From positions 872,501-936,500 of the forward strand of contig AFXB01000010.1 of assembly GCA_000238815.2 (NCBI GenBank): a DNA stretch of 64,000 nucleotides, read 5' to 3'. Shown piece after piece: positions 1-64,000 of this stretch (position 1 is its first letter; every line of letters starts with the position of its first letter). Origin of the DNA: SAR116 cluster alpha proteobacterium HIMB100 (GTDB lineage Bacteria > Pseudomonadota > Alphaproteobacteria > Puniceispirillales > Puniceispirillaceae). The notes below the pieces were generated by a model, which worked only from the letters and a program-made list of their open reading frames with translations, was not told the origin of the DNA and made no database searches. The position numbers and the translations under genes are program-made.

Positions 1-1
1 C

Positions 2-646
2 ACCGCGTCTCGTGCAGGCGATGCAGAACATACACGCCATATGGATTATCTGAAACGCGTGATAGATATGGCGCATGAGCTGGACTGTCCTTTGGTGCGG
101 ATCATGACCTCAAAAAAAGAACAGATTTTGTGGGGTATGAACGGGGCAGAACAATGGAATGTGGCGAAAGGGGCGTGGGAGACCTTGCCGCCTCTGATCG
201 CCCCTGCAGTTGACCTTGCCCGTGCAGAAGGCATTACATTGGTTGTGGAAACAGGCAATGGCACCATGGTGAACTCCAATTATACCGCGGTAAAGCTGAT
301 TGATGCGCTGGATGCGAAGGATGTTTTGAAAATTTTGTGGGATCCGGCCAATAACTGCTGGTGTCATGAACTGGCCTGGCCAGACGGGTTTGAAACCGCC
401 AAAGAGGGTTATTTGGGGCATATCCATATCAAGGATGTTCAGGTCGACACGCCTAAAGCCACGCTGGAGGTTCGCCAGATGGGTACAGGCCAATTGGCTG
501 ATTTATTTGACCCGATGGCAAAGGGGCTGCGCGATATTGGTTATGACGGGGTGATTTCTTTTGAAAGTGTATATCATCCGGGTAATGGCAATTTTGAAGA
601 GGGTTTCAGATCAAGTATTGATCTGTTCAAGCAGCATTTTGCCTGA
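2..646 (+). CDS. Sugar phosphate isomerase/epimerase family protein (5' partial)
   Basis: This is the C-terminal part of a xylose isomerase-like TIM-barrel protein. The reading frame is open to the window edge, so the gene starts upstream; the in-frame ATG at 41 is internal. Family features are the strand ending in VVETGNG, the WDPANNCW segment (metal-binding Asp expected here) and the GHIHIKD segment with its metal-ligand pattern. The closing DGVISFESVYHPG is typical of IolE/hydroxypyruvate isomerase-like enzymes. These enzymes interconvert keto and aldo sugars or acids using a divalent metal. It lies 36 bases before an SDR gene on the same strand, so the two are probably co-transcribed within the sugar-acid locus. 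The exact substrate cannot be told. Confidence 0.85.
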   Translation, partial: TASRAGDAEHTRHMDYLKRVIDMAHELDCPLVRIMTSKKEQILWGMNGAEQWNVAKGAWETLPPLIAPAVDLARAEGITLVVETGNGTMVNSNYTAVKLIDALDAKDVLKILWDPANNCWCHELAWPDGFETAKEGYLGHIHIKDVQVDTPKATLEVRQMGTGQLADLFDPMAKGLRDIGYDGVISFESVYHPGNGNFEEGFRSSIDLFKQHFA

Positions 647-682
647 GCCGGCTAAGGCACAGTAAGAAGATGAGGTGAGATA

Positions 683-1459
683 ATGGTGACGGGTTTGAAT
701 CGCTATTTTGATTTGACAGGCAAAACGGCCCTGATAACAGGGGCCACCCGCGGTATCGGCTTTGGGCTGGCCGCAGGACTGGCTGAGGCAGGTGCGCATG
801 TGATCCTCAATGGCCGGGACAACAGCAAGCTGGCCACGGCAAAGGACCGGCTTCAGCAGATTTGTGTCTCAGCAGATAGTCTCAGCTTTGATGTGCGGGA
901 TCAGGCCGCGGTGGCGCAGGCAATTGACCGTTATGAGACGCAATCAGGCCCAATTGATATTCTGATTAATAATGCAGGCATTCAGCACAGACAAGCGTTG
1001 GAAGATTTTGCGCCTGAAGCCTTCCAGGATGTGATGGCGACCAATGCAACGGCTTTATTCTATCTCAGCCAGGCCGTTGCGCGTCACATGAAAAAGCGCG
1101 GTCATGGTAAGATTATCAATATCGCCTCTATCATGACCAAAATGGCGCGTCATCATGTCGGGGCCTATGTGACGGCAAAAGCAGCTGTTGGCGGACTGAC
1201 ACGGGCGATGACATCTGAATGGGCAGGATATGGGATCAATTGCAATGCGATCGGCCCAGGTTATATTTCGACCGAACTGACGCAAAAGTTGTTTGAAGAC
1301 AAGGCTTTTAGTGATTGGCTGATCGCGGCCACGCCGGCGGGCCGGTGGGGTGAGGTTGATGATCTGGTTGGTGCGGCTATTTATCTGGCGGCACCCGGAT
1401 CAGATTTCATGCATGGCCAGATTTTATATATTGATGGCGGTATGACGACCACAGTCTGA
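683..1459 (+). CDS. SDR family oxidoreductase, gluconate 5-dehydrogenase-like
   Basis: A classical short-chain dehydrogenase of 258 residues. The cofactor motif TGATRGIG is at residues 19-26, NNAG at 96-99, the catalytic Ser near 149, and Tyr162-x3-Lys166 in YVTAK. The C-terminal IDGGM is also typical. The N-terminal FDLTGKTALITG pattern resembles gluconate 5-dehydrogenase and KduD-like enzymes, which oxidise sugar acids or keto-deoxy sugars with NAD(P). A GAGGTGAG-type ribosome binding site lies just before the ATG. It follows the sugar isomerase gene and precedes a convergent 2-hydroxyacid dehydrogenase. The substrate is inferred from context only. Confidence 0.88.
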   Translation: MVTGLNRYFDLTGKTALITGATRGIGFGLAAGLAEAGAHVILNGRDNSKLATAKDRLQQICVSADSLSFDVRDQAAVAQAIDRYETQSGPIDILINNAGIQHRQALEDFAPEAFQDVMATNATALFYLSQAVARHMKKRGHGKIINIASIMTKMARHHVGAYVTAKAAVGGLTRAMTSEWAGYGINCNAIGPGYISTELTQKLFEDKAFSDWLIAATPAGRWGEVDDLVGAAIYLAAPGSDFMHGQILYIDGGMTTTV

Positions 1460-1478
1460 ACTCCGGGCTGCTGGTCAG

Positions 1479-2441
1479 TCAGTCAATCAGATGTTTGCAT
1501 TCTGGAACCGGTGTGGTCACTTTGCCTTCAGAAAAAAACCGGATCAGGTTTTCCACAGTCAAATCACCCATAGCCTGGCGGGTTTCAACGGTGGCTGAGC
1601 CAATATGCGGGGTCAGCACGACATTATCCATCGCAAGCAGCACCTCAGGGACATGTGGCTCTTTTGCAAAAACATCAAGGCCTGCAGCTCCCAATCGGCC
1701 ATCTTGAAGAGCGGCGACCAGCGCATCCTCTTCAACAACAGACCCCCGGGCTACATTGATTAAAATGCCGTCAGGGCCCAGGGCATTTATCACCTCTTCT
1801 GTCACCAGCTTGTGGGTTGCTGCCCCGCCAGGGGTAATCACAATCAGGGCGGTGACATCCTGTGCCATGCTGACCAGTTCAGAATAATAACGATGGGGGC
1901 TGTTTTCACGTTCTGATCTGGCGTGATATGACACAGCGCAGCTAAAGGCATCTAGCTTGGCGGCGATCGCCTGGCCAATCCGCCCATAACCCAACAGGCC
2001 AACCGTCATGCCGTCAACAGACCGGCTCAGCGGCGTATTGCCTTTCTTTGACCAATTGCCCTCTCGGATATAGCGGTCATTCACCAGCAATTCACGACAG
2101 ACAGCCATCAGCAGCATCAGGGCTGTTGTCGCCACTTCTTCATTCAGAACATCAGGTGTATGCGTAACAAGAATATTTCTACCCGCGGCCTTTGTGATAT
2201 TAATCGCGTCATAACCCACACCATAATTTGAGATGATTTTGACCGCGGTCAGCCTGTCCAGAATTTCATCTGGCACTCCATCATGGCCAGAGGTTGTGAT
2301 CGCCTCAATTGATGTGGCATTGGCAGTCAGAAACGCCTCTATATCTGTAATGTCATCCAGATAATGACAGCTGAAAGCAGCGGCAAGCGCCTCTGCCATT
2401 CGGGGTGTGATTTCACCAATAATTAACAGCCCTGGCTTCAT
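1479..2441 (-). CDS. D-isomer-specific 2-hydroxyacid dehydrogenase
   Basis: A 320-residue NAD(P)-dependent reductase of the glyoxylate/hydroxypyruvate reductase type. The substrate domain comes first, the Rossmann motif GYGRIG is at 151-156, and the catalytic triad is Arg232 (NVARGS), Glu261 (AKEP) and His279 (TPHIGS). It would interconvert a 2-keto acid and a D-2-hydroxy acid in the cytoplasm. It lies 30 bases downstream of a second small-acid dehydrogenase on the same strand, and the minus-strand genes continue upstream to the IlvD-type dehydratase. A role in disposing of hydroxypyruvate or glycolate-type intermediates of sugar-acid breakdown is plausible but not shown. Confidence 0.9.
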   Translation of the reverse strand: MKPGLLIIGEITPRMAEALAAAFSCHYLDDITDIEAFLTANATSIEAITTSGHDGVPDEILDRLTAVKIISNYGVGYDAINITKAAGRNILVTHTPDVLNEEVATTALMLLMAVCRELLVNDRYIREGNWSKKGNTPLSRSVDGMTVGLLGYGRIGQAIAAKLDAFSCAVSYHARSERENSPHRYYSELVSMAQDVTALIVITPGGAATHKLVTEEVINALGPDGILINVARGSVVEEDALVAALQDGRLGAAGLDVFAKEPHVPEVLLAMDNVVLTPHIGSATVETRQAMGDLTVENLIRFFSEGKVTTPVPECKHLID

Positions 2442-2471
2442 GGCGCTCTCCCTGTGTTGAGAAAAATCTGT

Positions 2472-3359
2472 TTACAGATTATTTTGCCGCAGCAATTCAA
2501 GATAGATGGCAGAATGATCTGTATTGGCTCCGTCCATTTCTTCGACCAGGCTGGTGTAACGCGCCTGCATCTGTTCTGTCAGGGGCAGAACAAGGTTATG
2601 CTGGCCGGATTCCTCCAGCGCGTTATTGATATCTTTCAGCTGCATTTTGGTCAGCCCGCCAGGTTCAAAATTGCCTGTTGTCATGCGCTCGCCATGTTGC
2701 TGCAGAATGACTGAATCCGCAAAACCGCCTTTTAAGGCATCACGGATAGCTGCAGGATCAGCGCCGCCTTTTTCTGCCAGCAGCATCGCTTCTGCAACAA
2801 CACCAATTGTTACCGCAACGATGGTTTGATTCGCCAGTTTCGAAAGTTGCCCGGCTCCATCAGGCCCGACACGCACGGGCCGGCCCATTGCAGACAGAAC
2901 CGGAACAGCATTTTGATATACCGCATCTTCACCACCTGCCATTATGGCCAGGCTGGCGGCTTCTGCTCCTTTTGTGCCGCCGGACACAGGCGCATCCAGA
3001 TGCCTCAGCCCGCGTTCACGCATCAGTTCTGCATGCTTGCGGGCTTCACGGGGCTTGATAGAGCTCATATCTATCAGCGTGGCCCCTGGTTTCATTTGGC
3101 CGGCCAGGTCCTGCTCAAAGAACAACTTATGAACGGTAGCCCCATCGCTCAGCATGGTAATGACAATATCTGCGTGCGCTACGGCCTCTGCGGCTGTTTC
3201 CGGAACGTCCGCACCATCACTGCGCAACGCTTCTGCCTTCGCCAAAGTTCGGTTCCAGGCCGCCAGGGAAAATCCGGCATTCAGGATATTCCTGGCCATA
3301 TGGCTGCCCATCAGTCCAGTTCCCAAAAAGGCTATTTTCATATCTGATGACATTGTCAT
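2472..3359 (-). CDS. NAD(P)-dependent 3-hydroxyisobutyrate dehydrogenase-family protein
   Basis: This 295-residue beta-hydroxyacid dehydrogenase has the N-terminal FLGTGLMG nucleotide motif (about 11-18), the DAPVSGG substrate motif near 122-128, and the catalytic Lys174 in KLANQ with Asn177. The family includes 3-hydroxyisobutyrate, tartronate semialdehyde and L-threonate dehydrogenases. In a sugar-acid locus with a D-erythronate dehydrogenase-like gene, a GarR- or LtnD-like role is likely. The start is ambiguous: ATG codons at 3359, 3353 and 3341 share one frame, and an AAGG-type ribosome binding site is better spaced for 3353. It lies upstream of the 2-hydroxyacid dehydrogenase in the same transcription direction. 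Confidence 0.88.
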   Translation of the reverse strand: MTMSSDMKIAFLGTGLMGSHMARNILNAGFSLAAWNRTLAKAEALRSDGADVPETAAEAVAHADIVITMLSDGATVHKLFFEQDLAGQMKPGATLIDMSSIKPREARKHAELMRERGLRHLDAPVSGGTKGAEAASLAIMAGGEDAVYQNAVPVLSAMGRPVRVGPDGAGQLSKLANQTIVAVTIGVVAEAMLLAEKGGADPAAIRDALKGGFADSVILQQHGERMTTGNFEPGGLTKMQLKDINNALEESGQHNLVLPLTEQMQARYTSLVEEMDGANTDHSAIYLELLRQNNL

Positions 3360-3413
3360 TACCTTTATTTCTGCTGCTTCATTTCTTCCTGTCTTGTCTG
3401 GCCGGACAGCAGC

Positions 3414-4262
3414 TTAACGGTCCTGACCGACAAGCTGTTTTTGCTGGCCCAGACCTTCAATCCAGACATCCATGACATCACCTTCCTTCAGATAAACCGG
3501 TTCTGGTTTCATGCCCATACCCACACCAGGAGGCGTCCCTGTTGAGATCACGTCACCTGGCTGCAGGGTCATCATCTGAGAGAGGTGAGAGATACATTCA
3601 GCAACAGTAAAAATCATAGTGGACGTATTACCAGTTTGCATCCGCTGGCCATTCACATCCAGACCCATATTTAGATTTTGCGGGTCCGCAATTTCATCTG
3701 CTGTGACCAGCCATGGGCCGATTGGGCCAAAAGTGTCACAAGACTTTCCTTTGGTCCATTGACCGGTCAGCTTGGTCTGGAAGTGGCGTTCTGAAACATC
3801 ATTAGACACAAAATAACCTGCCACATAATCAAGGGCCTCCTCTACAGAGACATATTTACAAGGCGTACCAATCACAACGCCCAGCTCGACTTCCCAGTCT
3901 GTGTGGGTTGACCCGCGTGGTAGCATCACTGTGTCATTCGCGCCGACGACAGCTGATGTGGCTTTCATGAATAAAATTGGATGTTCTGGGATGGCCGCTC
4001 CGGTTTCCGCAGCATGATCTGAATAATTCAGACCGATACACATGAATTTACCAATGCCGCCAACACAGGCCCCCAGACGTGGTGAGCCGCCAACAACAGG
4101 CAGGCTGGTGGGGTCCAGTGCGCTCAGCTTGGCCAGGCTCTCTTTTGACAGGGCTGCACCGTTAACATCATCTAAATGGGCGGACAAATCACGCAGCTGA
4201 CCATCTGTATCGATCAGACCCGGTTTTTCCTGTCCCTGATTACCATATCTTACCAATTTCAT
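3414..4262 (-). CDS. Fumarylacetoacetate hydrolase family protein (2,4-diketo-3-deoxy-sugar-acid hydrolase-like)
   Basis: A 282-residue FAH-fold hydrolase. The motifs CIGLNYSDHAAE, LFMKATSAVVG, DWEVELGVVIG (metal-ligand Glu residues), GKSCDTFGPIGPW and ISTGTPPGVG match the branch containing 2,4-diketo-3-deoxy-L-fuconate and L-rhamnonate hydrolases. Those enzymes cleave a C-C bond to give pyruvate plus lactate or glycolate. The AGGAGAG ribosome binding site just before the ATG supports this start. It sits between the IlvD-type dehydratase upstream and the two small dehydrogenases downstream. That order fits the last step of a non-phosphorylative deoxy-sugar or pentose route; the exact sugar is inferred. 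Confidence 0.9.
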   Translation of the reverse strand: MKLVRYGNQGQEKPGLIDTDGQLRDLSAHLDDVNGAALSKESLAKLSALDPTSLPVVGGSPRLGACVGGIGKFMCIGLNYSDHAAETGAAIPEHPILFMKATSAVVGANDTVMLPRGSTHTDWEVELGVVIGTPCKYVSVEEALDYVAGYFVSNDVSERHFQTKLTGQWTKGKSCDTFGPIGPWLVTADEIADPQNLNMGLDVNGQRMQTGNTSTMIFTVAECISHLSQMMTLQPGDVISTGTPPGVGMGMKPEPVYLKEGDVMDVWIEGLGQQKQLVGQDR

Positions 4263-4309
4263 TTTTATCTCTCCTCATCCTTATGCGGTATAAATTAGCT
4301 GAAAATATT

Positions 4310-6115
4310 TTAGTGATTGTCCCGTGGCACACCTTTGGTGCGGGCAATCGATTTATAGTCGGGAGCATCACGCAGGACCATGCCTTCAGAAAAAGGTGTG
4401 ACCATTTCACGGAAATATTGTTGCCACGGGCTCTGGCTGTCTGGAGAGGCAAAACCACCTTGGGCGGCCAGTTCCTCACGGCGTGCGGCCAGCTCATCAT
4501 CACTGATCAGTATATCAGCTGTGCATTTATTCATATCGATACGAATCTGGTCACCAGAGCGTAACAGGGCGAGGCCGCCACCTGCGGCTGCTTCTGGTGA
4601 CGCATTCAAAATTGAAGGTGAGCCTGATGTCCCAGACTGGCGGCCATCGCCAATACAAGGCAGTTCGGCCACACCTTTTTTGATCAGATAAGCAGGGGGG
4701 CGCATATTTACCACCTCTGCACCACCAGGATATCCAATTGGTCCGGCCCCGCGCATGACCAGAATAGAGTTTTCATCCATATTCAGGCTTTCATCATCAA
4801 TCCGGTGATGAAAATCCTCTGGTCCGTCAAAAACAAAGGCGGTTCCTTCAAATGCGTTTATATCATCAGGGTTAGACAGATACCGGTCAGCAAATGCCTG
4901 GCTGATCACGCTGGTTTTCATAATCGCACTGTCAAACAGATTACCTTTCAGATTGATAAAGCCAGCAGCCTGTTTCATTGGCTTGTCGACCGAAAAAATC
5001 ACCGCTGCATTTTTAATTCTGGCTTCAGCACAATTCTGGCCGATGGACTGTCCATTTGCAGTAACCGCGCCTGGATGTGGCAATAAATTATGACGCATCA
5101 TTTCAGCAACAACAGCTGGCACGCCGCCAGCGCGATGGTAATCCTCACCCAGATATTCACCAGCGGGCTGAAGATTGACCAATAATGGTATCTGATGGCC
5201 GACGGCCTGCCAGTCATCATTGGTAAGGGGGACACCCAAATGCCGGGCGATCGCGTTTAAATGGATTGGCGCATTGGTTGACCCGCCAATTGCTGAATTG
5301 ACTGCGATGGCGTTTTCAAACGCCTGTCGTGTCATAATGTCAGATGGTTTCAGATCATCCCACACCATATCGACAATACGTGCACCTGTCTCATAGGATA
5401 TCTGGCCACGTTCGCGATAAGGGGCAGGAATCGCCGCAGAACCCGGTAATTGCATCCCCAAAGCTTCTGCCAGAGAATTCATAGTCGTGGCTGTGCCCAT
5501 CGTATTGCAATAGCCTGTTGACGGGGTAGATGATGTCACCAGATCCAAAAAGCCATCATCATCAATTTCACCAGCAGCCATCAATTGACGCGCTTTCCAG
5601 ACGATGGTCCCTGAACCTGTCCGTTCCCCATCATGCCAGCCATTCAGCATAGGTCCGACAGACAGTGCAATGGCCGGAATATCCACTGTGGCAGCGGCCA
5701 TCAACAGCGCTGGTGTGGTTTTATCACAGCCGATCATCAGTACAACACCATCAATCGGGTAACCATAAAGGCTTTCCACCAGGCTGAGATAGGCTAAATT
5801 CCTGTCCAGCATCGCGGTTGGGCGTTTGCCGGTTTCCTGAATCGGATGAACCGGAATTTCCATTGGCACACCACCAGCAGATATAATCCCGTCCCGTACA
5901 CGTTTCGCCAGCTCTAAATGATGGCGGTTACAGGGTGATAAGTCAGATCCGGTCTGGGCAATACCAATAATCGGCTTGCCTGCTCTCAGCTCGTCTCTGG
6001 TCAGTCCGTAATTCAGATAGCGTTCTGTATAAAGAGCGGTCATTTCTGCATCATCTGGGTTATTGAACCAGAGACGCGAACGCAGGTTTTCAGGTTTGAT
6101 TTTACGATCTGCCAT
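4310..6115 (-). CDS. IlvD/Edd family sugar-acid dehydratase
   Basis: A 601-residue dehydratase of the IlvD/Edd family, which contains L-arabinonate, D-xylonate and L-fuconate dehydratases as well as dihydroxy-acid dehydratase. Cluster-ligand cysteines are visible in SPCNRHH (about 62), IGCDKTTP (about 129) and [14 protein letters not shown] (about 202). The C-terminal [11 protein letters not shown] motif is also present. The first catalytic step would be dehydration of an aldonate to a 2-keto-3-deoxy acid. Its neighbours, an FAH hydrolase and an SDR of the 2-keto-3-deoxy-L-fuconate dehydrogenase type, argue for sugar-acid catabolism rather than branched-chain amino acid synthesis. Length is normal for the sugar-acid branch. 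Confidence 0.93.
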
Positions 6116-6182
6116 TTTTTTACCTATTCATTATGGAACGAGTTAAACATATTGGGGAATGCTGTGTGGTCTTTGTGCCTCA

Positions 6183-6941
6183 TCAGCCTGACCAACCACC
6201 GTCAATGACATGGGGCTGTCCGGTGATAAATGCACTCTCATCAGAAGCAAGATAGACGACCAAAGCGGCGATTTCCTCTGGTTGGGCAATCCGGCCCATG
6301 GGCTGGCGCGCAACAAAAGCTCTCATCGCGGCCTCATAATCACCTGTGGCGCGCAGCCTGTCGTGCAGGGACGGGCTGTCAACGGTCCCAGGGCAAATGG
6401 CATTACACCTTACCCCGGTGGTGATGTAATCATTGGCAACTGACTTTGTCAGCCCTAAAACAGCTGCTTTGCTGGTGCCATAAATAAAGCGGTTTGGGGC
6501 GCCAATAATTGAGGACAAGGCAGAAGACATATTGATGATAGACCCCGTGCCGCGGTCCAGCATGCCGGGCAGAGCGGCGCGAATTGTGCGGAACATTGAA
6601 CGGACATTCAGATCAAAGGCAAAATCCCAGTCTTCATCTGTGGCATCCAAAATAGTGCCATGATGTACAAATCCTGCACAGTTGAACAGAATATCAGGAT
6701 CTGCCTTCGCTACGCCCTGTTTCACTGAGCCTGTGTCGGTGGCGTCCATCTCAAACACATCTATATTCTGGTGTCCCTCCTCAGCAAGTGAGGCCAAGGT
6801 GTCTGCATTTATATCAGTTGCAAACACATAAGCGCCTTCATTTGCCATCGCCAGGGCAGATGCCCGTCCAATGCCCTGACCAGCAGCAGTGACCAATGCT
6901 GTTTTGCCGGCTAGTCTTTGCCCTGAAGGTGATGCGACCAT
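6183..6941 (-). CDS. SDR family oxidoreductase (2-keto-3-deoxy-L-fuconate dehydrogenase-like)
   Basis: A short-chain dehydrogenase, 252 residues from the chosen ATG. The frame extends back to a TTG at 6986, but AGAGGA nine bases before the ATG at 6941 makes this start much better. Motifs are TAAGQGIG near the N-terminus, FNCAG in place of NNAG, a YGTSK active site and a C-terminal HVIDGGWSG. The FNCAGFVHHG and ICPGTVDSPSL segments resemble enzymes that oxidise 2-keto-3-deoxy-L-fuconate or L-rhamnonate at C4. The product would be the substrate of the FAH-type hydrolase two genes on. The assignment follows from both motif and gene order. Confidence 0.88.
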   Translation of the reverse strand: MVASPSGQRLAGKTALVTAAGQGIGRASALAMANEGAYVFATDINADTLASLAEEGHQNIDVFEMDATDTGSVKQGVAKADPDILFNCAGFVHHGTILDATDEDWDFAFDLNVRSMFRTIRAALPGMLDRGTGSIINMSSALSSIIGAPNRFIYGTSKAAVLGLTKSVANDYITTGVRCNAICPGTVDSPSLHDRLRATGDYEAAMRAFVARQPMGRIAQPEEIAALVVYLASDESAFITGQPHVIDGGWSG

Positions 6942-6950
6942 AATCTGATA

Positions 6951-6956
6951 TCCTCT
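6951..6956 (-). promoter_or_regulatory. Ribosome binding site deciding the SDR start
   Basis: AGAGGA on the minus strand, nine bases before the ATG at 6941. The longer frame starting with TTG at 6986 has no comparable site. Confidence 0.7.
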
Positions 6957-7123
6957 AGCGTTTTTTGCAGCGTTCCTGTTAGCCAAGTTGACTAATTCCG
7001 TGCGTTGCGAATAAATGTCTATAGTAATGTTGGTTATCTGAAATATAATGACAGATTGCTAAAAATTGAAAACAGTAATTCGTGAAGCAAACACTTATTT
7101 GGTAAAATTTGAAGGAAAGATGA

Positions 7124-8110
7124 ATGCGTGTATTGATTATGGGTGGGGCAGGGATGGTTGGCCAGAAATTACTGCGCCGAATTATATCTGGCCAGTCAGG
7201 GTTAGCGTCTGTTTCTGAAATTTATTTGCATGATATCGTTTCTGCCCACATTCCTGAGGGAGCTGACAATTGCACGGTTATGGTTGGCAATGTTGCTGAT
7301 CCGGCTGAGGCCCAGAAGCTGGCAGATTTAAAACCTGATTTGATTTTTCATCTGGCGTCAATTGTGTCAGGTGAGGCTGAGCTTGAGTTTGAAAAAGGCT
7401 GGCAGATCAATATGTCCGGGGCCTGGAGCTTGCTGGAAGCACTCAGACATCATCATCAGGCCAGCGGCGGCGACTATCGGCCGAAAATCATTTTCACGTC
7501 ATCAATTGCGGTGTTTGGTGCGCCGTTCCCTGAAAAAATATCAGATGAGTTTTTCTGTACGCCGCAGACCTCTTATGGTGCGCAAAAGACGATTGTAGAA
7601 TTGCTTTTATCTGATTACAGCCGCAAGGGGTTTGTTGATGCGCTGTCTATCCGCCTGCCCACTATCTGTGTTCGTCCGGGTAAGCCAAATTTAGCTGCCT
7701 CTTCGTTCTTTTCCGGTATTATCCGTGAACCGCTGAACGGGGCAGAAGCGATACTGCCTGTAAAAGATGATGTGCGGCATTGGCATGCTTCACCTCGATC
7801 TGCTGCCCGGTTCCTTACTCATGCCGCCAGCCTTGACCTGGCCCCGTTAGGCAGCCGCCGGTCGTTAAATATGCCAGGGGTGTCTTGTACAGTTGCTGAA
7901 CAGATTGAGGCCTTGCGGTCTGTTGCTGGCAATGATGTGATCAAGCTGATCAAACCAGAGCTGGATGACCGGATTGTCCAGATTGTTGCCGGCTGGCCGC
8001 GCAATTTTGACCCGCAACGGGCCCGTGATCTCGGCTTTGAAAGTGAAGCTGATTTTGAGGAGATCATCCGCATTTATTTAGAAGATGATCTGCCCCTTGC
8101 ATCAGCATAA
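7124..8110 (+). CDS. denD: NAD-dependent epimerase/dehydratase, D-erythronate dehydrogenase-like
   Basis: A 328-residue extended SDR with GGAGMVG at residues 7-13, FTSSIAVFG near 124-132 and the active site Tyr151-x3-Lys155 in YGAQK. The FTSSIAVFG...YGAQK...LPTICVRPG...AASSFFSGIIRE pattern is that of DenD-type D-erythronate dehydrogenases. These oxidise D-erythronate to its 2-oxo form before OtnI/OtnC-type steps. An AAGGAAAG ribosome binding site precedes the ATG. The gene is divergent from the SDR at 6183 and convergent with the KduD-like gene. No OtnC or OtnI partner is in the window, so the symbol is a family-level suggestion. Confidence 0.82.
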   Translation: MRVLIMGGAGMVGQKLLRRIISGQSGLASVSEIYLHDIVSAHIPEGADNCTVMVGNVADPAEAQKLADLKPDLIFHLASIVSGEAELEFEKGWQINMSGAWSLLEALRHHHQASGGDYRPKIIFTSSIAVFGAPFPEKISDEFFCTPQTSYGAQKTIVELLLSDYSRKGFVDALSIRLPTICVRPGKPNLAASSFFSGIIREPLNGAEAILPVKDDVRHWHASPRSAARFLTHAASLDLAPLGSRRSLNMPGVSCTVAEQIEALRSVAGNDVIKLIKPELDDRIVQIVAGWPRNFDPQRARDLGFESEADFEEIIRIYLEDDLPLASA

Positions 8111-8135
8111 AAGGATAACAGGGGTAAGGCCCGGT

Positions 8136-8906
8136 TCAGCGGCCCATCCATCCCCCATCCACGGTCAGAATTTCGCCATTGACGTAATTTGATGCCGCAG
8201 AAGCCAGAAACACAACAGGTCCTGCAAAATCCTCAGGTGTGCCCCAGCGGCCCTGAGGGATGCGCTCAAGAATCGCCTCATAGCGGTCTTCATCATTTCG
8301 CAGAGCTTCGGTATTGTCTGTGGCGATATAGCCAGGGGCGATAGCGTTTACATTCACGCCTTTTGATGCCCATTCATTGGCCAGGGCTTTGGTCAATTGG
8401 CCAATCCCGCCCTTGGACGCAGAATAACCTGGCACGGTAATCCCGCCTTGAAAGGTCAGCAGTGAGGCAGTGAAAATGATTTTGCCTGATCCTCTTTTGA
8501 CCATGCCTTTGCCAATTTCGCGGCTGAGCAGGAATTGGGCAGATAAATTCACTTCTATTACCTCATCCCACCAGGCGTCAGGGTGTTCGGCAGCAGGTTT
8601 ACGTTTGATCGTGCCTGCATTATTGACCAAAATATCAGGGACGATGCCGCGTGCATGAAGTTCAGCGGTAAAATCATTCAGGTCGGTGCGATTTGAAAAA
8701 TCGCAAGTAAAGCCAGTGAAACTGCGTCCCATAGCGGTGACGGCCTGTTCCACCGCACTGCCTTCTTTTTCTAACGATGCGGAAACGCCGATGATATCTG
8801 CACCGGCGGCTGCCAGGGCTTCTGCCATACCGCGGCCGATACCGCGCTTGCATCCTGTCACCAGGGCTGTTTTTCCGGTTAGGTCAAATAAGCTATCAAC
8901 TGACAT
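8136..8906 (-). CDS. SDR family oxidoreductase, KduD-like
   Basis: This 256-residue SDR has TGCKRGIG at 17-24, VNNAG at 94-98, Tyr161-x3-Lys165 in YSASK and the terminal VDGGWMGR. The GTIKRKPAAEHPDAWWDEVIEVNL-type stretch (about residues 98-121) is close to 2-dehydro-3-deoxy-D-gluconate and 2-deoxy-D-gluconate 3-dehydrogenases (KduD). It starts six bases after the stop of the zinc alcohol dehydrogenase gene, so the two form an operon together with the enolase-type dehydratase further upstream. A role in oxidising a sugar acid made or consumed by those partners is likely. Confidence 0.88.
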   Translation of the reverse strand: MSVDSLFDLTGKTALVTGCKRGIGRGMAEALAAAGADIIGVSASLEKEGSAVEQAVTAMGRSFTGFTCDFSNRTDLNDFTAELHARGIVPDILVNNAGTIKRKPAAEHPDAWWDEVIEVNLSAQFLLSREIGKGMVKRGSGKIIFTASLLTFQGGITVPGYSASKGGIGQLTKALANEWASKGVNVNAIAPGYIATDNTEALRNDEDRYEAILERIPQGRWGTPEDFAGPVVFLASAASNYVNGEILTVDGGWMGR

Positions 8907-8912
8907 CTTGTT

Positions 8913-9947
8913 CTAGGCTCCCACTTTAATCAGGCTTTTCAGGGCGGTTGGGCTGGCATCCAGCTCTTCAAAGGCAGACTGAATAGCGATTAATGGGCTG
9001 ACATCCGTAATCACAGTATCTGCGTCCACACCGCCTGATGTAATGATCAAAATCGCTTTTTCGTAATCTTCTTTTTCATAGACGCGCACACCGATCAGCT
9101 CCAATTCGCGCCAGAAAAAACGGAACATATCAATTTCGGGATTCTGCGCATGTATGGCGACCATGACAATCCGGCCTTTGGTTGCTGCACAGGCTGTCAT
9201 CGCCTCAACGCCGGCTTGTGTGCCGGATACTTCAAACACCACATCTGCGCCCTTATCTTTGGTGCGGGCATTAATGGCGTCTGCTAAATCCACATCTTTT
9301 GGATTAAGGGTCTCAAATCCTAATTTTTCAGCAATTGCCAGCCGACTTGGGTTGACCTCTGAGATCACCACTTTGCCGCCAGCATCTCTGGCCACCATTG
9401 CAACCAGAACACCAATTGGCCCGCCCCCGATCACTAGCACATCTTCACCCGCAACAAGACGGGACAGCCTGACATCATGACAGGCTACCGCAACAGGCTC
9501 AATCAGGGCGGCATGGTCCATCCGGATATCATCAGGCAGGCGGTGCAATGTATGTGCAGGCACAACCCAGATTTCCTGCATGGCGCCGTCTGTATCCAGG
9601 CCCAGGAATTTGAGATTATGACAGACATGCTGATGCCCGGCATCACAAGCCGGACAGGCACCACAATGATCAAGCGGGCGTACCACAACAGGCTGACCAG
9701 CAGCAAAGCCGTCTACATCAGCGCCTACTGCTGCAACTGTGCCTGACATTTCATGACCGATCACCCGCTCAAAGCCAACCCGTGCATCCATATGACCATG
9801 ATAGACATGCATGTCAGTCCCGCAGATACCGCAAAACGCAATTCTGACCGCAACCTCACCCTTCCCAGGGGTGGGGATTGGCTTTCGTTCAACAGTGAAT
9901 TTTTTGTCACCTCTGTATATGGCGGCATTCATGGTTTGTGGGCTCAT
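8913..9947 (-). CDS. Zinc-dependent alcohol dehydrogenase (sorbitol/threonine dehydrogenase-like)
   Basis: A 344-residue MDR-family dehydrogenase. The catalytic zinc residues are Cys42 (GICGTD) with His65-Glu66 (GHE). The structural zinc uses Cys95, Cys98, Cys101 and Cys109, and the nucleotide motif GGGPIG is at 174-179. The family oxidises polyols, L-threonine, L-idonate or galactonate-type secondary alcohols with NAD. A strong AGGAGG ribosome binding site lies six bases before the ATG. The gene is placed between the enolase-type dehydratase upstream and the KduD-like SDR downstream, all on the minus strand, which points to a polyol or sugar-acid substrate. Confidence 0.9.
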   Translation of the reverse strand: MSPQTMNAAIYRGDKKFTVERKPIPTPGKGEVAVRIAFCGICGTDMHVYHGHMDARVGFERVIGHEMSGTVAAVGADVDGFAAGQPVVVRPLDHCGACPACDAGHQHVCHNLKFLGLDTDGAMQEIWVVPAHTLHRLPDDIRMDHAALIEPVAVACHDVRLSRLVAGEDVLVIGGGPIGVLVAMVARDAGGKVVISEVNPSRLAIAEKLGFETLNPKDVDLADAINARTKDKGADVVFEVSGTQAGVEAMTACAATKGRIVMVAIHAQNPEIDMFRFFWRELELIGVRVYEKEDYEKAILIITSGGVDADTVITDVSPLIAIQSAFEELDASPTALKSLIKVGA

Positions 9948-9976
9948 TACAGGCCTCCTAAAAAAAACGACTGATT

Positions 9977-11071
9977 TTAAAGTTCAATATGGGCGGCCTT
10001 CAGCTTGTCCCAGTCAAAGCTGACTCCAATCCCCGGCACATCAGGGGCGACGGCCATATGGTCTTCAACAACCAAAGGCCGCGTTGTATATGTATCAATT
10101 GGAAAGCTGTGCACTTCCAGCCAGCCTGGATTTTTCCGGGCAGAAACCAGGCTCACATGTAATTCCTGCATGCCGTGGCTGCAGACAGGCACGCCATGTT
10201 GTTCTGATAATGCGGCCACCTGCAGCCAGCCTGTGATGCCACCACAATTTGATGCATCTGGCTGGATAAAGGACAGGCCCGCATCAGCAAATGCATATTC
10301 AAATTCATGAATGGTATGCAAATTCTCACCCATTGCCAGCGGCATACCGGTAGCCTCAGCTATTTGCTTATAGCCATGATAATCATCGGGGATAATCGGC
10401 TCTTCAAACCAGAGCAGATCATAAGGTGCAAAGGCCTGTGCGGCGGCGATAGCCTGATCCACATCCAGGGCATAATTTGCATCTACCGCAAATGCGATTT
10501 CAGGGCCGATCACAGACCGGATTGCCTTTACCCGTTCCACATCCTGCGCCAGCTCCGGCTGGCCAATTTTGATTTTTATGCCGTTAAAGCCCCGCGCCAG
10601 ATAGCCTTCTGTTTGGGCCACCAGCTTTGGCAATGAAAAATTCAAATCAATACCGCCGCAATAGGCCTTACATCTGTCTGAGGTCCCGCCGGCCAGTTTC
10701 CACAAAGGTTGTCCGGCTGTTTTGCAGCGGATGTCCCACAGCGCGATATCCACAGCTGAAATGGCAAATGACGCAATGCCGCCTCTGGCCACATAATGCA
10801 CATGCCATTGCATCGCCTCGTACAGCTCTTCAACTGCACGCCCGTCCTTGCCTGCCAGAAATGGCGCCAAATCATGATCGATCATGGCCTTTATCGCGCG
10901 CCCGCCACGTCCGCCTGTATAGCTATAGCCGGTCCCTTCACTGCCGTCAGACAGCCGAATGGTGACGGTGATCAGCTCAAAATGCGTATGATCGCCATGT
11001 TTGGCGTCGCTCAGCACTTCAGCAAGCGGCACATTGAATAATTGTGTGTGAACAGAGGTAATGTCAGACAT
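9977..11071 (-). CDS. Mandelate racemase/enolase superfamily acid-sugar dehydratase
   Basis: A 364-residue enolase-superfamily protein with the N-terminal capping domain and a barrel carrying Lys166-x-Lys168 (KIKIG). The metal ligands are Asp197 (DAN), Glu223 (FEEP) and Glu249 (GEN), and the catalytic dyad His299/Asp272 lies in SHGMQE and PDASN. This is the mandelate racemase-subgroup layout found in L-talarate/galactarate dehydratase and related acid-sugar dehydratases, which abstract the proton alpha to the carboxylate. It is the second dehydratase of the locus, besides the IlvD-type one. The first gene after the TRAP operon terminator, it probably acts on the substrate imported by that system. 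No clear ribosome binding site was seen. Confidence 0.9.
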
Positions 11072-11088
11072 GGCAATCGTTACGAGAA

Positions 11089-11122
11089 GAAAAAAAGGAA
11101 GGCATGGTGTACATTCCTTCCT
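11089..11122 (-). terminator. Putative rho-independent terminator after dctM
   Basis: AGGAAGG (11096-11102) pairs with CCTTCCT (11116-11122) around a 13-base loop. On the minus strand the stem is followed by a run of T residues. It lies between the dctM stop and the enolase-type dehydratase start, so it would separate or attenuate the two. Confidence 0.6.
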
Positions 11123-11141
11123 CAGATGAAGTCAAACTGGC

Positions 11142-12770
11142 CTACAGCAATAACGTCACAATTGACGGCCAGATCAGCAGAACTGACAAGGCGACAAGCT
11201 GCACACAAATAAAGGGCAGGAAGCCACGGAAAATATCAGTCAGCGATATATGCGGCGGGGCCACTGATTTCAGATAGAAAGCTGCAGGACCAAAAGGTGG
11301 TGATAAGAAGCTGACCTGCATATTCATACAGAACAACACCCCGAACCATACCGCTACATATTGCGGCTCCAGCTGGCCGATAAAGCCAATTTCTTCAATC
11401 GGCAGACGTTTTACGATTGGCAGGAACACCGGAATGATCAGCAGCACAATACCCACCCAGTCCATGAACGCGCCCATGAATAACAAGATCAGCATCATTG
11501 TCAGCAAAACCAGCATTGTTGGCATTTCTGCGCCTACAATCAGCTCTGCTATATAAGACGGGCCCCCTGCTAGCGTGTATGCCCCGGCCAGTGCTGCTGC
11601 ACCAATAGTAACCCAGATGATGGTCCCGGTTGAGCGCAGCGTCCGCATCAAGCTATCCCAAATCAGCTCAACAGAGGCCTCACCGCGGAACGCGGCAATG
11701 ACAAATACAGCCAGTGCGCCCATACCTGCGGCTTCGGTAATACCGGTAATCCCGCCATAGATAGACCCCATCACCACACCAACAACAGTCAGAGGCGGCA
11801 CCAGGCCTTTGCCATGCTTCCATCCGGTCAGTGTGCGTTCCTTGCCAAAACCGTAAAAGGACAGCGCCAGAGCGGCCACGATTGCCACGCTGAGATACAG
11901 GATATGATGGGTCATACCCAGGAAGATGGGTTCAAAATCTTCAATAGATGGATCATTCCGGCCTGTCAGTGTGTAGAAGATGGCTCTTATCAGCAGCAAG
12001 CCGCATGCACCTGAAAATACAAGGCTTAAGAAGCTGGCGAACATCAGGCCTTTTTCTGCGCCTTGTGGTTCATCTGCCCGTGGTTCCGGCAACGGGGCCA
12101 GAGACGGGTTCAGGTTTGTGCGGATGATGATATAGATGATGATAAAGCTGGCCAGCATCGCCCCGGGAATGAAAGCCCCGGTAAATAACGACTTGATGGA
12201 TGTTTCGGTAATCAGGCCGAAAATAATCAGAACAATTGACGGCGGAATCATTGTGCCCAGCGACCCTGACGCACAAATCGTCCCGATGGCGAGGTTCTGA
12301 TTATAGCCCAGACGCAGCATTTGCGGCAGCGCGATCAAGCCAAGCAGGACAACCTCACCACCGATAATGCCTGACATCGCTGCCATTATCACCGCCATGA
12401 TAGAGGTAACAATGGCAATGCCGCCACGTACCCGGCTGAGCCAGAAATCCAGTGCGTCATACATTTCTTTGGCAATGCCTGAGCGTTCCAGCAGAGCTGC
12501 CATAAAGATAAATAGCGGCACGGATATGAGCACATATTCCGTCATCAAATCAAAGATTTTTTGCGTGAGAATATATAAAGGGCCAGTCCCCGGGCGCATC
12601 GTCAGCAACCCCTCACCAAAGCTGAACGGGTTCATCAGCAGACCTGGTTCAAACTTCATCACCATGACAAGCAGGGCCAGAACGGCAGATGCAAATCCCA
12701 GCGGCATACCAATGGCCAGCAAAAACAGCAGGCCAATAACAAGAACAAGTGAAATAGTACCGACGTCCAT
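11142..12770 (-). CDS. dctM: TRAP transporter large permease subunit
   Basis: A 542-residue polytopic membrane protein with DctM-family segments including FIFMAALLERSG near the N-terminal third, SGIIGGEVVLLG, CASGSLGTMIPPSI, VGSIYGGITGITEAAGMGALAV and MNMQVSFLSPPFGPAAFYL. It is the ion-coupled translocating subunit for an organic-acid or sugar-acid anion. It is longer than the usual roughly 430 residues because of an insertion with extra hydrophobic segments between about 220 and 320, as in some DctM branches. The start overlaps the dctQ stop by one base (TAATG), so translation is probably coupled. Confidence 0.93.
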   Translation of the reverse strand: MDVGTISLVLVIGLLFLLAIGMPLGFASAVLALLVMVMKFEPGLLMNPFSFGEGLLTMRPGTGPLYILTQKIFDLMTEYVLISVPLFIFMAALLERSGIAKEMYDALDFWLSRVRGGIAIVTSIMAVIMAAMSGIIGGEVVLLGLIALPQMLRLGYNQNLAIGTICASGSLGTMIPPSIVLIIFGLITETSIKSLFTGAFIPGAMLASFIIIYIIIRTNLNPSLAPLPEPRADEPQGAEKGLMFASFLSLVFSGACGLLLIRAIFYTLTGRNDPSIEDFEPIFLGMTHHILYLSVAIVAALALSFYGFGKERTLTGWKHGKGLVPPLTVVGVVMGSIYGGITGITEAAGMGALAVFVIAAFRGEASVELIWDSLMRTLRSTGTIIWVTIGAAALAGAYTLAGGPSYIAELIVGAEMPTMLVLLTMMLILLFMGAFMDWVGIVLLIIPVFLPIVKRLPIEEIGFIGQLEPQYVAVWFGVLFCMNMQVSFLSPPFGPAAFYLKSVAPPHISLTDIFRGFLPFICVQLVALSVLLIWPSIVTLLL

Positions 12771-13630
12771 TAGTTTTTCCCCACACTGCGCTTAATGGCT
12801 TCAAGCTCTGTTTCATCGATCGCTTCAGCTGAATGGCTGACAGGCTCTTTGTTCCAGTCTGAAATCAAATTCAGAATAGCCTGCAGGGCAACCAGCGGAA
12901 TGATGATCAGAATCATCGGCTGAATGGTTGCGGGTATAGGCGGATCAAACGCAGTTCCGAACATTTCCCACTTATAGAATTTCACCACAAATACCTGTTT
13001 ATAGCTGCCAAAAACAAGGCCACAGGCAAACAGAACCAGCAAGGCAACGGAAATCACATCAAAGACTTTCTGCAGCCAGCGCGGCACAATCTCATACAGG
13101 ATGAAGATGCGGATATGGCAGCGTTGCTGCATGGCATAAAAGCCAGACGTCAGGAACACAAAACCAGCGATCCATAAGGTCAGCTCATTCGCCCATAAGG
13201 TCGGGGCCTCAACCACATAGCGCAGGAACACCTCATACAGCATCACCCCTGTCATGCTGATGATCATAATCATTGACACGCGGCCAATAAAAATCGCCAG
13301 ACGGTCAATTGCGCGCCAGCCTTCGAATTCCATCGGGGCACATTTCACCGTTCTGATCCCCAATGCACCAAACACAGGCAGCATCAATAGCGCAACCCAG
13401 TCTATGACATCAGTAAAGCCGCCAAACAAACCAGATAATCCGGGTGTGACATCTTTGCGGATGGCCAGCTGGCTCATCTGGTCGACCAAGCTCTGGCTCT
13501 CAGGCGGCAGAAAATCGAGAATATAATTAGGTGTATGCCATACGGCCCAACCAGCACAGACGAAAAACAAGAATGGATAGGCCCATTCCGTCAGGCTGCC
13601 TTTGCTGGTTTCAGCATCTGCAGAGTTCAT
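12770..13630 (-). CDS. dctQ: TRAP transporter small permease subunit, N-terminally extended
   Basis: A 286-residue membrane protein. The C-terminal part is a standard four-helix DctQ domain, including the YVVEAPTLWANELTLW region and the MQQRCHIRI motif. The first 100 or so residues add two further hydrophobic segments (around 18-35 and 70-90), making it longer than the usual 160-200 residues. Its partner is the DctM subunit, to which it is translationally coupled. A GGGGGG-type ribosome binding site precedes the ATG. It is separated from dctP by 221 bases that contain a terminator-like hairpin. Confidence 0.9.
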   Translation of the reverse strand: MNSADAETSKGSLTEWAYPFLFFVCAGWAVWHTPNYILDFLPPESQSLVDQMSQLAIRKDVTPGLSGLFGGFTDVIDWVALLMLPVFGALGIRTVKCAPMEFEGWRAIDRLAIFIGRVSMIMIISMTGVMLYEVFLRYVVEAPTLWANELTLWIAGFVFLTSGFYAMQQRCHIRIFILYEIVPRWLQKVFDVISVALLVLFACGLVFGSYKQVFVVKFYKWEMFGTAFDPPIPATIQPMILIIIPLVALQAILNLISDWNKEPVSHSAEAIDETELEAIKRSVGKN

Positions 13631-13782
13631 ATTTCCCCCCTAACATCGTGACAGCAAACCGTTCATTCAGGCGACGGGCGAACAATTTGGACATTGTTAT
13701 TTGCATGTCAAACCGACTCTTCGTGACCATTAGTGAACCATAATTTTAAGAAAATTGAAAAAGAAAATCAGAAAATTTCTGT

Positions 13783-13813
13783 AAAAAGAGCAGGGCCAAG
13801 ACTGACCCTGCTC
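13783..13813 (-). terminator. Terminator/attenuator hairpin between dctP and dctQ
   Basis: GAGCAGGG (13788-13795) pairs perfectly with CCCTGCTC (13806-13813) around a 10-base loop. In the direction of transcription it is followed by five T residues. It would reduce read-through from the binding-protein gene into the permease genes. Confidence 0.8.
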
Positions 13814-13851
13814 CAGATGCTCTCAACGATATAGATCGTTAACGAACGGTC

Positions 13852-14883
13852 TTACTGCATTGCGCCCAGGTCAACCAGGAAGTCAACATGGCTCTTCAGC
13901 AGCGCTTTTGCTTCTGGTGTTGTGGCAAACTCTGTCCAGCCTTTCTTCACAGCAGAACGGAACTTGTTCAGCTCTTCTGGTGACCATTCATACAGGTTCA
14001 CACCTTTTGCCCGCAGGACCTTTGCGTTCTGCGCGTTCTTCACTTCGTTGATTGTTGCGTTGTGAAGCGCCAGGGCGTCCATAGCAACGATCATGATCCG
14101 CTTGTGATGATCTGGCATCGCATCCCATACATCTTTACGGCAAGCCAGGTGGTCAGCAGGCATTGAATGGAAGCCTGGATAGTTTGTGTGCTTGGCAATG
14201 TCATACAGGCCCAGACCGATATTGTTGGTCAGGTTGGCAGCGTCAGCGCCGTCAATGATGCCTGTTTCCAGAGCGGTAAAGATTTCGTTGAAGTCCATCA
14301 CAATCGGTGATGCGCCCAGGTTTGCGAAAACCTTAGTGGCCAGACCTGGAGGTGAACGGAACTTCCAGCCTTTAAAATCGTCTACACCGCGGATTGGTGC
14401 AGTTGATGACAGCGATTCAGGACCAGGGATCCACCAGCCAACAAATTCCATGTTGTGGGCATTATACAGATCATTAATGGCTGAACGGCCACCGCCATGC
14501 AGCATCCATGACATCTGCTGATAAGGGTTTGAATAGCCGCCCATCAGGTCGCCTGTGAACTGGAATGCAGGGTTTTTACCGGTCTGGTAAGCACCGCCTG
14601 TCATATCACAATCAAGAATGCCTGTTGCTGCTGCATCAAATGTTTCAGCTGATTTCACAACTGATGATGCATAGAACATTTCAACTTCAATGTCGCCATT
14701 TGACATTGCGGTGATGTTTTCAATGTATTCACCAGCCAGCTGACCAGACAATGTCTCTTGTGAGAAGTGTGTCTGAATTCTCAGCTTTGTTTTGGCATGG
14801 CCATCAGCATGTGCTGTGGCTACAACACCTGCTGACAGAGCTGCAACACCTGCTGCAACAGTCAGTGTTTTCAATAGTTTCAT
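13852..14883 (-). CDS. dctP: TRAP transporter substrate-binding protein
   Basis: A DctP-family periplasmic solute-binding protein, 343 residues from the ATG at 14883. The frame runs back to 14919, but GGGGAGGA five bases before 14883 and a clear Sec signal peptide directly after it (KLLKTL, a hydrophobic core, AHADG cleavage region) fix the start. Family features include the KFRSPPG segment with the arginine used to bind the substrate carboxylate, and the ALETGIIDGAD segment. It delivers an organic or sugar acid to DctQM. The substrate is unknown; the adjacent sugar-acid dehydratases suggest an aldonate or aldarate. It is divergent from the first PhyH gene. Confidence 0.93.
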   Translation of the reverse strand: MKLLKTLTVAAGVAALSAGVVATAHADGHAKTKLRIQTHFSQETLSGQLAGEYIENITAMSNGDIEVEMFYASSVVKSAETFDAAATGILDCDMTGGAYQTGKNPAFQFTGDLMGGYSNPYQQMSWMLHGGGRSAINDLYNAHNMEFVGWWIPGPESLSSTAPIRGVDDFKGWKFRSPPGLATKVFANLGASPIVMDFNEIFTALETGIIDGADAANLTNNIGLGLYDIAKHTNYPGFHSMPADHLACRKDVWDAMPDHHKRIMIVAMDALALHNATINEVKNAQNAKVLRAKGVNLYEWSPEELNKFRSAVKKGWTEFATTPEAKALLKSHVDFLVDLGAMQ

Positions 14884-14888
14884 TTGTG

Positions 14889-14896
14889 TCCTCCCC
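14889..14896 (-). promoter_or_regulatory. Strong ribosome binding site of dctP
   Basis: GGGGAGGA on the minus strand, five bases before the ATG at 14883. It decides the start and fits a highly translated binding protein. Confidence 0.8.
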
Positions 14897-15090
14897 TTAG
14901 CCAATCCACTGCGGACCAACTTTCAAGTTTAGTGAAACAATAATGGGCATAACCGTATCTGTAACTAAATATCAGGTCAATGGACTAAAACGAAATATTA
15001 TGTCAAAACCCAGAGCTGTTTCCATCCCTCACCAGATTCACAGCAATTGCGGTATATGTAAGGGCTCATCAAGGGTTAGGTCCTTGACAA

Positions 15091-16116
15091 ATGAACAGGT
15101 TCCACACCTATCATAACCAAGATGTCAATCCCATTAACACCAGATTGAAAGCGAATCCGGAGATGCTGAGTCCTTCTCAAATTGACCATTTTAATCGTGA
15201 TGGCTATCTGATTGTTGAAGATGTGTTCTCACAACAAGATACGCTTGGCCCTGTTCGTGCTGAATATCAGGCACTGCTGTCGTCATTAATCTCAGATTGG
15301 GTCAGTGAAGGGCGGATGGACAGCCTGCCTGCAGATGCAGATTTTTACACCCAACTGAAACTGGCTTATCAGGCAGGCTGTGACTGGTTTCAGCCTCTGG
15401 ATATTTCCCTGCCGGGGGATCGAATCACATCTCAGACCCCGATGCATTTCGGGCCTGCCGTTTTCACTATGCTGACTGATGCGCGGCTCTTGGATTGTGT
15501 GGAAAGCCTGCTTGGTCCTGAGCTCACCTCTAACCCTATTCAGCATGTGCGCCTGAAGCCGCCTGCGCCGCTGCTGTATCAGGATGAGGTGCGGGCCCAT
15601 ATCACCCGCACAGACTGGCATCAGGACAGAGGGGTTGCCCATGTGGAGGCAGATCAGACCAAAATGGTGACGGTTTGGATAGCGGTCACAGATGCGACTG
15701 TTGATAATGGATGTTTGCAGGTGATTCCCAAAACAGCTGATCAGGCGCTCCTGCCACATTGCCCAAAAACACAGACAGCGATCGCTGATCCCTTTATTGA
15801 TGAAGCCAAGGCTGTTCCGCTTCCGGTTAAATCAGGAGGCATTGTTTTGCTTGATCCACTTGTGCCGCATTCATCACTGCCGAATCTGACAGATGAGTTC
15901 AGATGGTCATTTGATATTCGCTTCAACCGGACAGGTGATCCTACCGGGCGATCTCATTTTCCGGATTTCATTGCCCGCAGTCGCTCACATCCAGACGCTG
16001 AGCTGAAAGATTGGCGGGCCTGGCGGACAATGTGGGAACAGGCCCGTACACAGCTGGCGGGCGAAACACATATTCCGATTCACAGATGGGGCTCTGATGC
16101 GCCATTCTGCGCGTGA
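15091..16116 (+). CDS. Phytanoyl-CoA dioxygenase (PhyH) family protein
   Basis: A 341-residue Fe(II)/2-oxoglutarate-dependent oxygenase. The metal motif is seen as WHQD (about residues 172-175) with the distal His in LVPHSSLPN (about 257). The downstream Arg in FRWSFDIRFNR (2-oxoglutarate binding) follows. N-terminal FNRDGYLIVEDVF is the usual PhyH opening. It would hydroxylate an aliphatic or sugar-like substrate. The first 24 residues before the ATG at 15163 are not family-like, but 15163 has no spaced ribosome binding site, so 15091 is kept. It precedes a UxaA-type dehydratase by 39 bases on the same strand. Confidence 0.88.
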   Translation: MNRFHTYHNQDVNPINTRLKANPEMLSPSQIDHFNRDGYLIVEDVFSQQDTLGPVRAEYQALLSSLISDWVSEGRMDSLPADADFYTQLKLAYQAGCDWFQPLDISLPGDRITSQTPMHFGPAVFTMLTDARLLDCVESLLGPELTSNPIQHVRLKPPAPLLYQDEVRAHITRTDWHQDRGVAHVEADQTKMVTVWIAVTDATVDNGCLQVIPKTADQALLPHCPKTQTAIADPFIDEAKAVPLPVKSGGIVLLDPLVPHSSLPNLTDEFRWSFDIRFNRTGDPTGRSHFPDFIARSRSHPDAELKDWRAWRTMWEQARTQLAGETHIPIHRWGSDAPFCA

Positions 16117-16155
16117 TATCAACAGAGCGTTAAAGAACTGAAGAGTGAAAAACAG

Positions 16156-17667
16156 ATGAGCAATTTTATCCGCCTTGATGCTGGTGATAATGTGGTGACC
16201 GTAACCACCGCCCTTGATGCCGGTACGGCTGTTGAACAGGTGACGACAACCGGCCTTGTGCCGCGCACGCACAAAATTGCCACTGCCCCAATTCAAGAAG
16301 GCGAGGCAGTGCGGAAATATGCACAAATCATCGGCTATGCCAGCACCGACATTCAGCCAGGTGATCATGTTCATACCCACAATGTTGCGTTTCGGAACAC
16401 AGATGCCGATTATGAATTTGCAACAGACCTGAAGCCAGTGACATTTGTGCCTGAAGACGAACGTGACAGCTTCATGGGCTATCGCCGTGAAAATGGCAAA
16501 GTTGGCACTCGCAATTATATTGGCATTCTGACCTCAGTGAATTGCTCCGCTACAGCTGCGCGGATGATCGCCTCTGCCTTCGGTCCGGAAGAGATGGCCA
16601 AATATCCGAATGTTGATGGTGTGGTGGCCTTTGTGCATGGCACAGGGTGCGGCATGGCTGGCCAGGGTGAAGGGTTTGAAGCCTTACAGCGGGTGTTATG
16701 GGGCTATGCGCGAAACCCGAACCATGCAGGCATTGTCATGGTCGGTCTGGGCTGCGAGATGAACCAGATTGACTGGCTGCTGGACGCTTATGGCCTGAGA
16801 CAGGGTCCATTATTCAAGGCTATGAATATTCAGGATACATATGGCCTGGCAAAGACCGTTGAAACAGGCATTGAAATGGTCCGGGCGATGCTGCCTGAAG
16901 CCAATAAAATCCAGCGTACACCCTGTCCGGTCTCAGAATTGATGGTTGCGCTTCAATGTGGTGGATCTGATGCGTTATCTGGCATCACCGCCAACCCGGC
17001 TTTAGGCTATGCTTGTGATCTGCTGGTTGCACAGGGCGGGACAGCAGTTCTGGCAGAAACACCTGAAATTTATGGGGCTGAACATTTACTGACACGCCGG
17101 GCCTGTGATGTGGCCACAGGAGAGCGGCTGGTTGATCTGATCAGATGGTGGGAAGATTACACCGCCCGCAATAAAGGCTCGATGGATAACAACCCCAGCC
17201 CGGGCAACAAAAAAGGGGGATTGACCACAATTTTGGAAAAATCTCTGGGGGCGGCGGCGAAAGGTGGCACAACGCCGTTGAACGGGGTCTATAAATATGC
17301 TGAACCAGTGACCGCCAAAGGCTTCACCTTTATGGATTCACCCGGATATGATCCAGCATCAGTAACCGGCCAAATCGCCAGCGGTTGCAATCTGGTGACC
17401 TTTACTACCGGCAGGGGATCAGCATTTGGCTCAAAGCCCTCACCATGTGTGAAAATTGCGACCAATACAGATATGTACACCCGGCTGATTGACGATATGG
17501 ATATCAATACAGGCGATATCTTGACGGCGAATCTTACGGTAGAAGAAAAAGGGCGGGAGATTTATCAGACGCTGCTGGATGTGGCCTCTGGAAAGCCGAC
17601 AAAATCTGAAGCACAGGGGCTGGGTGATTATGAATTTGTGCCCTGGCAAATTGGAGCCACGATGTAG
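16156..17667 (+). CDS. UxaA/GarD family hydro-lyase (altronate/galactarate dehydratase-like)
   Basis: This 503-residue protein has an N-terminal SAF domain (about 1-90, with KIATAPIQEGEAVRKYAQIIG and the HVHTHNV segment) fused to a UxaA-type catalytic domain. The catalytic domain includes GYRRENGKVGTRNYIGI, VHGTGCGM, GLGCEMNQ, LQCGGSDALSGITANPALG, ETPEIYGAEHLLTRRA and FTTGRGSAFG. The family dehydrates altronate, galactarate or other hexonates using Fe(II). The arrangement with SAF and catalytic domain in one chain is the usual full-length form. Being flanked by two PhyH oxygenases is unusual and suggests a shared, unidentified sugar-acid-like substrate. Confidence 0.92.
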   Translation: MSNFIRLDAGDNVVTVTTALDAGTAVEQVTTTGLVPRTHKIATAPIQEGEAVRKYAQIIGYASTDIQPGDHVHTHNVAFRNTDADYEFATDLKPVTFVPEDERDSFMGYRRENGKVGTRNYIGILTSVNCSATAARMIASAFGPEEMAKYPNVDGVVAFVHGTGCGMAGQGEGFEALQRVLWGYARNPNHAGIVMVGLGCEMNQIDWLLDAYGLRQGPLFKAMNIQDTYGLAKTVETGIEMVRAMLPEANKIQRTPCPVSELMVALQCGGSDALSGITANPALGYACDLLVAQGGTAVLAETPEIYGAEHLLTRRACDVATGERLVDLIRWWEDYTARNKGSMDNNPSPGNKKGGLTTILEKSLGAAAKGGTTPLNGVYKYAEPVTAKGFTFMDSPGYDPASVTGQIASGCNLVTFTTGRGSAFGSKPSPCVKIATNTDMYTRLIDDMDINTGDILTANLTVEEKGREIYQTLLDVASGKPTKSEAQGLGDYEFVPWQIGATM

Positions 17668-17724
17668 TGCCGGGAAAAAATGCCAGTCTAGCCAGGGCAC
17701 ATCATCTCAGAAGGAGGACCGCCA

Positions 17725-18618
17725 ATGACATCACAACAACGTGAATACCTGAGCGCAGAACAGGTCAGTTTCTATAATGAAACAGGCTATCTGGTTCTTG
17801 AAAACCATCTTGATATGGCCGTCATTCACGATATCCGTGACGAAATTGCGCGTCTGGAAGCATCGGCGTTCGGCATGACCGAATCGGACGATCGCCTTGA
17901 TCTGGAAGATAGCCATACCCCGGATGAACCACGGGTCAGGCGGATTAAATTGCCGCATACACAAAGTGATGTGGTGAAAAAATTGCTCTATTCAGACCGG
18001 ATTTTGGCCCCCGTTCGTGACTTGATCGGCCCCAATCTGCGCCTGCATACAACAAAGCTGAATATGAAATCTGCTGAATATGGTGCACCGATTGAATGGC
18101 ATCAGGATTTTGCCTTTTATCCGCATACGAATGATGATGTGCTGGCGGTGGGCATTATCATTGATGATATGAAATCCAAAAATGGGCCATTGATGGTATA
18201 TCCGGGCAGCCATAAGGGCCCAATTCATGATCATCACAGAGATGATGTTTTCGCCGGCGGGATGAGCTTGTCTGCTGCAGGGCTTGCCCCGGAAGATGCT
18301 GTTGAACTGACCGGGCCTGCGGGGTCTGTTTCTATCCATCATGGCCGGATTGTGCATGGGTCTGCCAGGAATACATCTGACCGGTCTCGTCGCCTGATGT
18401 TTTTTGAAATGATGGCCTCTGACGCCTTTCCGATTACCGGGGGCATGACGAAATTCACCGATATTAAGGATTATGATGATCTTATTTTGTGTGGTGCGCC
18501 GGTTCTTGAACCGCGGCTTGCCGATGTGCCGGTGCGCATTCCCCAGCCTCAGCCGGATAAGAACAGATCGATTTATGAAATTCAAAAGGGCATGAGCGCG
18601 TCTGATCTAATCAGCTAA
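17725..18618 (+). CDS. Phytanoyl-CoA dioxygenase (PhyH) family protein
   Basis: A second Fe(II)/2-oxoglutarate oxygenase of 297 residues, only distantly similar to the one at 15091. Opening motif FYNETGYLVLENHL; metal ligands WHQDFAFYPHT (about 130) and the distal His in IHHGRIVHGSARN (about 206-213), followed by the 2-oxoglutarate Arg in DRSRRLMFFE. YPGSHKG and GPLMV are typical of PhyH proteins acting on small polar substrates. An AGGAGG ribosome binding site lies before the ATG. It is followed after 27 bases by a DMT transporter, so substrate transport or product export may belong to the same unit. Confidence 0.9.
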   Translation: MTSQQREYLSAEQVSFYNETGYLVLENHLDMAVIHDIRDEIARLEASAFGMTESDDRLDLEDSHTPDEPRVRRIKLPHTQSDVVKKLLYSDRILAPVRDLIGPNLRLHTTKLNMKSAEYGAPIEWHQDFAFYPHTNDDVLAVGIIIDDMKSKNGPLMVYPGSHKGPIHDHHRDDVFAGGMSLSAAGLAPEDAVELTGPAGSVSIHHGRIVHGSARNTSDRSRRLMFFEMMASDAFPITGGMTKFTDIKDYDDLILCGAPVLEPRLADVPVRIPQPQPDKNRSIYEIQKGMSASDLIS

Positions 18619-18645
18619 TGGCACGCAAAAAGGGGGAAGGAGACG

Positions 18646-19554
18646 ATGTCATCTCACCATCAGGACAGAGCCCTTTTGGGTATCGGTTTGATGCTGGGTG
18701 CGTATTTTTTCTTTTCCTTCATTGATGCTTCAGCCAAGTGGCTTGGTCTTATGGGGCTGCCTGCTCTGCAACTGGCGTTTATGCGCTATCTTGGTCATTT
18801 CGTGATTTCTTCTGGGCTGGTCGGCTTATCCGGCGGCGGTATGCGCCAGTTCATCCCTGCCCATCTGGGTCTGGTGATGTTCAGGGGGGCATTGTTGATG
18901 GGCTCAACGGTCCTGAATTTTTTTGCGGTCACTTACCTGCCCTTGACCCTGACCTCAACCATTTTGTTTTCCGCTCCTATTATTATTTGTTTTCTGTCCT
19001 GGCCCCTGCTTGGTGAACGTGTAGGCATCTACAGATGGTCAGCGATTATGCTGGGGTTTTTCGGCGTCATAGTGGCGATTCGTCCGTTCGATGACAGTTT
19101 TCACTGGGCAGTGTTTTTATCTTTGGGCGGGGCGGTTTGTTTTGCGCTTTATTCCATATTGACGCGGCGTCTGGCAGGACGTGTGGATGTTGATGTGATG
19201 CAGTTCTGGTCAGGGGCTTTCGGGACGGTTTGTTTGCTTCCTTTTGCTGTTTACAGCTGGCGGTCACCAGATATGTTGTTTGATTGGATTATATTGATAA
19301 TGCTGGGGTTTTTTGGCTGGTCTGGCCATCAACTCTTAACCAAAGCCCATAATTTGGCGCCCGCCAGCATGCTGACCCCGTTCGGCTATTCTTTTATTCT
19401 GTTTCTGACCATCTGGAGCTATCTGGTCTTTGATCATCTGCCTGATGGGTGGACGGTGACGGGAGCGGTTATCATTGTTCTCTCCGGCCTTGTCATCTGG
19501 TTCCGCGAACTGGTCAGAAGCCGGGATAAGGATGTACAAACATCAGGCTTGTAA
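18646..19554 (+). CDS. DMT superfamily transporter (EamA domains)
   Basis: A 302-residue membrane protein with about ten hydrophobic segments arranged as two EamA repeats (roughly 10-140 and 150-290). The first repeat carries the typical FIDASAKWL and MRYLGH segments, and the second carries SILTRRLAGRVD and PFGYSFILFLTIWSYLVF. The family exports amino acids, nucleosides or other metabolites; the substrate here is unknown. An AAGGAGA ribosome binding site precedes the ATG. It is the last gene of the PhyH-UxaA-PhyH group and converges on the SDR at 19581. Confidence 0.92.
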   Translation: MSSHHQDRALLGIGLMLGAYFFFSFIDASAKWLGLMGLPALQLAFMRYLGHFVISSGLVGLSGGGMRQFIPAHLGLVMFRGALLMGSTVLNFFAVTYLPLTLTSTILFSAPIIICFLSWPLLGERVGIYRWSAIMLGFFGVIVAIRPFDDSFHWAVFLSLGGAVCFALYSILTRRLAGRVDVDVMQFWSGAFGTVCLLPFAVYSWRSPDMLFDWIILIMLGFFGWSGHQLLTKAHNLAPASMLTPFGYSFILFLTIWSYLVFDHLPDGWTVTGAVIIVLSGLVIWFRELVRSRDKDVQTSGL

Positions 19555-19580
19555 GATGATGCCTCTTGCGGGTAAGGCGC

Positions 19581-20357
19581 CTACATCAGCATCTTGGTGT
19601 CGCCGTCAATGGATAAGGCCTGTCCGCTAATCATTCGGCCGCGCAGACTGGCCAGAAGCAAAATCTGATCAGCCAGATGCCGGGGGCTGACATAATCTTT
19701 AATGGATGCATTGGACAGGGCTTCTGCCTCAACCTCAGCAAAGGCCACGCCTCTTTGCTGTGATTTTGCTTCGATCACCCGTCTGATCCGATCCCCGTCC
19801 ACCAGCCCAGGCAGGATGGCATTGACCCGGATATCATCTTTGCCCAATTCAATTGATAAGGTTTTGGTCAGCCCGACAACACCCCATTTCGCGGCTGCAT
19901 AGGGAGCCCGCAACGGAAAGCCATATTTTCCGGCGGCAGAAGACAGATTTACAATTGAGGCATTCTGGCTGGCCCGCAGATAAGGGATAGCGGCTTTCAC
20001 ACAATAAAACTGACTGCTAAGGCAGATATCCAGGCAGTGATGCCAGGTATCATCATCCACATCTTCGATCCGGGCGGTAGGACCAGCAATTCCGGCATTA
20101 TTGACCAGACAATCCAGCCCGCCCATACGGTCCGCTTCCGACCTGATCAGGGTCTGGATGGCGTCACTGTCAGACACATCACAAAGATGCGCTGAGACAG
20201 CCGGATAATCTGCTTGCAGCTGGGTAAGGGCTTCTTGATCCACATCACAGGTTGAAATAAAAGCACCTTCTTCATGAAAGCTCTCGACAATCTGCCGGCC
20301 AATGCCGCTTGCGCCAGCGGTGACAAACACCTTTAACCCGTTCAGTCCAAGCTCCAT
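19581..20357 (-). CDS. SDR family oxidoreductase
   Basis: A short-chain dehydrogenase of 258 residues from the chosen ATG; the longer frame to 20393 begins with TTG. An AGGACTG-like site before 20357 supports the shorter form. Motifs are TAGASGIG, VNNAG, SS in the catalytic serine region and the YAAAK active site. Residue spacing is normal and the end is SIDGD. The LSSAAGKYGFPLRAPYAAAK stretch with Leu-rich flanks is typical of 3-hydroxyacyl or polyol SDRs. The substrate is unknown. It is divergent from the lambda-crystallin-type dehydrogenase, whose partners make a small-acid or acyl-CoA role conceivable. Confidence 0.87.
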   Translation of the reverse strand: MELGLNGLKVFVTAGASGIGRQIVESFHEEGAFISTCDVDQEALTQLQADYPAVSAHLCDVSDSDAIQTLIRSEADRMGGLDCLVNNAGIAGPTARIEDVDDDTWHHCLDICLSSQFYCVKAAIPYLRASQNASIVNLSSAAGKYGFPLRAPYAAAKWGVVGLTKTLSIELGKDDIRVNAILPGLVDGDRIRRVIEAKSQQRGVAFAEVEAEALSNASIKDYVSPRHLADQILLLASLRGRMISGQALSIDGDTKMLM

Positions 20358-20517
20358 CTTCAGTCCTGCCTTTCTATCTGTTGAAGGGGGCAATTACATT
20401 ATGCATCTGGGGCTAACTGTGTTTGTTAACCCAGACAAAGTCAAATGGTTGACAAAGCCGCGTATGCGCTGTGCAGTTAAGAAAAACAAAGCAAGAAAAC
20501 GGAAGTGTGAGCCAAAG

Positions 20518-21453
20518 ATGAGAGTTGCGATTATTGGTTCAGGTCTTATTGGCCGGGCCTGGGCGGTGGTGTTCGCAAAGGCTGGCCACCAGGTGATGAT
20601 GTATGACACGAACCCGGCCTGTCGTGAGGGGCTGGCTGATGCTGTCAACGCTGAATGTGATATTCTGTACCGGCATGGTTTGCTGGCTGATATCGATGCG
20701 GTCCATGCCAGGCTAACGGTAGCTGAAACTCTGGCTGATGCTGTGCAAACAGCTGACTTCATTCAGGAAAATGGGCCCGAACGTCTAGAGGTCAAACAAG
20801 CCCTGTTTGCAGAGCTGGACAAACTGGCGCCGCCCGACACACCAATTGCCTCTTCTACCTCAGCGATTCCTGCGTCCAACTTCACAGATGCTCTTACCGG
20901 CCGGCACCGATGTTTTGTTGGCCATCCGGTAAATCCGCCGCATCTGGTCCCGTTGGTTGAGATATGCGGGGCGTCCTGGACCTCTGCTGAGATTATGGAC
21001 AAGGCTTATGACCTTTACGCTTCATGCGGCATGGTCCCTGTTCGAATCAAAACAGAAAAACAGGGTTTTGTGCTAAACAGGTTGCAAGGGGCAGTCCTTG
21101 CTGAGGCATTGCGTCTGTTAGCTGAAGACGTCATCAGTGTTGAGGATCTGGACAAGACCATGAAGGATGGTTTGGGCATGCGCTGGGCCTTTATGGGCCC
21201 GTTTGAGACGATTGATCTGAATGCGCCGGAAGGCGTGACAGATTATTTCAGACGTTATTGCGGGCTGTTCCGTGATATGGCAGCTGTGCCGCCTGGACCC
21301 GGGGTGTTTGATGAGGCGATAACCAGTGCCATTACGCAGAACTGGCAGACAAAGCTGGACAAGCACGATATTCTGCCGCGGACAAGCTGGCGTAATGAAC
21401 GTCTGGCCAGCCTGGCGGCGTGGAAAAAACAACAGGCTGAAACTGAAAATTAA
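20518..21453 (+). CDS. 3-hydroxyacyl-CoA dehydrogenase family protein, lambda-crystallin/L-gulonate 3-dehydrogenase type
   Basis: A 311-residue NAD-dependent 3-hydroxy acid dehydrogenase, starting at the ATG at 20518 where the Rossmann domain begins (IIGSGLIG, residues 5-12). The reading frame continues upstream to 20302 but that part overlaps the divergent SDR and is not family-like. Diagnostic segments are ENGPERLEVKQ, the catalytic-His region VGHPVNPPHLVPLVEI, GFVLNRLQGAVLAEA and DGLGMRWAFMGPFETIDLNA, the last a hallmark of lambda-crystallin-like enzymes. The product would be a 3-keto acid. The next gene, a BKACE enzyme, cleaves beta-keto acids, as in carnitine breakdown where a related dehydrogenase feeds a BKACE protein. 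Confidence 0.88.
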   Translation: MRVAIIGSGLIGRAWAVVFAKAGHQVMMYDTNPACREGLADAVNAECDILYRHGLLADIDAVHARLTVAETLADAVQTADFIQENGPERLEVKQALFAELDKLAPPDTPIASSTSAIPASNFTDALTGRHRCFVGHPVNPPHLVPLVEICGASWTSAEIMDKAYDLYASCGMVPVRIKTEKQGFVLNRLQGAVLAEALRLLAEDVISVEDLDKTMKDGLGMRWAFMGPFETIDLNAPEGVTDYFRRYCGLFRDMAAVPPGPGVFDEAITSAITQNWQTKLDKHDILPRTSWRNERLASLAAWKKQQAETEN

Positions 21454-21474
21454 ATCAATATCGGGAGTCAGGAA

Positions 21475-22401
21475 ATGGCCAGAAAAGTGATGATAACCTG
21501 TGCGGTGACCGGCGCGATACATACCCCCTCTATGTCGCCGCATTTGCCGGTAACCCCGCAACAGGTCGCGGATGCAGCAATTCGGGCAGCAGATGCCGGA
21601 GCAGCCCTTGTTCATATACATGCACGTGATCCGCAAACCGGCCGGCCGGACCAGTCCCCTGAAGCCTTCACACCGATTTTGCAACGTGTGAAACAGGCCA
21701 CAAATGCTGTGGTGAACATCACCACAGGCGGGGCGCCAACCATGACGGTCCAGGAACGGGTGCGTCCGGCGGAACAGTTTAAACCAGAAGTGGCGTCCTT
21801 AAATATGGGGTCGATGAATTTCGGGCTTTATCCTATGCTCAGCCGCTTCAGCGATTTCAAACATGATTGGGAAGAACCTTATCTGGCCGGATCAAGAAAT
21901 CTGATTTTCAAAAACACCTTTGAAGATATTGAATATATACTGACCAGCTGTGCTGAAAATGATACGCGCTTTGAAATAGAATGTTATGATATTGGTCATC
22001 TTTATACGCTGGCGCATTTCGCTGATCGCGGCATTGTAAAGCCGCCTTTTTTTATCCAGTCTGTTTTTGGAATTCTGGGCGGTATCGGCACAGATGCAGA
22101 AGATGTGATGCATATGAAACGCACAGCAGACAGGCTGTTTGGCGATCAATTTCACTGGTCTGTTCTGGGTGCGGGGCGGCATCAAATGCGGATTGCGGCG
22201 ATGGCAGCTGGTATGGGCGGCAATGTGCGGGTAGGTCTGGAGGACAGTCTGTGGATCAAACCAAAGCAGCTGGCGATATCAAATGCTGAACAGGTGACCC
22301 AGGTGCGTCAGCTGATAGAAGGTATGGGGCTTGATATTGCCACCCCTGATGACGCCAGAGAGATGCTGAAGCTGAAAGGGGCAGACAAAGTCAGCTTTTG
22401 A
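21475..22401 (+). CDS. Beta-keto acid cleavage enzyme (BKACE, 3-keto-5-aminohexanoate cleavage family)
   Basis: A 308-residue zinc enzyme of the former DUF849 family. The opening ITCAVTGAIHTPSMSPHLP (short form ITCAVTGA), the zinc-ligand pair His47/His49 in VHIHARD and Glu256 in VRVGLEDSLW are the expected active-site elements. These enzymes condense a beta-keto acid with acetyl-CoA, releasing acetoacetate and a new CoA thioester. The gene lies 21 bases after the 3-hydroxy acid dehydrogenase and 61 bases before the acyl-CoA dehydrogenase. That makes a sequence of oxidation, CoA transfer and desaturation plausible. The substrate side chain is unknown. Confidence 0.93.
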   Translation: MARKVMITCAVTGAIHTPSMSPHLPVTPQQVADAAIRAADAGAALVHIHARDPQTGRPDQSPEAFTPILQRVKQATNAVVNITTGGAPTMTVQERVRPAEQFKPEVASLNMGSMNFGLYPMLSRFSDFKHDWEEPYLAGSRNLIFKNTFEDIEYILTSCAENDTRFEIECYDIGHLYTLAHFADRGIVKPPFFIQSVFGILGGIGTDAEDVMHMKRTADRLFGDQFHWSVLGAGRHQMRIAAMAAGMGGNVRVGLEDSLWIKPKQLAISNAEQVTQVRQLIEGMGLDIATPDDAREMLKLKGADKVSF

Positions 22402-22462
22402 TTCACATAAAGAACAGACGATCACAGCAAGCCACATGCGGGCTATATGAAGGAAGACAAAA

Positions 22463-23659
22463 ATGGATTTTACGCTTGATCGCGAATTAGATGATCTGCG
22501 GGTTAGGGTCAGGGCGTTTATTGACACTGAAATCCTGCCCTTAGAAGCTGATCGCGCAAATTACGATGCGCATGAAAATATTGCCCTGTCGGTGCTGGAG
22601 AAAAAACGCGCACTGGCAAAACAGCAAGGCCTCTGGGCGCCGCAAGCCCCGACGGACAGAGGGGGTCTTGGTCTTCCTGTTACCGGCTGGGCTGCATTTT
22701 ATGAAGAAGCCAACAGATCCATTTTCGGGCCTGTGATCCTGAACTGTGCGGCCCCTGATGATGGGAACATTAATCTTCTCTCCAAAATTGGCACAGAGGC
22801 GCAGAAAGACTGGTTTTTGCAGCCGCTTATTGAGGGCAAAGTCAGATCAGCCTTTGCGATGACAGAACCCGCACCAGGCAGCGGGTCTGACCCGTCCATG
22901 ATGCTCACAAAGGCCGAAAGAAAAGGTGATAAGTGGGTTATCAATGGCCATAAATGGTATATTACCGGGGCCGAAGAGGCAGCTCATTTTATTCTTGTGG
23001 CGCGCACCTCAGATGACAGCCGCAAGGGCCTGACTGCGTTTTTGTTTCATAAAGATCAGCCTGGCTGGCATATCCGCCGCCGTATTCCCATTATGGGTCC
23101 TGAAGAACATGGCGGTCATTGTGAGCTGATTTTTGATGGTCTGGAAATTCCGGATGAAAACCGTCTGATGGCGGTCGGTGACGGGCTGAAAGTCACCCAG
23201 ATCAGATTGGGGCCTGCCCGCCTTACCCATTGCATGCGCTGGCTTGGTCTGGCGAAACGGTCAATGGAAATCGCGGCGGATTATATTTCCCACCGCCAAG
23301 GCTTTGGCATCAGTCTGGCAGAACGTGAATCTGTCCAGATCAAGATGGGGGAACTGGCTCATGATATTCAGATTGGCCGTTTGCTGGTAATGCATGCCGC
23401 CTGGTCTCTGGATCAGGGCAGGTTTGCCAAGAAAGAGATTTCTTCAGCAAAAATTCACGTAGCCAATACGCTGCATAAGGCGGTGGATACGGCTATCCAG
23501 TTGAATGGGGCACGAGGCTATTCAAAAGATACGCCTCTGGAATGGATTTACCGCTATGCGCGTCAGGCCCGCCTGGTTGATGGGGCTGATGAGGTGCATA
23601 AGATGGTTTTGGCGCATCATTATTCACAAGATGGCAGTGAATATTGGCAGTGGGGCTGA
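22463..23659 (+). CDS. Acyl-CoA dehydrogenase, ACAD10/11-like
   Basis: A 398-residue FAD-dependent acyl-CoA dehydrogenase with the three usual domains. FAD-binding segments include AFAMTEPAPGSGSDPSMM (short form AMTEPAPGSG) and KWYITGAEEA; the C-terminal half has the GARGYSKDTPLEWIYR and RLVDGADEVHK region. The overall pattern and the immediate APH-like kinase gene match the two halves of mammalian ACAD10/ACAD11, which are fused kinase-dehydrogenases acting on 4-hydroxyacyl-CoA. Here the halves are separate genes. The stop overlaps the kinase start (TGATG), so equal expression is likely. 4-hydroxyacyl substrates are inferred. Confidence 0.9.
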   Translation: MDFTLDRELDDLRVRVRAFIDTEILPLEADRANYDAHENIALSVLEKKRALAKQQGLWAPQAPTDRGGLGLPVTGWAAFYEEANRSIFGPVILNCAAPDDGNINLLSKIGTEAQKDWFLQPLIEGKVRSAFAMTEPAPGSGSDPSMMLTKAERKGDKWVINGHKWYITGAEEAAHFILVARTSDDSRKGLTAFLFHKDQPGWHIRRRIPIMGPEEHGGHCELIFDGLEIPDENRLMAVGDGLKVTQIRLGPARLTHCMRWLGLAKRSMEIAADYISHRQGFGISLAERESVQIKMGELAHDIQIGRLLVMHAAWSLDQGRFAKKEISSAKIHVANTLHKAVDTAIQLNGARGYSKDTPLEWIYRYARQARLVDGADEVHKMVLAHHYSQDGSEYWQWG

Positions 23660-24738
23660 TGCCGGTGAATGAAGACACAGATGCCTTTAGACCGGTTCTG
23701 GTCTGGCTGCGCGCAGAGCTTGATGCGACCAAGCTGGAGTGCCGCCAGATTATGAAACTGTCTGGGGGGGCGATTCAGGAAAATTGGCGCTTGCGCCTTC
23801 AGATAACAGGCGGACCTTTTGACGGGCAGCAGGATTGGGTGTTGCGCACAGATGCTCCATCTGCTGTTGCAGTCTCTAACAGCCGCATACAGGAATTCTG
23901 TCTGTTACAGGCCGTCTATGGACAAGGCGTGCCCGTCCCGCGACCAATTTGCCTGTGTGAGGATAAGGCTGTGTTTGGCAGACCGTTTTTCCTGATGACA
24001 ACCGTATCTGGTCAGGCCCAGGGCCGCAAACTGGTCCGTCACCCTGATCTGGCCAGGACAGGTCCAAAACTTGTTGCCCAATTAGGTCAGATTATGGCCC
24101 GAATTCATGCGATCACGCCTCAGCCTGTATCTTCTGATGCGGCGGATTTGTCCTTCCTGCCGCGCGATCATGGCTCTGCTGCAAATCTCCAGATTGCGCA
24201 GATGCGCAAGGCTCTTGACCAGCTGGACTCTGCCCATCCGGTATTGGAATATGCGCTCAACTGGCTTGAAGATCACCTGCCAGAATGGGAAGGTGCGGAT
24301 GGCCTTGTCTTGTGCCACCGCGATTTCAGAACCGGAAACTTTCTGGTAGATGACGGGACATGTACAGCCCTTCTGGATTGGGAATTTGCGGGCTGGAGTG
24401 ATCGGCATGAAGATATTGGCTGGCTGTGTGCGCGGTGCTGGCGCTTTGGCAATATGCATCTTTCTGTTGGCGGACTTGGTCCCTTTTCAGCGTTTCGTCA
24501 GGCCTATGAGCAGGAAAGCGGCCAGCTGCTGAATGTGACGGCCATTGGGTATTGGCAGGTTATGGCAGAAATCAGATGGGCGGTCATTGCCCTGCAACAG
24601 GCAGACCGAAATCATTCTGGACAGGAATTTTCACTGGAACTGGCATTATCCGGTTTTCTTGTTCCGGAAATGGAAGACAATATGCTGACGTTAATCGGGG
24701 AAATTTCAACAGGCAATTGGCACGAGCTGGACAGCTGA
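23659..24738 (+). CDS. APH-like phosphotransferase family protein (ACAD10/11 kinase-domain homologue)
   Basis: A 359-residue kinase-fold protein starting at the ATG that overlaps the upstream stop by one base; the frame extends a few codons further into the dehydrogenase gene without support. Catalytic loop CHRDFRTGNFL has His220 and Asp222, followed by the metal-binding Asp in LLDWEFAGW. The N-terminal lobe carries the GGAIQENWRL glycine-rich loop and VLRTDAPS. The closest known role is phosphorylation of the 4-hydroxyl of a 4-hydroxyacyl-CoA, whose phosphate is then eliminated by the partner dehydrogenase. Antibiotic resistance is unlikely because of the operon. Confidence 0.88.
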   Translation: MPVNEDTDAFRPVLVWLRAELDATKLECRQIMKLSGGAIQENWRLRLQITGGPFDGQQDWVLRTDAPSAVAVSNSRIQEFCLLQAVYGQGVPVPRPICLCEDKAVFGRPFFLMTTVSGQAQGRKLVRHPDLARTGPKLVAQLGQIMARIHAITPQPVSSDAADLSFLPRDHGSAANLQIAQMRKALDQLDSAHPVLEYALNWLEDHLPEWEGADGLVLCHRDFRTGNFLVDDGTCTALLDWEFAGWSDRHEDIGWLCARCWRFGNMHLSVGGLGPFSAFRQAYEQESGQLLNVTAIGYWQVMAEIRWAVIALQQADRNHSGQEFSLELALSGFLVPEMEDNMLTLIGEISTGNWHELDS

Positions 24739-24775
24739 GGAAATCAGCTCTTCGGTGCGGCAACAGGATAAGAAG

Positions 24776-25111
24776 ATGACCACAACACAGATAACCGGGC
24801 TGATCGCAGCACTTTATGCTGACTTCACCGAAAAAATGGCCCCGGCCTTGCCGCCTGAACAGAATTATAACGCGGCGATGATGAAGCGGGGGCTTGAAAT
24901 TCTGGCAGCGCATATTGCCTCAGAAAATAACCGGAAATCCTTTCATGTCTCGCAGCGGTGCGTCTATTCAGCTGCTGAACTGGCAAAAGCCCTGCGGAAC
25001 AGAGACAGCGAAGTGATGGCGCATCAAGACCTGCATAAGCTCTTGATGGATGATGTTCAGCACCGCCGCTGTCAGGCCAATCCTGGCCCCCCAAAAACAG
25101 AGATTTCTTAG
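24776..25111 (+). CDS. Small conserved protein, DUF6285-like
   Basis: A 111-residue protein. The segment APALPPEQNYNAAMMKRGLEIL (short form LPPEQNY) resembles the DUF6285 family, which commonly follows an acyl-CoA dehydrogenase and an APH-like kinase, exactly the order seen here. Mostly helical by composition, with no signal peptide or membrane segment. AGGATAAG before the ATG at 24776 supports that start over 24755. Function is unknown; a stabilising or accessory role for the kinase-dehydrogenase pair is only suggested by neighbourhood. The family recall is from memory and should be tested. Confidence 0.72.
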   Translation: MTTTQITGLIAALYADFTEKMAPALPPEQNYNAAMMKRGLEILAAHIASENNRKSFHVSQRCVYSAAELAKALRNRDSEVMAHQDLHKLLMDDVQHRRCQANPGPPKTEIS

Positions 25112-25597
25112 GTGACAACAGATAAGATGATGAAAAATTATCAGCAGACTTTAACTGAACTCCGGGCGATATGCGCGGGCGAAACAGACCCCGTTGCCCT
25201 GATGGCCACTATTTCCTGTCATTTGTATCAGCAAATTGACGGGTTTGACTGGGTGGGGTTTTATCGGGTGGTGGAACCGGGGCTGCTGAAAATCGGGCCC
25301 TATCAGGGTGGTCATGGCTGCGTGGTGATTCCGTTTGATAAAGGGGTCTGCGGCGCGGCAGCGCGTCTTAAGCAAATTCAGCTTGTTGAAGATGTTGATC
25401 AGTTTGAAGGGCATATTGCCTGTTCATCAAGCACCAGGTCTGAACTGGTGATTCCGCTGTTTGACGGAACAGGTGAAGTTTGTGCTGTTCTGGATATTGA
25501 TTCTGATCAGCTGGCGTTTTTTGATCAGCATGATGCTGACCAGCTTGATGCGCTGATGCGTGACGTTTTTTCTGCCGGGCCAGCTCATGCCGTCTGA
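25112..25597 (+). CDS. GAF-domain free methionine-(R)-sulfoxide reductase
   Basis: A 161-residue single GAF-domain protein with all three family cysteines: Cys70 in GGHGCVVIP, Cys80 in KGVCGAAA and Cys104 in GHIACSSSTRSE. The WVGFYRV and IGPYQGG segments are also characteristic. It would reduce free L-methionine-(R)-sulfoxide with thioredoxin as reductant. The GTG start directly abuts the DUF6285-like stop; an ATG at 25127 is an alternative. Its place at the end of the acyl-CoA operon seems incidental. The last 11 bases overlap a short membrane-peptide frame. Confidence 0.9.
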   Translation: MTTDKMMKNYQQTLTELRAICAGETDPVALMATISCHLYQQIDGFDWVGFYRVVEPGLLKIGPYQGGHGCVVIPFDKGVCGAAARLKQIQLVEDVDQFEGHIACSSSTRSELVIPLFDGTGEVCAVLDIDSDQLAFFDQHDADQLDALMRDVFSAGPAHAV

Positions 25598-25739
25598 TCA
25601 GAAAAACCAGGATGATGCCGTACTGACCGAACATCTTCAGGATCAGTTTGTGGCCTGGTTTGTTGGTGTGATGACAGTTGTCTATCTGATCGAACATCTT
25701 CATAAAACCCGCAAAGACAGATCATCTGATCATTCCTAA
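25587..25739 (+). CDS. Predicted 50-residue single-pass membrane peptide
   Basis: An ATG at 25587 overlaps the reductase stop by 11 bases and opens a 50-codon frame ending with TAA at 25737-25739. The peptide has an acidic, polar N-terminus (about 1-20), one hydrophobic segment FVAWFVGVMTVVYLI (about 22-36) and a basic His/Lys/Arg tail. The amphipathic layout and the gene overlap suggest a real translated product. I do not recognise a family; it could be a small membrane-anchored accessory protein. No strong ribosome binding site is seen, so translation would depend on coupling. Confidence 0.5.
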   Translation: MPSDQKNQDDAVLTEHLQDQFVAWFVGVMTVVYLIEHLHKTRKDRSSDHS

Positions 25740-25772
25740 CTCTGTTTAATTGTTGCGTTCAGCAGGACTGTC

Positions 25773-26393
25773 ATGAGCCTCAGCCTTACCGATATTGCTT
25801 TATATGCCTTTGCGTTATTTATTTTGTTTCTGACACCTGGTCCGGTTTGGGTGGCGCTTACGGCCCGCTGTTTGCAGAGCGGATTTTCAGGCGGCTGGCC
25901 GCTGGCTCTGGGTGTGGCAGTCGGGGATTGTTTGTGGCCATTGATTGCCTTACTCACTCTGGCGCAATTCGCACAAATTTATGCCGAAATGCTGATGGGT
26001 CTGAAATTCCTGGCGGTTGCGGTTTTTTTCTTTTTAGGGGTACAGCTGATCAGGATGCCTGTGGTCCGGCCTGTGGCTGCCGGACGGTTAATTCAACCAG
26101 GAGTGCTGACCGGGTTTCTTGCCGGTATTTTGGTGATTTTGGGCAATCCGAAAGCCATTTTATTTTATCTCGGGATTCTGCCTGGTTTTTTCGATATTGA
26201 CAGATTGAGCGCTGCGGACATTGCTGTCATTGTCCTTTGTTCTGCGGTTGTACCGTTAATGGGGAATTTATTATTTATCGTTGCGGTGAATAAGGCCCGC
26301 ACAGTGCTGACCTCTGATTTGGCCAGACGCCGGTTGAATGTTGGTGCCGGGGCTGTTCTGCTCGCAGTTGGTGTGTTTTTGCTGGTATCCTGA
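25773..26393 (+). CDS. LysE family translocator
   Basis: A 206-residue membrane protein with six hydrophobic segments. The opening contains FLTPGPVWVALTARCLQSG, the LysE/RhtB signature with the GP pair, and the ILGNPKAILFYLGILPGF segment is typical of the second half. The family exports amino acids or amino-acid-like compounds. It lies alone between the reductase/peptide genes and convergent glpD. The substrate is unknown. Confidence 0.9.
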   Translation: MSLSLTDIALYAFALFILFLTPGPVWVALTARCLQSGFSGGWPLALGVAVGDCLWPLIALLTLAQFAQIYAEMLMGLKFLAVAVFFFLGVQLIRMPVVRPVAAGRLIQPGVLTGFLAGILVILGNPKAILFYLGILPGFFDIDRLSAADIAVIVLCSAVVPLMGNLLFIVAVNKARTVLTSDLARRRLNVGAGAVLLAVGVFLLVS

Positions 26394-26411
26394 ACAGATT
26401 CAGACTGTCAG

Positions 26412-27923
26412 CTAACTTTGTTCAGCTGCCAGCCAGCGCTTAAAATCATCTCTCTGTTGGGGGGTCAGATGCAAATATAATTTGCTCCGCCGCTTCAAAA
26501 TATCTTCTGCTGTGCGGGCATATTCATGTGCCATCAGATACCGGACTTCAGCCTCGCTTAGGCCATAGCCGAACTGTTTACCTAAATCAGCCATACAAGA
26601 TGCGCTGCCGATAAGCGTAAATATGTCTGTGCCATAGGCTCTGATCAGCCGCCAGGCTACATCGTCAGGCATGTCTGTAACGCTGTTTTTCACCTGATCA
26701 ACCAGCTCATTCTGGCTGGTGAAGGCACCACCGGGAAGCACGGCATCTGCGGTCCAGCTTGGCCGGTCCTTGCCAAATACGGCATTGATTTTGACCATCG
26801 CTGATTCGGCCAGCCGGCGATAGGTGGTCAGCTTACCCCCAAATACAGACAATAATGGCGCCCCTGCTGTTTTATCAAGCTCAAGGTAATAATCACGATT
26901 TGCCTTTGCCGCCTGACCGGCTCCGTCATCATATAAGGGTCTGACACCAGCGTAGCTCGCCACAATATCTGAACGGCTAAGCGGTGAGCGCAAATAGCTG
27001 TTTACCATTTGCAGAAGATAATCTGTCTCTGCTTCAGAGATATCAATTTGGCTGCTCAGCTCAGGCATCTGCACATCAACATCTGTTGTCCCGATCAGCG
27101 TGAAGCGCTGTTCATAGGGGATCATGAATGTTATCCGCCTGTCAGTATTCTGCAGCAGGAAGGCCTCTTCACCTGGTAATTGGTGGTCCAGGATCAAATG
27201 GCTGCCTTTGATCAGACGTAAACGGGTCTGATTTCGGGCCAGTCCGGTCCGGTGTAAAATATCAATCGCCCATGGCCCGGCTGCATTGACCAGCAGGCGG
27301 GTTCTAAGGGTCTGTGTCTGTCCGTCATCTGTTTGCACCTCAAGCTGCCAGATGCCATCAACCGACTGTGCAGACACCAATTGAGTGCGGGTTCTGATCT
27401 CTGCGCCGCGCCGGTCAGCATCAAGCGCGTTCAGAATCACCAGACGGCTATCTTCAACCCAGCAATCAGAATAAGCAAAAGCAGTGGTGAATGCAGGGTT
27501 CAGAACATCTCCGGCAGAATGTTGGCTCAGCCTTAACCGCTGTGAGGCAGGCACAGACCGCCTGCCGCCCAAATGGTCATAGATGAACAAGCCTAACCGG
27601 ATCAGCCAGCCTGGCCGCAGGCCCTTATGGTGCGGCAGGATAAAGCGCATTGGCCAGATGATATGCGGGGCCATCCGCTGCAGAACGGATCGTTCCTGAA
27701 GCGATTCTCTGACCAGCCTGAAGGCATAATGCTCCAGATAGCGCAGACCACCATGGATCAATTTGGTGCTGGACGAACTTGTGGCCTGAGCCAGGTCATC
27801 TTGCTCTATCAAACAAACGCTGTAGCCCCGGCCAACAGCATCACGGGCAATGCCTGCCCCATTTATGCCGCCGCCGATGATAACCAGATCAAATTGGGCG
27901 TTGTCAGTTTGGTTTGCGCACAT
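26412..27923 (-). CDS. glpD: Glycerol-3-phosphate dehydrogenase, FAD-dependent
   Basis: A 503-residue membrane-associated flavoprotein oxidising glycerol-3-phosphate to dihydroxyacetone phosphate and passing electrons to quinone. The FAD motif GGGINGAG is at about 17-24, followed by SSSTKLIHGGLRYLE, AAGPW, GKLTTYRRLAE and the C-terminal domain with YEARTAEDIL-like sequence (EYARTAEDIL). AGGGATG before the ATG supports the start. It is divergent from glpK over about 110 bases, so both may share a control region. Both lie beside galactosidase genes that would release glycerol from galactosyl-glycerols. Confidence 0.95.
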   Translation of the reverse strand: MCANQTDNAQFDLVIIGGGINGAGIARDAVGRGYSVCLIEQDDLAQATSSSSTKLIHGGLRYLEHYAFRLVRESLQERSVLQRMAPHIIWPMRFILPHHKGLRPGWLIRLGLFIYDHLGGRRSVPASQRLRLSQHSAGDVLNPAFTTAFAYSDCWVEDSRLVILNALDADRRGAEIRTRTQLVSAQSVDGIWQLEVQTDDGQTQTLRTRLLVNAAGPWAIDILHRTGLARNQTRLRLIKGSHLILDHQLPGEEAFLLQNTDRRITFMIPYEQRFTLIGTTDVDVQMPELSSQIDISEAETDYLLQMVNSYLRSPLSRSDIVASYAGVRPLYDDGAGQAAKANRDYYLELDKTAGAPLLSVFGGKLTTYRRLAESAMVKINAVFGKDRPSWTADAVLPGGAFTSQNELVDQVKNSVTDMPDDVAWRLIRAYGTDIFTLIGSASCMADLGKQFGYGLSEAEVRYLMAHEYARTAEDILKRRSKLYLHLTPQQRDDFKRWLAAEQS

Positions 27924-28032
27924 AACATCCCTGACGGTGATAGAGGTGATTTTGGCTTGCGTTGTTCATCTGCCGCCCCTTACTCTCATTTCTGCAGAAA
28001 TTGTTCCGGGAAATAAAGGCGAGGCGGAAGCG
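27924..28032. promoter_or_regulatory. Divergent glpD-glpK control region
   Basis: The 109 bases between the glpD and glpK starts must hold promoters for both directions. I see no clear palindromic operator, and no GlpR-type regulator gene lies beside it. Confidence 0.45.
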
Positions 28033-29517
28033 ATGACCAAGGTATATCTGGCAATTGATCAGGGCACAACAAGCAGTCGTGCAATTTTATTTGATCAGAC
28101 CGGGAACAGCCTGTTCAGTGCGCAACAGGAATTTCGCCAGATTTTTCCGCGCCCCGGATGGGTGGAACATGACCCCGAAGAGATTTGGCAGTCAGTGCTT
28201 GATGTCTGTCACCAGGTTGTTGAACAGGCAGATAAAGACGGGCTGAACATTGCGGGTATTGGCATCACCAATCAGCGGGAAACAACAATCGTCTGGGATC
28301 GCACAACTGGCCAGCCTGTCTATAATGCAATTGTCTGGCAAGATCGGCGCACCGCTGACAGCTGTGCCCGTCTGACTGAACAAGGGGCTGCTGCGGATAT
28401 TGAACGCAGCACCGGCCTTGTTGTTGATCCGTATTTTTCAGCCAGCAAAATCGCGTGGATCCTGGACAATGTTGACGGGGCCCGCCGGCGGGCTGAGGCA
28501 GGAGAGCTGGTCTTTGGTACTGTTGAAACGTTTCTGATCTGGCGATTGACACAAGGTCGCGCCCATATCAGTGACGCCACCAATGCGGCCCGGACCAGCC
28601 TTCTGAATATTGCCTCAGGGCAGTGGGATAAGGACATGTGTGCGCTGTTTAATGTACCGATGCAGATGCTGCCAGACGTTGTTGATTGTGCAGGAGATCT
28701 GGGCCGTGTGACTCATTTGTTTGATCGGGAATTGCCAATTTTATCTGCGGTCGGGGATCAGCAAAGTGCGGCTGTGGGGCAAGCCTGCCTGAAGCCGGGA
28801 GCGATAAAATCAACTTATGGAACAGGTTGTTTTGTCATTTTGAATACGGGCGATAAAATTGTCCGATCGTCAAACCGGCTGCTGTCTACGGTGGCCTGGC
28901 AGCTGAATAGAGAGCGTATTTACGCTCTTGAAGGGTCGATATTCATTGCCGGTGCGGTTATCCAGTGGCTTCGTGATGGTCTTCACCTGCTCAGCTCTGC
29001 ATCTGAATCTGAACAGATGGCTGCGGGTCTTTCGGGGAATGACGGGGTATATATGGTCCCTGCATTCACAGGGCTGGGTGCCCCCTGGTGGAATGCCGAG
29101 GCAAGAGGCGCAATCTATGGCCTTACCCGGGATACAGGCCCAGCCCAATTTGCCCGTGCTGCGTTGGAATCAGTTGCCTATCAGACCGCAGATTTATTTG
29201 ATGCGATGGCGTTGGATGGGGTCCAGCCGGTGCGGCTGCGTGTGGATGGCGGCATGGCCGCAAATGACTGGCTGATGCAGTTTCTGTCTGATGTTTTGGA
29301 TATGCCCGTGGACCGGCCCCGTATTCTGGAAACAACAGCGCTTGGTGCAGCAATGTTTGCCGGTCTTGCAGATGGGGCTTATGCCAGTCTTGAGGATATG
29401 GCCGCCAGCTGGCAGCTGGATCGTCAGTTCACACCCCTTATGGCCGCAGACCAGCGCCGTCTGATAAAGTCAGGATGGGCTGAAGCCATTATGAAAACAC
29501 GACTTCGGGTTGACTGA
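28033..29517 (+). CDS. glpK: Glycerol kinase
   Basis: A 494-residue FGGY-family kinase that phosphorylates glycerol with ATP. The start is the ATG at 28033, where the family N-terminus YLAIDQGTTSSRAILFD begins (short form DQGTTS); the frame reaching back to 27850 crosses the divergent glpD start. Other diagnostic segments are GITNQRETTIVWDR, IVWQDRRT, STYGTGCF, MVPAFTGLGAPWW and RVDGGMAANDWLMQ. Its product feeds GlpD. Located between glpD and the galactoside importer, it fits use of glycerol set free from glycosides. Confidence 0.96.
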   Translation: MTKVYLAIDQGTTSSRAILFDQTGNSLFSAQQEFRQIFPRPGWVEHDPEEIWQSVLDVCHQVVEQADKDGLNIAGIGITNQRETTIVWDRTTGQPVYNAIVWQDRRTADSCARLTEQGAAADIERSTGLVVDPYFSASKIAWILDNVDGARRRAEAGELVFGTVETFLIWRLTQGRAHISDATNAARTSLLNIASGQWDKDMCALFNVPMQMLPDVVDCAGDLGRVTHLFDRELPILSAVGDQQSAAVGQACLKPGAIKSTYGTGCFVILNTGDKIVRSSNRLLSTVAWQLNRERIYALEGSIFIAGAVIQWLRDGLHLLSSASESEQMAAGLSGNDGVYMVPAFTGLGAPWWNAEARGAIYGLTRDTGPAQFARAALESVAYQTADLFDAMALDGVQPVRLRVDGGMAANDWLMQFLSDVLDMPVDRPRILETTALGAAMFAGLADGAYASLEDMAASWQLDRQFTPLMAADQRRLIKSGWAEAIMKTRLRVD

Positions 29518-29549
29518 AACCTGCTGGCCAGCAGCATGGCAGCCTCGCG

Positions 29550-30404
29550 TCAATCCCGTAATTGCCGCTGATGTTCACGGCGGAATTGCTGAGGTGTTTT
29601 TCCGGTATCAGCAATAAACACTTCATAAAAACGCGACAGGGATCCAAAACCGGAATCAAGCGCAACGGTAATCACTTTTTCAGTACTGTCTATTAACGCC
29701 ACCTTGGCATGATGCAGCCGCAGCTGATTCAAATACCCGTTTATGGATTGTCCAAGGGATTTTTTGAATGCACCCATTGCATATCCTGTCGAGATGCTGG
29801 CCGCTGCTGCCACATCTTTGACTGCTATCGGATTTGTGTAATTTTCAGCCAGAAAACGAATCATTTTATGCACATGTTCAGAACTTCTGATCTGGGCTCC
29901 GCCACGTTTGAGCGCTGCTGCAGGCCCCAGATTCCAGCCTGCAAAAGATTGTCTGCGCAGCCTGAGCTGTAATTCCTGTCGGGCGATTTGAACCAGTTCA
30001 GAAACCCGTGAATGATAATCATCATGCCAACGTCTGAAATGCAGGCTGTCAGCCTGTTCACTCTGGGTACCGCTGATCACCTGGCCAGTGAACAGCGCAG
30101 ATAAAAATCTGTCTGGCATCGACCAGGACAACAGCTCAGGCAAAGGCAGATTGGCAATAAATACTTCTCCTGTGCGGTCTATTTGGCTGAGCCGATGTGG
30201 AATCTGGCCCCACAGAACACTGATAAATCCATCTTTGGCAATGACCGGGCCCATTTGCGTCAGATAGGTCAGATCGCACCCCACAGGCAACAATATTTCA
30301 ACATGGCTGTGCGCATGGTTATCTGGCATGATCTCAGGTTCATGCCGCTGCATGAAAAACCCTTCCGGAAATTGCTTTATGTCTAAAATTGCCTCTGTTT
30401 GCAT
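29550..30404 (-). CDS. AraC family transcriptional regulator
   Basis: A 284-residue regulator. The N-terminal cupin-like sensing part (about 20-110, with HAHSHVEILLP) resembles MelR-type regulators that bind galactosides. The C-terminal DNA-binding part (about 185-280) has two helix-turn-helix motifs; the end FYEVFIADTGKTPQQFRRE is the usual AraC/XylS signature. It is divergent from the sugar ABC transporter and GH4 genes, which it most likely controls. It converges on glpK. Effector identity is inferred from the neighbours. Confidence 0.92.
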   Translation of the reverse strand: MQTEAILDIKQFPEGFFMQRHEPEIMPDNHAHSHVEILLPVGCDLTYLTQMGPVIAKDGFISVLWGQIPHRLSQIDRTGEVFIANLPLPELLSWSMPDRFLSALFTGQVISGTQSEQADSLHFRRWHDDYHSRVSELVQIARQELQLRLRRQSFAGWNLGPAAALKRGGAQIRSSEHVHKMIRFLAENYTNPIAVKDVAAAASISTGYAMGAFKKSLGQSINGYLNQLRLHHAKVALIDSTEKVITVALDSGFGSLSRFYEVFIADTGKTPQQFRREHQRQLRD

Positions 30405-30612
30405 ACGCTCATCATGGTCGGTTTTTCATAAAGAAAAAAGTCTAAAGATGAGGATTCCGGAAATTTAATGCAGTTTGGCGGAAGTATTCAGGCAATTTTT
30501 TTGGCCCTCTAATAGGCTAGGGGAATGTGCTTATCGTTATCCGGCATTCCGATTGGGCGCATGAGTTTGGCCTGCAGTGATATCTGCCCCGACCTCACCG
30601 CCGCAATTCCAT
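30405..30612. promoter_or_regulatory. Divergent AraC-sugar importer control region
   Basis: About 208 bases between the regulator and the binding-protein gene. It is A/T-rich near the regulator and should hold the AraC operator and both promoters. I could not pick out repeats with confidence. Confidence 0.45.
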
Positions 30613-30619
30613 GGGAGGA
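30613..30619 (+). promoter_or_regulatory. Ribosome binding site deciding the sugar-binding protein start
   Basis: GGGAGGA five bases before the ATG at 30625. It favours that start over the frame beginning at 30577. Confidence 0.8.
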
Positions 30620-30624
30620 TGGAC

Positions 30625-31872
30625 ATGAAAAAATTGCTGACAGCATGGGCGACCATGGCAGGCATCTGCCTGTCAGCATCGTCTTTTGCAGGGACATTGG
30701 TGATCAACACTGACACTTCTGATCCTGCACCGAAAAAAGCCTTTGAGATGATCATCAAGAAGTTTGAGGCTGAAAATCCTGATGTGAAGGTTGAATGGAA
30801 CCTGTTTGACCATGAAGGGTACAAACAATCTATTCGGAACTTCTTGAACACCAATCCGCCTGATGTGGCAAACTGGTATGCGGGTAACCGGATGCGGCCA
30901 TTTGTAAAGGCAGGTCTGTTTGAAGATGTGTCTGATATCTGGGCACAGGGCGGTGGCTGGAATGATGGCGAGCTGTCAACCAGCATGGCGCATGCGCAAA
31001 AATCAATGACCATTGGCGGGCGCCAGTGGGGTGTGCCTTACACCTACTATCAGTGGGGTGTCTATTACCGCAAAGATATTTTTGAAAAGCTGGGCATTGC
31101 TGTACCCAAGACGTTTGATGAATTCGTTGCGGCTTGTGCAAAGCTGAAGGAAAGTGGCGTCACACCGATCACAATCGGATCAAAATATCTGTGGACCACT
31201 GCCGGTGTGTTTGACTATCTGGATTTGCGTGTAAACGGTTATGAATTCCATATGGACCTGACCAACGGGAAAATCCCGTATACAGACCCGCGTGTAAATG
31301 CCGTGTTTGATGCTTGGGACCGTCTTGTAAAGCCAGGGTATTTCATTGAAAACCACGCAGCCTACAGCTGGCAGGAAGCGCTGACCCCGATGGTGAAGGG
31401 TGAGGCCGCGATGTATGTGATGGGTAACTTTGCGGTTGCACCTTTGCGTGAAGCCGGCCTGACTGACGACCAGCTTGGATTCTTCCAGTTCCCTGAGATC
31501 ACTCCGGGTCTGCCAATGGCTGAAGAAGCGCCGACTGATACAGTCCACATTCCGTCAAAGGCCAAAAATAAGACTGATGCCAAGCGGTTCCTGATCTTTA
31601 TGGCGCGTGCGGATGTTCAAGAAGAAGTGAACAAAATCTTAGGCCAGCTGCCGATTAACAGCGGTTCTGCTGTGGCTGATGATAAATTCCTGAAAGCAGG
31701 TAACGAAATGCTGAATAATGCTTATGCAATGGCTCAGTTCTATGATCGTGACGCGCCTGCGGAAATGGCCTCTGAAGGTATGAAGGGATTCCAGGAATAT
31801 ATGGTGAAGCCTGAGCGCCGGGAAAAAATTCTCCAGCGTCTGGAGAAAATTCGCCAGCGTGTCTATAAGTAA
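30625..31872 (+). CDS. Sugar ABC transporter substrate-binding protein
   Basis: A 415-residue periplasmic binding protein of the carbohydrate uptake type 1 family. A Sec signal peptide (KKLL, hydrophobic core, SSFAG cleavage region) opens the protein; the mature part begins with LVINTDTSDPAPKKAFE. Segments typical of the family include VKVEWNLFDHEGYKQSIRNFL, PPDVANWYAG, WGVPYTYYQWGVYYRKD and KGEAAMYVMGNF. The abundance of aromatic residues fits oligosaccharide or glycoside binding. It partners with the two permeases downstream and probably the UgpC-type ATPase at 37082. A terminator-like hairpin follows its stop. Confidence 0.94.
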   Translation: MKKLLTAWATMAGICLSASSFAGTLVINTDTSDPAPKKAFEMIIKKFEAENPDVKVEWNLFDHEGYKQSIRNFLNTNPPDVANWYAGNRMRPFVKAGLFEDVSDIWAQGGGWNDGELSTSMAHAQKSMTIGGRQWGVPYTYYQWGVYYRKDIFEKLGIAVPKTFDEFVAACAKLKESGVTPITIGSKYLWTTAGVFDYLDLRVNGYEFHMDLTNGKIPYTDPRVNAVFDAWDRLVKPGYFIENHAAYSWQEALTPMVKGEAAMYVMGNFAVAPLREAGLTDDQLGFFQFPEITPGLPMAEEAPTDTVHIPSKAKNKTDAKRFLIFMARADVQEEVNKILGQLPINSGSAVADDKFLKAGNEMLNNAYAMAQFYDRDAPAEMASEGMKGFQEYMVKPERREKILQRLEKIRQRVYK

Positions 31873-31881
31873 AAAAGTCTC

Positions 31882-31916
31882 ATCCGGAGCGGCGCATCTC
31901 TGCTCCGGATATTTTT
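31882..31916 (+). terminator. Terminator/attenuator hairpin after the sugar-binding protein gene
   Basis: ATCCGGAGC (31882-31890) pairs with GCTCCGGAT (31902-31910) and is followed by ATTTTT. It lies 10 bases after the binding-protein stop and before the first permease, so it would lower permease expression. Confidence 0.85.
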
Positions 31917-31942
31917 ATGGTTTCGCTCTGCAGTCAGAATGA

Positions 31943-32887
31943 GTGAAACGATGGATGTTGACAGCAACCATGTCTGAACTTCATTTACAGTCATATCGGT
32001 CAAGCTGGTGGAAGCGCCATCAGGCCAAAATTACGCCCTGGTTGTTTCTGGCACCAGGCGGTCTGTTTTTTACTGTTTATGTTATTGCGCCGATTTTTCA
32101 GTCAATTTCGATTTCCTTTTATGAATGGGATGGGCTGTCTCCGGCAACTTATGTGGGCATCGCCAATTATGTTGAGCTTCTGGATGATGAACAATTCTAT
32201 GTGTCTTTATGGAATAATGTCCGCTGGTTGATCTGCTTTATGGCAGCGGTCCCTGTTGGTCTGGCCCTGGCGCTGTTTTTGAATCAGACCATATTCGGCA
32301 TCAGGCTGATCAAATCATTATTCTTTTTTCCGTTTGTGATTTCGCAAGTGGTTATCGGGCTGATTTTTACCTGGTTTTATGAGCCGAATTACGGTGTTAT
32401 CGCGCCGGTTTTGTCTTTTCTGGGCTGGGAGGGATGGGCAATATTGGCCGATGAGGATTACGCAACTTACGGCATTATCTTTGCCGGCTTATATCCACAG
32501 ATTGCTTACTGCATGATCCTGTATCTGACTGGCCTGAACAACATCAGCGCTGATCAGATAGAAGCAGGCCGCCTTGATGGGGCAAAGGGCTGGTCTTTGT
32601 TCTGGAACATCATTTTGCCGCAGCTCCGCCCAGCGACCTTTATTGCGATTGTTGTGACGGTAATTGGTGCGTTACGCAGCTTTGATATGATCGCCATTAT
32701 GACGCAAGGCGGTCCATGGGGGTCATCAAATGTGCTGGCCTATTTCATGTTTGAACAGGCGTTAAGCGAATATGGTTACCGCATGGGATATGGTTCAGCC
32801 ATTGCGACGATTCTGTTTCTGATAATGCTGGTCTATATTCTGTATTTCATTGTCCGCATGTATCGTGACGAAAAACGGGGGTTGTAG
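31943..32887 (+). CDS. Sugar ABC transporter permease 1
   Basis: A MalF/UgpA-type permease of up to 314 residues with six membrane segments. The inner-face EAA loop that contacts the ATPase is visible as EAGRLDGAKGWSLFWNIILPQLRP (about residues 212-235; short form EAGRLDGA). The frame begins with GTG at 31943; ATG codons at 31955 and 31970 are equally possible because no clear ribosome binding site is present. It heterodimerises with the permease four bases downstream. It would carry a galactoside, judged from the GH4 and GH42 neighbours. Confidence 0.93.
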   Translation: MKRWMLTATMSELHLQSYRSSWWKRHQAKITPWLFLAPGGLFFTVYVIAPIFQSISISFYEWDGLSPATYVGIANYVELLDDEQFYVSLWNNVRWLICFMAAVPVGLALALFLNQTIFGIRLIKSLFFFPFVISQVVIGLIFTWFYEPNYGVIAPVLSFLGWEGWAILADEDYATYGIIFAGLYPQIAYCMILYLTGLNNISADQIEAGRLDGAKGWSLFWNIILPQLRPATFIAIVVTVIGALRSFDMIAIMTQGGPWGSSNVLAYFMFEQALSEYGYRMGYGSAIATILFLIMLVYILYFIVRMYRDEKRGL

Positions 32888-32890
32888 GGT

Positions 32891-33742
32891 ATGTTTCCCA
32901 CCCCGATTGACAAAGCCTCTGCTGCGACACGGTCGCTTTATCGCCTGGCTTTGCCTGTGTCTTTGTTGATCTGGCTGGTGCCTTTGCTGGGGGTCATGCT
33001 GACGGCAATGCGGGGGCCGGGAGATATTACGGCTGGCAATTTATGGGGTCTGCCGACGCAATGGATGTTTTTTGCCAATATGCGGGATGTGTTTGGCAAC
33101 ACGCCAATGCTGGATTTTATCATTAACAGTTTCAAAATCACTGTGCCGACCATGATTGGCGCGGTGGCGCTCAGCTGCATGACCGGATTTGCGCTGGCGG
33201 CTTACCAGTTCCGCGGCAATATCATTTTGTTTTTTATCTTTGTCGCTGGGAATTTTATTCCGTTTCAGATTCTGATGATCCCGGTCCGTGACCTCACCTT
33301 CCAGATTGGTCTGTATGACACGGTGACAGGTCTTGTGATGTTCCATGTGGCTTTTCAAACCGGGTTCTGTACGCTTTTTATGCGTAATTTTATTCGGGCG
33401 TTGCCTCATGAATTATTTGAAGCAGCACGTATTGATGGGGCGTCTGAATTCACGATTTTCTGGAAAATCGTTCTGCCCTTGACCAGGCCAGCAATAGCTG
33501 CACTTTGCGTCCTGATATTTACCTTTATCTGGAATGATTATTTTTGGGCGACGGTTCTTATCCAGGGCCAGCATGCCATGCCTGTTACCGCTGGTCTGAA
33601 ATCTCTGAACGGCCAGTGGATTGCGGCCTATCATTTGATATCTGCCGGGTCAATTGTTGCAGCGGTTCCGCCTGTAGTGATGTTTTTTGTGATGCAGCGG
33701 CATTTCATTGCCGGCCTGACTCTCGGGGCAAATAAAGGTTAG
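32891..33742 (+). CDS. Sugar ABC transporter permease 2
   Basis: A MalG/UgpE-type permease of 283 residues with six membrane segments. The EAA motif reads EAARIDGASEFTIFWKIVLPL (about 178-198; short form EAARIDGA). Gene spacing of three bases to the first permease indicates an operon. It completes the membrane part of the importer whose binding protein is at 30625; the only matching ATPase in the window is on the opposite strand at 37082. Confidence 0.94.
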   Translation: MFPTPIDKASAATRSLYRLALPVSLLIWLVPLLGVMLTAMRGPGDITAGNLWGLPTQWMFFANMRDVFGNTPMLDFIINSFKITVPTMIGAVALSCMTGFALAAYQFRGNIILFFIFVAGNFIPFQILMIPVRDLTFQIGLYDTVTGLVMFHVAFQTGFCTLFMRNFIRALPHELFEAARIDGASEFTIFWKIVLPLTRPAIAALCVLIFTFIWNDYFWATVLIQGQHAMPVTAGLKSLNGQWIAAYHLISAGSIVAAVPPVVMFFVMQRHFIAGLTLGANKG

Positions 33743-33772
33743 GTGGACGAGGGTTAACGGAAGGGATTGAAA

Positions 33773-35101
33773 ATGACAAAGATCGCGATGATTGGCGCGG
33801 GTTCTACCGTGTTCACGAAAAATATCCTGACCGATATTCTGCTGGAACAGCCCTTTGCAAGCTGTGAATTTGCACTGCAGGATATTGATCCCAAACGTCT
33901 GGCCACCTCAAAGCTGGTTGCTGAACGGGTGGCAGAGGTGTTGCCGGTTTCGCCTGTGATCACCGCCACTGAAGACAGGCGTGAAGCCTTGAAAGGGGCT
34001 GATTTTGTTATCGTGATGATTCAGGTCGGCGGCTACAAGCCCTCAACCGTGATAGATTTTGAAATTCCGGCGAAATATGGCTTGAAACAAACCATTGCCG
34101 ATACGTTGGGTATTGGCGGGATTATGCGGGGGTTGCGCACTGCCCCTGTGCTTGCTGATATCGGCCGCAATATGCAAGAGCTCTGTCCTGATGCCTGGAT
34201 GTTGCAATATGTGAATCCGATGGCCATCAACTGCCTGGCGTTATCGCATCTGCTGCCGGATTTGAACTATGTGGGCTTATGTCATTCTGTTCAGGGCACA
34301 GCTGCTGATCTGGCGCGTGATTTGGGCGAAGATCTGAACACTATTGATTATGATTGTGCGGGCATTAATCATGTTGCTTTTTACACACGTTTTGAAAAGC
34401 GGCATGCTGATGGAGGGGTAGAAGACCTTTATCCGCGTTTGCATCAGCTGATTGAACCACGTGCTTATGGGCCGAACTGGGATGGCTGCACCAACCATGT
34501 CCGCTATGAGGTGTTGAAGCGATTGGGATATTTTGTCACTGAATCATCAGAACATTTCGCCGAATATACCCCCTGGTTTATTAAAAACAGCCAGCCTGAA
34601 CTGATTCAGAAATTCGATATTCCTGTGAATGAATATATCCGCCGCTGTGAAAAGCAACTGGCGGAATGGGACGCGCAGGAAGCAGAATTGCTGGCAGATA
34701 CAAAGCCAATATGCGAAAAATCAGTTGAATATGCGGCGCGGATAATCTCGTCAATTGTTACCGGCACACCTGATGTGATTTATGGCAATGTGCTGAACCA
34801 GAATCTGATTAGCAATCTACCGCAAAATGCCTGTGTGGAAGTGCCGTGTGATGTAAACTCATCTGGCCTGACCCCGCGCCAGGTTGACGATTTGCCTGCA
34901 CATTTGGCGGGCTTAATTCAGACCAATATTACGGTTCAGCAACTCACTGTTGATGCGATTGTGTCCGGACGTCGAGAGGCGGTTTATCATGCTGCGATGC
35001 TGGATCCGCACACCTCAGCTGAGCTGAATTTGGATCAGATTTGGCGTATGGTTGACGAATTGCTTGACGCTCATGAAGGCTGGATTCCGCCCCTATCCTG
35101 A
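33773..35101 (+). CDS. melA: Glycoside hydrolase family 4, alpha-galactosidase (MelA-like)
   Basis: A 442-residue NAD- and metal-dependent glycosidase. The nucleotide motif GAGS is at 8-11; the metal-binding region has Cys170-His171 in GLCHSVQ and His200 in GINHVAF, as in GH4 enzymes. IMRGLRTAPV and YVNPMAINC match the MelA alpha-galactosidase branch rather than the 6-phospho-glycosidase branch. GGAAGGG before the ATG at 33773 decides the start over the TTG at 33767. It acts in the cytoplasm on non-phosphorylated substrate brought in by the adjacent ABC importer. Its last nine bases overlap the convergent GH42 gene. Confidence 0.9.
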   Translation: MTKIAMIGAGSTVFTKNILTDILLEQPFASCEFALQDIDPKRLATSKLVAERVAEVLPVSPVITATEDRREALKGADFVIVMIQVGGYKPSTVIDFEIPAKYGLKQTIADTLGIGGIMRGLRTAPVLADIGRNMQELCPDAWMLQYVNPMAINCLALSHLLPDLNYVGLCHSVQGTAADLARDLGEDLNTIDYDCAGINHVAFYTRFEKRHADGGVEDLYPRLHQLIEPRAYGPNWDGCTNHVRYEVLKRLGYFVTESSEHFAEYTPWFIKNSQPELIQKFDIPVNEYIRRCEKQLAEWDAQEAELLADTKPICEKSVEYAARIISSIVTGTPDVIYGNVLNQNLISNLPQNACVEVPCDVNSSGLTPRQVDDLPAHLAGLIQTNITVQQLTVDAIVSGRREAVYHAAMLDPHTSAELNLDQIWRMVDELLDAHEGWIPPLS

Positions 35102-37078
35102 CCCTTGATCCGCCCCGCCGGACACAGATAGGACGGCCACTCCTGCAGGCGGCAAATCTCTGTCCCCCAGGAACAGATCCCCGGTAAAGCTCTGCGGGAT
35201 GCGGGCCGGGGTTGGCCCGTAATTGGTGAAGATCAAGATATCGCCGCGCTGACGCACCCGCAGATATCGTGGCAGGTCATGTACCGCCAGCCCTGCTTTT
35301 TTCATCTGTTCTGCACAGATCAGCTTAAACAGCTTTTGATCCACCCAACCGGTCAGATAGCTGCTATTTTTTTGATGGATCAGCAGCGGATATCCGTCCT
35401 TGGTCTGGCCCTCAGTAACGCCCTTTACAGTCCCTCTCTCATGCCAGATGCTGACCTGACCCTCAACATTTCCCCACCGGCAGGCAACAGGCTGGTCAGC
35501 TGGCAGCGCGTCAATCTGTTCAACGCAAAATCCGGTTAACCCCTGCACAGGTCCGGGAGGCAGATGGGCCGGGACGTGAAAATCAGCTGTCTTGGCCCCG
35601 GTTCGCGGGCCGATCAAAATCTGTGCTTTACTCTTGTGCAGTTGCGCAGCCAGGCGATCAGATAAGGACAGCACAGCAGGCAGCAAAATCAGCTGATAGC
35701 CCGATAAGTCAGCTTCAGGGCCAACAATATCAACTGTTCCGCCATTCTGGCGAACGGCCTGATACATATCCAGGACCAGCCGCAAATGATGAAAATCACA
35801 AGACTGCCCGTCAAGAGCAGCCATCCAGCTGGCCTCATAATCATAAATAAGCGCAATAGCAGCTGGTGTTGTGGCGCACCAATCTATTTGCTGAATCTCT
35901 GACCAGACCTGCCGCATTTCGGCCATTGCCGGCGCATCTCGCCCGTCTGGCAAACACAGGCCGGCATGCATTTGTTCCTGACCAAAAGGCAGCTGCCGCC
36001 ATCTGAAATAACTGATCAGCTCTGCTCCATGAGCGGCCGCTTCAAAGCTCCATAACCTGACCGCACCAGGGGCAGGAACAGCATTGGTACTGGCCCAATT
36101 CACCGGACCGGGTTGTTGTTCCATCACCCACAGCCGGCCCATACCGCGATACAAATCATGATGAAAGGCCTGAAAATCAGGATCGCCAGTGCGCAGACAA
36201 TCAGAATGCATCTCTGCATCAAATTGGGCTACGGCCTTCATATTCTGCAGCATACCCAGCGGATAACTGTCCCATGAAGCGATGTCCAAATCGGCAGCGA
36301 CCGGACGGTGATCAAACTGATCAAACATCCCCATATAATTATGCGCAACTGCTCGTCCCGGGCTGAACTGCCTTATGATCTTTACTTGCTCGGCATTAAA
36401 TTGTCTGACCATCTCTGTTGAAAAACGGTAAAAATCCAGATTATGAGACGGGTTTGCTTCTGTGACGGTCAGGTTAGGCAACTCAATCTGATCAAAAGAT
36501 GAATAATGCATTGACCAGAATAATGTGCCCCATGCGCCATTCAAATATTCGATTGTCTCATAACGCTCAGCCAGCCACAGCCGGAAGGCATCACGGGCAG
36601 ACGGACACCAGCTGAGGGCTGTATCATGACAGCCATATTCATTGTCTGTTTGCCAGGCGGTGACAGCCGGATGCTGCCCATATCGCTTGGCAAAGGCTGT
36701 AGTTATCCGCTGGCTTTCTTTACGATAGCCCTGATGTGAAAAGCTGTAATGCCGTCGTGATCCAAACTGGCGGGGATGGCCGTTCTGATCATAAGCCAGC
36801 ATATCAGGCATCTCATCAACCAGCCATTTTGGCGGGGTTGCGGTTGGGGTGCACATGGTGATCGACAATCCCGCCTTGGCAAGAATATCCACAGCCTTAT
36901 CCAGCCAGCCCCAGTCAAATTCACCGCGTTCAGGCTCTGTTTTTGCCCAGCTGAATTCAGCTATTCTGACCTGGCGAATGCCCGCAGCAACCATGCGTTC
37001 AGCATCACTCGCCCACTGGTCTTCAGGCCAATGTTCGGGATAATAACAGACACCAAGTTGAGGGGCATGCATGCTCAT
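35093..37078 (-). CDS. Glycoside hydrolase family 42, beta-galactosidase
   Basis: A 661-residue GH42 enzyme. The opening LGVCYYPEHWPE is a family signature; the acid/base Glu147 sits in TDNEYG and the nucleophile Glu320 in WVMEQQPGPVNW. The middle trimerisation domain and a C-terminal beta domain follow at the expected positions. No signal peptide, so it works in the cytoplasm. It is the second gene of an operon with the UgpC-type ATPase, four bases apart, and converges on the alpha-galactosidase. Together the two glycosidases could strip alpha- then beta-linked galactose from one substrate. Confidence 0.93.
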   Translation of the reverse strand: MSMHAPQLGVCYYPEHWPEDQWASDAERMVAAGIRQVRIAEFSWAKTEPERGEFDWGWLDKAVDILAKAGLSITMCTPTATPPKWLVDEMPDMLAYDQNGHPRQFGSRRHYSFSHQGYRKESQRITTAFAKRYGQHPAVTAWQTDNEYGCHDTALSWCPSARDAFRLWLAERYETIEYLNGAWGTLFWSMHYSSFDQIELPNLTVTEANPSHNLDFYRFSTEMVRQFNAEQVKIIRQFSPGRAVAHNYMGMFDQFDHRPVAADLDIASWDSYPLGMLQNMKAVAQFDAEMHSDCLRTGDPDFQAFHHDLYRGMGRLWVMEQQPGPVNWASTNAVPAPGAVRLWSFEAAAHGAELISYFRWRQLPFGQEQMHAGLCLPDGRDAPAMAEMRQVWSEIQQIDWCATTPAAIALIYDYEASWMAALDGQSCDFHHLRLVLDMYQAVRQNGGTVDIVGPEADLSGYQLILLPAVLSLSDRLAAQLHKSKAQILIGPRTGAKTADFHVPAHLPPGPVQGLTGFCVEQIDALPADQPVACRWGNVEGQVSIWHERGTVKGVTEGQTKDGYPLLIHQKNSSYLTGWVDQKLFKLICAEQMKKAGLAVHDLPRYLRVRQRGDILIFTNYGPTPARIPQSFTGDLFLGDRDLPPAGVAVLSVSGGADQGSG

Positions 37079-37081
37079 GGT

Positions 37082-38143
37082 TTATGATGCTGACAGGGCC
37101 ATGCCAGCTTTATCAAACATATACAGCTTGTCAGAAAGAGGGGACAGATGCAGATCTGTGCTGTGCTGTTCTGCCTGTTCCTCGCTCAGCTTTACCGTTA
37201 AATCCTGATGGTCAGTCAGCTGCACATAAGCAAGACAATATTCCCCTAAATGTTCAATATGTCTGATCGGTCCTGAAAATTGCGCTTCTGCTTTTGTGAC
37301 CGGAACCAGATGTTCAGGTCTGATCCCCACAGCACCGACATTCGCCGGGCCTGACCAGTTGTCAAACAGTGTCTCTCCAGAGCGCAGACAAAGCTGATTG
37401 TCCTTTTTGTCTACCTGCAGAATATTCATTTTAGGGCTGCCGATAAATTCGGCAACAAACTGGTTTGCAGGCTGATTATACAGCTCCAGAGGAGAGCCCA
37501 CCTGTTCAATCTGTCCCTTGTTCAGCACCACAATCCTGTCCGCCAACGTCATGGCTTCAACCTGGTCATGGGTGACATAAATCATGGTTGCGGCCAGCCG
37601 CTTATGCAGATTGGCAATCTCAATCCGGGTCTGCACACGCAAAGCCGCATCCAGGTTCGATAAAGGCTCATCAAACAAGAACACTTTCGGGTCTCTGACA
37701 ATGGCCCGGCCTATGGCCACACGCTGACGCTGCCCGCCGGACAGATGTTTCGGCAGACGGTCCAAATAATCTGTAATCTGCAGGGTATCAGCTGCAGCTC
37801 TGACCAGACGGTCTATTTCTGCTTTTGGGGTGCGGGCCTGTTTCAGCCCAAAGGCCATATTTTCAAATACGGTCATATGCGGATAAAGAGCATAAGACTG
37901 AAACACCATGGCCACACCACGTTCAGCAGGAACCACATCATTGACGATGTCGCTGCCGATTTGCAGCGTCCCGTCACTGATCTCTTCCAGGCCAGCGATC
38001 ATCCGCAATAAGGTTGATTTACCGCATCCTGAAGGGCCGACAAAAACGACAAACTCACCGCTGTTTATGGTCAGATTGACCCCATGGATAACGGTCTGTT
38101 TATGAAATGATTTTTTGATGTCGGTGAGCTGTAGCTGGGTCAT
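37082..38143 (-). CDS. Sugar ABC transporter ATP-binding protein (UgpC/MsmK type)
   Basis: A 353-residue ATPase with Walker [10 protein letters not shown] at 36-44, signature LSGGQ at 134-138, Walker B VFLFDEP at 154-160 and the switch His192 in VTHDQ. The C-terminal third is the TOBE/regulatory domain found in sugar importers ([16 protein letters not shown]). The sugar permeases at 31943-33742 lack an ATPase in their own operon, so this is their likely partner despite lying on the other strand. The GH42 gene follows immediately, tying import and hydrolysis together. Confidence 0.94.
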
Positions 38144-38356
38144 GGCAAACCGCGTCTGGATAGTGTGAAAACGATTGTCTGAGCCTACCCTACCCAGAAG
38201 TTAAATCAACTCAAAAGATAGCCTTCCCCAAAACCTATGAAGAATAATTCCTGGCATTGACAGCAGCTCTAATCTTGCCGATTGTGTCAGCGCAAAATCT
38301 GACGGGGCGGTGAGCCGGGTCATTCCGGCGACATATCGGAAACAGGGGAACAGGCG

Positions 38357-39301
38357 ATGCTTTTGGTCGGTGGTGAAAATCTGATTGATCTTGTGCAGAT
38401 TGATGAAACTGAAGGTCTGCCCGCCTATCAGGCGATTCCCGGCGGCTCGCCGTTTAATCTGGCGATTGCTGCTGGACGGCAGGGAATACAGACAGGCTAT
38501 CTGACGCCCATATCAGCAGATAAGAGCGGCGATCTTCTGGCCGCTCGTTTGGATGAGGCAGGTGTCATGCTTGCTGGTGGGCGGCATCCGGCGCCCAGCT
38601 CTCTTGCGATGGTGACCCTGACCAATGGTGTGCCGTCCTACAGCTTTTATCGTGAAGGCACAGCTGAGCGGCAGATTTTAGCAGACAGGCTGACAGCTGC
38701 GCTCACCAGTGACGTTCAGCTGTTTCATATTGGCTCATTGGCGTTGGCAGGCGGCGCGGATGCTGAAGTGTGGGCAGGTGTTGCCCAACTGTGCAAACAA
38801 AAGGGCATTGCGGTGAGTCTGGACCCCAATGTACGCGCAGGGCTCATTGCTGATTCTGATGGTTACCGGACGCGGCTGGCGCGGATGATGCAGCTGGCAG
38901 ATATCATCAAGCTCAGTGATGAAGATCTGATGTGGATTTACCCAGACCAGTCTGAACAGGATGCGCTGGACCAGCTTGTCCAGGCCAGCGGGGCATCTGT
39001 TCTTGTGCTGACCAGAGGCGCGCAGGGCGCAAGCCTGTTTCATGATGGTGACTGGCATGATGAAGCTGTTGCGCCGATGGAACGGCTGCAAGATACAGTC
39101 GGGGCAGGCGATACCTTTATGGCGACCATGTTGGTTTGGTTAGTTCAAAATAAGGCTGTTACCAGACTGACCAAACTGACAGTTGGTGATAAGCTGGCGA
39201 TGGTCAGGCGCGCTGCTCAGGCTGCTGCCATCAATTGCAGCCGCCAGGGCTGCAACCCGCCATTTGCTGACGAGATGCCGCCTGTTTCGACTGCAGGGTG
39301 A
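38357..39301 (+). CDS. PfkB family carbohydrate kinase (fructokinase-like)
   Basis: A 314-residue ribokinase-fold sugar kinase. N-terminal GGENLIDLV and PGGSPFNLAIAAGRQG form the sugar-binding part; the catalytic DTVGAGDTFMATM motif (GAGDTF near residue 250) carries the anion hole and base Asp. Most similar by pattern to bacterial fructokinases, but 2-keto-3-deoxy-sugar kinases share the fold. Placed next to the galactoside operon and convergent with puuD. A role in phosphorylating a sugar released by the glycosidases, or a keto-deoxy acid from oxidised galactose, is possible. Confidence 0.87.
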   Translation: MLLVGGENLIDLVQIDETEGLPAYQAIPGGSPFNLAIAAGRQGIQTGYLTPISADKSGDLLAARLDEAGVMLAGGRHPAPSSLAMVTLTNGVPSYSFYREGTAERQILADRLTAALTSDVQLFHIGSLALAGGADAEVWAGVAQLCKQKGIAVSLDPNVRAGLIADSDGYRTRLARMMQLADIIKLSDEDLMWIYPDQSEQDALDQLVQASGASVLVLTRGAQGASLFHDGDWHDEAVAPMERLQDTVGAGDTFMATMLVWLVQNKAVTRLTKLTVGDKLAMVRRAAQAAAINCSRQGCNPPFADEMPPVSTAG

Positions 39302-39311
39302 AGTGATTCTG

Positions 39312-40586
39312 CTACCGGGTGGCCGTCAGCCCATCTTGATACCAGGCCAGCAGCTGTTTGCGTTCTTCAGGTTCCATATAGCTGACATTTCCGGGCGGCA
39401 TCGCATGTGACAAGGCAGACTGCATGATAATGGCCTTTGCCTGCCTGACGATCTGCTGGTCTGTCTCCAATATCACACCTTTGGGCGGCCATAACACACG
39501 CTCATAAAAAGGTTCGCTGGCATGGCACATACTGCATCTGCCCAGCACAATATCTCTTACCTGTTCAAATTCAGCTGCATCTGCAAGGCTTGTTTCTACA
39601 GGCGTAAGGGCTGTTGTGTGGCTGGTCTGCTGCTCGGGGTCGCCATCCCCCTGACCAGCTCCTTGAAAGGCAGGCAGAATGGACAAGGTGATGATCACAA
39701 TGAACAAGGCGGCGGTGACGGCCCATGTCCAGACCGGATTGCCTTGGCGTGCATGACGGCTGTTAAAATAATGCCGGATAGAGACGCCCAACAAAAACAC
39801 CAATGCCGCAATCACCCAGCTATAGGCTGATGAATGCGCCAGGGGATAGTGATTTGACAACATGAAAAAAATCACCGGCAAAGTCAGGTAATTATTATGT
39901 GTTGACCTCTGTTTGGCAATTTGCCCATAGCGTGCATCTGGCACGCGCCCTGCCTTTAAATCTGCCACCACAATACGCTGGTTCGGAATGATGATAACCA
40001 GCACATTAAAGGACATGATGGTTGCGGTTACCGCGCCCAGATGCAAAAAGGCCGCCCGTCCGGTAAATATCTGATCCAAAAGATAGGCCATCATCACAAG
40101 CAGCACATACAAAGCCAGCATCAAGCCGGTTGTGTGCTGGCCAAGCCGGGATTTACATAATAAATCATAACCCAGCCAACCAACCGCCAGCACCCCTAAA
40201 GAGATGCAAATCGCAGCCCATATCGGCAGCTCTGCTTTATCCAGATCAACCAGATATAAGTCAGCGCCCAGATAATAGACAACGGCCATCAGCGCAAACC
40301 CAGACAGCCAGGTGGCATAAGATTCCCATTTGAACCAGGTCAGATGTTCCGGCAGCGCAGCAGGGGCGACAAGATATTTCTGAATATGATAAAAGCCGCC
40401 GCCATGGACCTGCCATTCTTCTCCATGCACCCCGTCTGGCAAGGCTCTGTCTTTGCGCAGGCCAAGGTCAAGTGCGATGAAATAAAATGACGAACCAATC
40501 CAGGCAATGGCGGTAATCACATGCAACCAGCGCAGGGCAAATTCTGCCCAGTCAAGACTAACAAGATAAATCAATTCTGCGTTCAT
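39312..40586 (-). CDS. puuD: Urate hydroxylase PuuD (membrane urate oxidase with cytochrome c domain)
   Basis: A 424-residue protein. About eight membrane helices fill residues 10-320 (opening WAEFALRWLHVITAIAWIGSS, short form HVITAIAWIGSS), and a C-terminal cytochrome c domain carries CSMCH near 351-355 with a Met ligand in HAMPPGN. PuuD oxidises urate to 5-hydroxyisourate and sends the electrons to the respiratory chain rather than to oxygen, so no peroxide is made. The HIU hydrolase gene lies directly upstream on the same strand, giving the next enzyme. It converges on the PfkB kinase. Confidence 0.95.
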   Translation of the reverse strand: MNAELIYLVSLDWAEFALRWLHVITAIAWIGSSFYFIALDLGLRKDRALPDGVHGEEWQVHGGGFYHIQKYLVAPAALPEHLTWFKWESYATWLSGFALMAVVYYLGADLYLVDLDKAELPIWAAICISLGVLAVGWLGYDLLCKSRLGQHTTGLMLALYVLLVMMAYLLDQIFTGRAAFLHLGAVTATIMSFNVLVIIIPNQRIVVADLKAGRVPDARYGQIAKQRSTHNNYLTLPVIFFMLSNHYPLAHSSAYSWVIAALVFLLGVSIRHYFNSRHARQGNPVWTWAVTAALFIVIITLSILPAFQGAGQGDGDPEQQTSHTTALTPVETSLADAAEFEQVRDIVLGRCSMCHASEPFYERVLWPPKGVILETDQQIVRQAKAIIMQSALSHAMPPGNVSYMEPEERKQLLAWYQDGLTATR

Positions 40587-40603
40587 GACCGCCCCTTGTT
40601 TTG

Positions 40604-40963
40604 CTAGCTGCCGCGATAAGTCGAATAGCCAAAGGGCGACAGCAGCAAGGGCACATGATAATGCGATGCGGGATCAGCCATGGCAAAATCAATCGGGATA
40701 TCCGACAGAAATCTTGGTTCTGGCAGATCTGAAAAATGTTTCTCTAAATATGCCCCGGCATGAAATACCAGCCTGTACTGCCCGGCCTGAAAGGCGGTTG
40801 CAGGCAATATGGGGCTGTCTGTGCGGCCGTCTGCATTTGTGGTTGTGGTCGTGATCAGCTGATGGTCGCCCTCTTGCGCACTGAACAGGCTGATTGCCAA
40901 ACCGGCGGCCGGAACGCCTCTTGCTGTATCCAGAACATGTGTCGTCAGAAACCCTGTAGCCAC
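40604..40963 (-). CDS. uraH: 5-hydroxyisourate hydrolase
   Basis: A 119-residue transthyretin-like protein with His9 in LTTHVLDT, Arg near 47 and the diagnostic C-terminal YRGS (116-119). It hydrolyses 5-hydroxyisourate to OHCU. Eighteen bases upstream of puuD on the same strand, so substrate producer and consumer are co-expressed. Divergent from the allantoinase/OHCU decarboxylase fusion that performs the following two reactions. Confidence 0.95.
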   Translation of the reverse strand: MATGFLTTHVLDTARGVPAAGLAISLFSAQEGDHQLITTTTTNADGRTDSPILPATAFQAGQYRLVFHAGAYLEKHFSDLPEPRFLSDIPIDFAMADPASHYHVPLLLSPFGYSTYRGS

Positions 40964-41120
40964 TATTTCATATCCCTTGTCTGCCGCGCATTATTGCTTC
41001 TTATTTAACTGCTTTTCGGATTTGGTTTCTATCTTTTTCTTGATTGACTGGCCGCGGTCTGTCTCAATGATATCTGGTGTTATGCATCAGTTTGATTTAA
41101 CGGGGATCGATCAGAAGACG

Positions 41121-42560
41121 ATGAGCTATTATCCGCGCAATATGACAGGCTATGGCCGCCATGTTCCGGCATCGCCATGGCCGAACAAGGCCAAGCTGGC
41201 GGTGCAGATCGTGCTGAATTACGAAGAAGGAGGCGAGCGCTGTGTGCTGCATGGCGATTCAGAATCTGAAGCGTTTTTATCTGAGATCGTCGGCGCAGCG
41301 CCCTGGCCTGGCCAGCGGCACTGGAATATGGAATCCATTTATGAATATGGTGCCCGCTCTGGTTTCTGGCGATTACATGATCTGTTTACCGCACGCGGCA
41401 TACCCATCACTGTATTCGGCGTGACCAAGGCGCTGGCCCGTGCCCCTGAACAGGTCGCCGCGATGAAACAGGCGGGCTGGGAAATTGCCTGTCACGGGCT
41501 GAAATGGATTGATTACAAAGACCACAGCCCGGACCAGGAACGCGCAGCCATTGCAGAAGCGATCAGGCTGCATGAAGCGGTGGTCGGCACCCCGCCAAAG
41601 GGCTGGTATACTGGACGTTGTTCTGAAGCCACGATTGATCTGGTGGCAGAACAGGCAGAATGCACCTATCAGGCAGACAGCTATGCTGATGATCTGCCTT
41701 ATTATCAAGAAACGCCGTCAGGCCCGCAATTAATCGTCCCTTACACGCTGGACGCAAATGATATGCGTTTTGCCACACCGCAAGGATTTAATTCTGGCCC
41801 CCAGTTTTTTGATTATCTCAAAGACACGTTTGATGCCTTATATGAAGAAGGCTGTACCGGCGCGGCGCGGCTGATGTCAATTGGTTTGCATTGTCGTTTG
41901 GTGGGGCGGCCTGGCCGCATACAGGCGCTCAAAGCGTTTCTGGATTATGTGGCGCAGAAACCCGATATTTGGTTTGCCACCCGCCTTGATCTTGCGGAAT
42001 GCTGGCAGGTGGCCTATCCCTATCAGCCGCGCTTCCGGCCGTCTCAGCTTGACCGGCAGAGTTTTATATCTGTTTTTGGTTCAGTTTTTGAACACTCACC
42101 TTGGGTTGCTGAACAGGCCTATGATGGCGAACGCAGCCCGGCCATGGACAGCCCTGTTGGTCTTCATACAGCCCTTTCAGTTCAGTTTCGCCTTGCGTCA
42201 GAAGAACAGCGTCTTGGGGTTCTGAACGCACATCCTGATCTGGCGGGCAAATTGGCGAAAGCAAAAAAGCTGACCGCCGCGTCAACCTCTGAACAAGCTG
42301 CTGCCGGATTGGATATATTATCAGAAGACGATCAGGTCTATTTCACCCAGCTCAATAATGCCTATAAACAAAAATTTCCGTTTCCGTTTATTCTGGCTGT
42401 AAAGGGCCGTTCTGCATCTGAAATTAAATACATATTCGAAACACGTTTGCTGAATACACAAGAACAGGAATTTACCGAGGCTTGCCAGCAGGTTGAAAAA
42501 ATAGCACGCTTACGGGTGGATGATGTGTTTGCCCAACAGGCACAACAAACAGGCAGGTAA
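41121..42560 (+). CDS. puuE: Allantoinase PuuE fused to OHCU decarboxylase UraD
   Basis: One 479-residue protein with two enzymes. Residues about 1-305 are the PuuE polysaccharide-deacetylase-like allantoinase (YPRNMTGYGRH, LNYEEGGER, ESIYEYGARSGFWR, ACHGLKWIDY, LPYTLD-like VPYTLDANDMRF). Residues about 310-479 are the OHCU decarboxylase (FEHSPWVAE, the catalytic-site NAHPDLAG near 371, FPFILAVKG). The product of the second domain, (S)-allantoin, is the substrate of the first. The frame opens at 40977; ATGs at 41067 and 41082 are alternatives, but the family N-terminus MSYYPRN begins at 41121. Such fusions are known in several proteobacteria. Confidence 0.92.
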   Translation: MSYYPRNMTGYGRHVPASPWPNKAKLAVQIVLNYEEGGERCVLHGDSESEAFLSEIVGAAPWPGQRHWNMESIYEYGARSGFWRLHDLFTARGIPITVFGVTKALARAPEQVAAMKQAGWEIACHGLKWIDYKDHSPDQERAAIAEAIRLHEAVVGTPPKGWYTGRCSEATIDLVAEQAECTYQADSYADDLPYYQETPSGPQLIVPYTLDANDMRFATPQGFNSGPQFFDYLKDTFDALYEEGCTGAARLMSIGLHCRLVGRPGRIQALKAFLDYVAQKPDIWFATRLDLAECWQVAYPYQPRFRPSQLDRQSFISVFGSVFEHSPWVAEQAYDGERSPAMDSPVGLHTALSVQFRLASEEQRLGVLNAHPDLAGKLAKAKKLTAASTSEQAAAGLDILSEDDQVYFTQLNNAYKQKFPFPFILAVKGRSASEIKYIFETRLLNTQEQEFTEACQQVEKIARLRVDDVFAQQAQQTGR

Positions 42561-42578
42561 ACCGGATGAAAGGCTGAG

Positions 42579-43403
42579 ATGACGTCATCACCCTATTATG
42601 CTGCGCCAGGCGGGCTGCCTGCGCAAACGCAACTTCTTACTGATCGGGCTGTTTTCACAGATGCCTATGCCTTTTTGCCGAAAGGCACGATGAGCGATAT
42701 TACCACCAGCTATTTGCCGTTCTGGGAACAGACCCGCTTGTGGGTTCTGGCCCGGCCGTTAACAGGCTTTTCGGAAACCTTCTCTCATTATCTTATGGAT
42801 GTGGGGGCAGGCGGCGGATCCACTCAGCCTGATACGGACAAGACCGCGCAATCTGTTTTGTTTATTGTTTCCGGCCAACTGCAGCTGCGCATTGATGGCC
42901 AGCTGCATCAGCTGGGTACAGGTGGTTATGCCTATATTCCTGCAGGCATGAGCTGGGCCGTTCACAATGCTGCTGACGAGCCCAGTCAATTTCACTGGAT
43001 TCGCAAACGCTATCAGGGCGTTGACGGCCTGGACAGCCCCGACCCGTTTGTCACCTCTGATCAGCAAACAGAGGCTGTGCCAATGCCAGGCACAAACGGG
43101 GTATGGGCCACCAGCCGGTTTGTTGACCCGTCTGATCTGCGCCATGACATGCATGTGAATATTGTTACCTTCCAGCCTGGCGGGGTGATCCCTTTTGCTG
43201 AAACACATGTGATGGAACATGGCCTTTATGTGCTGCAGGGCAAGGCGGTGTATCACTTGAATCAGAACTGGGTAGAGGTTGAAGCAGGTGATTATATGTG
43301 GCTGCGGGCCTTTTGCCCTCAGGCCTGTTATGCCGGTGGGCCTGGCCCGTTCCGTTATCTTTTATACAAAGATGTGAACCGGCACGCCCGGCTGGATTTC
43401 TGA
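42579..43403 (+). CDS. (S)-ureidoglycine aminohydrolase (double cupin)
   Basis: A 274-residue bicupin. The N-terminal cupin (about 60-130) has VLFIVSGQLQLRIDG and YAYIPAG; the C-terminal cupin (about 195-260) carries the manganese-ligand region AETHVMEHGLYVLQG and YMWLRAFCPQACYAGG. This pattern is that of UGHY/AllE, which releases ammonia from (S)-ureidoglycine to give (S)-ureidoglycolate. It lies between the allantoinase fusion and ureidoglycolate lyase, so the enzyme before it in the pathway (allantoate amidohydrolase) is the one not seen here. Confidence 0.92.
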   Translation: MTSSPYYAAPGGLPAQTQLLTDRAVFTDAYAFLPKGTMSDITTSYLPFWEQTRLWVLARPLTGFSETFSHYLMDVGAGGGSTQPDTDKTAQSVLFIVSGQLQLRIDGQLHQLGTGGYAYIPAGMSWAVHNAADEPSQFHWIRKRYQGVDGLDSPDPFVTSDQQTEAVPMPGTNGVWATSRFVDPSDLRHDMHVNIVTFQPGGVIPFAETHVMEHGLYVLQGKAVYHLNQNWVEVEAGDYMWLRAFCPQACYAGGPGPFRYLLYKDVNRHARLDF

Positions 43404-43406
43404 ATA

Positions 43407-43901
43407 ATGAGGCAGCAGATTAAGATACAGCCTTTGACGGCAGTTCGTTTTGCCCCTTTCGGTGATGTTCTTGATTTCTCAGGCGAGCCGGACAAGCTGA
43501 TCAATCAAGGCTTATGCGGCCGCTATCATGACAGAGCAGCCCTTGCTCATCATGATGGCCGCGCAGGTATCAGCCTGTTTGATGCGGTGGCGCGCCACCT
43601 GCCCTACCAGCTGGAAATGATGGAACGTCACCCGATGGGGTCACAGGCATTTCTGCCTATGACAGATGCTGAGTTTCTGGTCATTGTTGCGCCTGATGAT
43701 AATGGCCGCCCGGGTGAGCCTCTGGCCTTTATGACTGAACCGTATATGGGTGTGAATTACCACGCCAACATCTGGCATGGTGTGCTCACACCCCTATCTG
43801 CTCCGGGACGATTTGCTGTCATTGACAGGATTGGTCCGGGGGAAAATCTTGAGGAATATTGGTTTGATAACGCATATGTGATTTCAGCACAAGATACATA
43901 A
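43407..43901 (+). CDS. allA: Ureidoglycolate lyase
   Basis: A 164-residue cupin-fold protein with the opening IQPLTAVRFAPFGDVLD, PMGSQAFLPM and NYHANIWHGVLTPL segments typical of AllA. It splits (S)-ureidoglycolate into glyoxylate and urea, the last step of the purine route. It begins three bases after the ureidoglycine aminohydrolase stop, so the two are tightly linked. No urease genes are in the window; urea may be exported or used by genes elsewhere. Confidence 0.93.
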   Translation: MRQQIKIQPLTAVRFAPFGDVLDFSGEPDKLINQGLCGRYHDRAALAHHDGRAGISLFDAVARHLPYQLEMMERHPMGSQAFLPMTDAEFLVIVAPDDNGRPGEPLAFMTEPYMGVNYHANIWHGVLTPLSAPGRFAVIDRIGPGENLEEYWFDNAYVISAQDT

Positions 43902-44129
43902 CAGTTTGCTGATCGCGCGTCAGACCTGTTTCCTGTTTGGCAAAGAAAGGCAACATTACACCCTGTCATCATTTCCAACTTGTCATCAGTATGTAAATTC
44001 TTCTAACGTGGAATGATGATGCAAAAAATGCAGCACAGAACAGTAAAATTAAGTCTGTTTACTTGTGCCGAGGTTTTTTCCAATACTGTTGTGTCGGTAT
44101 ACACGGCACTGGACTCTAGGAGAAACATT

Positions 44130-45143
44130 ATGATGAAACAAATCACAAAATATCTGGCAATGGGTTTGGCGACGGTTTTTGCAGCGACAGCCAGCCACGC
44201 TGACACCAAAGTGCAGTTTGCGCTTGACTGGAAGTTTGAAGGGCCTTCAGCACCTTACTTCCTTGCAATTGATAATGGCCATTTTGCTGCAGCAGATATG
44301 GATGTTGAAATTACACCAGGAAAAGGCTCTCTTGATGCGATTCCGAAAGTGGCAACTGGCGCGTTTCCTTTCGGCTTTGCTGATATCAATTCACTGATTA
44401 AATTTCTTGATCAGAATCCGGGTGCCCCGGTTACAGCTGTAATGATGGTTTATGATAAACCGCCTTTTGCGGTGATCGGCCGCAAATCCAGGGGGATCAG
44501 CGGGCCTGGTGACCTTGAAGGCTCTGTTCTCGGTGCACCACCGCCAGATGGCGCATGGGCACAATTTCCGTCTTTTGCGAAGGCCAATAACATCAATATA
44601 GACAAGATCACCGTTGAACCTGTCGGGTTCCCTACACGAGAGCCGATGCTGGCTGAGGAGAAGGTTGATTCTGTTACGGGCTTTTCCTTCTCATCTTATC
44701 TGAATCTTGTTCGTCTTGGTGTGCCTGAAGACGATATCTCCACTATTCTGATGGCTGATCATGGTCTGAAGCTGTATGGGAATGCTGTGATCGTAAATAC
44801 TGAATTTGCACAAGCGAACCCGGATATGGTGAAAAAATTCCTGGTCGCTGTCGGGGCAGGCTGGAAAGATGCGATCAGCAATCCAAAAGCAGCAGCAGCG
44901 GCGCTGGTCAAGCGTAATCCGGCAGCTGATGCAGCCCTGGAACAGCGGCGGCTTCAGCTGGCCATTGATGCCAATGTTCTTACCGATTATGTGAAGGCGA
45001 ACGGCATGGGCGGGGTTGATGCCACCCGGTTTGCGGCGGCAATTGAACAGCTCAAAGAAACCTATGACTACAAAACCACTCCGGATGCGGAATTATATTT
45101 CACCGATGCCTATCTGCCGGGTGGCGGGATTTCTGTAAACTAA
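44130..45143 (+). CDS. NitT/TauT-type ABC transporter substrate-binding protein (NMT1/THI5-like)
   Basis: A 337-residue binding protein starting at the ATG at 44130 (or 44133), seven bases after AGGAG. The longer frame from 44013 has no such support and the signal peptide (KQITKYLAMGL, ending ASHAD) begins here. The mature part has the NMT1-like opening FALDWKFEGPSAPYFLAIDNGHF (short form FALDWK) and GKGSLDAIPKV. Relatives bind thiamine precursors, riboflavin, purine or pyrimidine-like compounds. Position between allA and the xdh operon makes a purine, xanthine or allantoin substrate likely. A perfect hairpin follows the stop. Confidence 0.92.
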   Translation: MMKQITKYLAMGLATVFAATASHADTKVQFALDWKFEGPSAPYFLAIDNGHFAAADMDVEITPGKGSLDAIPKVATGAFPFGFADINSLIKFLDQNPGAPVTAVMMVYDKPPFAVIGRKSRGISGPGDLEGSVLGAPPPDGAWAQFPSFAKANNINIDKITVEPVGFPTREPMLAEEKVDSVTGFSFSSYLNLVRLGVPEDDISTILMADHGLKLYGNAVIVNTEFAQANPDMVKKFLVAVGAGWKDAISNPKAAAAALVKRNPAADAALEQRRLQLAIDANVLTDYVKANGMGGVDATRFAAAIEQLKETYDYKTTPDAELYFTDAYLPGGGISVN

Positions 45144-45156
45144 ACATAATGGATAT

Positions 45157-45180
45157 GCAGCCTGAGATGTCTCAGGCTGC
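45157..45180 (+). terminator. Hairpin after the NitT-type binding-protein gene
   Basis: GCAGCCTGAGA (45157-45167) pairs perfectly with TCTCAGGCTGC (45170-45180) around a two-base loop. No clear T-run follows, so it may be a processing or attenuation hairpin rather than a full terminator. Confidence 0.7.
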
Positions 45181-45203
45181 AGAGCTTTAAAGTAGGTACG
45201 CTC

Positions 45204-46007
45204 ATGACGCCGGTAAACAACACAGATCTGATCAGGATTGAGGGCGTTTCACATACATTCACAACAGACACAGGTGCTCTTCCTGTTCTCGATAATCTGA
45301 CACTCAGCGTCCCTGAAAATGGCTTTACGGCTATTGTTGGCCCGTCTGGCTGCGGTAAATCCACTGTGACCCGGCTGGTTGCAGGGCTCCTGAAGCCTGA
45401 TGCAGGTCATGTGTGGCTGCAGGGCGAAAAAGTCACCTCTGCGCGTGATATCGTTGGTATGGCGTTCCAGAATCCGGTTCTGCTCGAATGGCGAACTATA
45501 TTGAAAAATGTCATGTTGCCGCTGGAAATTGTGCCCAACACCCTCAATTCGGCAGACCGCGAGGCGCGTGCCCGTGACCTTCTGAAATTGGTCGGCCTGT
45601 CTGGTTTTGAACATAAACGCCCCTCTGAATTGTCAGGCGGAATGCGCCAGCGGGCATCCTTATGCCGGGCCCTGGTCCATCGCCCGGAAGTTCTTATTCT
45701 TGACGAACCCTTTGGGGCACTTGATGCCTTCACCCGTGAAGATCTGTGGCAGACCATGCACCGGCTGCGCGAGGAAGAACCCTTTACGGGGGTTCTGATT
45801 ACACATGATTTGCGGGAAGCGATTTTCCTTGCTGACGAGGTTGTTGTGCTGTCAGGCCGTCCGGCAACAGTTCAATACAGCCAGAAATTAAACCAGCGCG
45901 GGTCCCGAAGCCTGGATACGCTCTACACGCCTGAAGCGACTGAAACGCTCAATATTCTGCGCGAGCAAATCAAAATTGCCCGTAAAGATGAGGAGGCCAG
46001 AACATGA
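45204..46007 (+). CDS. NitT/TauT-type ABC transporter ATP-binding protein
   Basis: A 267-residue ATPase with Walker [10 protein letters not shown] near 46-54, signature LSGGMRQR, Walker B LILDEPFGALD and the switch His in VLITHDLREA. The length and the absence of a C-terminal regulatory domain are those of the nitrate/taurine/hydroxymethylpyrimidine group. Its stop overlaps the permease start by four bases (ATGA), so both are translated together. It powers uptake for the binding protein at 44130. Confidence 0.94.
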   Translation: MTPVNNTDLIRIEGVSHTFTTDTGALPVLDNLTLSVPENGFTAIVGPSGCGKSTVTRLVAGLLKPDAGHVWLQGEKVTSARDIVGMAFQNPVLLEWRTILKNVMLPLEIVPNTLNSADREARARDLLKLVGLSGFEHKRPSELSGGMRQRASLCRALVHRPEVLILDEPFGALDAFTREDLWQTMHRLREEEPFTGVLITHDLREAIFLADEVVVLSGRPATVQYSQKLNQRGSRSLDTLYTPEATETLNILREQIKIARKDEEART

Positions 46008-46759
46008 GACAATTCGCTGCTCCGGTCTTTGCTGTTGTTCTTTTTCTTCTGTTTTGGGAAGCTCTTGTTTGGGTCAATGACTGGCCGAATTACAAGATGG
46101 CCTCCCCCAGCGATCTTTGGCCTGCCTTCTGGCGGTTCAAATGGCTGTTCTTGACCTTTGGCTGGGAGACATTATGGCGGACGGTGTTGGGCTTGCTGAT
46201 TGCCATTGTGGTCGGAGTCTTGTTGGGCATGATCATGGGGTTTTCACGGGTGTTGCGCGAAGGGCTGTATCCGCTTCTTGTTGGTTTTAACGCTATTCCC
46301 AAAGCGACTGTGGTGCCGATTGTTGCATTAATGTTTGTTGGTCAGCATGATCTGAATACCGTATTGATCGCCTTTATGATTTCATTTTTTCCGATTGCGG
46401 TTTCTGTCTCTATCGGCCTGTCCACGCTAGAGCCTGAATATCGTGATATCCTGCGCGCTCTTGGCGCCTCTAAACTGACCATATTCTGGAAAATTGCCTT
46501 GCCGAAAACCCTGCCAGAATTTTTTGGGGCGCTGAAGGTCGCGGTGACCCTTGCTTTTATTGGCACCAATCTGATGGAGATTGTCTCTCCACATGGCCGT
46601 GGCCTCGGGGCTCTGTTTGACAGCGGAAAAACCAACTCTGATTACCCGCTTATGTTTGCTGTTCTGATTGCGCTGGCGATACTTGGCATCGCGCTTTATT
46701 ATGTTGTTGTGTTGCTGGAACGTATCTTTGCTGGCTGGGCAGAACGTCAGGCCGACTGA
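46004..46759 (+). CDS. NitT/TauT-type ABC transporter permease
   Basis: A 251-residue inner-membrane permease with six hydrophobic segments. The coupling motif is seen in EYRDILRALGASKLTIFWKIALPKTLP (about 144-170; short form LGASKLTIFWKI). FNAIPKATVVPIVALMF is typical of SsuC/TauC-like permeases. It would work as a homodimer with the ATPase encoded just upstream. Converges on xdhC with a 32-base gap that contains a hairpin. Confidence 0.94.
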   Translation: MRQFAAPVFAVVLFLLFWEALVWVNDWPNYKMASPSDLWPAFWRFKWLFLTFGWETLWRTVLGLLIAIVVGVLLGMIMGFSRVLREGLYPLLVGFNAIPKATVVPIVALMFVGQHDLNTVLIAFMISFFPIAVSVSIGLSTLEPEYRDILRALGASKLTIFWKIALPKTLPEFFGALKVAVTLAFIGTNLMEIVSPHGRGLGALFDSGKTNSDYPLMFAVLIALAILGIALYYVVVLLERIFAGWAERQAD

Positions 46760-46767
46760 CCCTGCCC

Positions 46768-46795
46768 CTGAACAGCAGAGGCCGGTGCTGTTCAG
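46768..46795. terminator. Hairpin between convergent permease and xdhC genes
   Basis: CTGAACAGCA (46768-46777) pairs perfectly with TGCTGTTCAG (46786-46795) around an eight-base loop. Its downstream arm overlaps the last bases of xdhC. No T-run is seen on either side, so bidirectional termination is only suggested. Confidence 0.5.
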
Positions 46796-47724
46796 TCAGA
46801 CAGCTCATCCAGCCAGTTCGACAATTGAGCAGTGACAGACAGCGCGACCTGTAGGGGTTTTTTGCCCCTGACCTGGTGAATGCCGATAGGGCAGATCAGC
46901 CTGTTAATCTGCTCTGCTGCCAGGCCATTCTCCTGCAGACGCTTCCGGAACCGTGCCGCCTTGGTGGCTGAACCTATCAGCCCGCATCTGGCAAAACGGC
47001 CAGTGCTCAGCACCGTCGATATAAGGTCATAATCAAGCTGGTGAGAATAGGTCATGACCAAATGTATGGCGGTATCTGGGGCATGTGCAGCAAGGGTCTG
47101 CGGCTGGCGTGCAGGCAGCTTTGTCACCCCTGGTGGGGCTGTTTCGGGGAAACGATCATCATCTGTATCAACCCAGAAAATCTGACAGCCCAGATGACAG
47201 GCAAGCTTAACAACTGCCCTGCCGACATGTCCGGCCCCATAGATAAATACATCATGACTCTGTTTGGTTAAGGGCAGGACACAGGCCGTATCCGGCTCTT
47301 GTTCTGGCGGATGTGCTATAAAGCGGGGCGGGATTTGTGTGGCGGTCTCATGCAGGCTATAGCCGCTGGCCTGTTCTGCAAGCAGGGTCAGTGCCGGCAA
47401 ATCTGCAGGGCTGTACCATTCATACATAATCTTTACATGACCGCCACAACATTGCCCCAGCGATGGGCCCAGCGGATAGGAACGGATCTGCCGCTCAAAC
47501 GCTGTGCCGGGCTGATGTGTTCTGGCCAAATGAATGGCCTGATATTCCAGCTCGCCACCACCGATACTGCCGTGAATCTGCTCCCGATTGACCAGCATCA
47601 TTGCGCCCCTTTCGCGGGGCGCAGACCCTTTTATATCTGAAACCACAACCAGGCAGACTGTCTGTGTGGTTGATTCAGACAGAATTGTGCGGGCCCACTG
47701 TCGGGGAAACGGAAAAATCTTCAT
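46792..47724 (-). CDS. xdhC: Xanthine dehydrogenase accessory protein XdhC
   Basis: A 310-residue maturation factor that binds molybdenum cofactor, helps its sulfuration and inserts it into the XdhB subunit. The N-terminal XdhC domain contains VVSDIKGSAPRERGAMMLV (short form KGSAPRERGA) and GSIGGGELEYQAI; the C-terminal NAD-binding-like domain has YGAGHVGRAVV near 165-175 and GLIGSATKAARF. The start overlaps the xdhB stop by four bases, giving a coupled xdhABC operon. Confidence 0.94.
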   Translation of the reverse strand: MKIFPFPRQWARTILSESTTQTVCLVVVSDIKGSAPRERGAMMLVNREQIHGSIGGGELEYQAIHLARTHQPGTAFERQIRSYPLGPSLGQCCGGHVKIMYEWYSPADLPALTLLAEQASGYSLHETATQIPPRFIAHPPEQEPDTACVLPLTKQSHDVFIYGAGHVGRAVVKLACHLGCQIFWVDTDDDRFPETAPPGVTKLPARQPQTLAAHAPDTAIHLVMTYSHQLDYDLISTVLSTGRFARCGLIGSATKAARFRKRLQENGLAAEQINRLICPIGIHQVRGKKPLQVALSVTAQLSNWLDELSD

Positions 47725-50042
47725 AAGCGGTTTTGCGCGTGTGCCGTCATCAACAGACGCTCGGCTGTTGCCGGGGCGTTCAGCTTTGGATAGCTGTTGG
47801 TCGGGCTCAGCCCTCTCAGGGCATCACCAAATGCAAGGAAAGCAGATATGCCCAACATAAAGGGCGGCTCACCCACAGCCTTTGATCTGTGGATGGTCTC
47901 AGACCGGTTGCCCTCACCCTCATAAAGGCTGATATTCATCACATATGGACGGTCAGAACAGGCTGGAATTTTGTAGGTGGACGGCGCATGGGTCAGCAGC
48001 GCCCCATCTGCGGCATAGACCAGCTCTTCTGTTGTCAGCCAGCCAACACCCTGGACAAAGCCTCCTTCAATCTGACCTCTGTCTAAGGCCGGGTTGAGCG
48101 AATGGCCCGCATCATGCAGAATATCTGCGCGCATAATTCGGCTTTCGCCTGTCAGCGTATCCACCACGACCTCAGTCAAGGCCACGCCATAAGCAAAATA
48201 ATAATACGGCTGGCCGGTCAGGCTGGCATCATCCCAGTGAATTTCAGGTGTGGCATAAAAGCCAGTTGCAGAAAGAGATATCCGTCCCTCATAACATAAA
48301 TGCGTTGCCTCAGAAAAGGACAGTGACTGGCCAGAGGGCAGAGCGACCAGCCCGTCTGCAAAGTCAATATCCTCAGCTTCACATTGATATAATTCGGCCA
48401 GATGTGCTGCCATTCGTCCCTTAATGGCATCTGCTGCGCGCAAGGCTGCCATACCATTCAAATCAGTCCCGGATGAGGCAGCGGTGGCTGAGGTATTGGG
48501 CACCTTGGCGGTGGTGGTGGCTGTGATACGTACCTTGTTGACCTCAAGCCCAAACACATTTGCAACAATCTGGGTGATTTTGGTATGCAGCCCCTGACCC
48601 ATTTCTGTGCCACCATGATTGAGCTGCACAGACCCATCGCTATATACATGAACCAGCGCTCCGGCCTGGTTCAGCATGGTTCTGTTAAACGAAATGCCAA
48701 ATTTCACAGGCGTGAATCCCAAACCGCGCCGCAGAACAGGACTAGCCTTGTTATAGCTGTTGATCTCTGTCCGGCGCTGATGATAATCAGCCTTTGACAG
48801 CAGCTGGGTTGTTATCTCGTTCAGAAGGCCATCTTTAACCAGCTGACCATAGGGGGTACGCTGATGCATAGCTGCCTGATAATCAGGGTAATAATTGGCG
48901 ATGCGGACAGCCACTGGATCACGCCCTAATTTGGCGGCGATCTGATCCATAATCCGTTCAACGCCGATCATCCCTTGCGGGCCGCCAAAACCGCGGAAAG
49001 CCGTATTGGAGGGGGTATGGGTCAGACACAGGCTGGCCGTGATCTGGGTATGCGGAATGTGATAGGCATTTTCCGCATGGGTCATCGCCCGTATGGCAAT
49101 TGCCTTAGACAAATCATAAGACATGCCACAACGAAAATATTGCGCCATAACCAAGGCCTGGATCCGGCCCTGCTCATCAACACCAGCCTTATAGACCAGC
49201 TTTACATCATGGCGTTTGCCGGTGACCCGCATATCTTCATCCCGGTCATAGACAAGACGGGCTGGCCGTCCTGTTTTCCGGGCCGCCAGCGCGGCGATAC
49301 AGGCCGTCAGATTGCTCTGGCTTTCCTTCCCCCCAAAACCGCCACCCATACGCCGGACCTCAACATGAACATCATGATAGGACAGCCCTAACATAGCTGC
49401 GACTTTATGCTGAATTTCGCTGGGATGCTGGGTGGACACAAACAGCCTCATGCCGCCTGCCTCATCTGCCCATGCAATGGCTGCCTGGCCTTCCAGGTAA
49501 AAATGTTCCTGTCCGCCAACCACCAGCTCATCTTCAATTTGAATTGGTGATGCATCGAAGACAGCAACCGGATCACCTGTTGTCAGGCTGAGCGGTTGTT
49601 CAAGCAAACTGTCTTGTTCAATCGCCTCATCAATGGTCAGCACAGCGGGCAAAGGGGTGATGTCCACAACCACCAGCTCAGCAGCATCACGTGCCTGGGC
49701 TCTGCTCTCTGCGACAACTGCAAACAGCGTCTGGCCATGATACATCACGTCAGTTTCGGCAAAGATGGGGTCATCTCCCATCACCGGACTACAGTCATTT
49801 TTGCCGGGAATATCTGCTGCGCTCAGCACAGCGTGAACACCGGGCGCGCGCAAGGCGTCTTCAGCATCAATCTTGTTTAGCCTGCCATGCGCAACAGGGC
49901 TCAGCCCAAGGACAATATGAACACTGTTTGCGGGCAGAGCCATATCATCAACATAAGCGGCCCGTCCTGTTACATGCAAAGCCGCGCTTTCATGGGCAAG
50001 GGGTGTATGTATAGCTGTTGTCCTGTTTGTTGTGCTCATCAC
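47721..50042 (-). CDS. xdhB: Xanthine dehydrogenase molybdopterin-binding subunit
   Basis: A 773-residue large subunit. The N-terminal domain opens with [20 protein letters not shown]; molybdopterin-binding segments include GGFGGKESQ near 240, [22 protein letters not shown] and GSSGTDLNG-like SSGTDLNG. The active-site base Glu is in [10 protein letters not shown] near the C-terminus. It hydroxylates xanthine (and hypoxanthine) to urate, which PuuD then oxidises. Four-base overlaps with both xdhA and xdhC show tight coupling. Full length compared with bacterial XdhB proteins. Confidence 0.96.
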
Positions 50043-51586
50043 AGGCTCTTTTCACATAAGCCTGATTCGGCTAATCCGTCTCCGGCCAGCCTGAGGGGTG
50101 TGCCTGTTGTGGCTTCCAGCCGGCATTTTTGCAGTAGATTCCGTGCTGCCAACAAACGATAGGCTTGCGAAGCCCGCACATCATCAAGCGGGGTGAAATC
50201 TTCTGCCAGCGCGTGATCAATCCAGTTCTCTTCGCCCTGCGCAGGGCTGACGGTCTGGCCGATCAGCGCCTGTTCGAGTGATTTTGCCCGTTGTGGAATC
50301 CCGGCCATGCCGCCAAAGGCTATGCGGGCATCTGTAATCACCGCATTTTCTGTTTTCAGAGCAAAGGCGCCCATCACCGCAGAAATATCCTGATCAAACC
50401 GGCGCGAAAGCTTATAACAGCTGAACCGCCAGCCAGGCTGTAATTTTGGCATAAACAGCCCTTCCACCCATTCAGATTCGCGCCTGTCCTGCTGGCCATA
50501 GGTGATAAAGAAATCGTCCAGCTTCAGCTGCCGTGTCTCTGTGCCGCGCCGCAGCCAGATATCCGCATCAAGCGCGATCAGGGCCGGGGCCAAATCCCCT
50601 ATCGGCGAGCCATTTGCAATATTGCCGCCTACTGTCCCGCTTGATCTGACCTGAACAGAACCAAACCGGCGCCATAATTCACCCAAATCAGGAAAATCCT
50701 TCCCCAGCGCGTCAGCGGCCTGTGCATGCGTAACGGCCGCGCCAATGAACACCCCGTCCTCTTGTTCGGTAATGCTGCCCAGCCCCTCAACATGCTGAAC
50801 GGATAAAAACGCCGCCAGCTTCCTGTTTTGTTTGGTGATCCACAGCCCGATATCAGTCGCACCAGCGATGATTTGCGCATCTGGCTGGTCCAAATAGGCT
50901 TGTGAAAACGCTTCTTTTGTGTGCGGCGCCAGATAAGACACACCCGCAGCCTGATAGGCAAGTTCAGGCAAATCTTCACAAGCCCGCAAAAATGCAGTCT
51001 CTGTCTCTAACCGTTCTGTCTCCCAGCTGGCCATCGGTAATCCGGCCAGGGCCTGCCCCGCCCGTATGATGGGCCCATAGCCGGTACAACGGCACAAATT
51101 ACCGGCCAGCAAATCATCCAGCTCAGCAGCAGTAAAGCCAGATCTGTTCAGCCAGCCGCCATATAAAGACATCACAAATCCAGGCGTACAGAACCCGCAT
51201 TGTGAGCCATGATGGTCGATCAGGGCCTGCTGGACCGGGTGAAGCTTGCCATCTTCATACGCCACCCCCTCAACTGTGCGGATGACGGTCTTATCTGCCA
51301 TGGGCAATAAAAAAATACAGCTATTCACCGGCTGCCAGACCAGCTCGCCGTCACGCAGCCGCCCTAACAGGATCGTACAGGCCCCGCAATCGCCTTCTGC
51401 ACAGCCCTCTTTACTCCCGACCAGGCCCTGATGGCGTCGCAACACCTCTAACCATGAGCTGTCTGGCCGCAGATCAGTAAACGGACAGACTGTACCGTTG
51501 ATCATCAGGCTGATTGGGCGGGAAAGACCAGCTTCAGTCTTAGCTGGCAAAGCGGCATCATCATTGGTAGCTGACAAGGTTGGCAT
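50039..51586 (-). CDS. xdhA: Xanthine dehydrogenase small subunit (2Fe-2S and FAD)
   Basis: A 515-residue protein with two [2Fe-2S] domains in the first 180 residues ([12 protein letters not shown] and CGFCTPGF...CRCTGY cysteine sets) and an FAD domain from about 210 ([25 protein letters not shown]). It carries electrons from the molybdenum site to NAD. The ATG at 51586 follows a G-rich ribosome binding site; the longer frame begins with TTG at 51604. First gene of the xdhABC operon, so its promoter must lie in the long non-coding stretch upstream. Confidence 0.95.
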
Positions 51587-51604
51587 GCGCCCCCCATTTA
51601 ACAA

Positions 51605-52163
51605 GAAAGCCCGGCAAGAGGCAGATCATCTTAAACGGTAGCAAAATGGGGCGCGGGATCAAGTTGTTTCCGGTTCCGCTTACACAGAATTTTAACAGGT
51701 AAAAGCACCGTATGTTCAGCAGATGGTCGCCTGCATGTGATCTCGGGGAGAGAGTGAACATCTTAGCTGGTGTAAGGCAGATCTACCTGGGCAAGATGTG
51801 CGTAAAGCTTGGCCACTGCCGCATCATCTCCATGACCAAGACCCATATCTGCGGCTGCGCATATCATCCCGCAAGGTCAATTCTCAAAACCTTACCTGCG
51901 ACCTTGACGGAAGTCCTTGGGCGGGCGGCGGTCGTTATTCATTACACCACACCCGCCCCCCCCGACGGGGGTTACTGACTGGCTTTGGCAATCAGCTTTG
52001 GGTCTTATTCGAGGGGGTGGGGGTAAGAAGAGGAAGGGCTGCGGCTCTTGGACCTCGGCTCTGCCATCGATTGGCTGAGTGGCCGGACCGTGGTTTGTTT
52101 GGTATTATGTTGCGGATTCTGCCGCTAAAGGCAGCGCAGAGAAAGAAAATATTTGATTTGCCT
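51605..52163. other. 559-base non-coding stretch with G and C runs
   Basis: No convincing gene. It must contain the xdh promoter near 51605-51720. The part at 51900-52040 has runs such as CCCGCCCCCCCC and GAGGGGGTGGGGG that stand out from the rest of the window, plus CCCCC-GAC-GGGGG that could form a hairpin. Short frames here (for example 51798-52175) have no recognisable motif and biased composition. It marks the border between the purine locus and the DDAH/AtuA region and may be a decayed sequence or a structured RNA. Confidence 0.5.
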
Positions 52164-52979
52164 TCAGAAACGTAGAGACAAACAGGACATGCCACCGTCG
52201 ATTTTGGCACATTCACTATTCGCTACAGTCAGGACATTAAAGCCATTTTCTCTCAACATGCTTTCGGTCTTGTCAAAACCCTCTGCCATGATGATATGGT
52301 CATTATATCTTATCATATTGGCGGCTTCTTCTTCTCCTTCCGGAGTTAAAAGGACAGTATAGTCCTCAAAACAGCCGCTGGCGGCCAAACGCTTCGTAGA
52401 TAACAGGCAATGGTCATCAATCAGGCTGCAATCAGTTTTAAAGTGTAATACTTCAGGCGGTATGTTGAAAACACGCACCAAAAAGCCGTAACGCTGAAGA
52501 ATGTTTTTCAGCTGTTCAGCACCTTCAACATTCGTTCTGGATGAGAGCCCTACCAATATTTCTTTTGGTGTGGTCAGAATGTCGCCTGCTTCAATAAAAC
52601 CTTCAGATATATCTTCAATATTATCGAATTTTTCAGACAGAACACCTCTCATTGGGGCTACCTCGCCTCTGCGGCTTTTGGCTCCAGGCCGCATCATGAC
52701 GGCTAGACCAGGCAAACATAGGGCTGTGTCTTCAACAAATTGAGCGTCCGGAAACTCTGTTAACGCTTCAAGCTCGGTTACTTCTGCTCCGGCATGTTTT
52801 AACGCATTTATATAATCGCGATGCTGTTTTATCATCACATCAATATCCACAGCTCCTCGGTCTTCAGAACGTAAGCCGTTGATAGCAGATAAAGCTGGGG
52901 TTAATGTCACGGCCTGGACAAATTTTGTTGCGTGGCTGCGCGCTGTGCTGGCATTTTTTGGGTGTTTCACGGCGGTCAT
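52164..52979 (-). CDS. Dimethylarginine dimethylaminohydrolase (DDAH)-like amidinotransferase-fold hydrolase
   Basis: A 271-residue pentein-fold protein with FVED at 81-84, Glu130-x-Gly-Asp133 in FIEAGDIL, the catalytic His179 in VLHFKTDCS and the nucleophile Cys266 in DGGMSCLSLRF. This set matches DDAH, which hydrolyses N-omega-methylated arginines to citrulline plus methylamines; arginine deiminases are longer. It is cytoplasmic, has no signal peptide and stands alone between two non-coding stretches. The release of methylated amines could link to amine use elsewhere, which is inference. Confidence 0.9.
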   Translation of the reverse strand: MTAVKHPKNASTARSHATKFVQAVTLTPALSAINGLRSEDRGAVDIDVMIKQHRDYINALKHAGAEVTELEALTEFPDAQFVEDTALCLPGLAVMMRPGAKSRRGEVAPMRGVLSEKFDNIEDISEGFIEAGDILTTPKEILVGLSSRTNVEGAEQLKNILQRYGFLVRVFNIPPEVLHFKTDCSLIDDHCLLSTKRLAASGCFEDYTVLLTPEGEEEAANMIRYNDHIIMAEGFDKTESMLRENGFNVLTVANSECAKIDGGMSCLSLRF

Positions 52980-53201
52980 CTTTGATTTCTACTCATCAGA
53001 TGTTGTTCTACTTCCATGGTGCGGACTAATTCCATGATTTTCCCTAAAGTTTATTGGTTTCTTTGCATAGGGGACAGCCCCATAGACCGGCACAAACGAG
53101 CGTATCGGTCAGCTAACATGCATCTGCGCTGTTCTGCTCAAGTGCGGAATGAATATCTCGCGCCAGAGCGCACAGTGCTGTGCTATCCAGCTTGAACGTC
53201 A
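52980..53201. other. 222-base intergenic region
   Basis: No gene or clear hairpin was seen. It should hold the promoter of the DDAH-like gene and the end of the AtuA/DUF4387 transcript. Confidence 0.4.
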
Positions 53202-53504
53202 TCAATCTATATCCAGCTCTTCCAACAGCGCTGCATAGGCCGCGCCATGCATATCTGTATCTTCTGGCGTGCCTTGAATGTGGGGACGCGGCAGGCTGAA
53301 TTTAATGACCTGTAAATCCGTGATATCAAACCGCTTTATTTGTGCCTCATCTGTCTGAAATAGGGCCGCTATGGTGGCGGTCGCCAACCGGTCGCGGACA
53401 TAGATGAAATTATCTTCATCAAAACAGAAAATATCTAGTGTAAGCCAAAACGGCCCAGCATTTTTAGACCTGATTTTGCGTACCTTGTGACGTAGTGCTG
53501 TCAT
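53202..53504 (-). CDS. DUF4387 family protein
   Basis: A 100-residue protein from the ATG at 53504, four bases after the AtuA stop. The longer frame to 53552 overlaps AtuA. Characteristic segments are KNAGPFWLTLDIFCFDEDNF (short form KNAGPFWLTLDIF), VIKFSLPRPHIQGTPEDTDMHGA (short form FSLPRP). DUF4387 genes regularly accompany AtuA-like proteins, and the two are sometimes fused. It is probably a small partner subunit. The reaction is not established. Confidence 0.88.
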   Translation of the reverse strand: MTALRHKVRKIRSKNAGPFWLTLDIFCFDEDNFIYVRDRLATATIAALFQTDEAQIKRFDITDLQVIKFSLPRPHIQGTPEDTDMHGAAYAALLEELDID

Positions 53505-53508
53505 CGGC

Positions 53509-54879
53509 CTAACTTTCAGTAATATCCAGCCGAAAGGCAGAGAGCGGGTCATCTATCGCCATAATATGGTGCAGGCAAAATTCATAGCTGGCGCCCCGGT
53601 CCATCTCTGGCGGTGAAAAGGGAAAGGCAAAGGTTGGCATTGGCTCATGCGGGGTCAGCGGCAGATGCAATAAATCAGGGTTCAGCAATTTTGCCGCCTC
53701 ATTTGCCTGCTGCTGTGTGGGGCTGGTAAATATAGCCATTACGCCAACTTCGCTTGCGCCAACGTCTAGGTTTTCAAGGGCGCCTAGGGCCGCATTACGT
53801 CCAATAACACGCAGCTCCAGTTTCGTATCGCTCAGCCCGCTCCGGGCCGCTTTTTTCTGGAACGATGCTGTCAGGGCTGTTATCCAGTCGTGTATATGCT
53901 CGCGGTAATGAGCATCCCGCACCAAAACAAAAGATACGGTTTGAAATCCGGCCTGCCTGGCGGCTTCCAATTTCACGGTATAGGGTGTGGTACTATGCCA
54001 GACACTGCCCTCTACGCGCACCGATACCTCATCAAGGGCAGTATAATTGGCTTTGCGCACATCCAGCCAGCCTCCTGGTTCATGTAAAATGTAAGGATCC
54101 GCATTCTCATACAGCATATGTGCAGATACAGTGTAGGGTGTCGCTGAGGTGTCTTCGCCAAGCGGGGTTATGGTAAAGCCAGCTTCATCAAATCGCATCA
54201 GGATTACGCCTGTATTGGGGTTGGTGGTAGCCAGCGCGCCACATTCTGCGATTTTTGCACCATGCCAGGCGGCCCCTTTATGACAGCCTCGCGCAATGGG
54301 CAGTGCGGCAATGATAGCAGTGTCCGTCGCCCGCCCGGCAATAATGATATCAGCGCCACTAGCCAAAGCGGCTTGAATTTGCTCAATGCCCGCTAGCGCA
54401 ACAATATTCGTTGTGTGCTCCAGTATTTGAATATCTAAATCTGGCGCCCCCTCAAGAGGCGTAATCGCCCCTTCGGTATAGGCCTGAATAATCACTTGTT
54501 TTTCTTGGCCGGATTTAAGGGTGGCGATTTTCAATTTTTCTCCGCGCTCTTTGGCGATCTCCAAAGTGATGTCCAGCATCCAATCCACTGCGCTGTCTGC
54601 ACCGCTAGTCCCGGCAGTGCCAATGAGCAGGGGCACTCCCGCCGTACTTCTTGCCGCCATTAAATTGGCCCAATCTGCCTTTGTTGCGGTGCGTGAATAT
54701 TTTGACCTGCCAGTCCCTAAGTAGTAGGGCCCGCTATCGGTTGATCCGCCATCAATTGCTATCAGGTCAGGCTCATGTTCCAGGCCGCGGGCCAGTGCTT
54801 CACGGTCATATGGTATTCCCAGTGCACCAGCGGGTATCAGGATTTTTGTTACTGCACTAGCCACTTCCTGTCTCTCCAA
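53509..54879 (-). CDS. AtuA-like (acyclic terpene utilization, DUF1446) protein
   Basis: A protein of up to 456 residues with the opening ILIPAGALGIPYDREALARGLE (short form GALGIPYD), AIDGGSTDSGPYYLG, LIGTAGTSGADSAVDW, GRATDTAIIAALP and ECGALATTNP. These belong to the family named after AtuA of acyclic terpene breakdown, whose reaction is not firmly known. The frame begins with TTG at 54879; the GTG at 54864 is preceded by GAGAGACAGGAA and may be the true start. It is divergent from the TTT transporter operon, and DUF4387 follows directly, so both probably act on the imported acid. Confidence 0.88.
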   Translation of the reverse strand: MERQEVASAVTKILIPAGALGIPYDREALARGLEHEPDLIAIDGGSTDSGPYYLGTGRSKYSRTATKADWANLMAARSTAGVPLLIGTAGTSGADSAVDWMLDITLEIAKERGEKLKIATLKSGQEKQVIIQAYTEGAITPLEGAPDLDIQILEHTTNIVALAGIEQIQAALASGADIIIAGRATDTAIIAALPIARGCHKGAAWHGAKIAECGALATTNPNTGVILMRFDEAGFTITPLGEDTSATPYTVSAHMLYENADPYILHEPGGWLDVRKANYTALDEVSVRVEGSVWHSTTPYTVKLEAARQAGFQTVSFVLVRDAHYREHIHDWITALTASFQKKAARSGLSDTKLELRVIGRNAALGALENLDVGASEVGVMAIFTSPTQQQANEAAKLLNPDLLHLPLTPHEPMPTFAFPFSPPEMDRGASYEFCLHHIMAIDDPLSAFRLDITES

Positions 54880-54951
54880 ATTGAAAATTATACACTTGCA
54901 GTACCGAAGTAAGCCAGATTAACCTATAGCCTATCACTACATTCTTACTTT
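54880..54951. promoter_or_regulatory. Divergent AtuA-TctC promoter region
   Basis: Only about 70 bases separate the AtuA and TctC starts, so the two directions must share overlapping control elements. No regulator gene is adjacent. Confidence 0.5.
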
Positions 54952-54958
54952 GGGAGGA
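54952..54958 (+). promoter_or_regulatory. Ribosome binding site deciding the tctC start
   Basis: GGGAGGA six bases before the ATG at 54965. The frame itself opens at a TTG inside this site, which cannot be the start. Confidence 0.85.
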
Positions 54959-54964
54959 AAAAAA

Positions 54965-55948
54965 ATGAAATCATGGACAATTGCGCGCAGAACGTTTCTT
55001 GCCGCAGCTTTGGCAACCGGTTTAGCTGGACCGGCTATGGCAGATGGTCATCAAATCGTGGATTCCATTCACTTTTTGATTCCCGGTGGCGCTGGCGGCG
55101 GCTGGGACGGTACCGCTCGTGGTACGGGTGAAGCGCTGACAAAATCTGGTCTGGTCGGCACCGCTTCTTATGAAAATATGTCTGGCGGTGGTGGTGGTAA
55201 GGCCATCGGCTATCTGATCGAAAACGCAGATAGTAACCACGGCACTTTGATGGTGAATTCCACTCCTATTGTTATTCGTTCCCTGACTGGCGTATTTCCG
55301 CATAATTTCCGGGATCTGACATTGGTTTCTGGAACCATTGGTGATTATGCTGCATTGGTTGTACCGGCAAATTCAGATATCAAATCAATGGGTGATCTGG
55401 TTTCAGCTTACAAGGCGAATCCATCTGGTGTCGCAATTGGCGGCGGGTCAGTTCCTGGCGGCATGGATCATCTGGTGGCGGCGATGGTTATGCAGGCTGC
55501 AGGGGCCAACCCGACAGAGGTTAAATATGTTGCCTATGATGCAGGTGGCAAGGCGATGGCTGCACTGCTGTCCGGCGAGATTAAAGCCCTGTCTACCGGC
55601 TTTTCAGAGGCAGTAGCCATGGCGAAAGCAGGTGAAGCAAATATCATCGGGGTGACCTCAAATGACCGTGTTGGTGCATTCCCGGATGCCAAGACCATGA
55701 AAGAGCAGGGTATTGATACCTATTTCGTGAACTGGCGCGGGTTTTTTGCCGCACCAGGTCTGCCAAAAGACAAGCTGGAAGCCTATCAAAAGGCGATTGA
55801 CAAGATGTACAGCACCCCGGAATGGGAAGCTGTTCGCGCTCGCAATGGGTGGGAAAATATCCACAACCCCGGCGATGACTTCATGACGTTCCTTGAAGGT
55901 CAGGAAAAGGAAATTGGCGATCTGATGAAACAGCTCGGTTTCCTTTAA
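54965..55948 (+). CDS. tctC: Tripartite tricarboxylate transporter substrate-binding protein
   Basis: A 327-residue Bug/TctC-family periplasmic protein. The signal peptide contains a twin arginine (IARRTFLAAALATGLAG, short form RRTFLAA) and ends near AMADG, so Tat export is possible. The mature protein has the family segments FLIPGGAGGGWD, ENMSGGGGGKAIGYL, GSVPGGMDHL, GGKAMAALLSGEIKALSTGF and FVNWRGFFAAPGLP. It binds a di- or tricarboxylate-like anion for TctBA. A strong terminator-like hairpin lies between it and tctB. Confidence 0.93.
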   Translation: MKSWTIARRTFLAAALATGLAGPAMADGHQIVDSIHFLIPGGAGGGWDGTARGTGEALTKSGLVGTASYENMSGGGGGKAIGYLIENADSNHGTLMVNSTPIVIRSLTGVFPHNFRDLTLVSGTIGDYAALVVPANSDIKSMGDLVSAYKANPSGVAIGGGSVPGGMDHLVAAMVMQAAGANPTEVKYVAYDAGGKAMAALLSGEIKALSTGFSEAVAMAKAGEANIIGVTSNDRVGAFPDAKTMKEQGIDTYFVNWRGFFAAPGLPKDKLEAYQKAIDKMYSTPEWEAVRARNGWENIHNPGDDFMTFLEGQEKEIGDLMKQLGFL

Positions 55949-55966
55949 GGCATAAAATGATGAATG

Positions 55967-56000
55967 GACCATCCAGCCAGTAAAGGCTGGGTGGTCTTTT
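55967..56000 (+). terminator. Terminator/attenuator hairpin between tctC and tctB
   Basis: GACCATCCAGCC (55967-55978) pairs with GGCTGGGTGGTC (55985-55996), with one G-T pair and a six-base loop, and is followed by TTTT. It shows that the upstream part of the frame opening at 55964 is not coding. Confidence 0.88.
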
Positions 56001-56017
56001 ACCAACGGGGGAAAATT

Positions 56018-56506
56018 ATGGCTTTGGACAGATGGATAGCGCTTATCATTGCGCTCATTTTTCTGATCTATGGCTATACAGCCTTTTTTCAGATGGATGA
56101 TTTGCTGCCGCCTATTTTGCAACGGAACCCTGTTTGGCCATCCAGTTTTCCAAAAATATTATCTGTAATTGGCATTATCGGCGCGGTTACCGTGCTGTTG
56201 AATCTTGAAAAGTCAGATAAACAAATCGGCGACGATATTGAAATATCTGACTGGCGGAAATACCAAGTCCTTGATGCGCTGGCCCTAATTGGCGGCATGG
56301 TAGTCTATGCATTGACCTTGCGGGACCTTGGGTTCTTGGCCGCAACTTTTCTGTTTTTATCCCTGGGATCAATCCTCTTGGGTGAGCGTCGTTTTCTTTT
56401 GCTAGGCAGTGTTAGTGCTTTGGCGAGTTACGGCATTTGGTACCTTGTAGATTCTGTGCTGGGAATTTACATGACACCCTTTCCTGCAATCTTGACTGGC
56501 GGTTAG
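56018..56506 (+). CDS. tctB: Tripartite tricarboxylate transporter small permease TctB
   Basis: A 162-residue membrane protein with four hydrophobic segments (about 5-25, 45-60, 90-110, 120-155). The ATG at 56018 follows GGGGG; the frame back to 55964 is only the read-through of a terminator hairpin. It is the small subunit of the TTT importer, paired with TctA ten bases downstream. Sequence is poorly conserved in this family, so the call rests on size, topology and position between tctC and tctA. Confidence 0.88.
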   Translation: MALDRWIALIIALIFLIYGYTAFFQMDDLLPPILQRNPVWPSSFPKILSVIGIIGAVTVLLNLEKSDKQIGDDIEISDWRKYQVLDALALIGGMVVYALTLRDLGFLAATFLFLSLGSILLGERRFLLLGSVSALASYGIWYLVDSVLGIYMTPFPAILTGG

Positions 56507-56516
56507 GGAGGGAGCG

Positions 56517-58025
56517 ATGATAGAAGGATTTCTGCTGGGCCTGTATACAGCTCTTTCAGTAAAAAATATGCTGATGGTTATCGGCGGCTGTATAATCGGC
56601 ACTTTTATCGGGATGCTGCCTGGTCTCGGACCGATGTCAATCATAGCGATCATGATCCCTGTAGCGATCTCTATTGGCGATCCAGCAGCCGCACTGATTT
56701 TATTAGCAGGCGTATATTATGGGGCGGTTTTCGGAGGGTCTACCTCCTCTATTCTTATCAACGCGCCGGGTGTTGCCTCTACGGTTGCAACAAGTTTTGA
56801 TGGCTACCCACTTACCCGTCAGGGCAAGGCAGGTAAAGCACTGACCATTGCGGCTATATCCTCCTTTGCTGGTGGCACGGTCGGGGCCATTTTGTTAGTA
56901 TTTTTCGCCCCGGCTCTGGCCTCTGTAGCGTTGCTGTTTCACTCTTCTGAATATTTTGCCCTGATGGTGGTTGGCTTATCTGCGATCGCCGCGTTTGCAG
57001 GGTCAGGTCAGGTCACAAAGGCGTTATTAATGACGATTGTTGGGCTGGCACTGGCAACTGTGGGAGAGGGTGCGCAATTTAATATGCCGCGCTTTACTAT
57101 GGGTATAATGGATTTACAGTCTGGTATTGGCTTTATCACCCTGGCTATGGCGATGTTTGCTATTCCTGAAACGCTGTTCCTTGTTCTGGATCCCAGTCGT
57201 TCTGGTAAGGCTGGGAGCAAGCAATCTGAAATCACTGATTTGCGGATTACAAAAGAAGAAGCAAAGAAAATCACCCCAGTAATTGGGCGGCAATCTTTGC
57301 AAGGGTTCTTGATCGGTGTGATGCCCGGCGCCGGCGCAACCATCGCTTCATTTCTGGGATATGCAGTGGAACGCAATATCGCTTCAGAGGAGGAGCGAAA
57401 GGAATTTGGCAAAGGCTCTGTAAAAGGGCTGGCCGCACCTGAGAGTGCCAATAATGCGGCGTGCACGGGTTCGTTTGTGCCGCTCTTAACTTTGGGCATC
57501 CCCGGTTCTGGAACCACAGCGATTTTGCTGGGAGCGCTGATTGCCCTGAATGTCTCACCTGGGCCGCGTTTGATGCAGGACCAACCGGAAATTTTCTGGT
57601 CTGTTATTATTTCAATGTATATCGGCAATGTGGTTTTATTGATATTGAATCTGCCGCTTATCCCTTATATCGCCAAGGTGCTCACAGTTCCGCGAAGCTT
57701 TCTCATTCCCTTTATTTTGTTTTTTACATTGATGGGCGCCTATATTGGCCAGAATAACGCCACCGAATTATTGTTTCTTGTTGGGCTTGGAGTAGCGGCA
57801 ACGATTTTCCGCTTTGCATCATTCCCGCTTGCACCATTATTGATCGGTTTTATTCTGGGGCCGATGCTTGAGGATAATTTCTCTCGTGCTACTCAGCTTT
57901 ATGACGGGGTAAGCTTTATCTGGGAAAGGCCCATGACAGCGGTACTATTATGTGTGGCTGTCCTGCTGATTGTGTTGCCTGCCATGCGTTCACGTAGGGC
58001 TGCGAAGAAACAGGCTAAAGGATAG
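56517..58025 (+). CDS. tctA: Tripartite tricarboxylate transporter large permease TctA
   Basis: A 502-residue protein with about 11-12 membrane helices. Diagnostic parts are the opening IGTFIGMLPGLGPMSIIAIMIP (short form GMLPGLGP), YYGAVFGGSTSSILINAPG, GVMPGAGATIASFLGYAVER and APESANNAACTGSFVPLLTLGIPGSGTTAILLGA (short form PESANNAA). It is the ion-driven translocating subunit. AGGGAGGGAG precedes the ATG. The CoA transferase gene starts six bases later, linking import directly with activation. Confidence 0.95.
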   Translation: MIEGFLLGLYTALSVKNMLMVIGGCIIGTFIGMLPGLGPMSIIAIMIPVAISIGDPAAALILLAGVYYGAVFGGSTSSILINAPGVASTVATSFDGYPLTRQGKAGKALTIAAISSFAGGTVGAILLVFFAPALASVALLFHSSEYFALMVVGLSAIAAFAGSGQVTKALLMTIVGLALATVGEGAQFNMPRFTMGIMDLQSGIGFITLAMAMFAIPETLFLVLDPSRSGKAGSKQSEITDLRITKEEAKKITPVIGRQSLQGFLIGVMPGAGATIASFLGYAVERNIASEEERKEFGKGSVKGLAAPESANNAACTGSFVPLLTLGIPGSGTTAILLGALIALNVSPGPRLMQDQPEIFWSVIISMYIGNVVLLILNLPLIPYIAKVLTVPRSFLIPFILFFTLMGAYIGQNNATELLFLVGLGVAATIFRFASFPLAPLLIGFILGPMLEDNFSRATQLYDGVSFIWERPMTAVLLCVAVLLIVLPAMRSRRAAKKQAKG

Positions 58026-58031
58026 GAATTT

Positions 58032-59216
58032 ATGCTTTCTGGCATTCGGGTTCTTGATCTGACAAATGTTCTGGCCGGGCCCTTTTGCTGTCATCAATTG
58101 GCCCATATGGGGGCAGAAGTTATTAAGATTGAGGCGGTTGGACGTGGCGATTTAGCTCGTCAGCTTGGCGCTGACAAGCAGTTAAGTGCCGCGCAGATGG
58201 GCATCTCTTTTCTGGCACAAAATGCGGGCAAGAAATCACTGACCCTTGATTTGAAATCAGACAAAGGCAAGGAGATTTTTCGCAAACTGGTTCAAGGTGC
58301 AGACGTGGTTGTTGAAAATTTCAGACCTGGTGTTATGGCACGTCTTGGTCTGAATTACCCGGTGCTTAAAAAGCTGAATCCACAGCTGATTTATTGCGCA
58401 ATCTCAGGCTTTGGCCAGACCGGTCCGCTAAGCCCGCGCCCTGCATATGACCAGATTATTCAAGGGCTTTCCGGGGTGATGAGCATTACCGGAAAGCCTG
58501 AAGAGGATCCACTTAGGGTGGGGTTTCCATTGGCAGATACTATTGGTGGGCTGACCGCAGCAATGGCGGTTTCAGCCGCGCTTAACAAGCGCCCAAGGGG
58601 ACAGATGATTGATGTCTCTATGCTTGATTCCGTTCTGACCACAATGGGGTGGGTTGTGTCAAACTATCTGATTGGCGGCATTCAGCCTGCACAGCATGGT
58701 AACGAAAACACCACCTCCGCGCCGTCTGGGACCTTTCAGACAGCAGACGGGCTGCTCAATATTGCCGCAAATGAAGAACGTCAATGGCAAGCGTTAATCA
58801 AACACATCGGATGTCCGCATCTGGCTGACGATGATCGCTTTGCCACGCGCGATAACCGCAAATTGCACCGACAAGCCCTAAGCCGCGCGCTTGATTCCTA
58901 TCTGAGACAAAAGTCAGCAACTGAATGGGAGCGAGAGTTAACCGATATCGGTATCCCGGCCGGGGTAGTGATGACAGTTCCTGAAATCCTTGCACATCCG
59001 CATACTGCCCATCGTGGCTTGCTTTCCCAGTTTGATAATATACAGGCAGCAACAGGACCTGTTTCGGTGATGCGGACGGGGTTTCAAAGCGATGGTCAGC
59101 CTGCATCTGTAGATACGCCGCCGCCCGTGCTGGGGGCGCATAATCACGAGCTGCTGAAAGATTTGGGATATGATGAATCTGCTATTGAACAGCTTAGTCA
59201 GGAGGGCGTCATATGA
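58032..59216 (+). CDS. CaiB/BaiF family CoA transferase
   Basis: A 394-residue class III CoA transferase with the opening GIRVLDLTNVLAGPFCCHQLAHMGAEVIKIE (short form GAEVIKIE), ENFRPG near 95-100, YCAISGFGQTGP near 121-132 and the catalytic Asp169 in PLADTIGG. It would move CoA from a donor such as acetyl- or succinyl-CoA to a carboxylate, most likely the acid imported by TctCBA. The stop overlaps the citryl-CoA lyase-like start by four bases (ATGA), so the thioester it makes is probably cleaved at once. Confidence 0.93.
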   Translation: MLSGIRVLDLTNVLAGPFCCHQLAHMGAEVIKIEAVGRGDLARQLGADKQLSAAQMGISFLAQNAGKKSLTLDLKSDKGKEIFRKLVQGADVVVENFRPGVMARLGLNYPVLKKLNPQLIYCAISGFGQTGPLSPRPAYDQIIQGLSGVMSITGKPEEDPLRVGFPLADTIGGLTAAMAVSAALNKRPRGQMIDVSMLDSVLTTMGWVVSNYLIGGIQPAQHGNENTTSAPSGTFQTADGLLNIAANEERQWQALIKHIGCPHLADDDRFATRDNRKLHRQALSRALDSYLRQKSATEWERELTDIGIPAGVVMTVPEILAHPHTAHRGLLSQFDNIQAATGPVSVMRTGFQSDGQPASVDTPPPVLGAHNHELLKDLGYDESAIEQLSQEGVI

Positions 59217-59992
59217 GCGATGTATCAGATTGGTGGACAACCTCTATTATTGATATGGAACCTGGCCGGATAGAAATTCGCGGACAAGCTATTCAGGACC
59301 TTATTGGGCATTTAAGTTTTGCAGAAATGATCTGGTTGATGTTGCGTGGTGATAGGCCCGGCAAGGAGCAAGCTGAATTGCTTGAGGCAGCGTTGGTCGC
59401 GTCGGTAGATCATGGTCCGCAAGCCCCGTCTATTGCAGCCGCCAGGATGGCGGTAACCTGTGGTTTGGGGCTGAACGGGGCGATGGGAACAGCGGTGCAT
59501 ATGCTTGATGATGTGCATGGCGGCGCTGGTCAACAATTTGTGTCTATGTTGCAGGATTTGGCAAGCCAGCCAGAAAGGGATAACCTTCGCCTTGCTGAAT
59601 ATCTGGCCAACTACCAGCAGGATATAAACCCCTATATACCAGGATTTGGTCATCGCTTTCACAAGCCGGTTGACCCGCGCTCGCCGCGCCTGATGGCACT
59701 GGTTGAAATTGCCCAAAATGAACATATTGTATCGGGTCAATTTATGAATATCGCTTTGCAAATTGAGGCAGTCCTCGCCGAGATGAAGGGCAAGCCTGTA
59801 CCGATGAATATTGATGGGGCTTCTGCTGTGATCTATGCAGAACTCGGCTTTGCGCCGGAGCAAGCCAGAGGGCTGTTTTGTCTGTCTCGCTCGGTAGGTG
59901 CCATGGCACATGGCTATGAGCAGATGCAACAAGGTGGACGAAATAAAGGACCCACGCCCCCCCATTACCGTTGGCGGTATGACAAGGGCTGA
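59213..59992 (+). CDS. Citryl-CoA lyase-like citrate synthase family protein
   Basis: A 259-residue protein, shorter than citrate synthase (about 430), as in stand-alone citryl-CoA lyases. The active-site residues of the fold are kept: His102 in DDVHGGAG, His147 in GFGHRFHK and Asp201 in NIDGASA. It should split a citryl-CoA-like thioester into acetyl-CoA and an oxo acid. With the CoA transferase upstream this gives an ATP-free route for citrate or a relative. Whether the substrate is citrate itself or a branched analogue is open. Confidence 0.87.
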   Translation: MSDVSDWWTTSIIDMEPGRIEIRGQAIQDLIGHLSFAEMIWLMLRGDRPGKEQAELLEAALVASVDHGPQAPSIAAARMAVTCGLGLNGAMGTAVHMLDDVHGGAGQQFVSMLQDLASQPERDNLRLAEYLANYQQDINPYIPGFGHRFHKPVDPRSPRLMALVEIAQNEHIVSGQFMNIALQIEAVLAEMKGKPVPMNIDGASAVIYAELGFAPEQARGLFCLSRSVGAMAHGYEQMQQGGRNKGPTPPHYRWRYDKG

Positions 59993-60014
59993 TGCGCCCG
60001 GTAACCGTCAATGA

Positions 60015-60746
60015 TTACTGTAGGCAGCAGCGCATTTCAAAGGCTAATTTTTGAGCAAGGACCTCTACCCCTTCGACAGGCACCATGTGGCCGCATTTCT
60101 CTAAAATGACAAGTTCGCCATTTAGATGCGTTGACAGTTCCTGAGCTTCTTTCAAAGACCGGTTTTGGTCTTCTCTGCCATGCAGAATTATTGTTTTAAT
60201 CTGCAGGTCTTCAAGGTTGAGTCCCGTTTGGTCTATTCCTCTTGAAAGAGACGCTTGGATCTCATCAAATTGGTCTTTGGAAAGGGTCAAAATTTGCCTG
60301 CGAATACTCTCGATCAACTCCTGTGTTGTGGTATAGAACCACCCTTCAGACATTTGTCGTATGAAATTATTTGTAAGCGAGGGTTTTATCCCTCTGGCTA
60401 AAAAACCTTGCGTTGTATTAGGCCCTTTTGGCCTCCCAATCCCTGCACCACATAGAAATAAGGCTTCAGGTGGAGAACGCCACTGAAGAGCGCATTGTAA
60501 CGCAATTCCTGCTCCCATTGAATGCCCTAAAAGGATAGGTTTTGTATGCCCATACTTATTTTCTAACTATGCAGCCTGTTTCACATAAGTAAGTTCTTTA
60601 GTGTGGTCGCTTCCGTGTCCTAAAAGAGTTGGGCTGTATAACTTAATGTTGGCATCAATCTTTGGCTCCAAAGCCTCTCTAAGAGAGTCGAAAAGATAGC
60701 CACCTAGGAATGCACCGTGAAGGCATAGAATAGTTTTTTTTATCAT
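60015..60746 (-). pseudogene. Alpha/beta hydrolase interrupted by an in-frame TAG
   Basis: Read from the ATG at 60746, the frame gives an alpha/beta hydrolase opening (KKTILCLHGAFLGGYLF, short form LCLHGAFLGG) and runs 59 codons to TAG at 60567-60569. Directly after it the same frame continues with LLGHSMGAGIALQ, the nucleophile elbow, then TIILHGREDQN (Asp region) and KCGHMVPVEG (catalytic His). The three catalytic residues all lie beyond the stop, so a truncated product would be inactive; internal initiation at the ATG at 60518 would miss the nucleophile. The full length of 243 residues is normal. Either a recent nonsense mutation or a base error explains it. Confidence 0.82.
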
Positions 60747-61144
60747 CTCTGGTCGGTAGCAATCATTTCAATTTTTAAAGACATGTTGAGTGCAAATAAA
60801 ATCACGGTCTGTCGGCTCTGCCAACCCATCAAAGGTCGGGGGTCGAACTATGCAGGACCTCTGAATTTCTATCTCCACCCCTTTTTCAGTTATCGTTTAT
60901 ATTTAGCAAAATCCATCAGTAATCTTGGTCAGGGGTCGGAAGTAACTGGGGGTATTTCCTAAATAAGCATAGTAAGAGCGGCAAAATACCGATGGCTTGC
61001 GCTCTTGAGCCGTTAAACGCAGAAGCCATGGGCGAGAGAATAATTCTGTAAAAATACCTAGCTAACTCAAAACATCCCTGGTTAGAGTGATGAGATGCAT
61101 ACCCATTTTTAATTGTGGCAGAAGACAAATAGATAGGATGTGAG
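60747..61144 (+). other. 398-base non-coding stretch before the racemase-like gene
   Basis: No gene, tRNA or clear terminator was found. It should hold the promoter of the racemase-sulfotransferase-PAPS synthase operon. AGGATGTGAG just before 61145 is the ribosome binding site. Confidence 0.5.
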
Positions 61145-61987
61145 ATGATGTACAATAACAGCTATCAAAAGCCAGTGAAGTGGCAAAACCCAAATGTGAA
61201 GCTGTTCCCGCATCAGGTAGGATTAACCTGCCCGCCACATGATTTTGATGCCGCGCCGTCTGATTTCCTGCGTATGGCGCCCGAGACAGTCGGCGTACAT
61301 GGTCGTATGCTGCATGTTCCTGATTATCGGCATAAGCTGGATCAGCGTAAGCAGAATTTTGGCCTGTTAGAAGAATTTGTTGAATGTATGGCCAATAATG
61401 GGGCCGATGTATGTGGCCAGGTTGGCTCCAACTGGGTGCATGCAAGCGGTTTAGGTGTTGAGGGTATTGAACAGCATTGTGACATGCTCAGTGATAAATA
61501 TGAAACCCCCTTCCATATGGCGGGTTATGCGATGGTTGAAGCATTGCGGGACCAGAATGTCGAAAAAGTAGCGCTCAATGCCTGTTATCACCGGGATAGC
61601 TGGTACAAAGGCACAGTCGGTTTTCTGAAAGAAGCTGGGTTTGATGTCGTCTGGGCTGGCAATTTCCATGATCAAGGCTGGTTTGAGAGCCAACAGCAGG
61701 TTGATGAATGTATCTGGTGCTTTGATGAAGATTTGCTGTGGAAATCGTTTGATTATATTGCTGACAAGGCCCCAGATGTAGATGCCTATCTCATTAATGG
61801 CATGTCTAATTACCGCAGGTCATCAGATGGTTTGGCTCAGCGCCCCATGCATCATACCGCGGCATTAGAGGCGCGTTTAAACAAACTAGTAGTTGGTCAT
61901 GACACAGCACTCTATTGGCGGCTCTTCAAAACTTTGGGAGTTAAACCGGAAAAGCCTTATGGGCAATTGCTGGCCTCTTTATCTTAA
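61145..61987 (+). CDS. Aspartate/glutamate racemase superfamily-like protein (maleate isomerase-like fold)
   Basis: A 280-residue protein whose layout resembles arylmalonate decarboxylase and maleate isomerase: GADVCGQVGSNWVHASG near 88-104, YETPFHMAGYAMVEALRDQNVEKVALNACY (about 118-147) and YKGTVGFLKEAGFDVVWAG. The usual first active-site Cys position seems to be Val, and the second conserved Cys region reads LINGMSNYR without Cys, so the chemistry may differ or be lost. Start at 61145 or 61148. Followed after 16 bases by a sulfotransferase. I am fairly sure of the fold, not of the function. Confidence 0.6.
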   Translation: MMYNNSYQKPVKWQNPNVKLFPHQVGLTCPPHDFDAAPSDFLRMAPETVGVHGRMLHVPDYRHKLDQRKQNFGLLEEFVECMANNGADVCGQVGSNWVHASGLGVEGIEQHCDMLSDKYETPFHMAGYAMVEALRDQNVEKVALNACYHRDSWYKGTVGFLKEAGFDVVWAGNFHDQGWFESQQQVDECIWCFDEDLLWKSFDYIADKAPDVDAYLINGMSNYRRSSDGLAQRPMHHTAALEARLNKLVVGHDTALYWRLFKTLGVKPEKPYGQLLASLS

Positions 61988-62003
61988 GGGAGCTCTGTAA
62001 GAG

Positions 62004-62741
62004 ATGCATAAGATTGTTGCTTTATGGGCGGTCCCGCGCTCTACCTCGACAGCTTTTGAATGGATGATGCGCCAGCGCGGCGATATTGACTGTCTGCATG
62101 AGCCCTTTGGTGAGGCCTGGTATCAAGGTGAGGACCCGCTTTGGCCACGGCTGACAGCTGACTCAGTTCACACACCAGGGCTGACTCTCGAGACTGTTTG
62201 GCAGTCCATGCTGGCAAAGGCGAAAAGACGTCCAGTCTTTTCAAAGGATTTTCCGCTCTATATCGATCATATGTGGGACGATGAGATGTTATCGCATTTC
62301 ACACATTCTTTTCTCATCCGAAATCCAGCCATGACCATTACGTCCATGTATGATAAATGGCCTGATTTTCATGAAAAAGAGGTTGGTTTTGCTGAGCAGC
62401 GCCAGCTTTTTGAGCGTATCTGGGATAAGACAGGTAGCCCGCCGCCAGTGATTGATTCAGATGATCTGTTGGAACATCCAGCGGTGATTGTGAAGAAATG
62501 GTGTGATGCAGTTGGTCTGCCCTTTATCGATTCAGCTTTAAGCTGGGAACCAGGCGCGAGAGATGAAGTGAGCTGGTGGGATGGCGGCAGCTTCCATGCC
62601 AATCTGCGTAATTCAGATGGGCTGAAACCACAGTCGCGCAAGAGCTACATCAAGATTGACGAGGCGCCAGATCGGGTGCGTGAGGTTTATGAGCGGGTCT
62701 TGCCACATTATGAATTTATGCATCAACACCGCATCTGCTAA
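62004..62741 (+). CDS. Sulfotransferase family protein
   Basis: A 245-residue PAPS-dependent sulfotransferase-like protein. The 5'-phosphosulfate loop is AVPRSTSTAFEW (Arg12-Ser13-Thr14), and the 3'-phosphate-binding region is FLIRNPAMTITSMY near 100-113. It would transfer sulfate from PAPS to a hydroxyl or amine of a small metabolite. The gene for PAPS synthesis begins 17 bases downstream, so donor supply and transfer are in one operon. The acceptor is unknown. It could also be a non-catalytic member of the superfamily, since the family is diverse. Confidence 0.85.
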   Translation: MHKIVALWAVPRSTSTAFEWMMRQRGDIDCLHEPFGEAWYQGEDPLWPRLTADSVHTPGLTLETVWQSMLAKAKRRPVFSKDFPLYIDHMWDDEMLSHFTHSFLIRNPAMTITSMYDKWPDFHEKEVGFAEQRQLFERIWDKTGSPPPVIDSDDLLEHPAVIVKKWCDAVGLPFIDSALSWEPGARDEVSWWDGGSFHANLRNSDGLKPQSRKSYIKIDEAPDRVREVYERVLPHYEFMHQHRIC

Positions 62742-62758
62742 GCCTGAGATAACGACCA

Positions 62759-64000
62759 ATGACCTATATTTATCATGACGAGCTATATGCACCAGCAGAC
62801 CAACGTGAAACGCTGAAACAAAAGAGTGCAGCCTTACCTAGCTGGGATTTAACGCCGCGCCAGATTTGTGATCTTGAGCTGATTATGAATAGAGGCTTTT
62901 ATCCTCTAACAGGATTTCTAGGCCGCGCAGATTATGAGGCGGTTTTATCCGATATGCGCCTTGCTGATGGCAGCCTCTGGCCCATACCGATAACCTTAGA
63001 TGTCAACGCGGCCTTTGCCGACAAATTGTCGATCGGTGATGAACTTGCTTTGCGTGATCAAGAAGGGGTCATTCTCGCAGTTTTGATTCTCTCTGATAAA
63101 TGGGTACCAGATAAGGCAATTGAGGCCGAACAGATATTTGGCGCTGATGATGTGGCTCATCCGGGCGTATCTTATCTGTATCACCAGGCTGGTGAAGTGT
63201 ATCTGGGTGGCCAGATAATAGGGTTGAGTCCACCCACCCATTATGATTTTAAACAGTATCGTTACGCTCCGAATGAATTAAAGAGGCAATTTGAAAAGCT
63301 GGGCTGGCATAAAATTGTGGCCTTCCAAACACGCAACCCCCTTCACCGCGCCCATCAAGAACTGACCTTTCGTGCGGCACGCGATGTTGGGGCAAATCTG
63401 CTGATCCATCCGGTGGTGGGCATGACAAAGCCAGGCGATGTAGATCACTTTACGCGTGTGCGTTGCTATGAATCTGTGCTTGACAAGTACCCTTCTTCGA
63501 CAACGGAAATGAGCCTGTTGAATCTGGCGATGCGGATGGCAGGCCCGCGCGAAGCAGTGTGGCATGGGCTTATTCGCAAAAACCATGGCTGCAGCCATAT
63601 GATCATTGGCCGCGATCACGCAGGACCAGGCAAGAATTCACATGGCGCTGATTTTTACGGCCCTTATGACGCTCAAAAGCTGTTTAAGAAGTATGGGCAT
63701 GAAATTGGCATCGAGATGGTCGATTTCAAAAACCTCGTCTATGTTCAGGAACGCGCCCAATATGAAGAAGAAGACACAATCGCTGATAAAGAAAACATCA
63801 CCATTTTATCCTTATCAGGCACTGAACTGAGGCGGCGGTTAAATGAAGGACTTGAGATACCAGATTGGTTCTCATTTAAAGAGGTTGTGAAGCAATTACG
63901 CGCCTCATATCCGCCGCGCGCTCAGCAAGGCTTTACCTTGTTATTCACCGGTTTATCAGGATCTGGTAAATCGACTATCGCCAATGCGGTGCGCACCAAA
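62759..64000 (+). CDS. Bifunctional sulfate adenylyltransferase/adenylylsulfate kinase (3' partial)
   Basis: The frame opens at the ATG at 62759 and stays open for 414 codons to the window end. The ATP sulfurylase domain (about 1-385) has QTRNPLHRAH at 190-199 and GRDHAGPG at 284-291. A C-terminal APS kinase domain begins near 392 with the P-loop GLSGSGKST at 398-406 and is cut off. Together they turn sulfate and ATP into PAPS. This fused form differs from the CysDN system used for assimilation in many bacteria. Its position after the sulfotransferase suggests dedicated PAPS supply. Confidence 0.95.
   Translation, partial: MTYIYHDELYAPADQRETLKQKSAALPSWDLTPRQICDLELIMNRGFYPLTGFLGRADYEAVLSDMRLADGSLWPIPITLDVNAAFADKLSIGDELALRDQEGVILAVLILSDKWVPDKAIEAEQIFGADDVAHPGVSYLYHQAGEVYLGGQIIGLSPPTHYDFKQYRYAPNELKRQFEKLGWHKIVAFQTRNPLHRAHQELTFRAARDVGANLLIHPVVGMTKPGDVDHFTRVRCYESVLDKYPSSTTEMSLLNLAMRMAGPREAVWHGLIRKNHGCSHMIIGRDHAGPGKNSHGADFYGPYDAQKLFKKYGHEIGIEMVDFKNLVYVQERAQYEEEDTIADKENITILSLSGTELRRRLNEGLEIPDWFSFKEVVKQLRASYPPRAQQGFTLLFTGLSGSGKSTIANAVRTK

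Follow-up and report, generated by a model that had tools for sequence, protein, structure and literature searches.

How does a marine SAR116 bacterium use a carboxylate importer whose genes lie between an AtuA/DUF4387 pair and a CoA-transferase/lyase pair, and which acid is taken up? We addressed this question for a locus of the SAR116 cluster alphaproteobacterium HIMB100, found in a stretch of 64,000 nt of contig AFXB01000010.1 (the window). In the reading that we prefer, and to which we give an even chance, the locus is a unit for carboxylate catabolism in which a single importer serves two modules, alternatives to each other, that cleave citrate or a close tricarboxylate. TctCBA would import the acid. 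In the first module, CaiB would move CoA onto the acid from, for example, acetyl-CoA or succinyl-CoA, and the citryl-CoA lyase (CCL) would cleave citryl-CoA into acetyl-CoA and oxaloacetate; with acetyl-CoA as donor, the net conversion would be citrate to acetate and oxaloacetate. In the second module, AtuA and DUF4387, as an enzyme of the CmlAB family, would cleave the free acid, presumably the same one, into an oxoacid and acetate (or activated acetate), using a bound adenine nucleotide.

Gene content and layout

All seven genes of the original prediction proved to be real: the ORFs were confirmed at the coordinates in Table 1, and each product scored above the curated Pfam cut-off of its own family. 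TctC, TctB and TctA together form a complete TTT system. The likely starts of AtuA, TctC, TctB and DUF4387 were set by alignment and Shine-Dalgarno sequences; a longer DUF4387 ORF reaches 53552.

Table 1. Features of the locus (window positions)
Feature	Coordinates	Strand	Evidence
DUF4387 protein (CmlB-like small subunit)	53202..53504	-	PF14330 78.9 bits; conserved start ATG 53504
AtuA-family protein (CmlA-like large subunit), TTT-linked subclade	53509..54864	-	PF07287 71 bits; likely GTG start 54864
Divergent intergenic region AtuA/TctC	54865..54964		Sequence reading
TctC periplasmic solute-binding protein of TTT transporter	54965..55948	+	PF03401 96 bits; start ATG 54965
TctB small membrane subunit	56018..56506	+	PF07331 62 bits; conserved start MALDRW, ATG 56018
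TctA large membrane subunit	56517..58025	+	PF01970 467 bits
Family III CoA-transferase (CaiB/Frc type)	58032..59216	+	PF02515 407 bits; catalytic Asp169 conserved
Citrate-synthase-fold citryl-CoA lyase (CCL), predicted	59213..59992	+	Citrate_synt 124 bits; NF004864 399.5 bits

TctC, TctB, TctA, CaiB and CCL form a tight operon, from which DUF4387 and AtuA diverge across ∼100 bp. The genes had been described as overlapping, which holds for CaiB and CCL, sharing ATGA at 59213-59216, and for no other pair; with the corrected starts, DUF4387 and AtuA are separated by 4 nt. Likewise, the divergent arrangement was confirmed, but not the shared 70-base promoter placed in it: the gap is longer, and a search for promoters and terminators there found none above shuffled sequences (11 promoter-like sites compared with 8.8 ± 3.0 expected). 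RNA families and tRNAs were not found within the window. Chance does not explain the arrangement, since four further SAR116 genomes have the full gene set. A role for AtuA in acyclic terpene utilisation was dropped because the proteins annotated around the locus include no terpene/geranyl-CoA genes of Atu clusters.

The CoA-transferase and the lyase

PF02515 and the catalytic Asp indicate that CaiB is a family III CoA-transferase. Its catalytic D169, in the PLAD motif, is invariant in the eight aligned sequences. Formyl-CoA transferase and succinate-glutarate/HMG CoA-transferase belong to the same family and have the same residue, but CaiB lies far under the cut-offs of all characterised equivalogs in NCBIfam (glutarate, oxalate, mesaconate, carnitine), its best score being 286.7 against a cut-off of 750.

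The lyase is predicted to be a citryl-CoA lyase. It exceeded the cut-off of 261 bits of the NCBIfam citryl-CoA lyase equivalog NF004864, and it matched the citryl-CoA lyase of PDB 6hxp with E = 6.5e-37. The catalytic residues H102, H147 and D201, together with the citrate-synthase-type arginines R148, R156, R226 and R243, were invariant in 16 aligned sequences. The known citrate-synthase-fold citryl-CoA lyase belongs to the reverse TCA cycle, where citryl-CoA synthetase is its partner, whereas CCL has a family III CoA-transferase as partner and lies in an operon for catabolism. CaiB is directly upstream of CCL in 61 of 69 loci. In two other genomes (G367 and G213) the CCLs have a different setting, linked to TRAP genes and without CaiB. 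Our literature searches found no paper on a citrate route by CaiB and CCL. The original proposal that TctCBA, CaiB and CCL import, activate and cleave an acid remains well supported as a prediction, given the conserved five-gene operon and the intact catalytic residues.

The AtuA/DUF4387 pair and the citramalate lyase family

The description of AtuA and DUF4387 as proteins of unknown reaction is outdated at the family level, since both match the citramalate lyase CmlA/CmlB. By sequence, AtuA matched CmlA (PDB 9erq_A) with E = 2e-82 and DUF4387 matched CmlB (9erq_B) with E = 1.6e-7. The predicted fold of AtuA (pLDDT 89) has a TM score of 0.92 to 9evf_A, the only structure match with E < 0.001; an E. 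coli protein was left out of the alignment behind this model. PDB 9evf is titled 'Citramalate lyase - ADP - pyruvate complex'. Both structures are close to ECs_0760/ECs_0759 of E. coli O157:H7; the supposition that 9erq is identical to the E. coli Sakai protein was false on checking, the two being close relatives of different sequence. Window AtuA is 34-36% identical to CmlA over its full length and likewise has an adjacent DUF4387 small subunit. The polar core is also conserved: 15 residues (D38, S41, D43, R178, D181, K204, E207, C208, H249, Y252, E253, R283, K298, E300 and E372) are kept in at least 43 of 44 aligned sequences including E. coli CmlA, and the RSKNAGP motif of DUF4387 is invariant in 17 relatives, ECs_0759 among them. 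Because the family has a solved member, CmlAB, a lyase is expected. The hydratase or isomerase function first suggested for the pair was rejected on the match to 9erq and 9evf. The searches found no paper describing CmlAB and no open paper on DUF4387.

Membership of the window pair in CmlAB sensu stricto, that is as a citramalate lyase, is not supported. In the tree, window AtuA does not group with E. coli CmlA; it falls in the starred branch of 28 rows, which excludes CmlA, and in a well-supported TTT-linked clade. A TTT importer adjoins 19 of 25 members of this clade and none of the 19 sequences outside it. Position 180 is Thr in window AtuA and Tyr in CmlA. The basic residues K55, R72 and R423 are extra in the TTT-linked clade and absent from CmlA; judging from the alignment, they may hold a further carboxylate.

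These differences bear on the possibility that the acid is citramalate (C5), which AtuA/DUF4387 would cleave to pyruvate and acetate and CaiB-CCL, via citramalyl-CoA, to pyruvate and acetyl-CoA. The solved family member is indeed a citramalate lyase with pyruvate bound, and the homologues in E. coli O157:H7 adjoin the fumD mesaconase in a methylaspartate cluster (PMC4682846). However, mesaconase or methylaspartate genes were not seen beside the window locus, where the pair is instead accompanied by an importer and a lyase that depends on CoA. Citramalyl-CoA lyases known so far adopt the CitE/HpcH fold; that of CCL is the citrate-synthase fold. Window AtuA also lies outside the CmlA branch and has extra basic residues, and the importer neighbourhoods of relatives hold citrate-binding, aconitase and TcuAB genes. 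We therefore consider citramalate unlikely.

The imported acid and the exchange of modules

Known citrate TTT systems carry TctDE two-component genes alongside the importer, and many TTT substrates are not tricarboxylates (PMC5812351). The window keeps the TctC-TctB-TctA order of the citrate systems TctCBA/BctCBA, and in its relatives a divergent two-component pair, TctDE, adjoins the orthologous importer as TctDE/BctDE do there. The window, in contrast, lacks TctDE, and AtuA-DUF4387 occupies that place.

Orthologues of TctC in alphaproteobacteria are 54-93% identical, and the loci of relatives, not the window itself, favour a citrate-like acid as the probable substrate. In G207, ATP-citrate-lyase-like genes with a PF16114 citrate-binding domain follow TctA by 74 bp; in G367, TctCBA-AtuA-DUF4387 is followed by TcuA/TcuB; and in Streptomyces and Rhodococcus an AcnA-type aconitase follows CaiB-CCL. 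Many orthologous importers have no dedicated catabolic gene, as expected if the substrate is a TCA-cycle acid.

Aerobes can use citrate via the TCA cycle without a lyase; a dedicated lyase therefore suggests another acid, such as 2-methylcitrate (or methylaconitate). CCL would then yield propionyl-CoA and oxaloacetate, and AtuA/DUF4387 would cleave the free acid. In G330 the orthologous importer, arranged TctC-PrpB-TctB-TctA, adjoins PrpF and an aconitase. In the window genome no PrpB reaches the cut-off, the only match being an isocitrate-lyase-like one below it; the genome would need another route for 2-methylcitrate. However, the G330 aconitase is AcnA-like and under the AcnD cut-off (791 versus 1420), its PrpF is under its equivalog cut-offs, and TcuAB and the citrate-binding domain of other relatives indicate unbranched tricarboxylates. 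We regard 2-methylcitrate as rather improbable.

Returning to citrate or a close tricarboxylate, the TTT-linked AtuA/DUF4387 could be a new CoA-independent, nucleotide-using lyase for such an acid in marine alphaproteobacteria, a counterpart of CitDEF/ATP-citrate lyase that is interchangeable with CaiB and CCL behind one importer; we offer this only tentatively. Those known lyases share the overall cleavage logic of the modules, and the ATP-citrate-lyase-like pair stands in for both in G207, but neither enzyme is among the seven genes of the window. Against the preferred reading as a whole, citramalate, a C5 diacid, is the sole substrate on which AtuA/DUF4387 proteins are known to act, TTT substrates are broad, and a TTT importer is missing near 6 of the 25 members of the clade. 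Since the structure of the founding lyase was solved only recently, the locus serves well as a test case and is not a wholly unknown pathway. The 'DUF' pair becomes a testable enzyme, a citramalate-lyase subfamily associated with tricarboxylate importers, and beside it lies a separate route through CoA esters that probably has the same function. Once settled, the substrate would put a name to a conserved route of carbon uptake in two abundant marine groups, SAR116 and the roseobacters, and many annotations as 'acyclic terpene utilization' or 'citryl-CoA lyase' would be corrected.

The seven genes had been proposed as one candidate pathway. The full set does occur in five SAR116 genomes (the window's, G005, G006, G023 and G033) and in the relative Thalassobium R2A62. 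However, 18 of 21 genomes with TctCBA-CaiB-CCL lack DUF4387 altogether, and G011 and G021 have the same importer with AtuA-DUF4387 but neither CCL nor an orthologous CaiB. This swapping rules out an obligate seven-gene set; the two pairs occur separately with the same importer and therefore look like alternative modules. A single linear pathway, with AtuA/DUF4387 as a hydratase or isomerase supplying CaiB and CCL, would suit the divergent locus shared by the five SAR116 genomes and the aconitase linked to some CaiB-CCL pairs, but is very improbable given this separate occurrence and a family whose solved member is a lyase. Still other orthologous importers adjoin ATP-citrate-lyase-like genes, PrpB/PrpF/aconitase or TcuAB.

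Gene order and the divergent region

All seven genes were found where the original prediction had placed them in this 2.46 Mb genome, every one above its Pfam cut-off. The tripartite tricarboxylate transporter (TTT) genes TctC, TctB and TctA, the CoA-transferase gene CaiB and the citryl-CoA lyase gene CCL follow in that order on the + strand, separated by 69, 10 and 6 nt; only CaiB and CCL overlap (4 nt), although overlapping genes had been described. AtuA and DUF4387 are spaced by 4 nt on the - strand. Conserved starts and ribosome sites place the AtuA start at GTG 54864 and that of TctC at ATG 54965, giving a divergent gap of ∼100 nt. A shared 70-base promoter had been proposed; the divergent arrangement stands, but the region is longer and a promoter scan of it gave no signal above shuffles.

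Near-identical loci in named relatives were from SAR116 alphaproteobacteria. The SAR116 operon also occurs, with 77-95% protein identity, on NZLM01000030.1, a contig labelled as a Euryarchaeota MAG, most likely through a binning error.

Family of AtuA and DUF4387

In sequence searches of solved structures, each protein had one clear match: AtuA to 9erq chain A, ‘Citramalate lyase, subunit A (cmlA)’ (E=2e-82), and DUF4387 to chain B, ‘DUF4387 domain-containing protein / Citramalate lyase, subunit B (cmlB)’ (E=1.6e-7). The AlphaFold model of AtuA (pLDDT 89) had a sole significant match in the PDB, 9evf, ‘Citramalate lyase - ADP - pyruvate complex’ (TM 0.92). These matches make the family a lyase rather than the suggested hydratase or isomerase, and its chemistry, previously described as unknown, is already known at the family level. 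The close E. coli O157:H7 homologues, ECs_0760 and ECs_0759, lie in the methylaspartate cluster and adjoin a fumarase gene, fumD in the literature. A 2015 paper remarked on the DUF1446 gene in this cluster and could not identify the citramalate-removing enzyme (PMC4682846).

AtuA is not a CmlA orthologue. It shares with E. coli CmlA the family and polar core (15 polar residues common to at least 43 of 44 sequences), but a tree of these 44 proteins places it in a separate 25-member clade with specific changes including K55, R72 and R423. A TTT transporter adjoins AtuA in 19/25 members of this clade versus 0/19 outside it, in raw counts that ignore kinship. The link is seen with at least two transporter types, that of the window and a second having a TctC only 28-33% identical. 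This TTT-linked subfamily is new. AtuA is split between two overlapping frames in a pair of related genomes from the same genus (G039, L027; G051, L032), possibly as frameshifted or decaying copies.

Modules behind the importer

A search with CCL gave 69 loci in named genomes, with CaiB directly upstream in 61; 29 of the 69 contain orthologues of TctC and TctA. AtuA-DUF4387 and CaiB-CCL occur together in five SAR116 genomes and Thalassobium R2A62; 18 of 21 genomes with TctCBA-CaiB-CCL (completeness not stated) lack DUF4387 genome-wide. Two SAR116 genomes, G011 and G021, keep the same importer (TctC 86-88%) and AtuA-DUF4387 without CCL or an orthologous CaiB. These distributions argue against a single seven-gene pathway and fit two interchangeable ways of cutting one imported acid, an interchangeability that is also new. 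AtuA and TctC are separated by a TctD-TctE-binding-protein set in R2A62, G011 and G021; at the window locus this set was either lost or never there.

The model is built on observed gene order, families, fold, conserved residues and co-occurrence. TctCBA would bring the acid into the cell, CaiB would convert it to a CoA ester and CCL would split this to acetyl-CoA and oxaloacetate, while AtuA/DUF4387 would cleave the acid in the corresponding way without CoA activation. The original interpretation as a whole holds in part. CCL residues H102, H147, D201 and arginines 148, 156, 226 and 243 are kept in 16/16 aligned sequences, and CaiB D169 is conserved. CaiB scores far under every characterised CoA-transferase equivalog, so its acceptor is probably not one of theirs.

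Imported acid and flanking genes

Genes beside relatives of the importer and of CaiB-CCL, together with a two-component regulator, make a tricarboxylate, for example citrate, a likelier substrate than citramalate, in line with the tricarboxylate-like acid first proposed. In G207 (L265 11114-15119) a divergent ATP-citrate-lyase-like pair with a citrate-binding domain lies 74 bp downstream of TctA; in G367, TctCBA-AtuA-DUF4387 is directly followed by the tricarballylate dehydrogenase proteins TcuA and TcuB. In Streptomyces and Rhodococcus, CaiB-CCL is followed by an AcnA-type aconitase. Known citrate TTT systems carry a two-component regulator (PMC5812351), and the R2A62, G011 and G021 importer loci have the same kind. 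Close TctC proteins were present in 21 of 385 genomes drawn evenly from the class; this set supplied the G207, G367 and G330 neighbourhoods as well as CaiB-CCL ones, and often no dedicated neighbour gene was present. 2-Methylcitrate is a possible alternative: G330 has PrpB within the tct operon, alongside PrpF, RraA and an AcnA-like aconitase; no PrpB scored over the cut-off in the window genome.

A separate TcuAB pair is encoded elsewhere in the window genome (L238 7834-10354; on C10 at about 499.8 kb), with GntR-like and AbrB-like neighbours. The actinobacterial CaiB-CCL-aconitase sets (L137, L138) are possible aconitate or citrate cleavage operons.

Genes flanking the seven-gene locus
Feature	Position	Strand	Remarks
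Dimethylargininase-like protein	52164-52979		best NCBIfam 203.8 vs cut-off 450
Alpha/beta hydrolase gene	60015-60745	-	one in-frame stop codon; adjoins CCL
Protein with sub-threshold arylmalonate decarboxylase match	61145-61987
Sulfotransferase-like ORF	62004-62741		judged by eye; follows the preceding protein

Judged by its score, the dimethylargininase-like protein probably has a different specificity. An intact alpha/beta hydrolase lies downstream of a related CaiB in G367 (L208 9166-10140).
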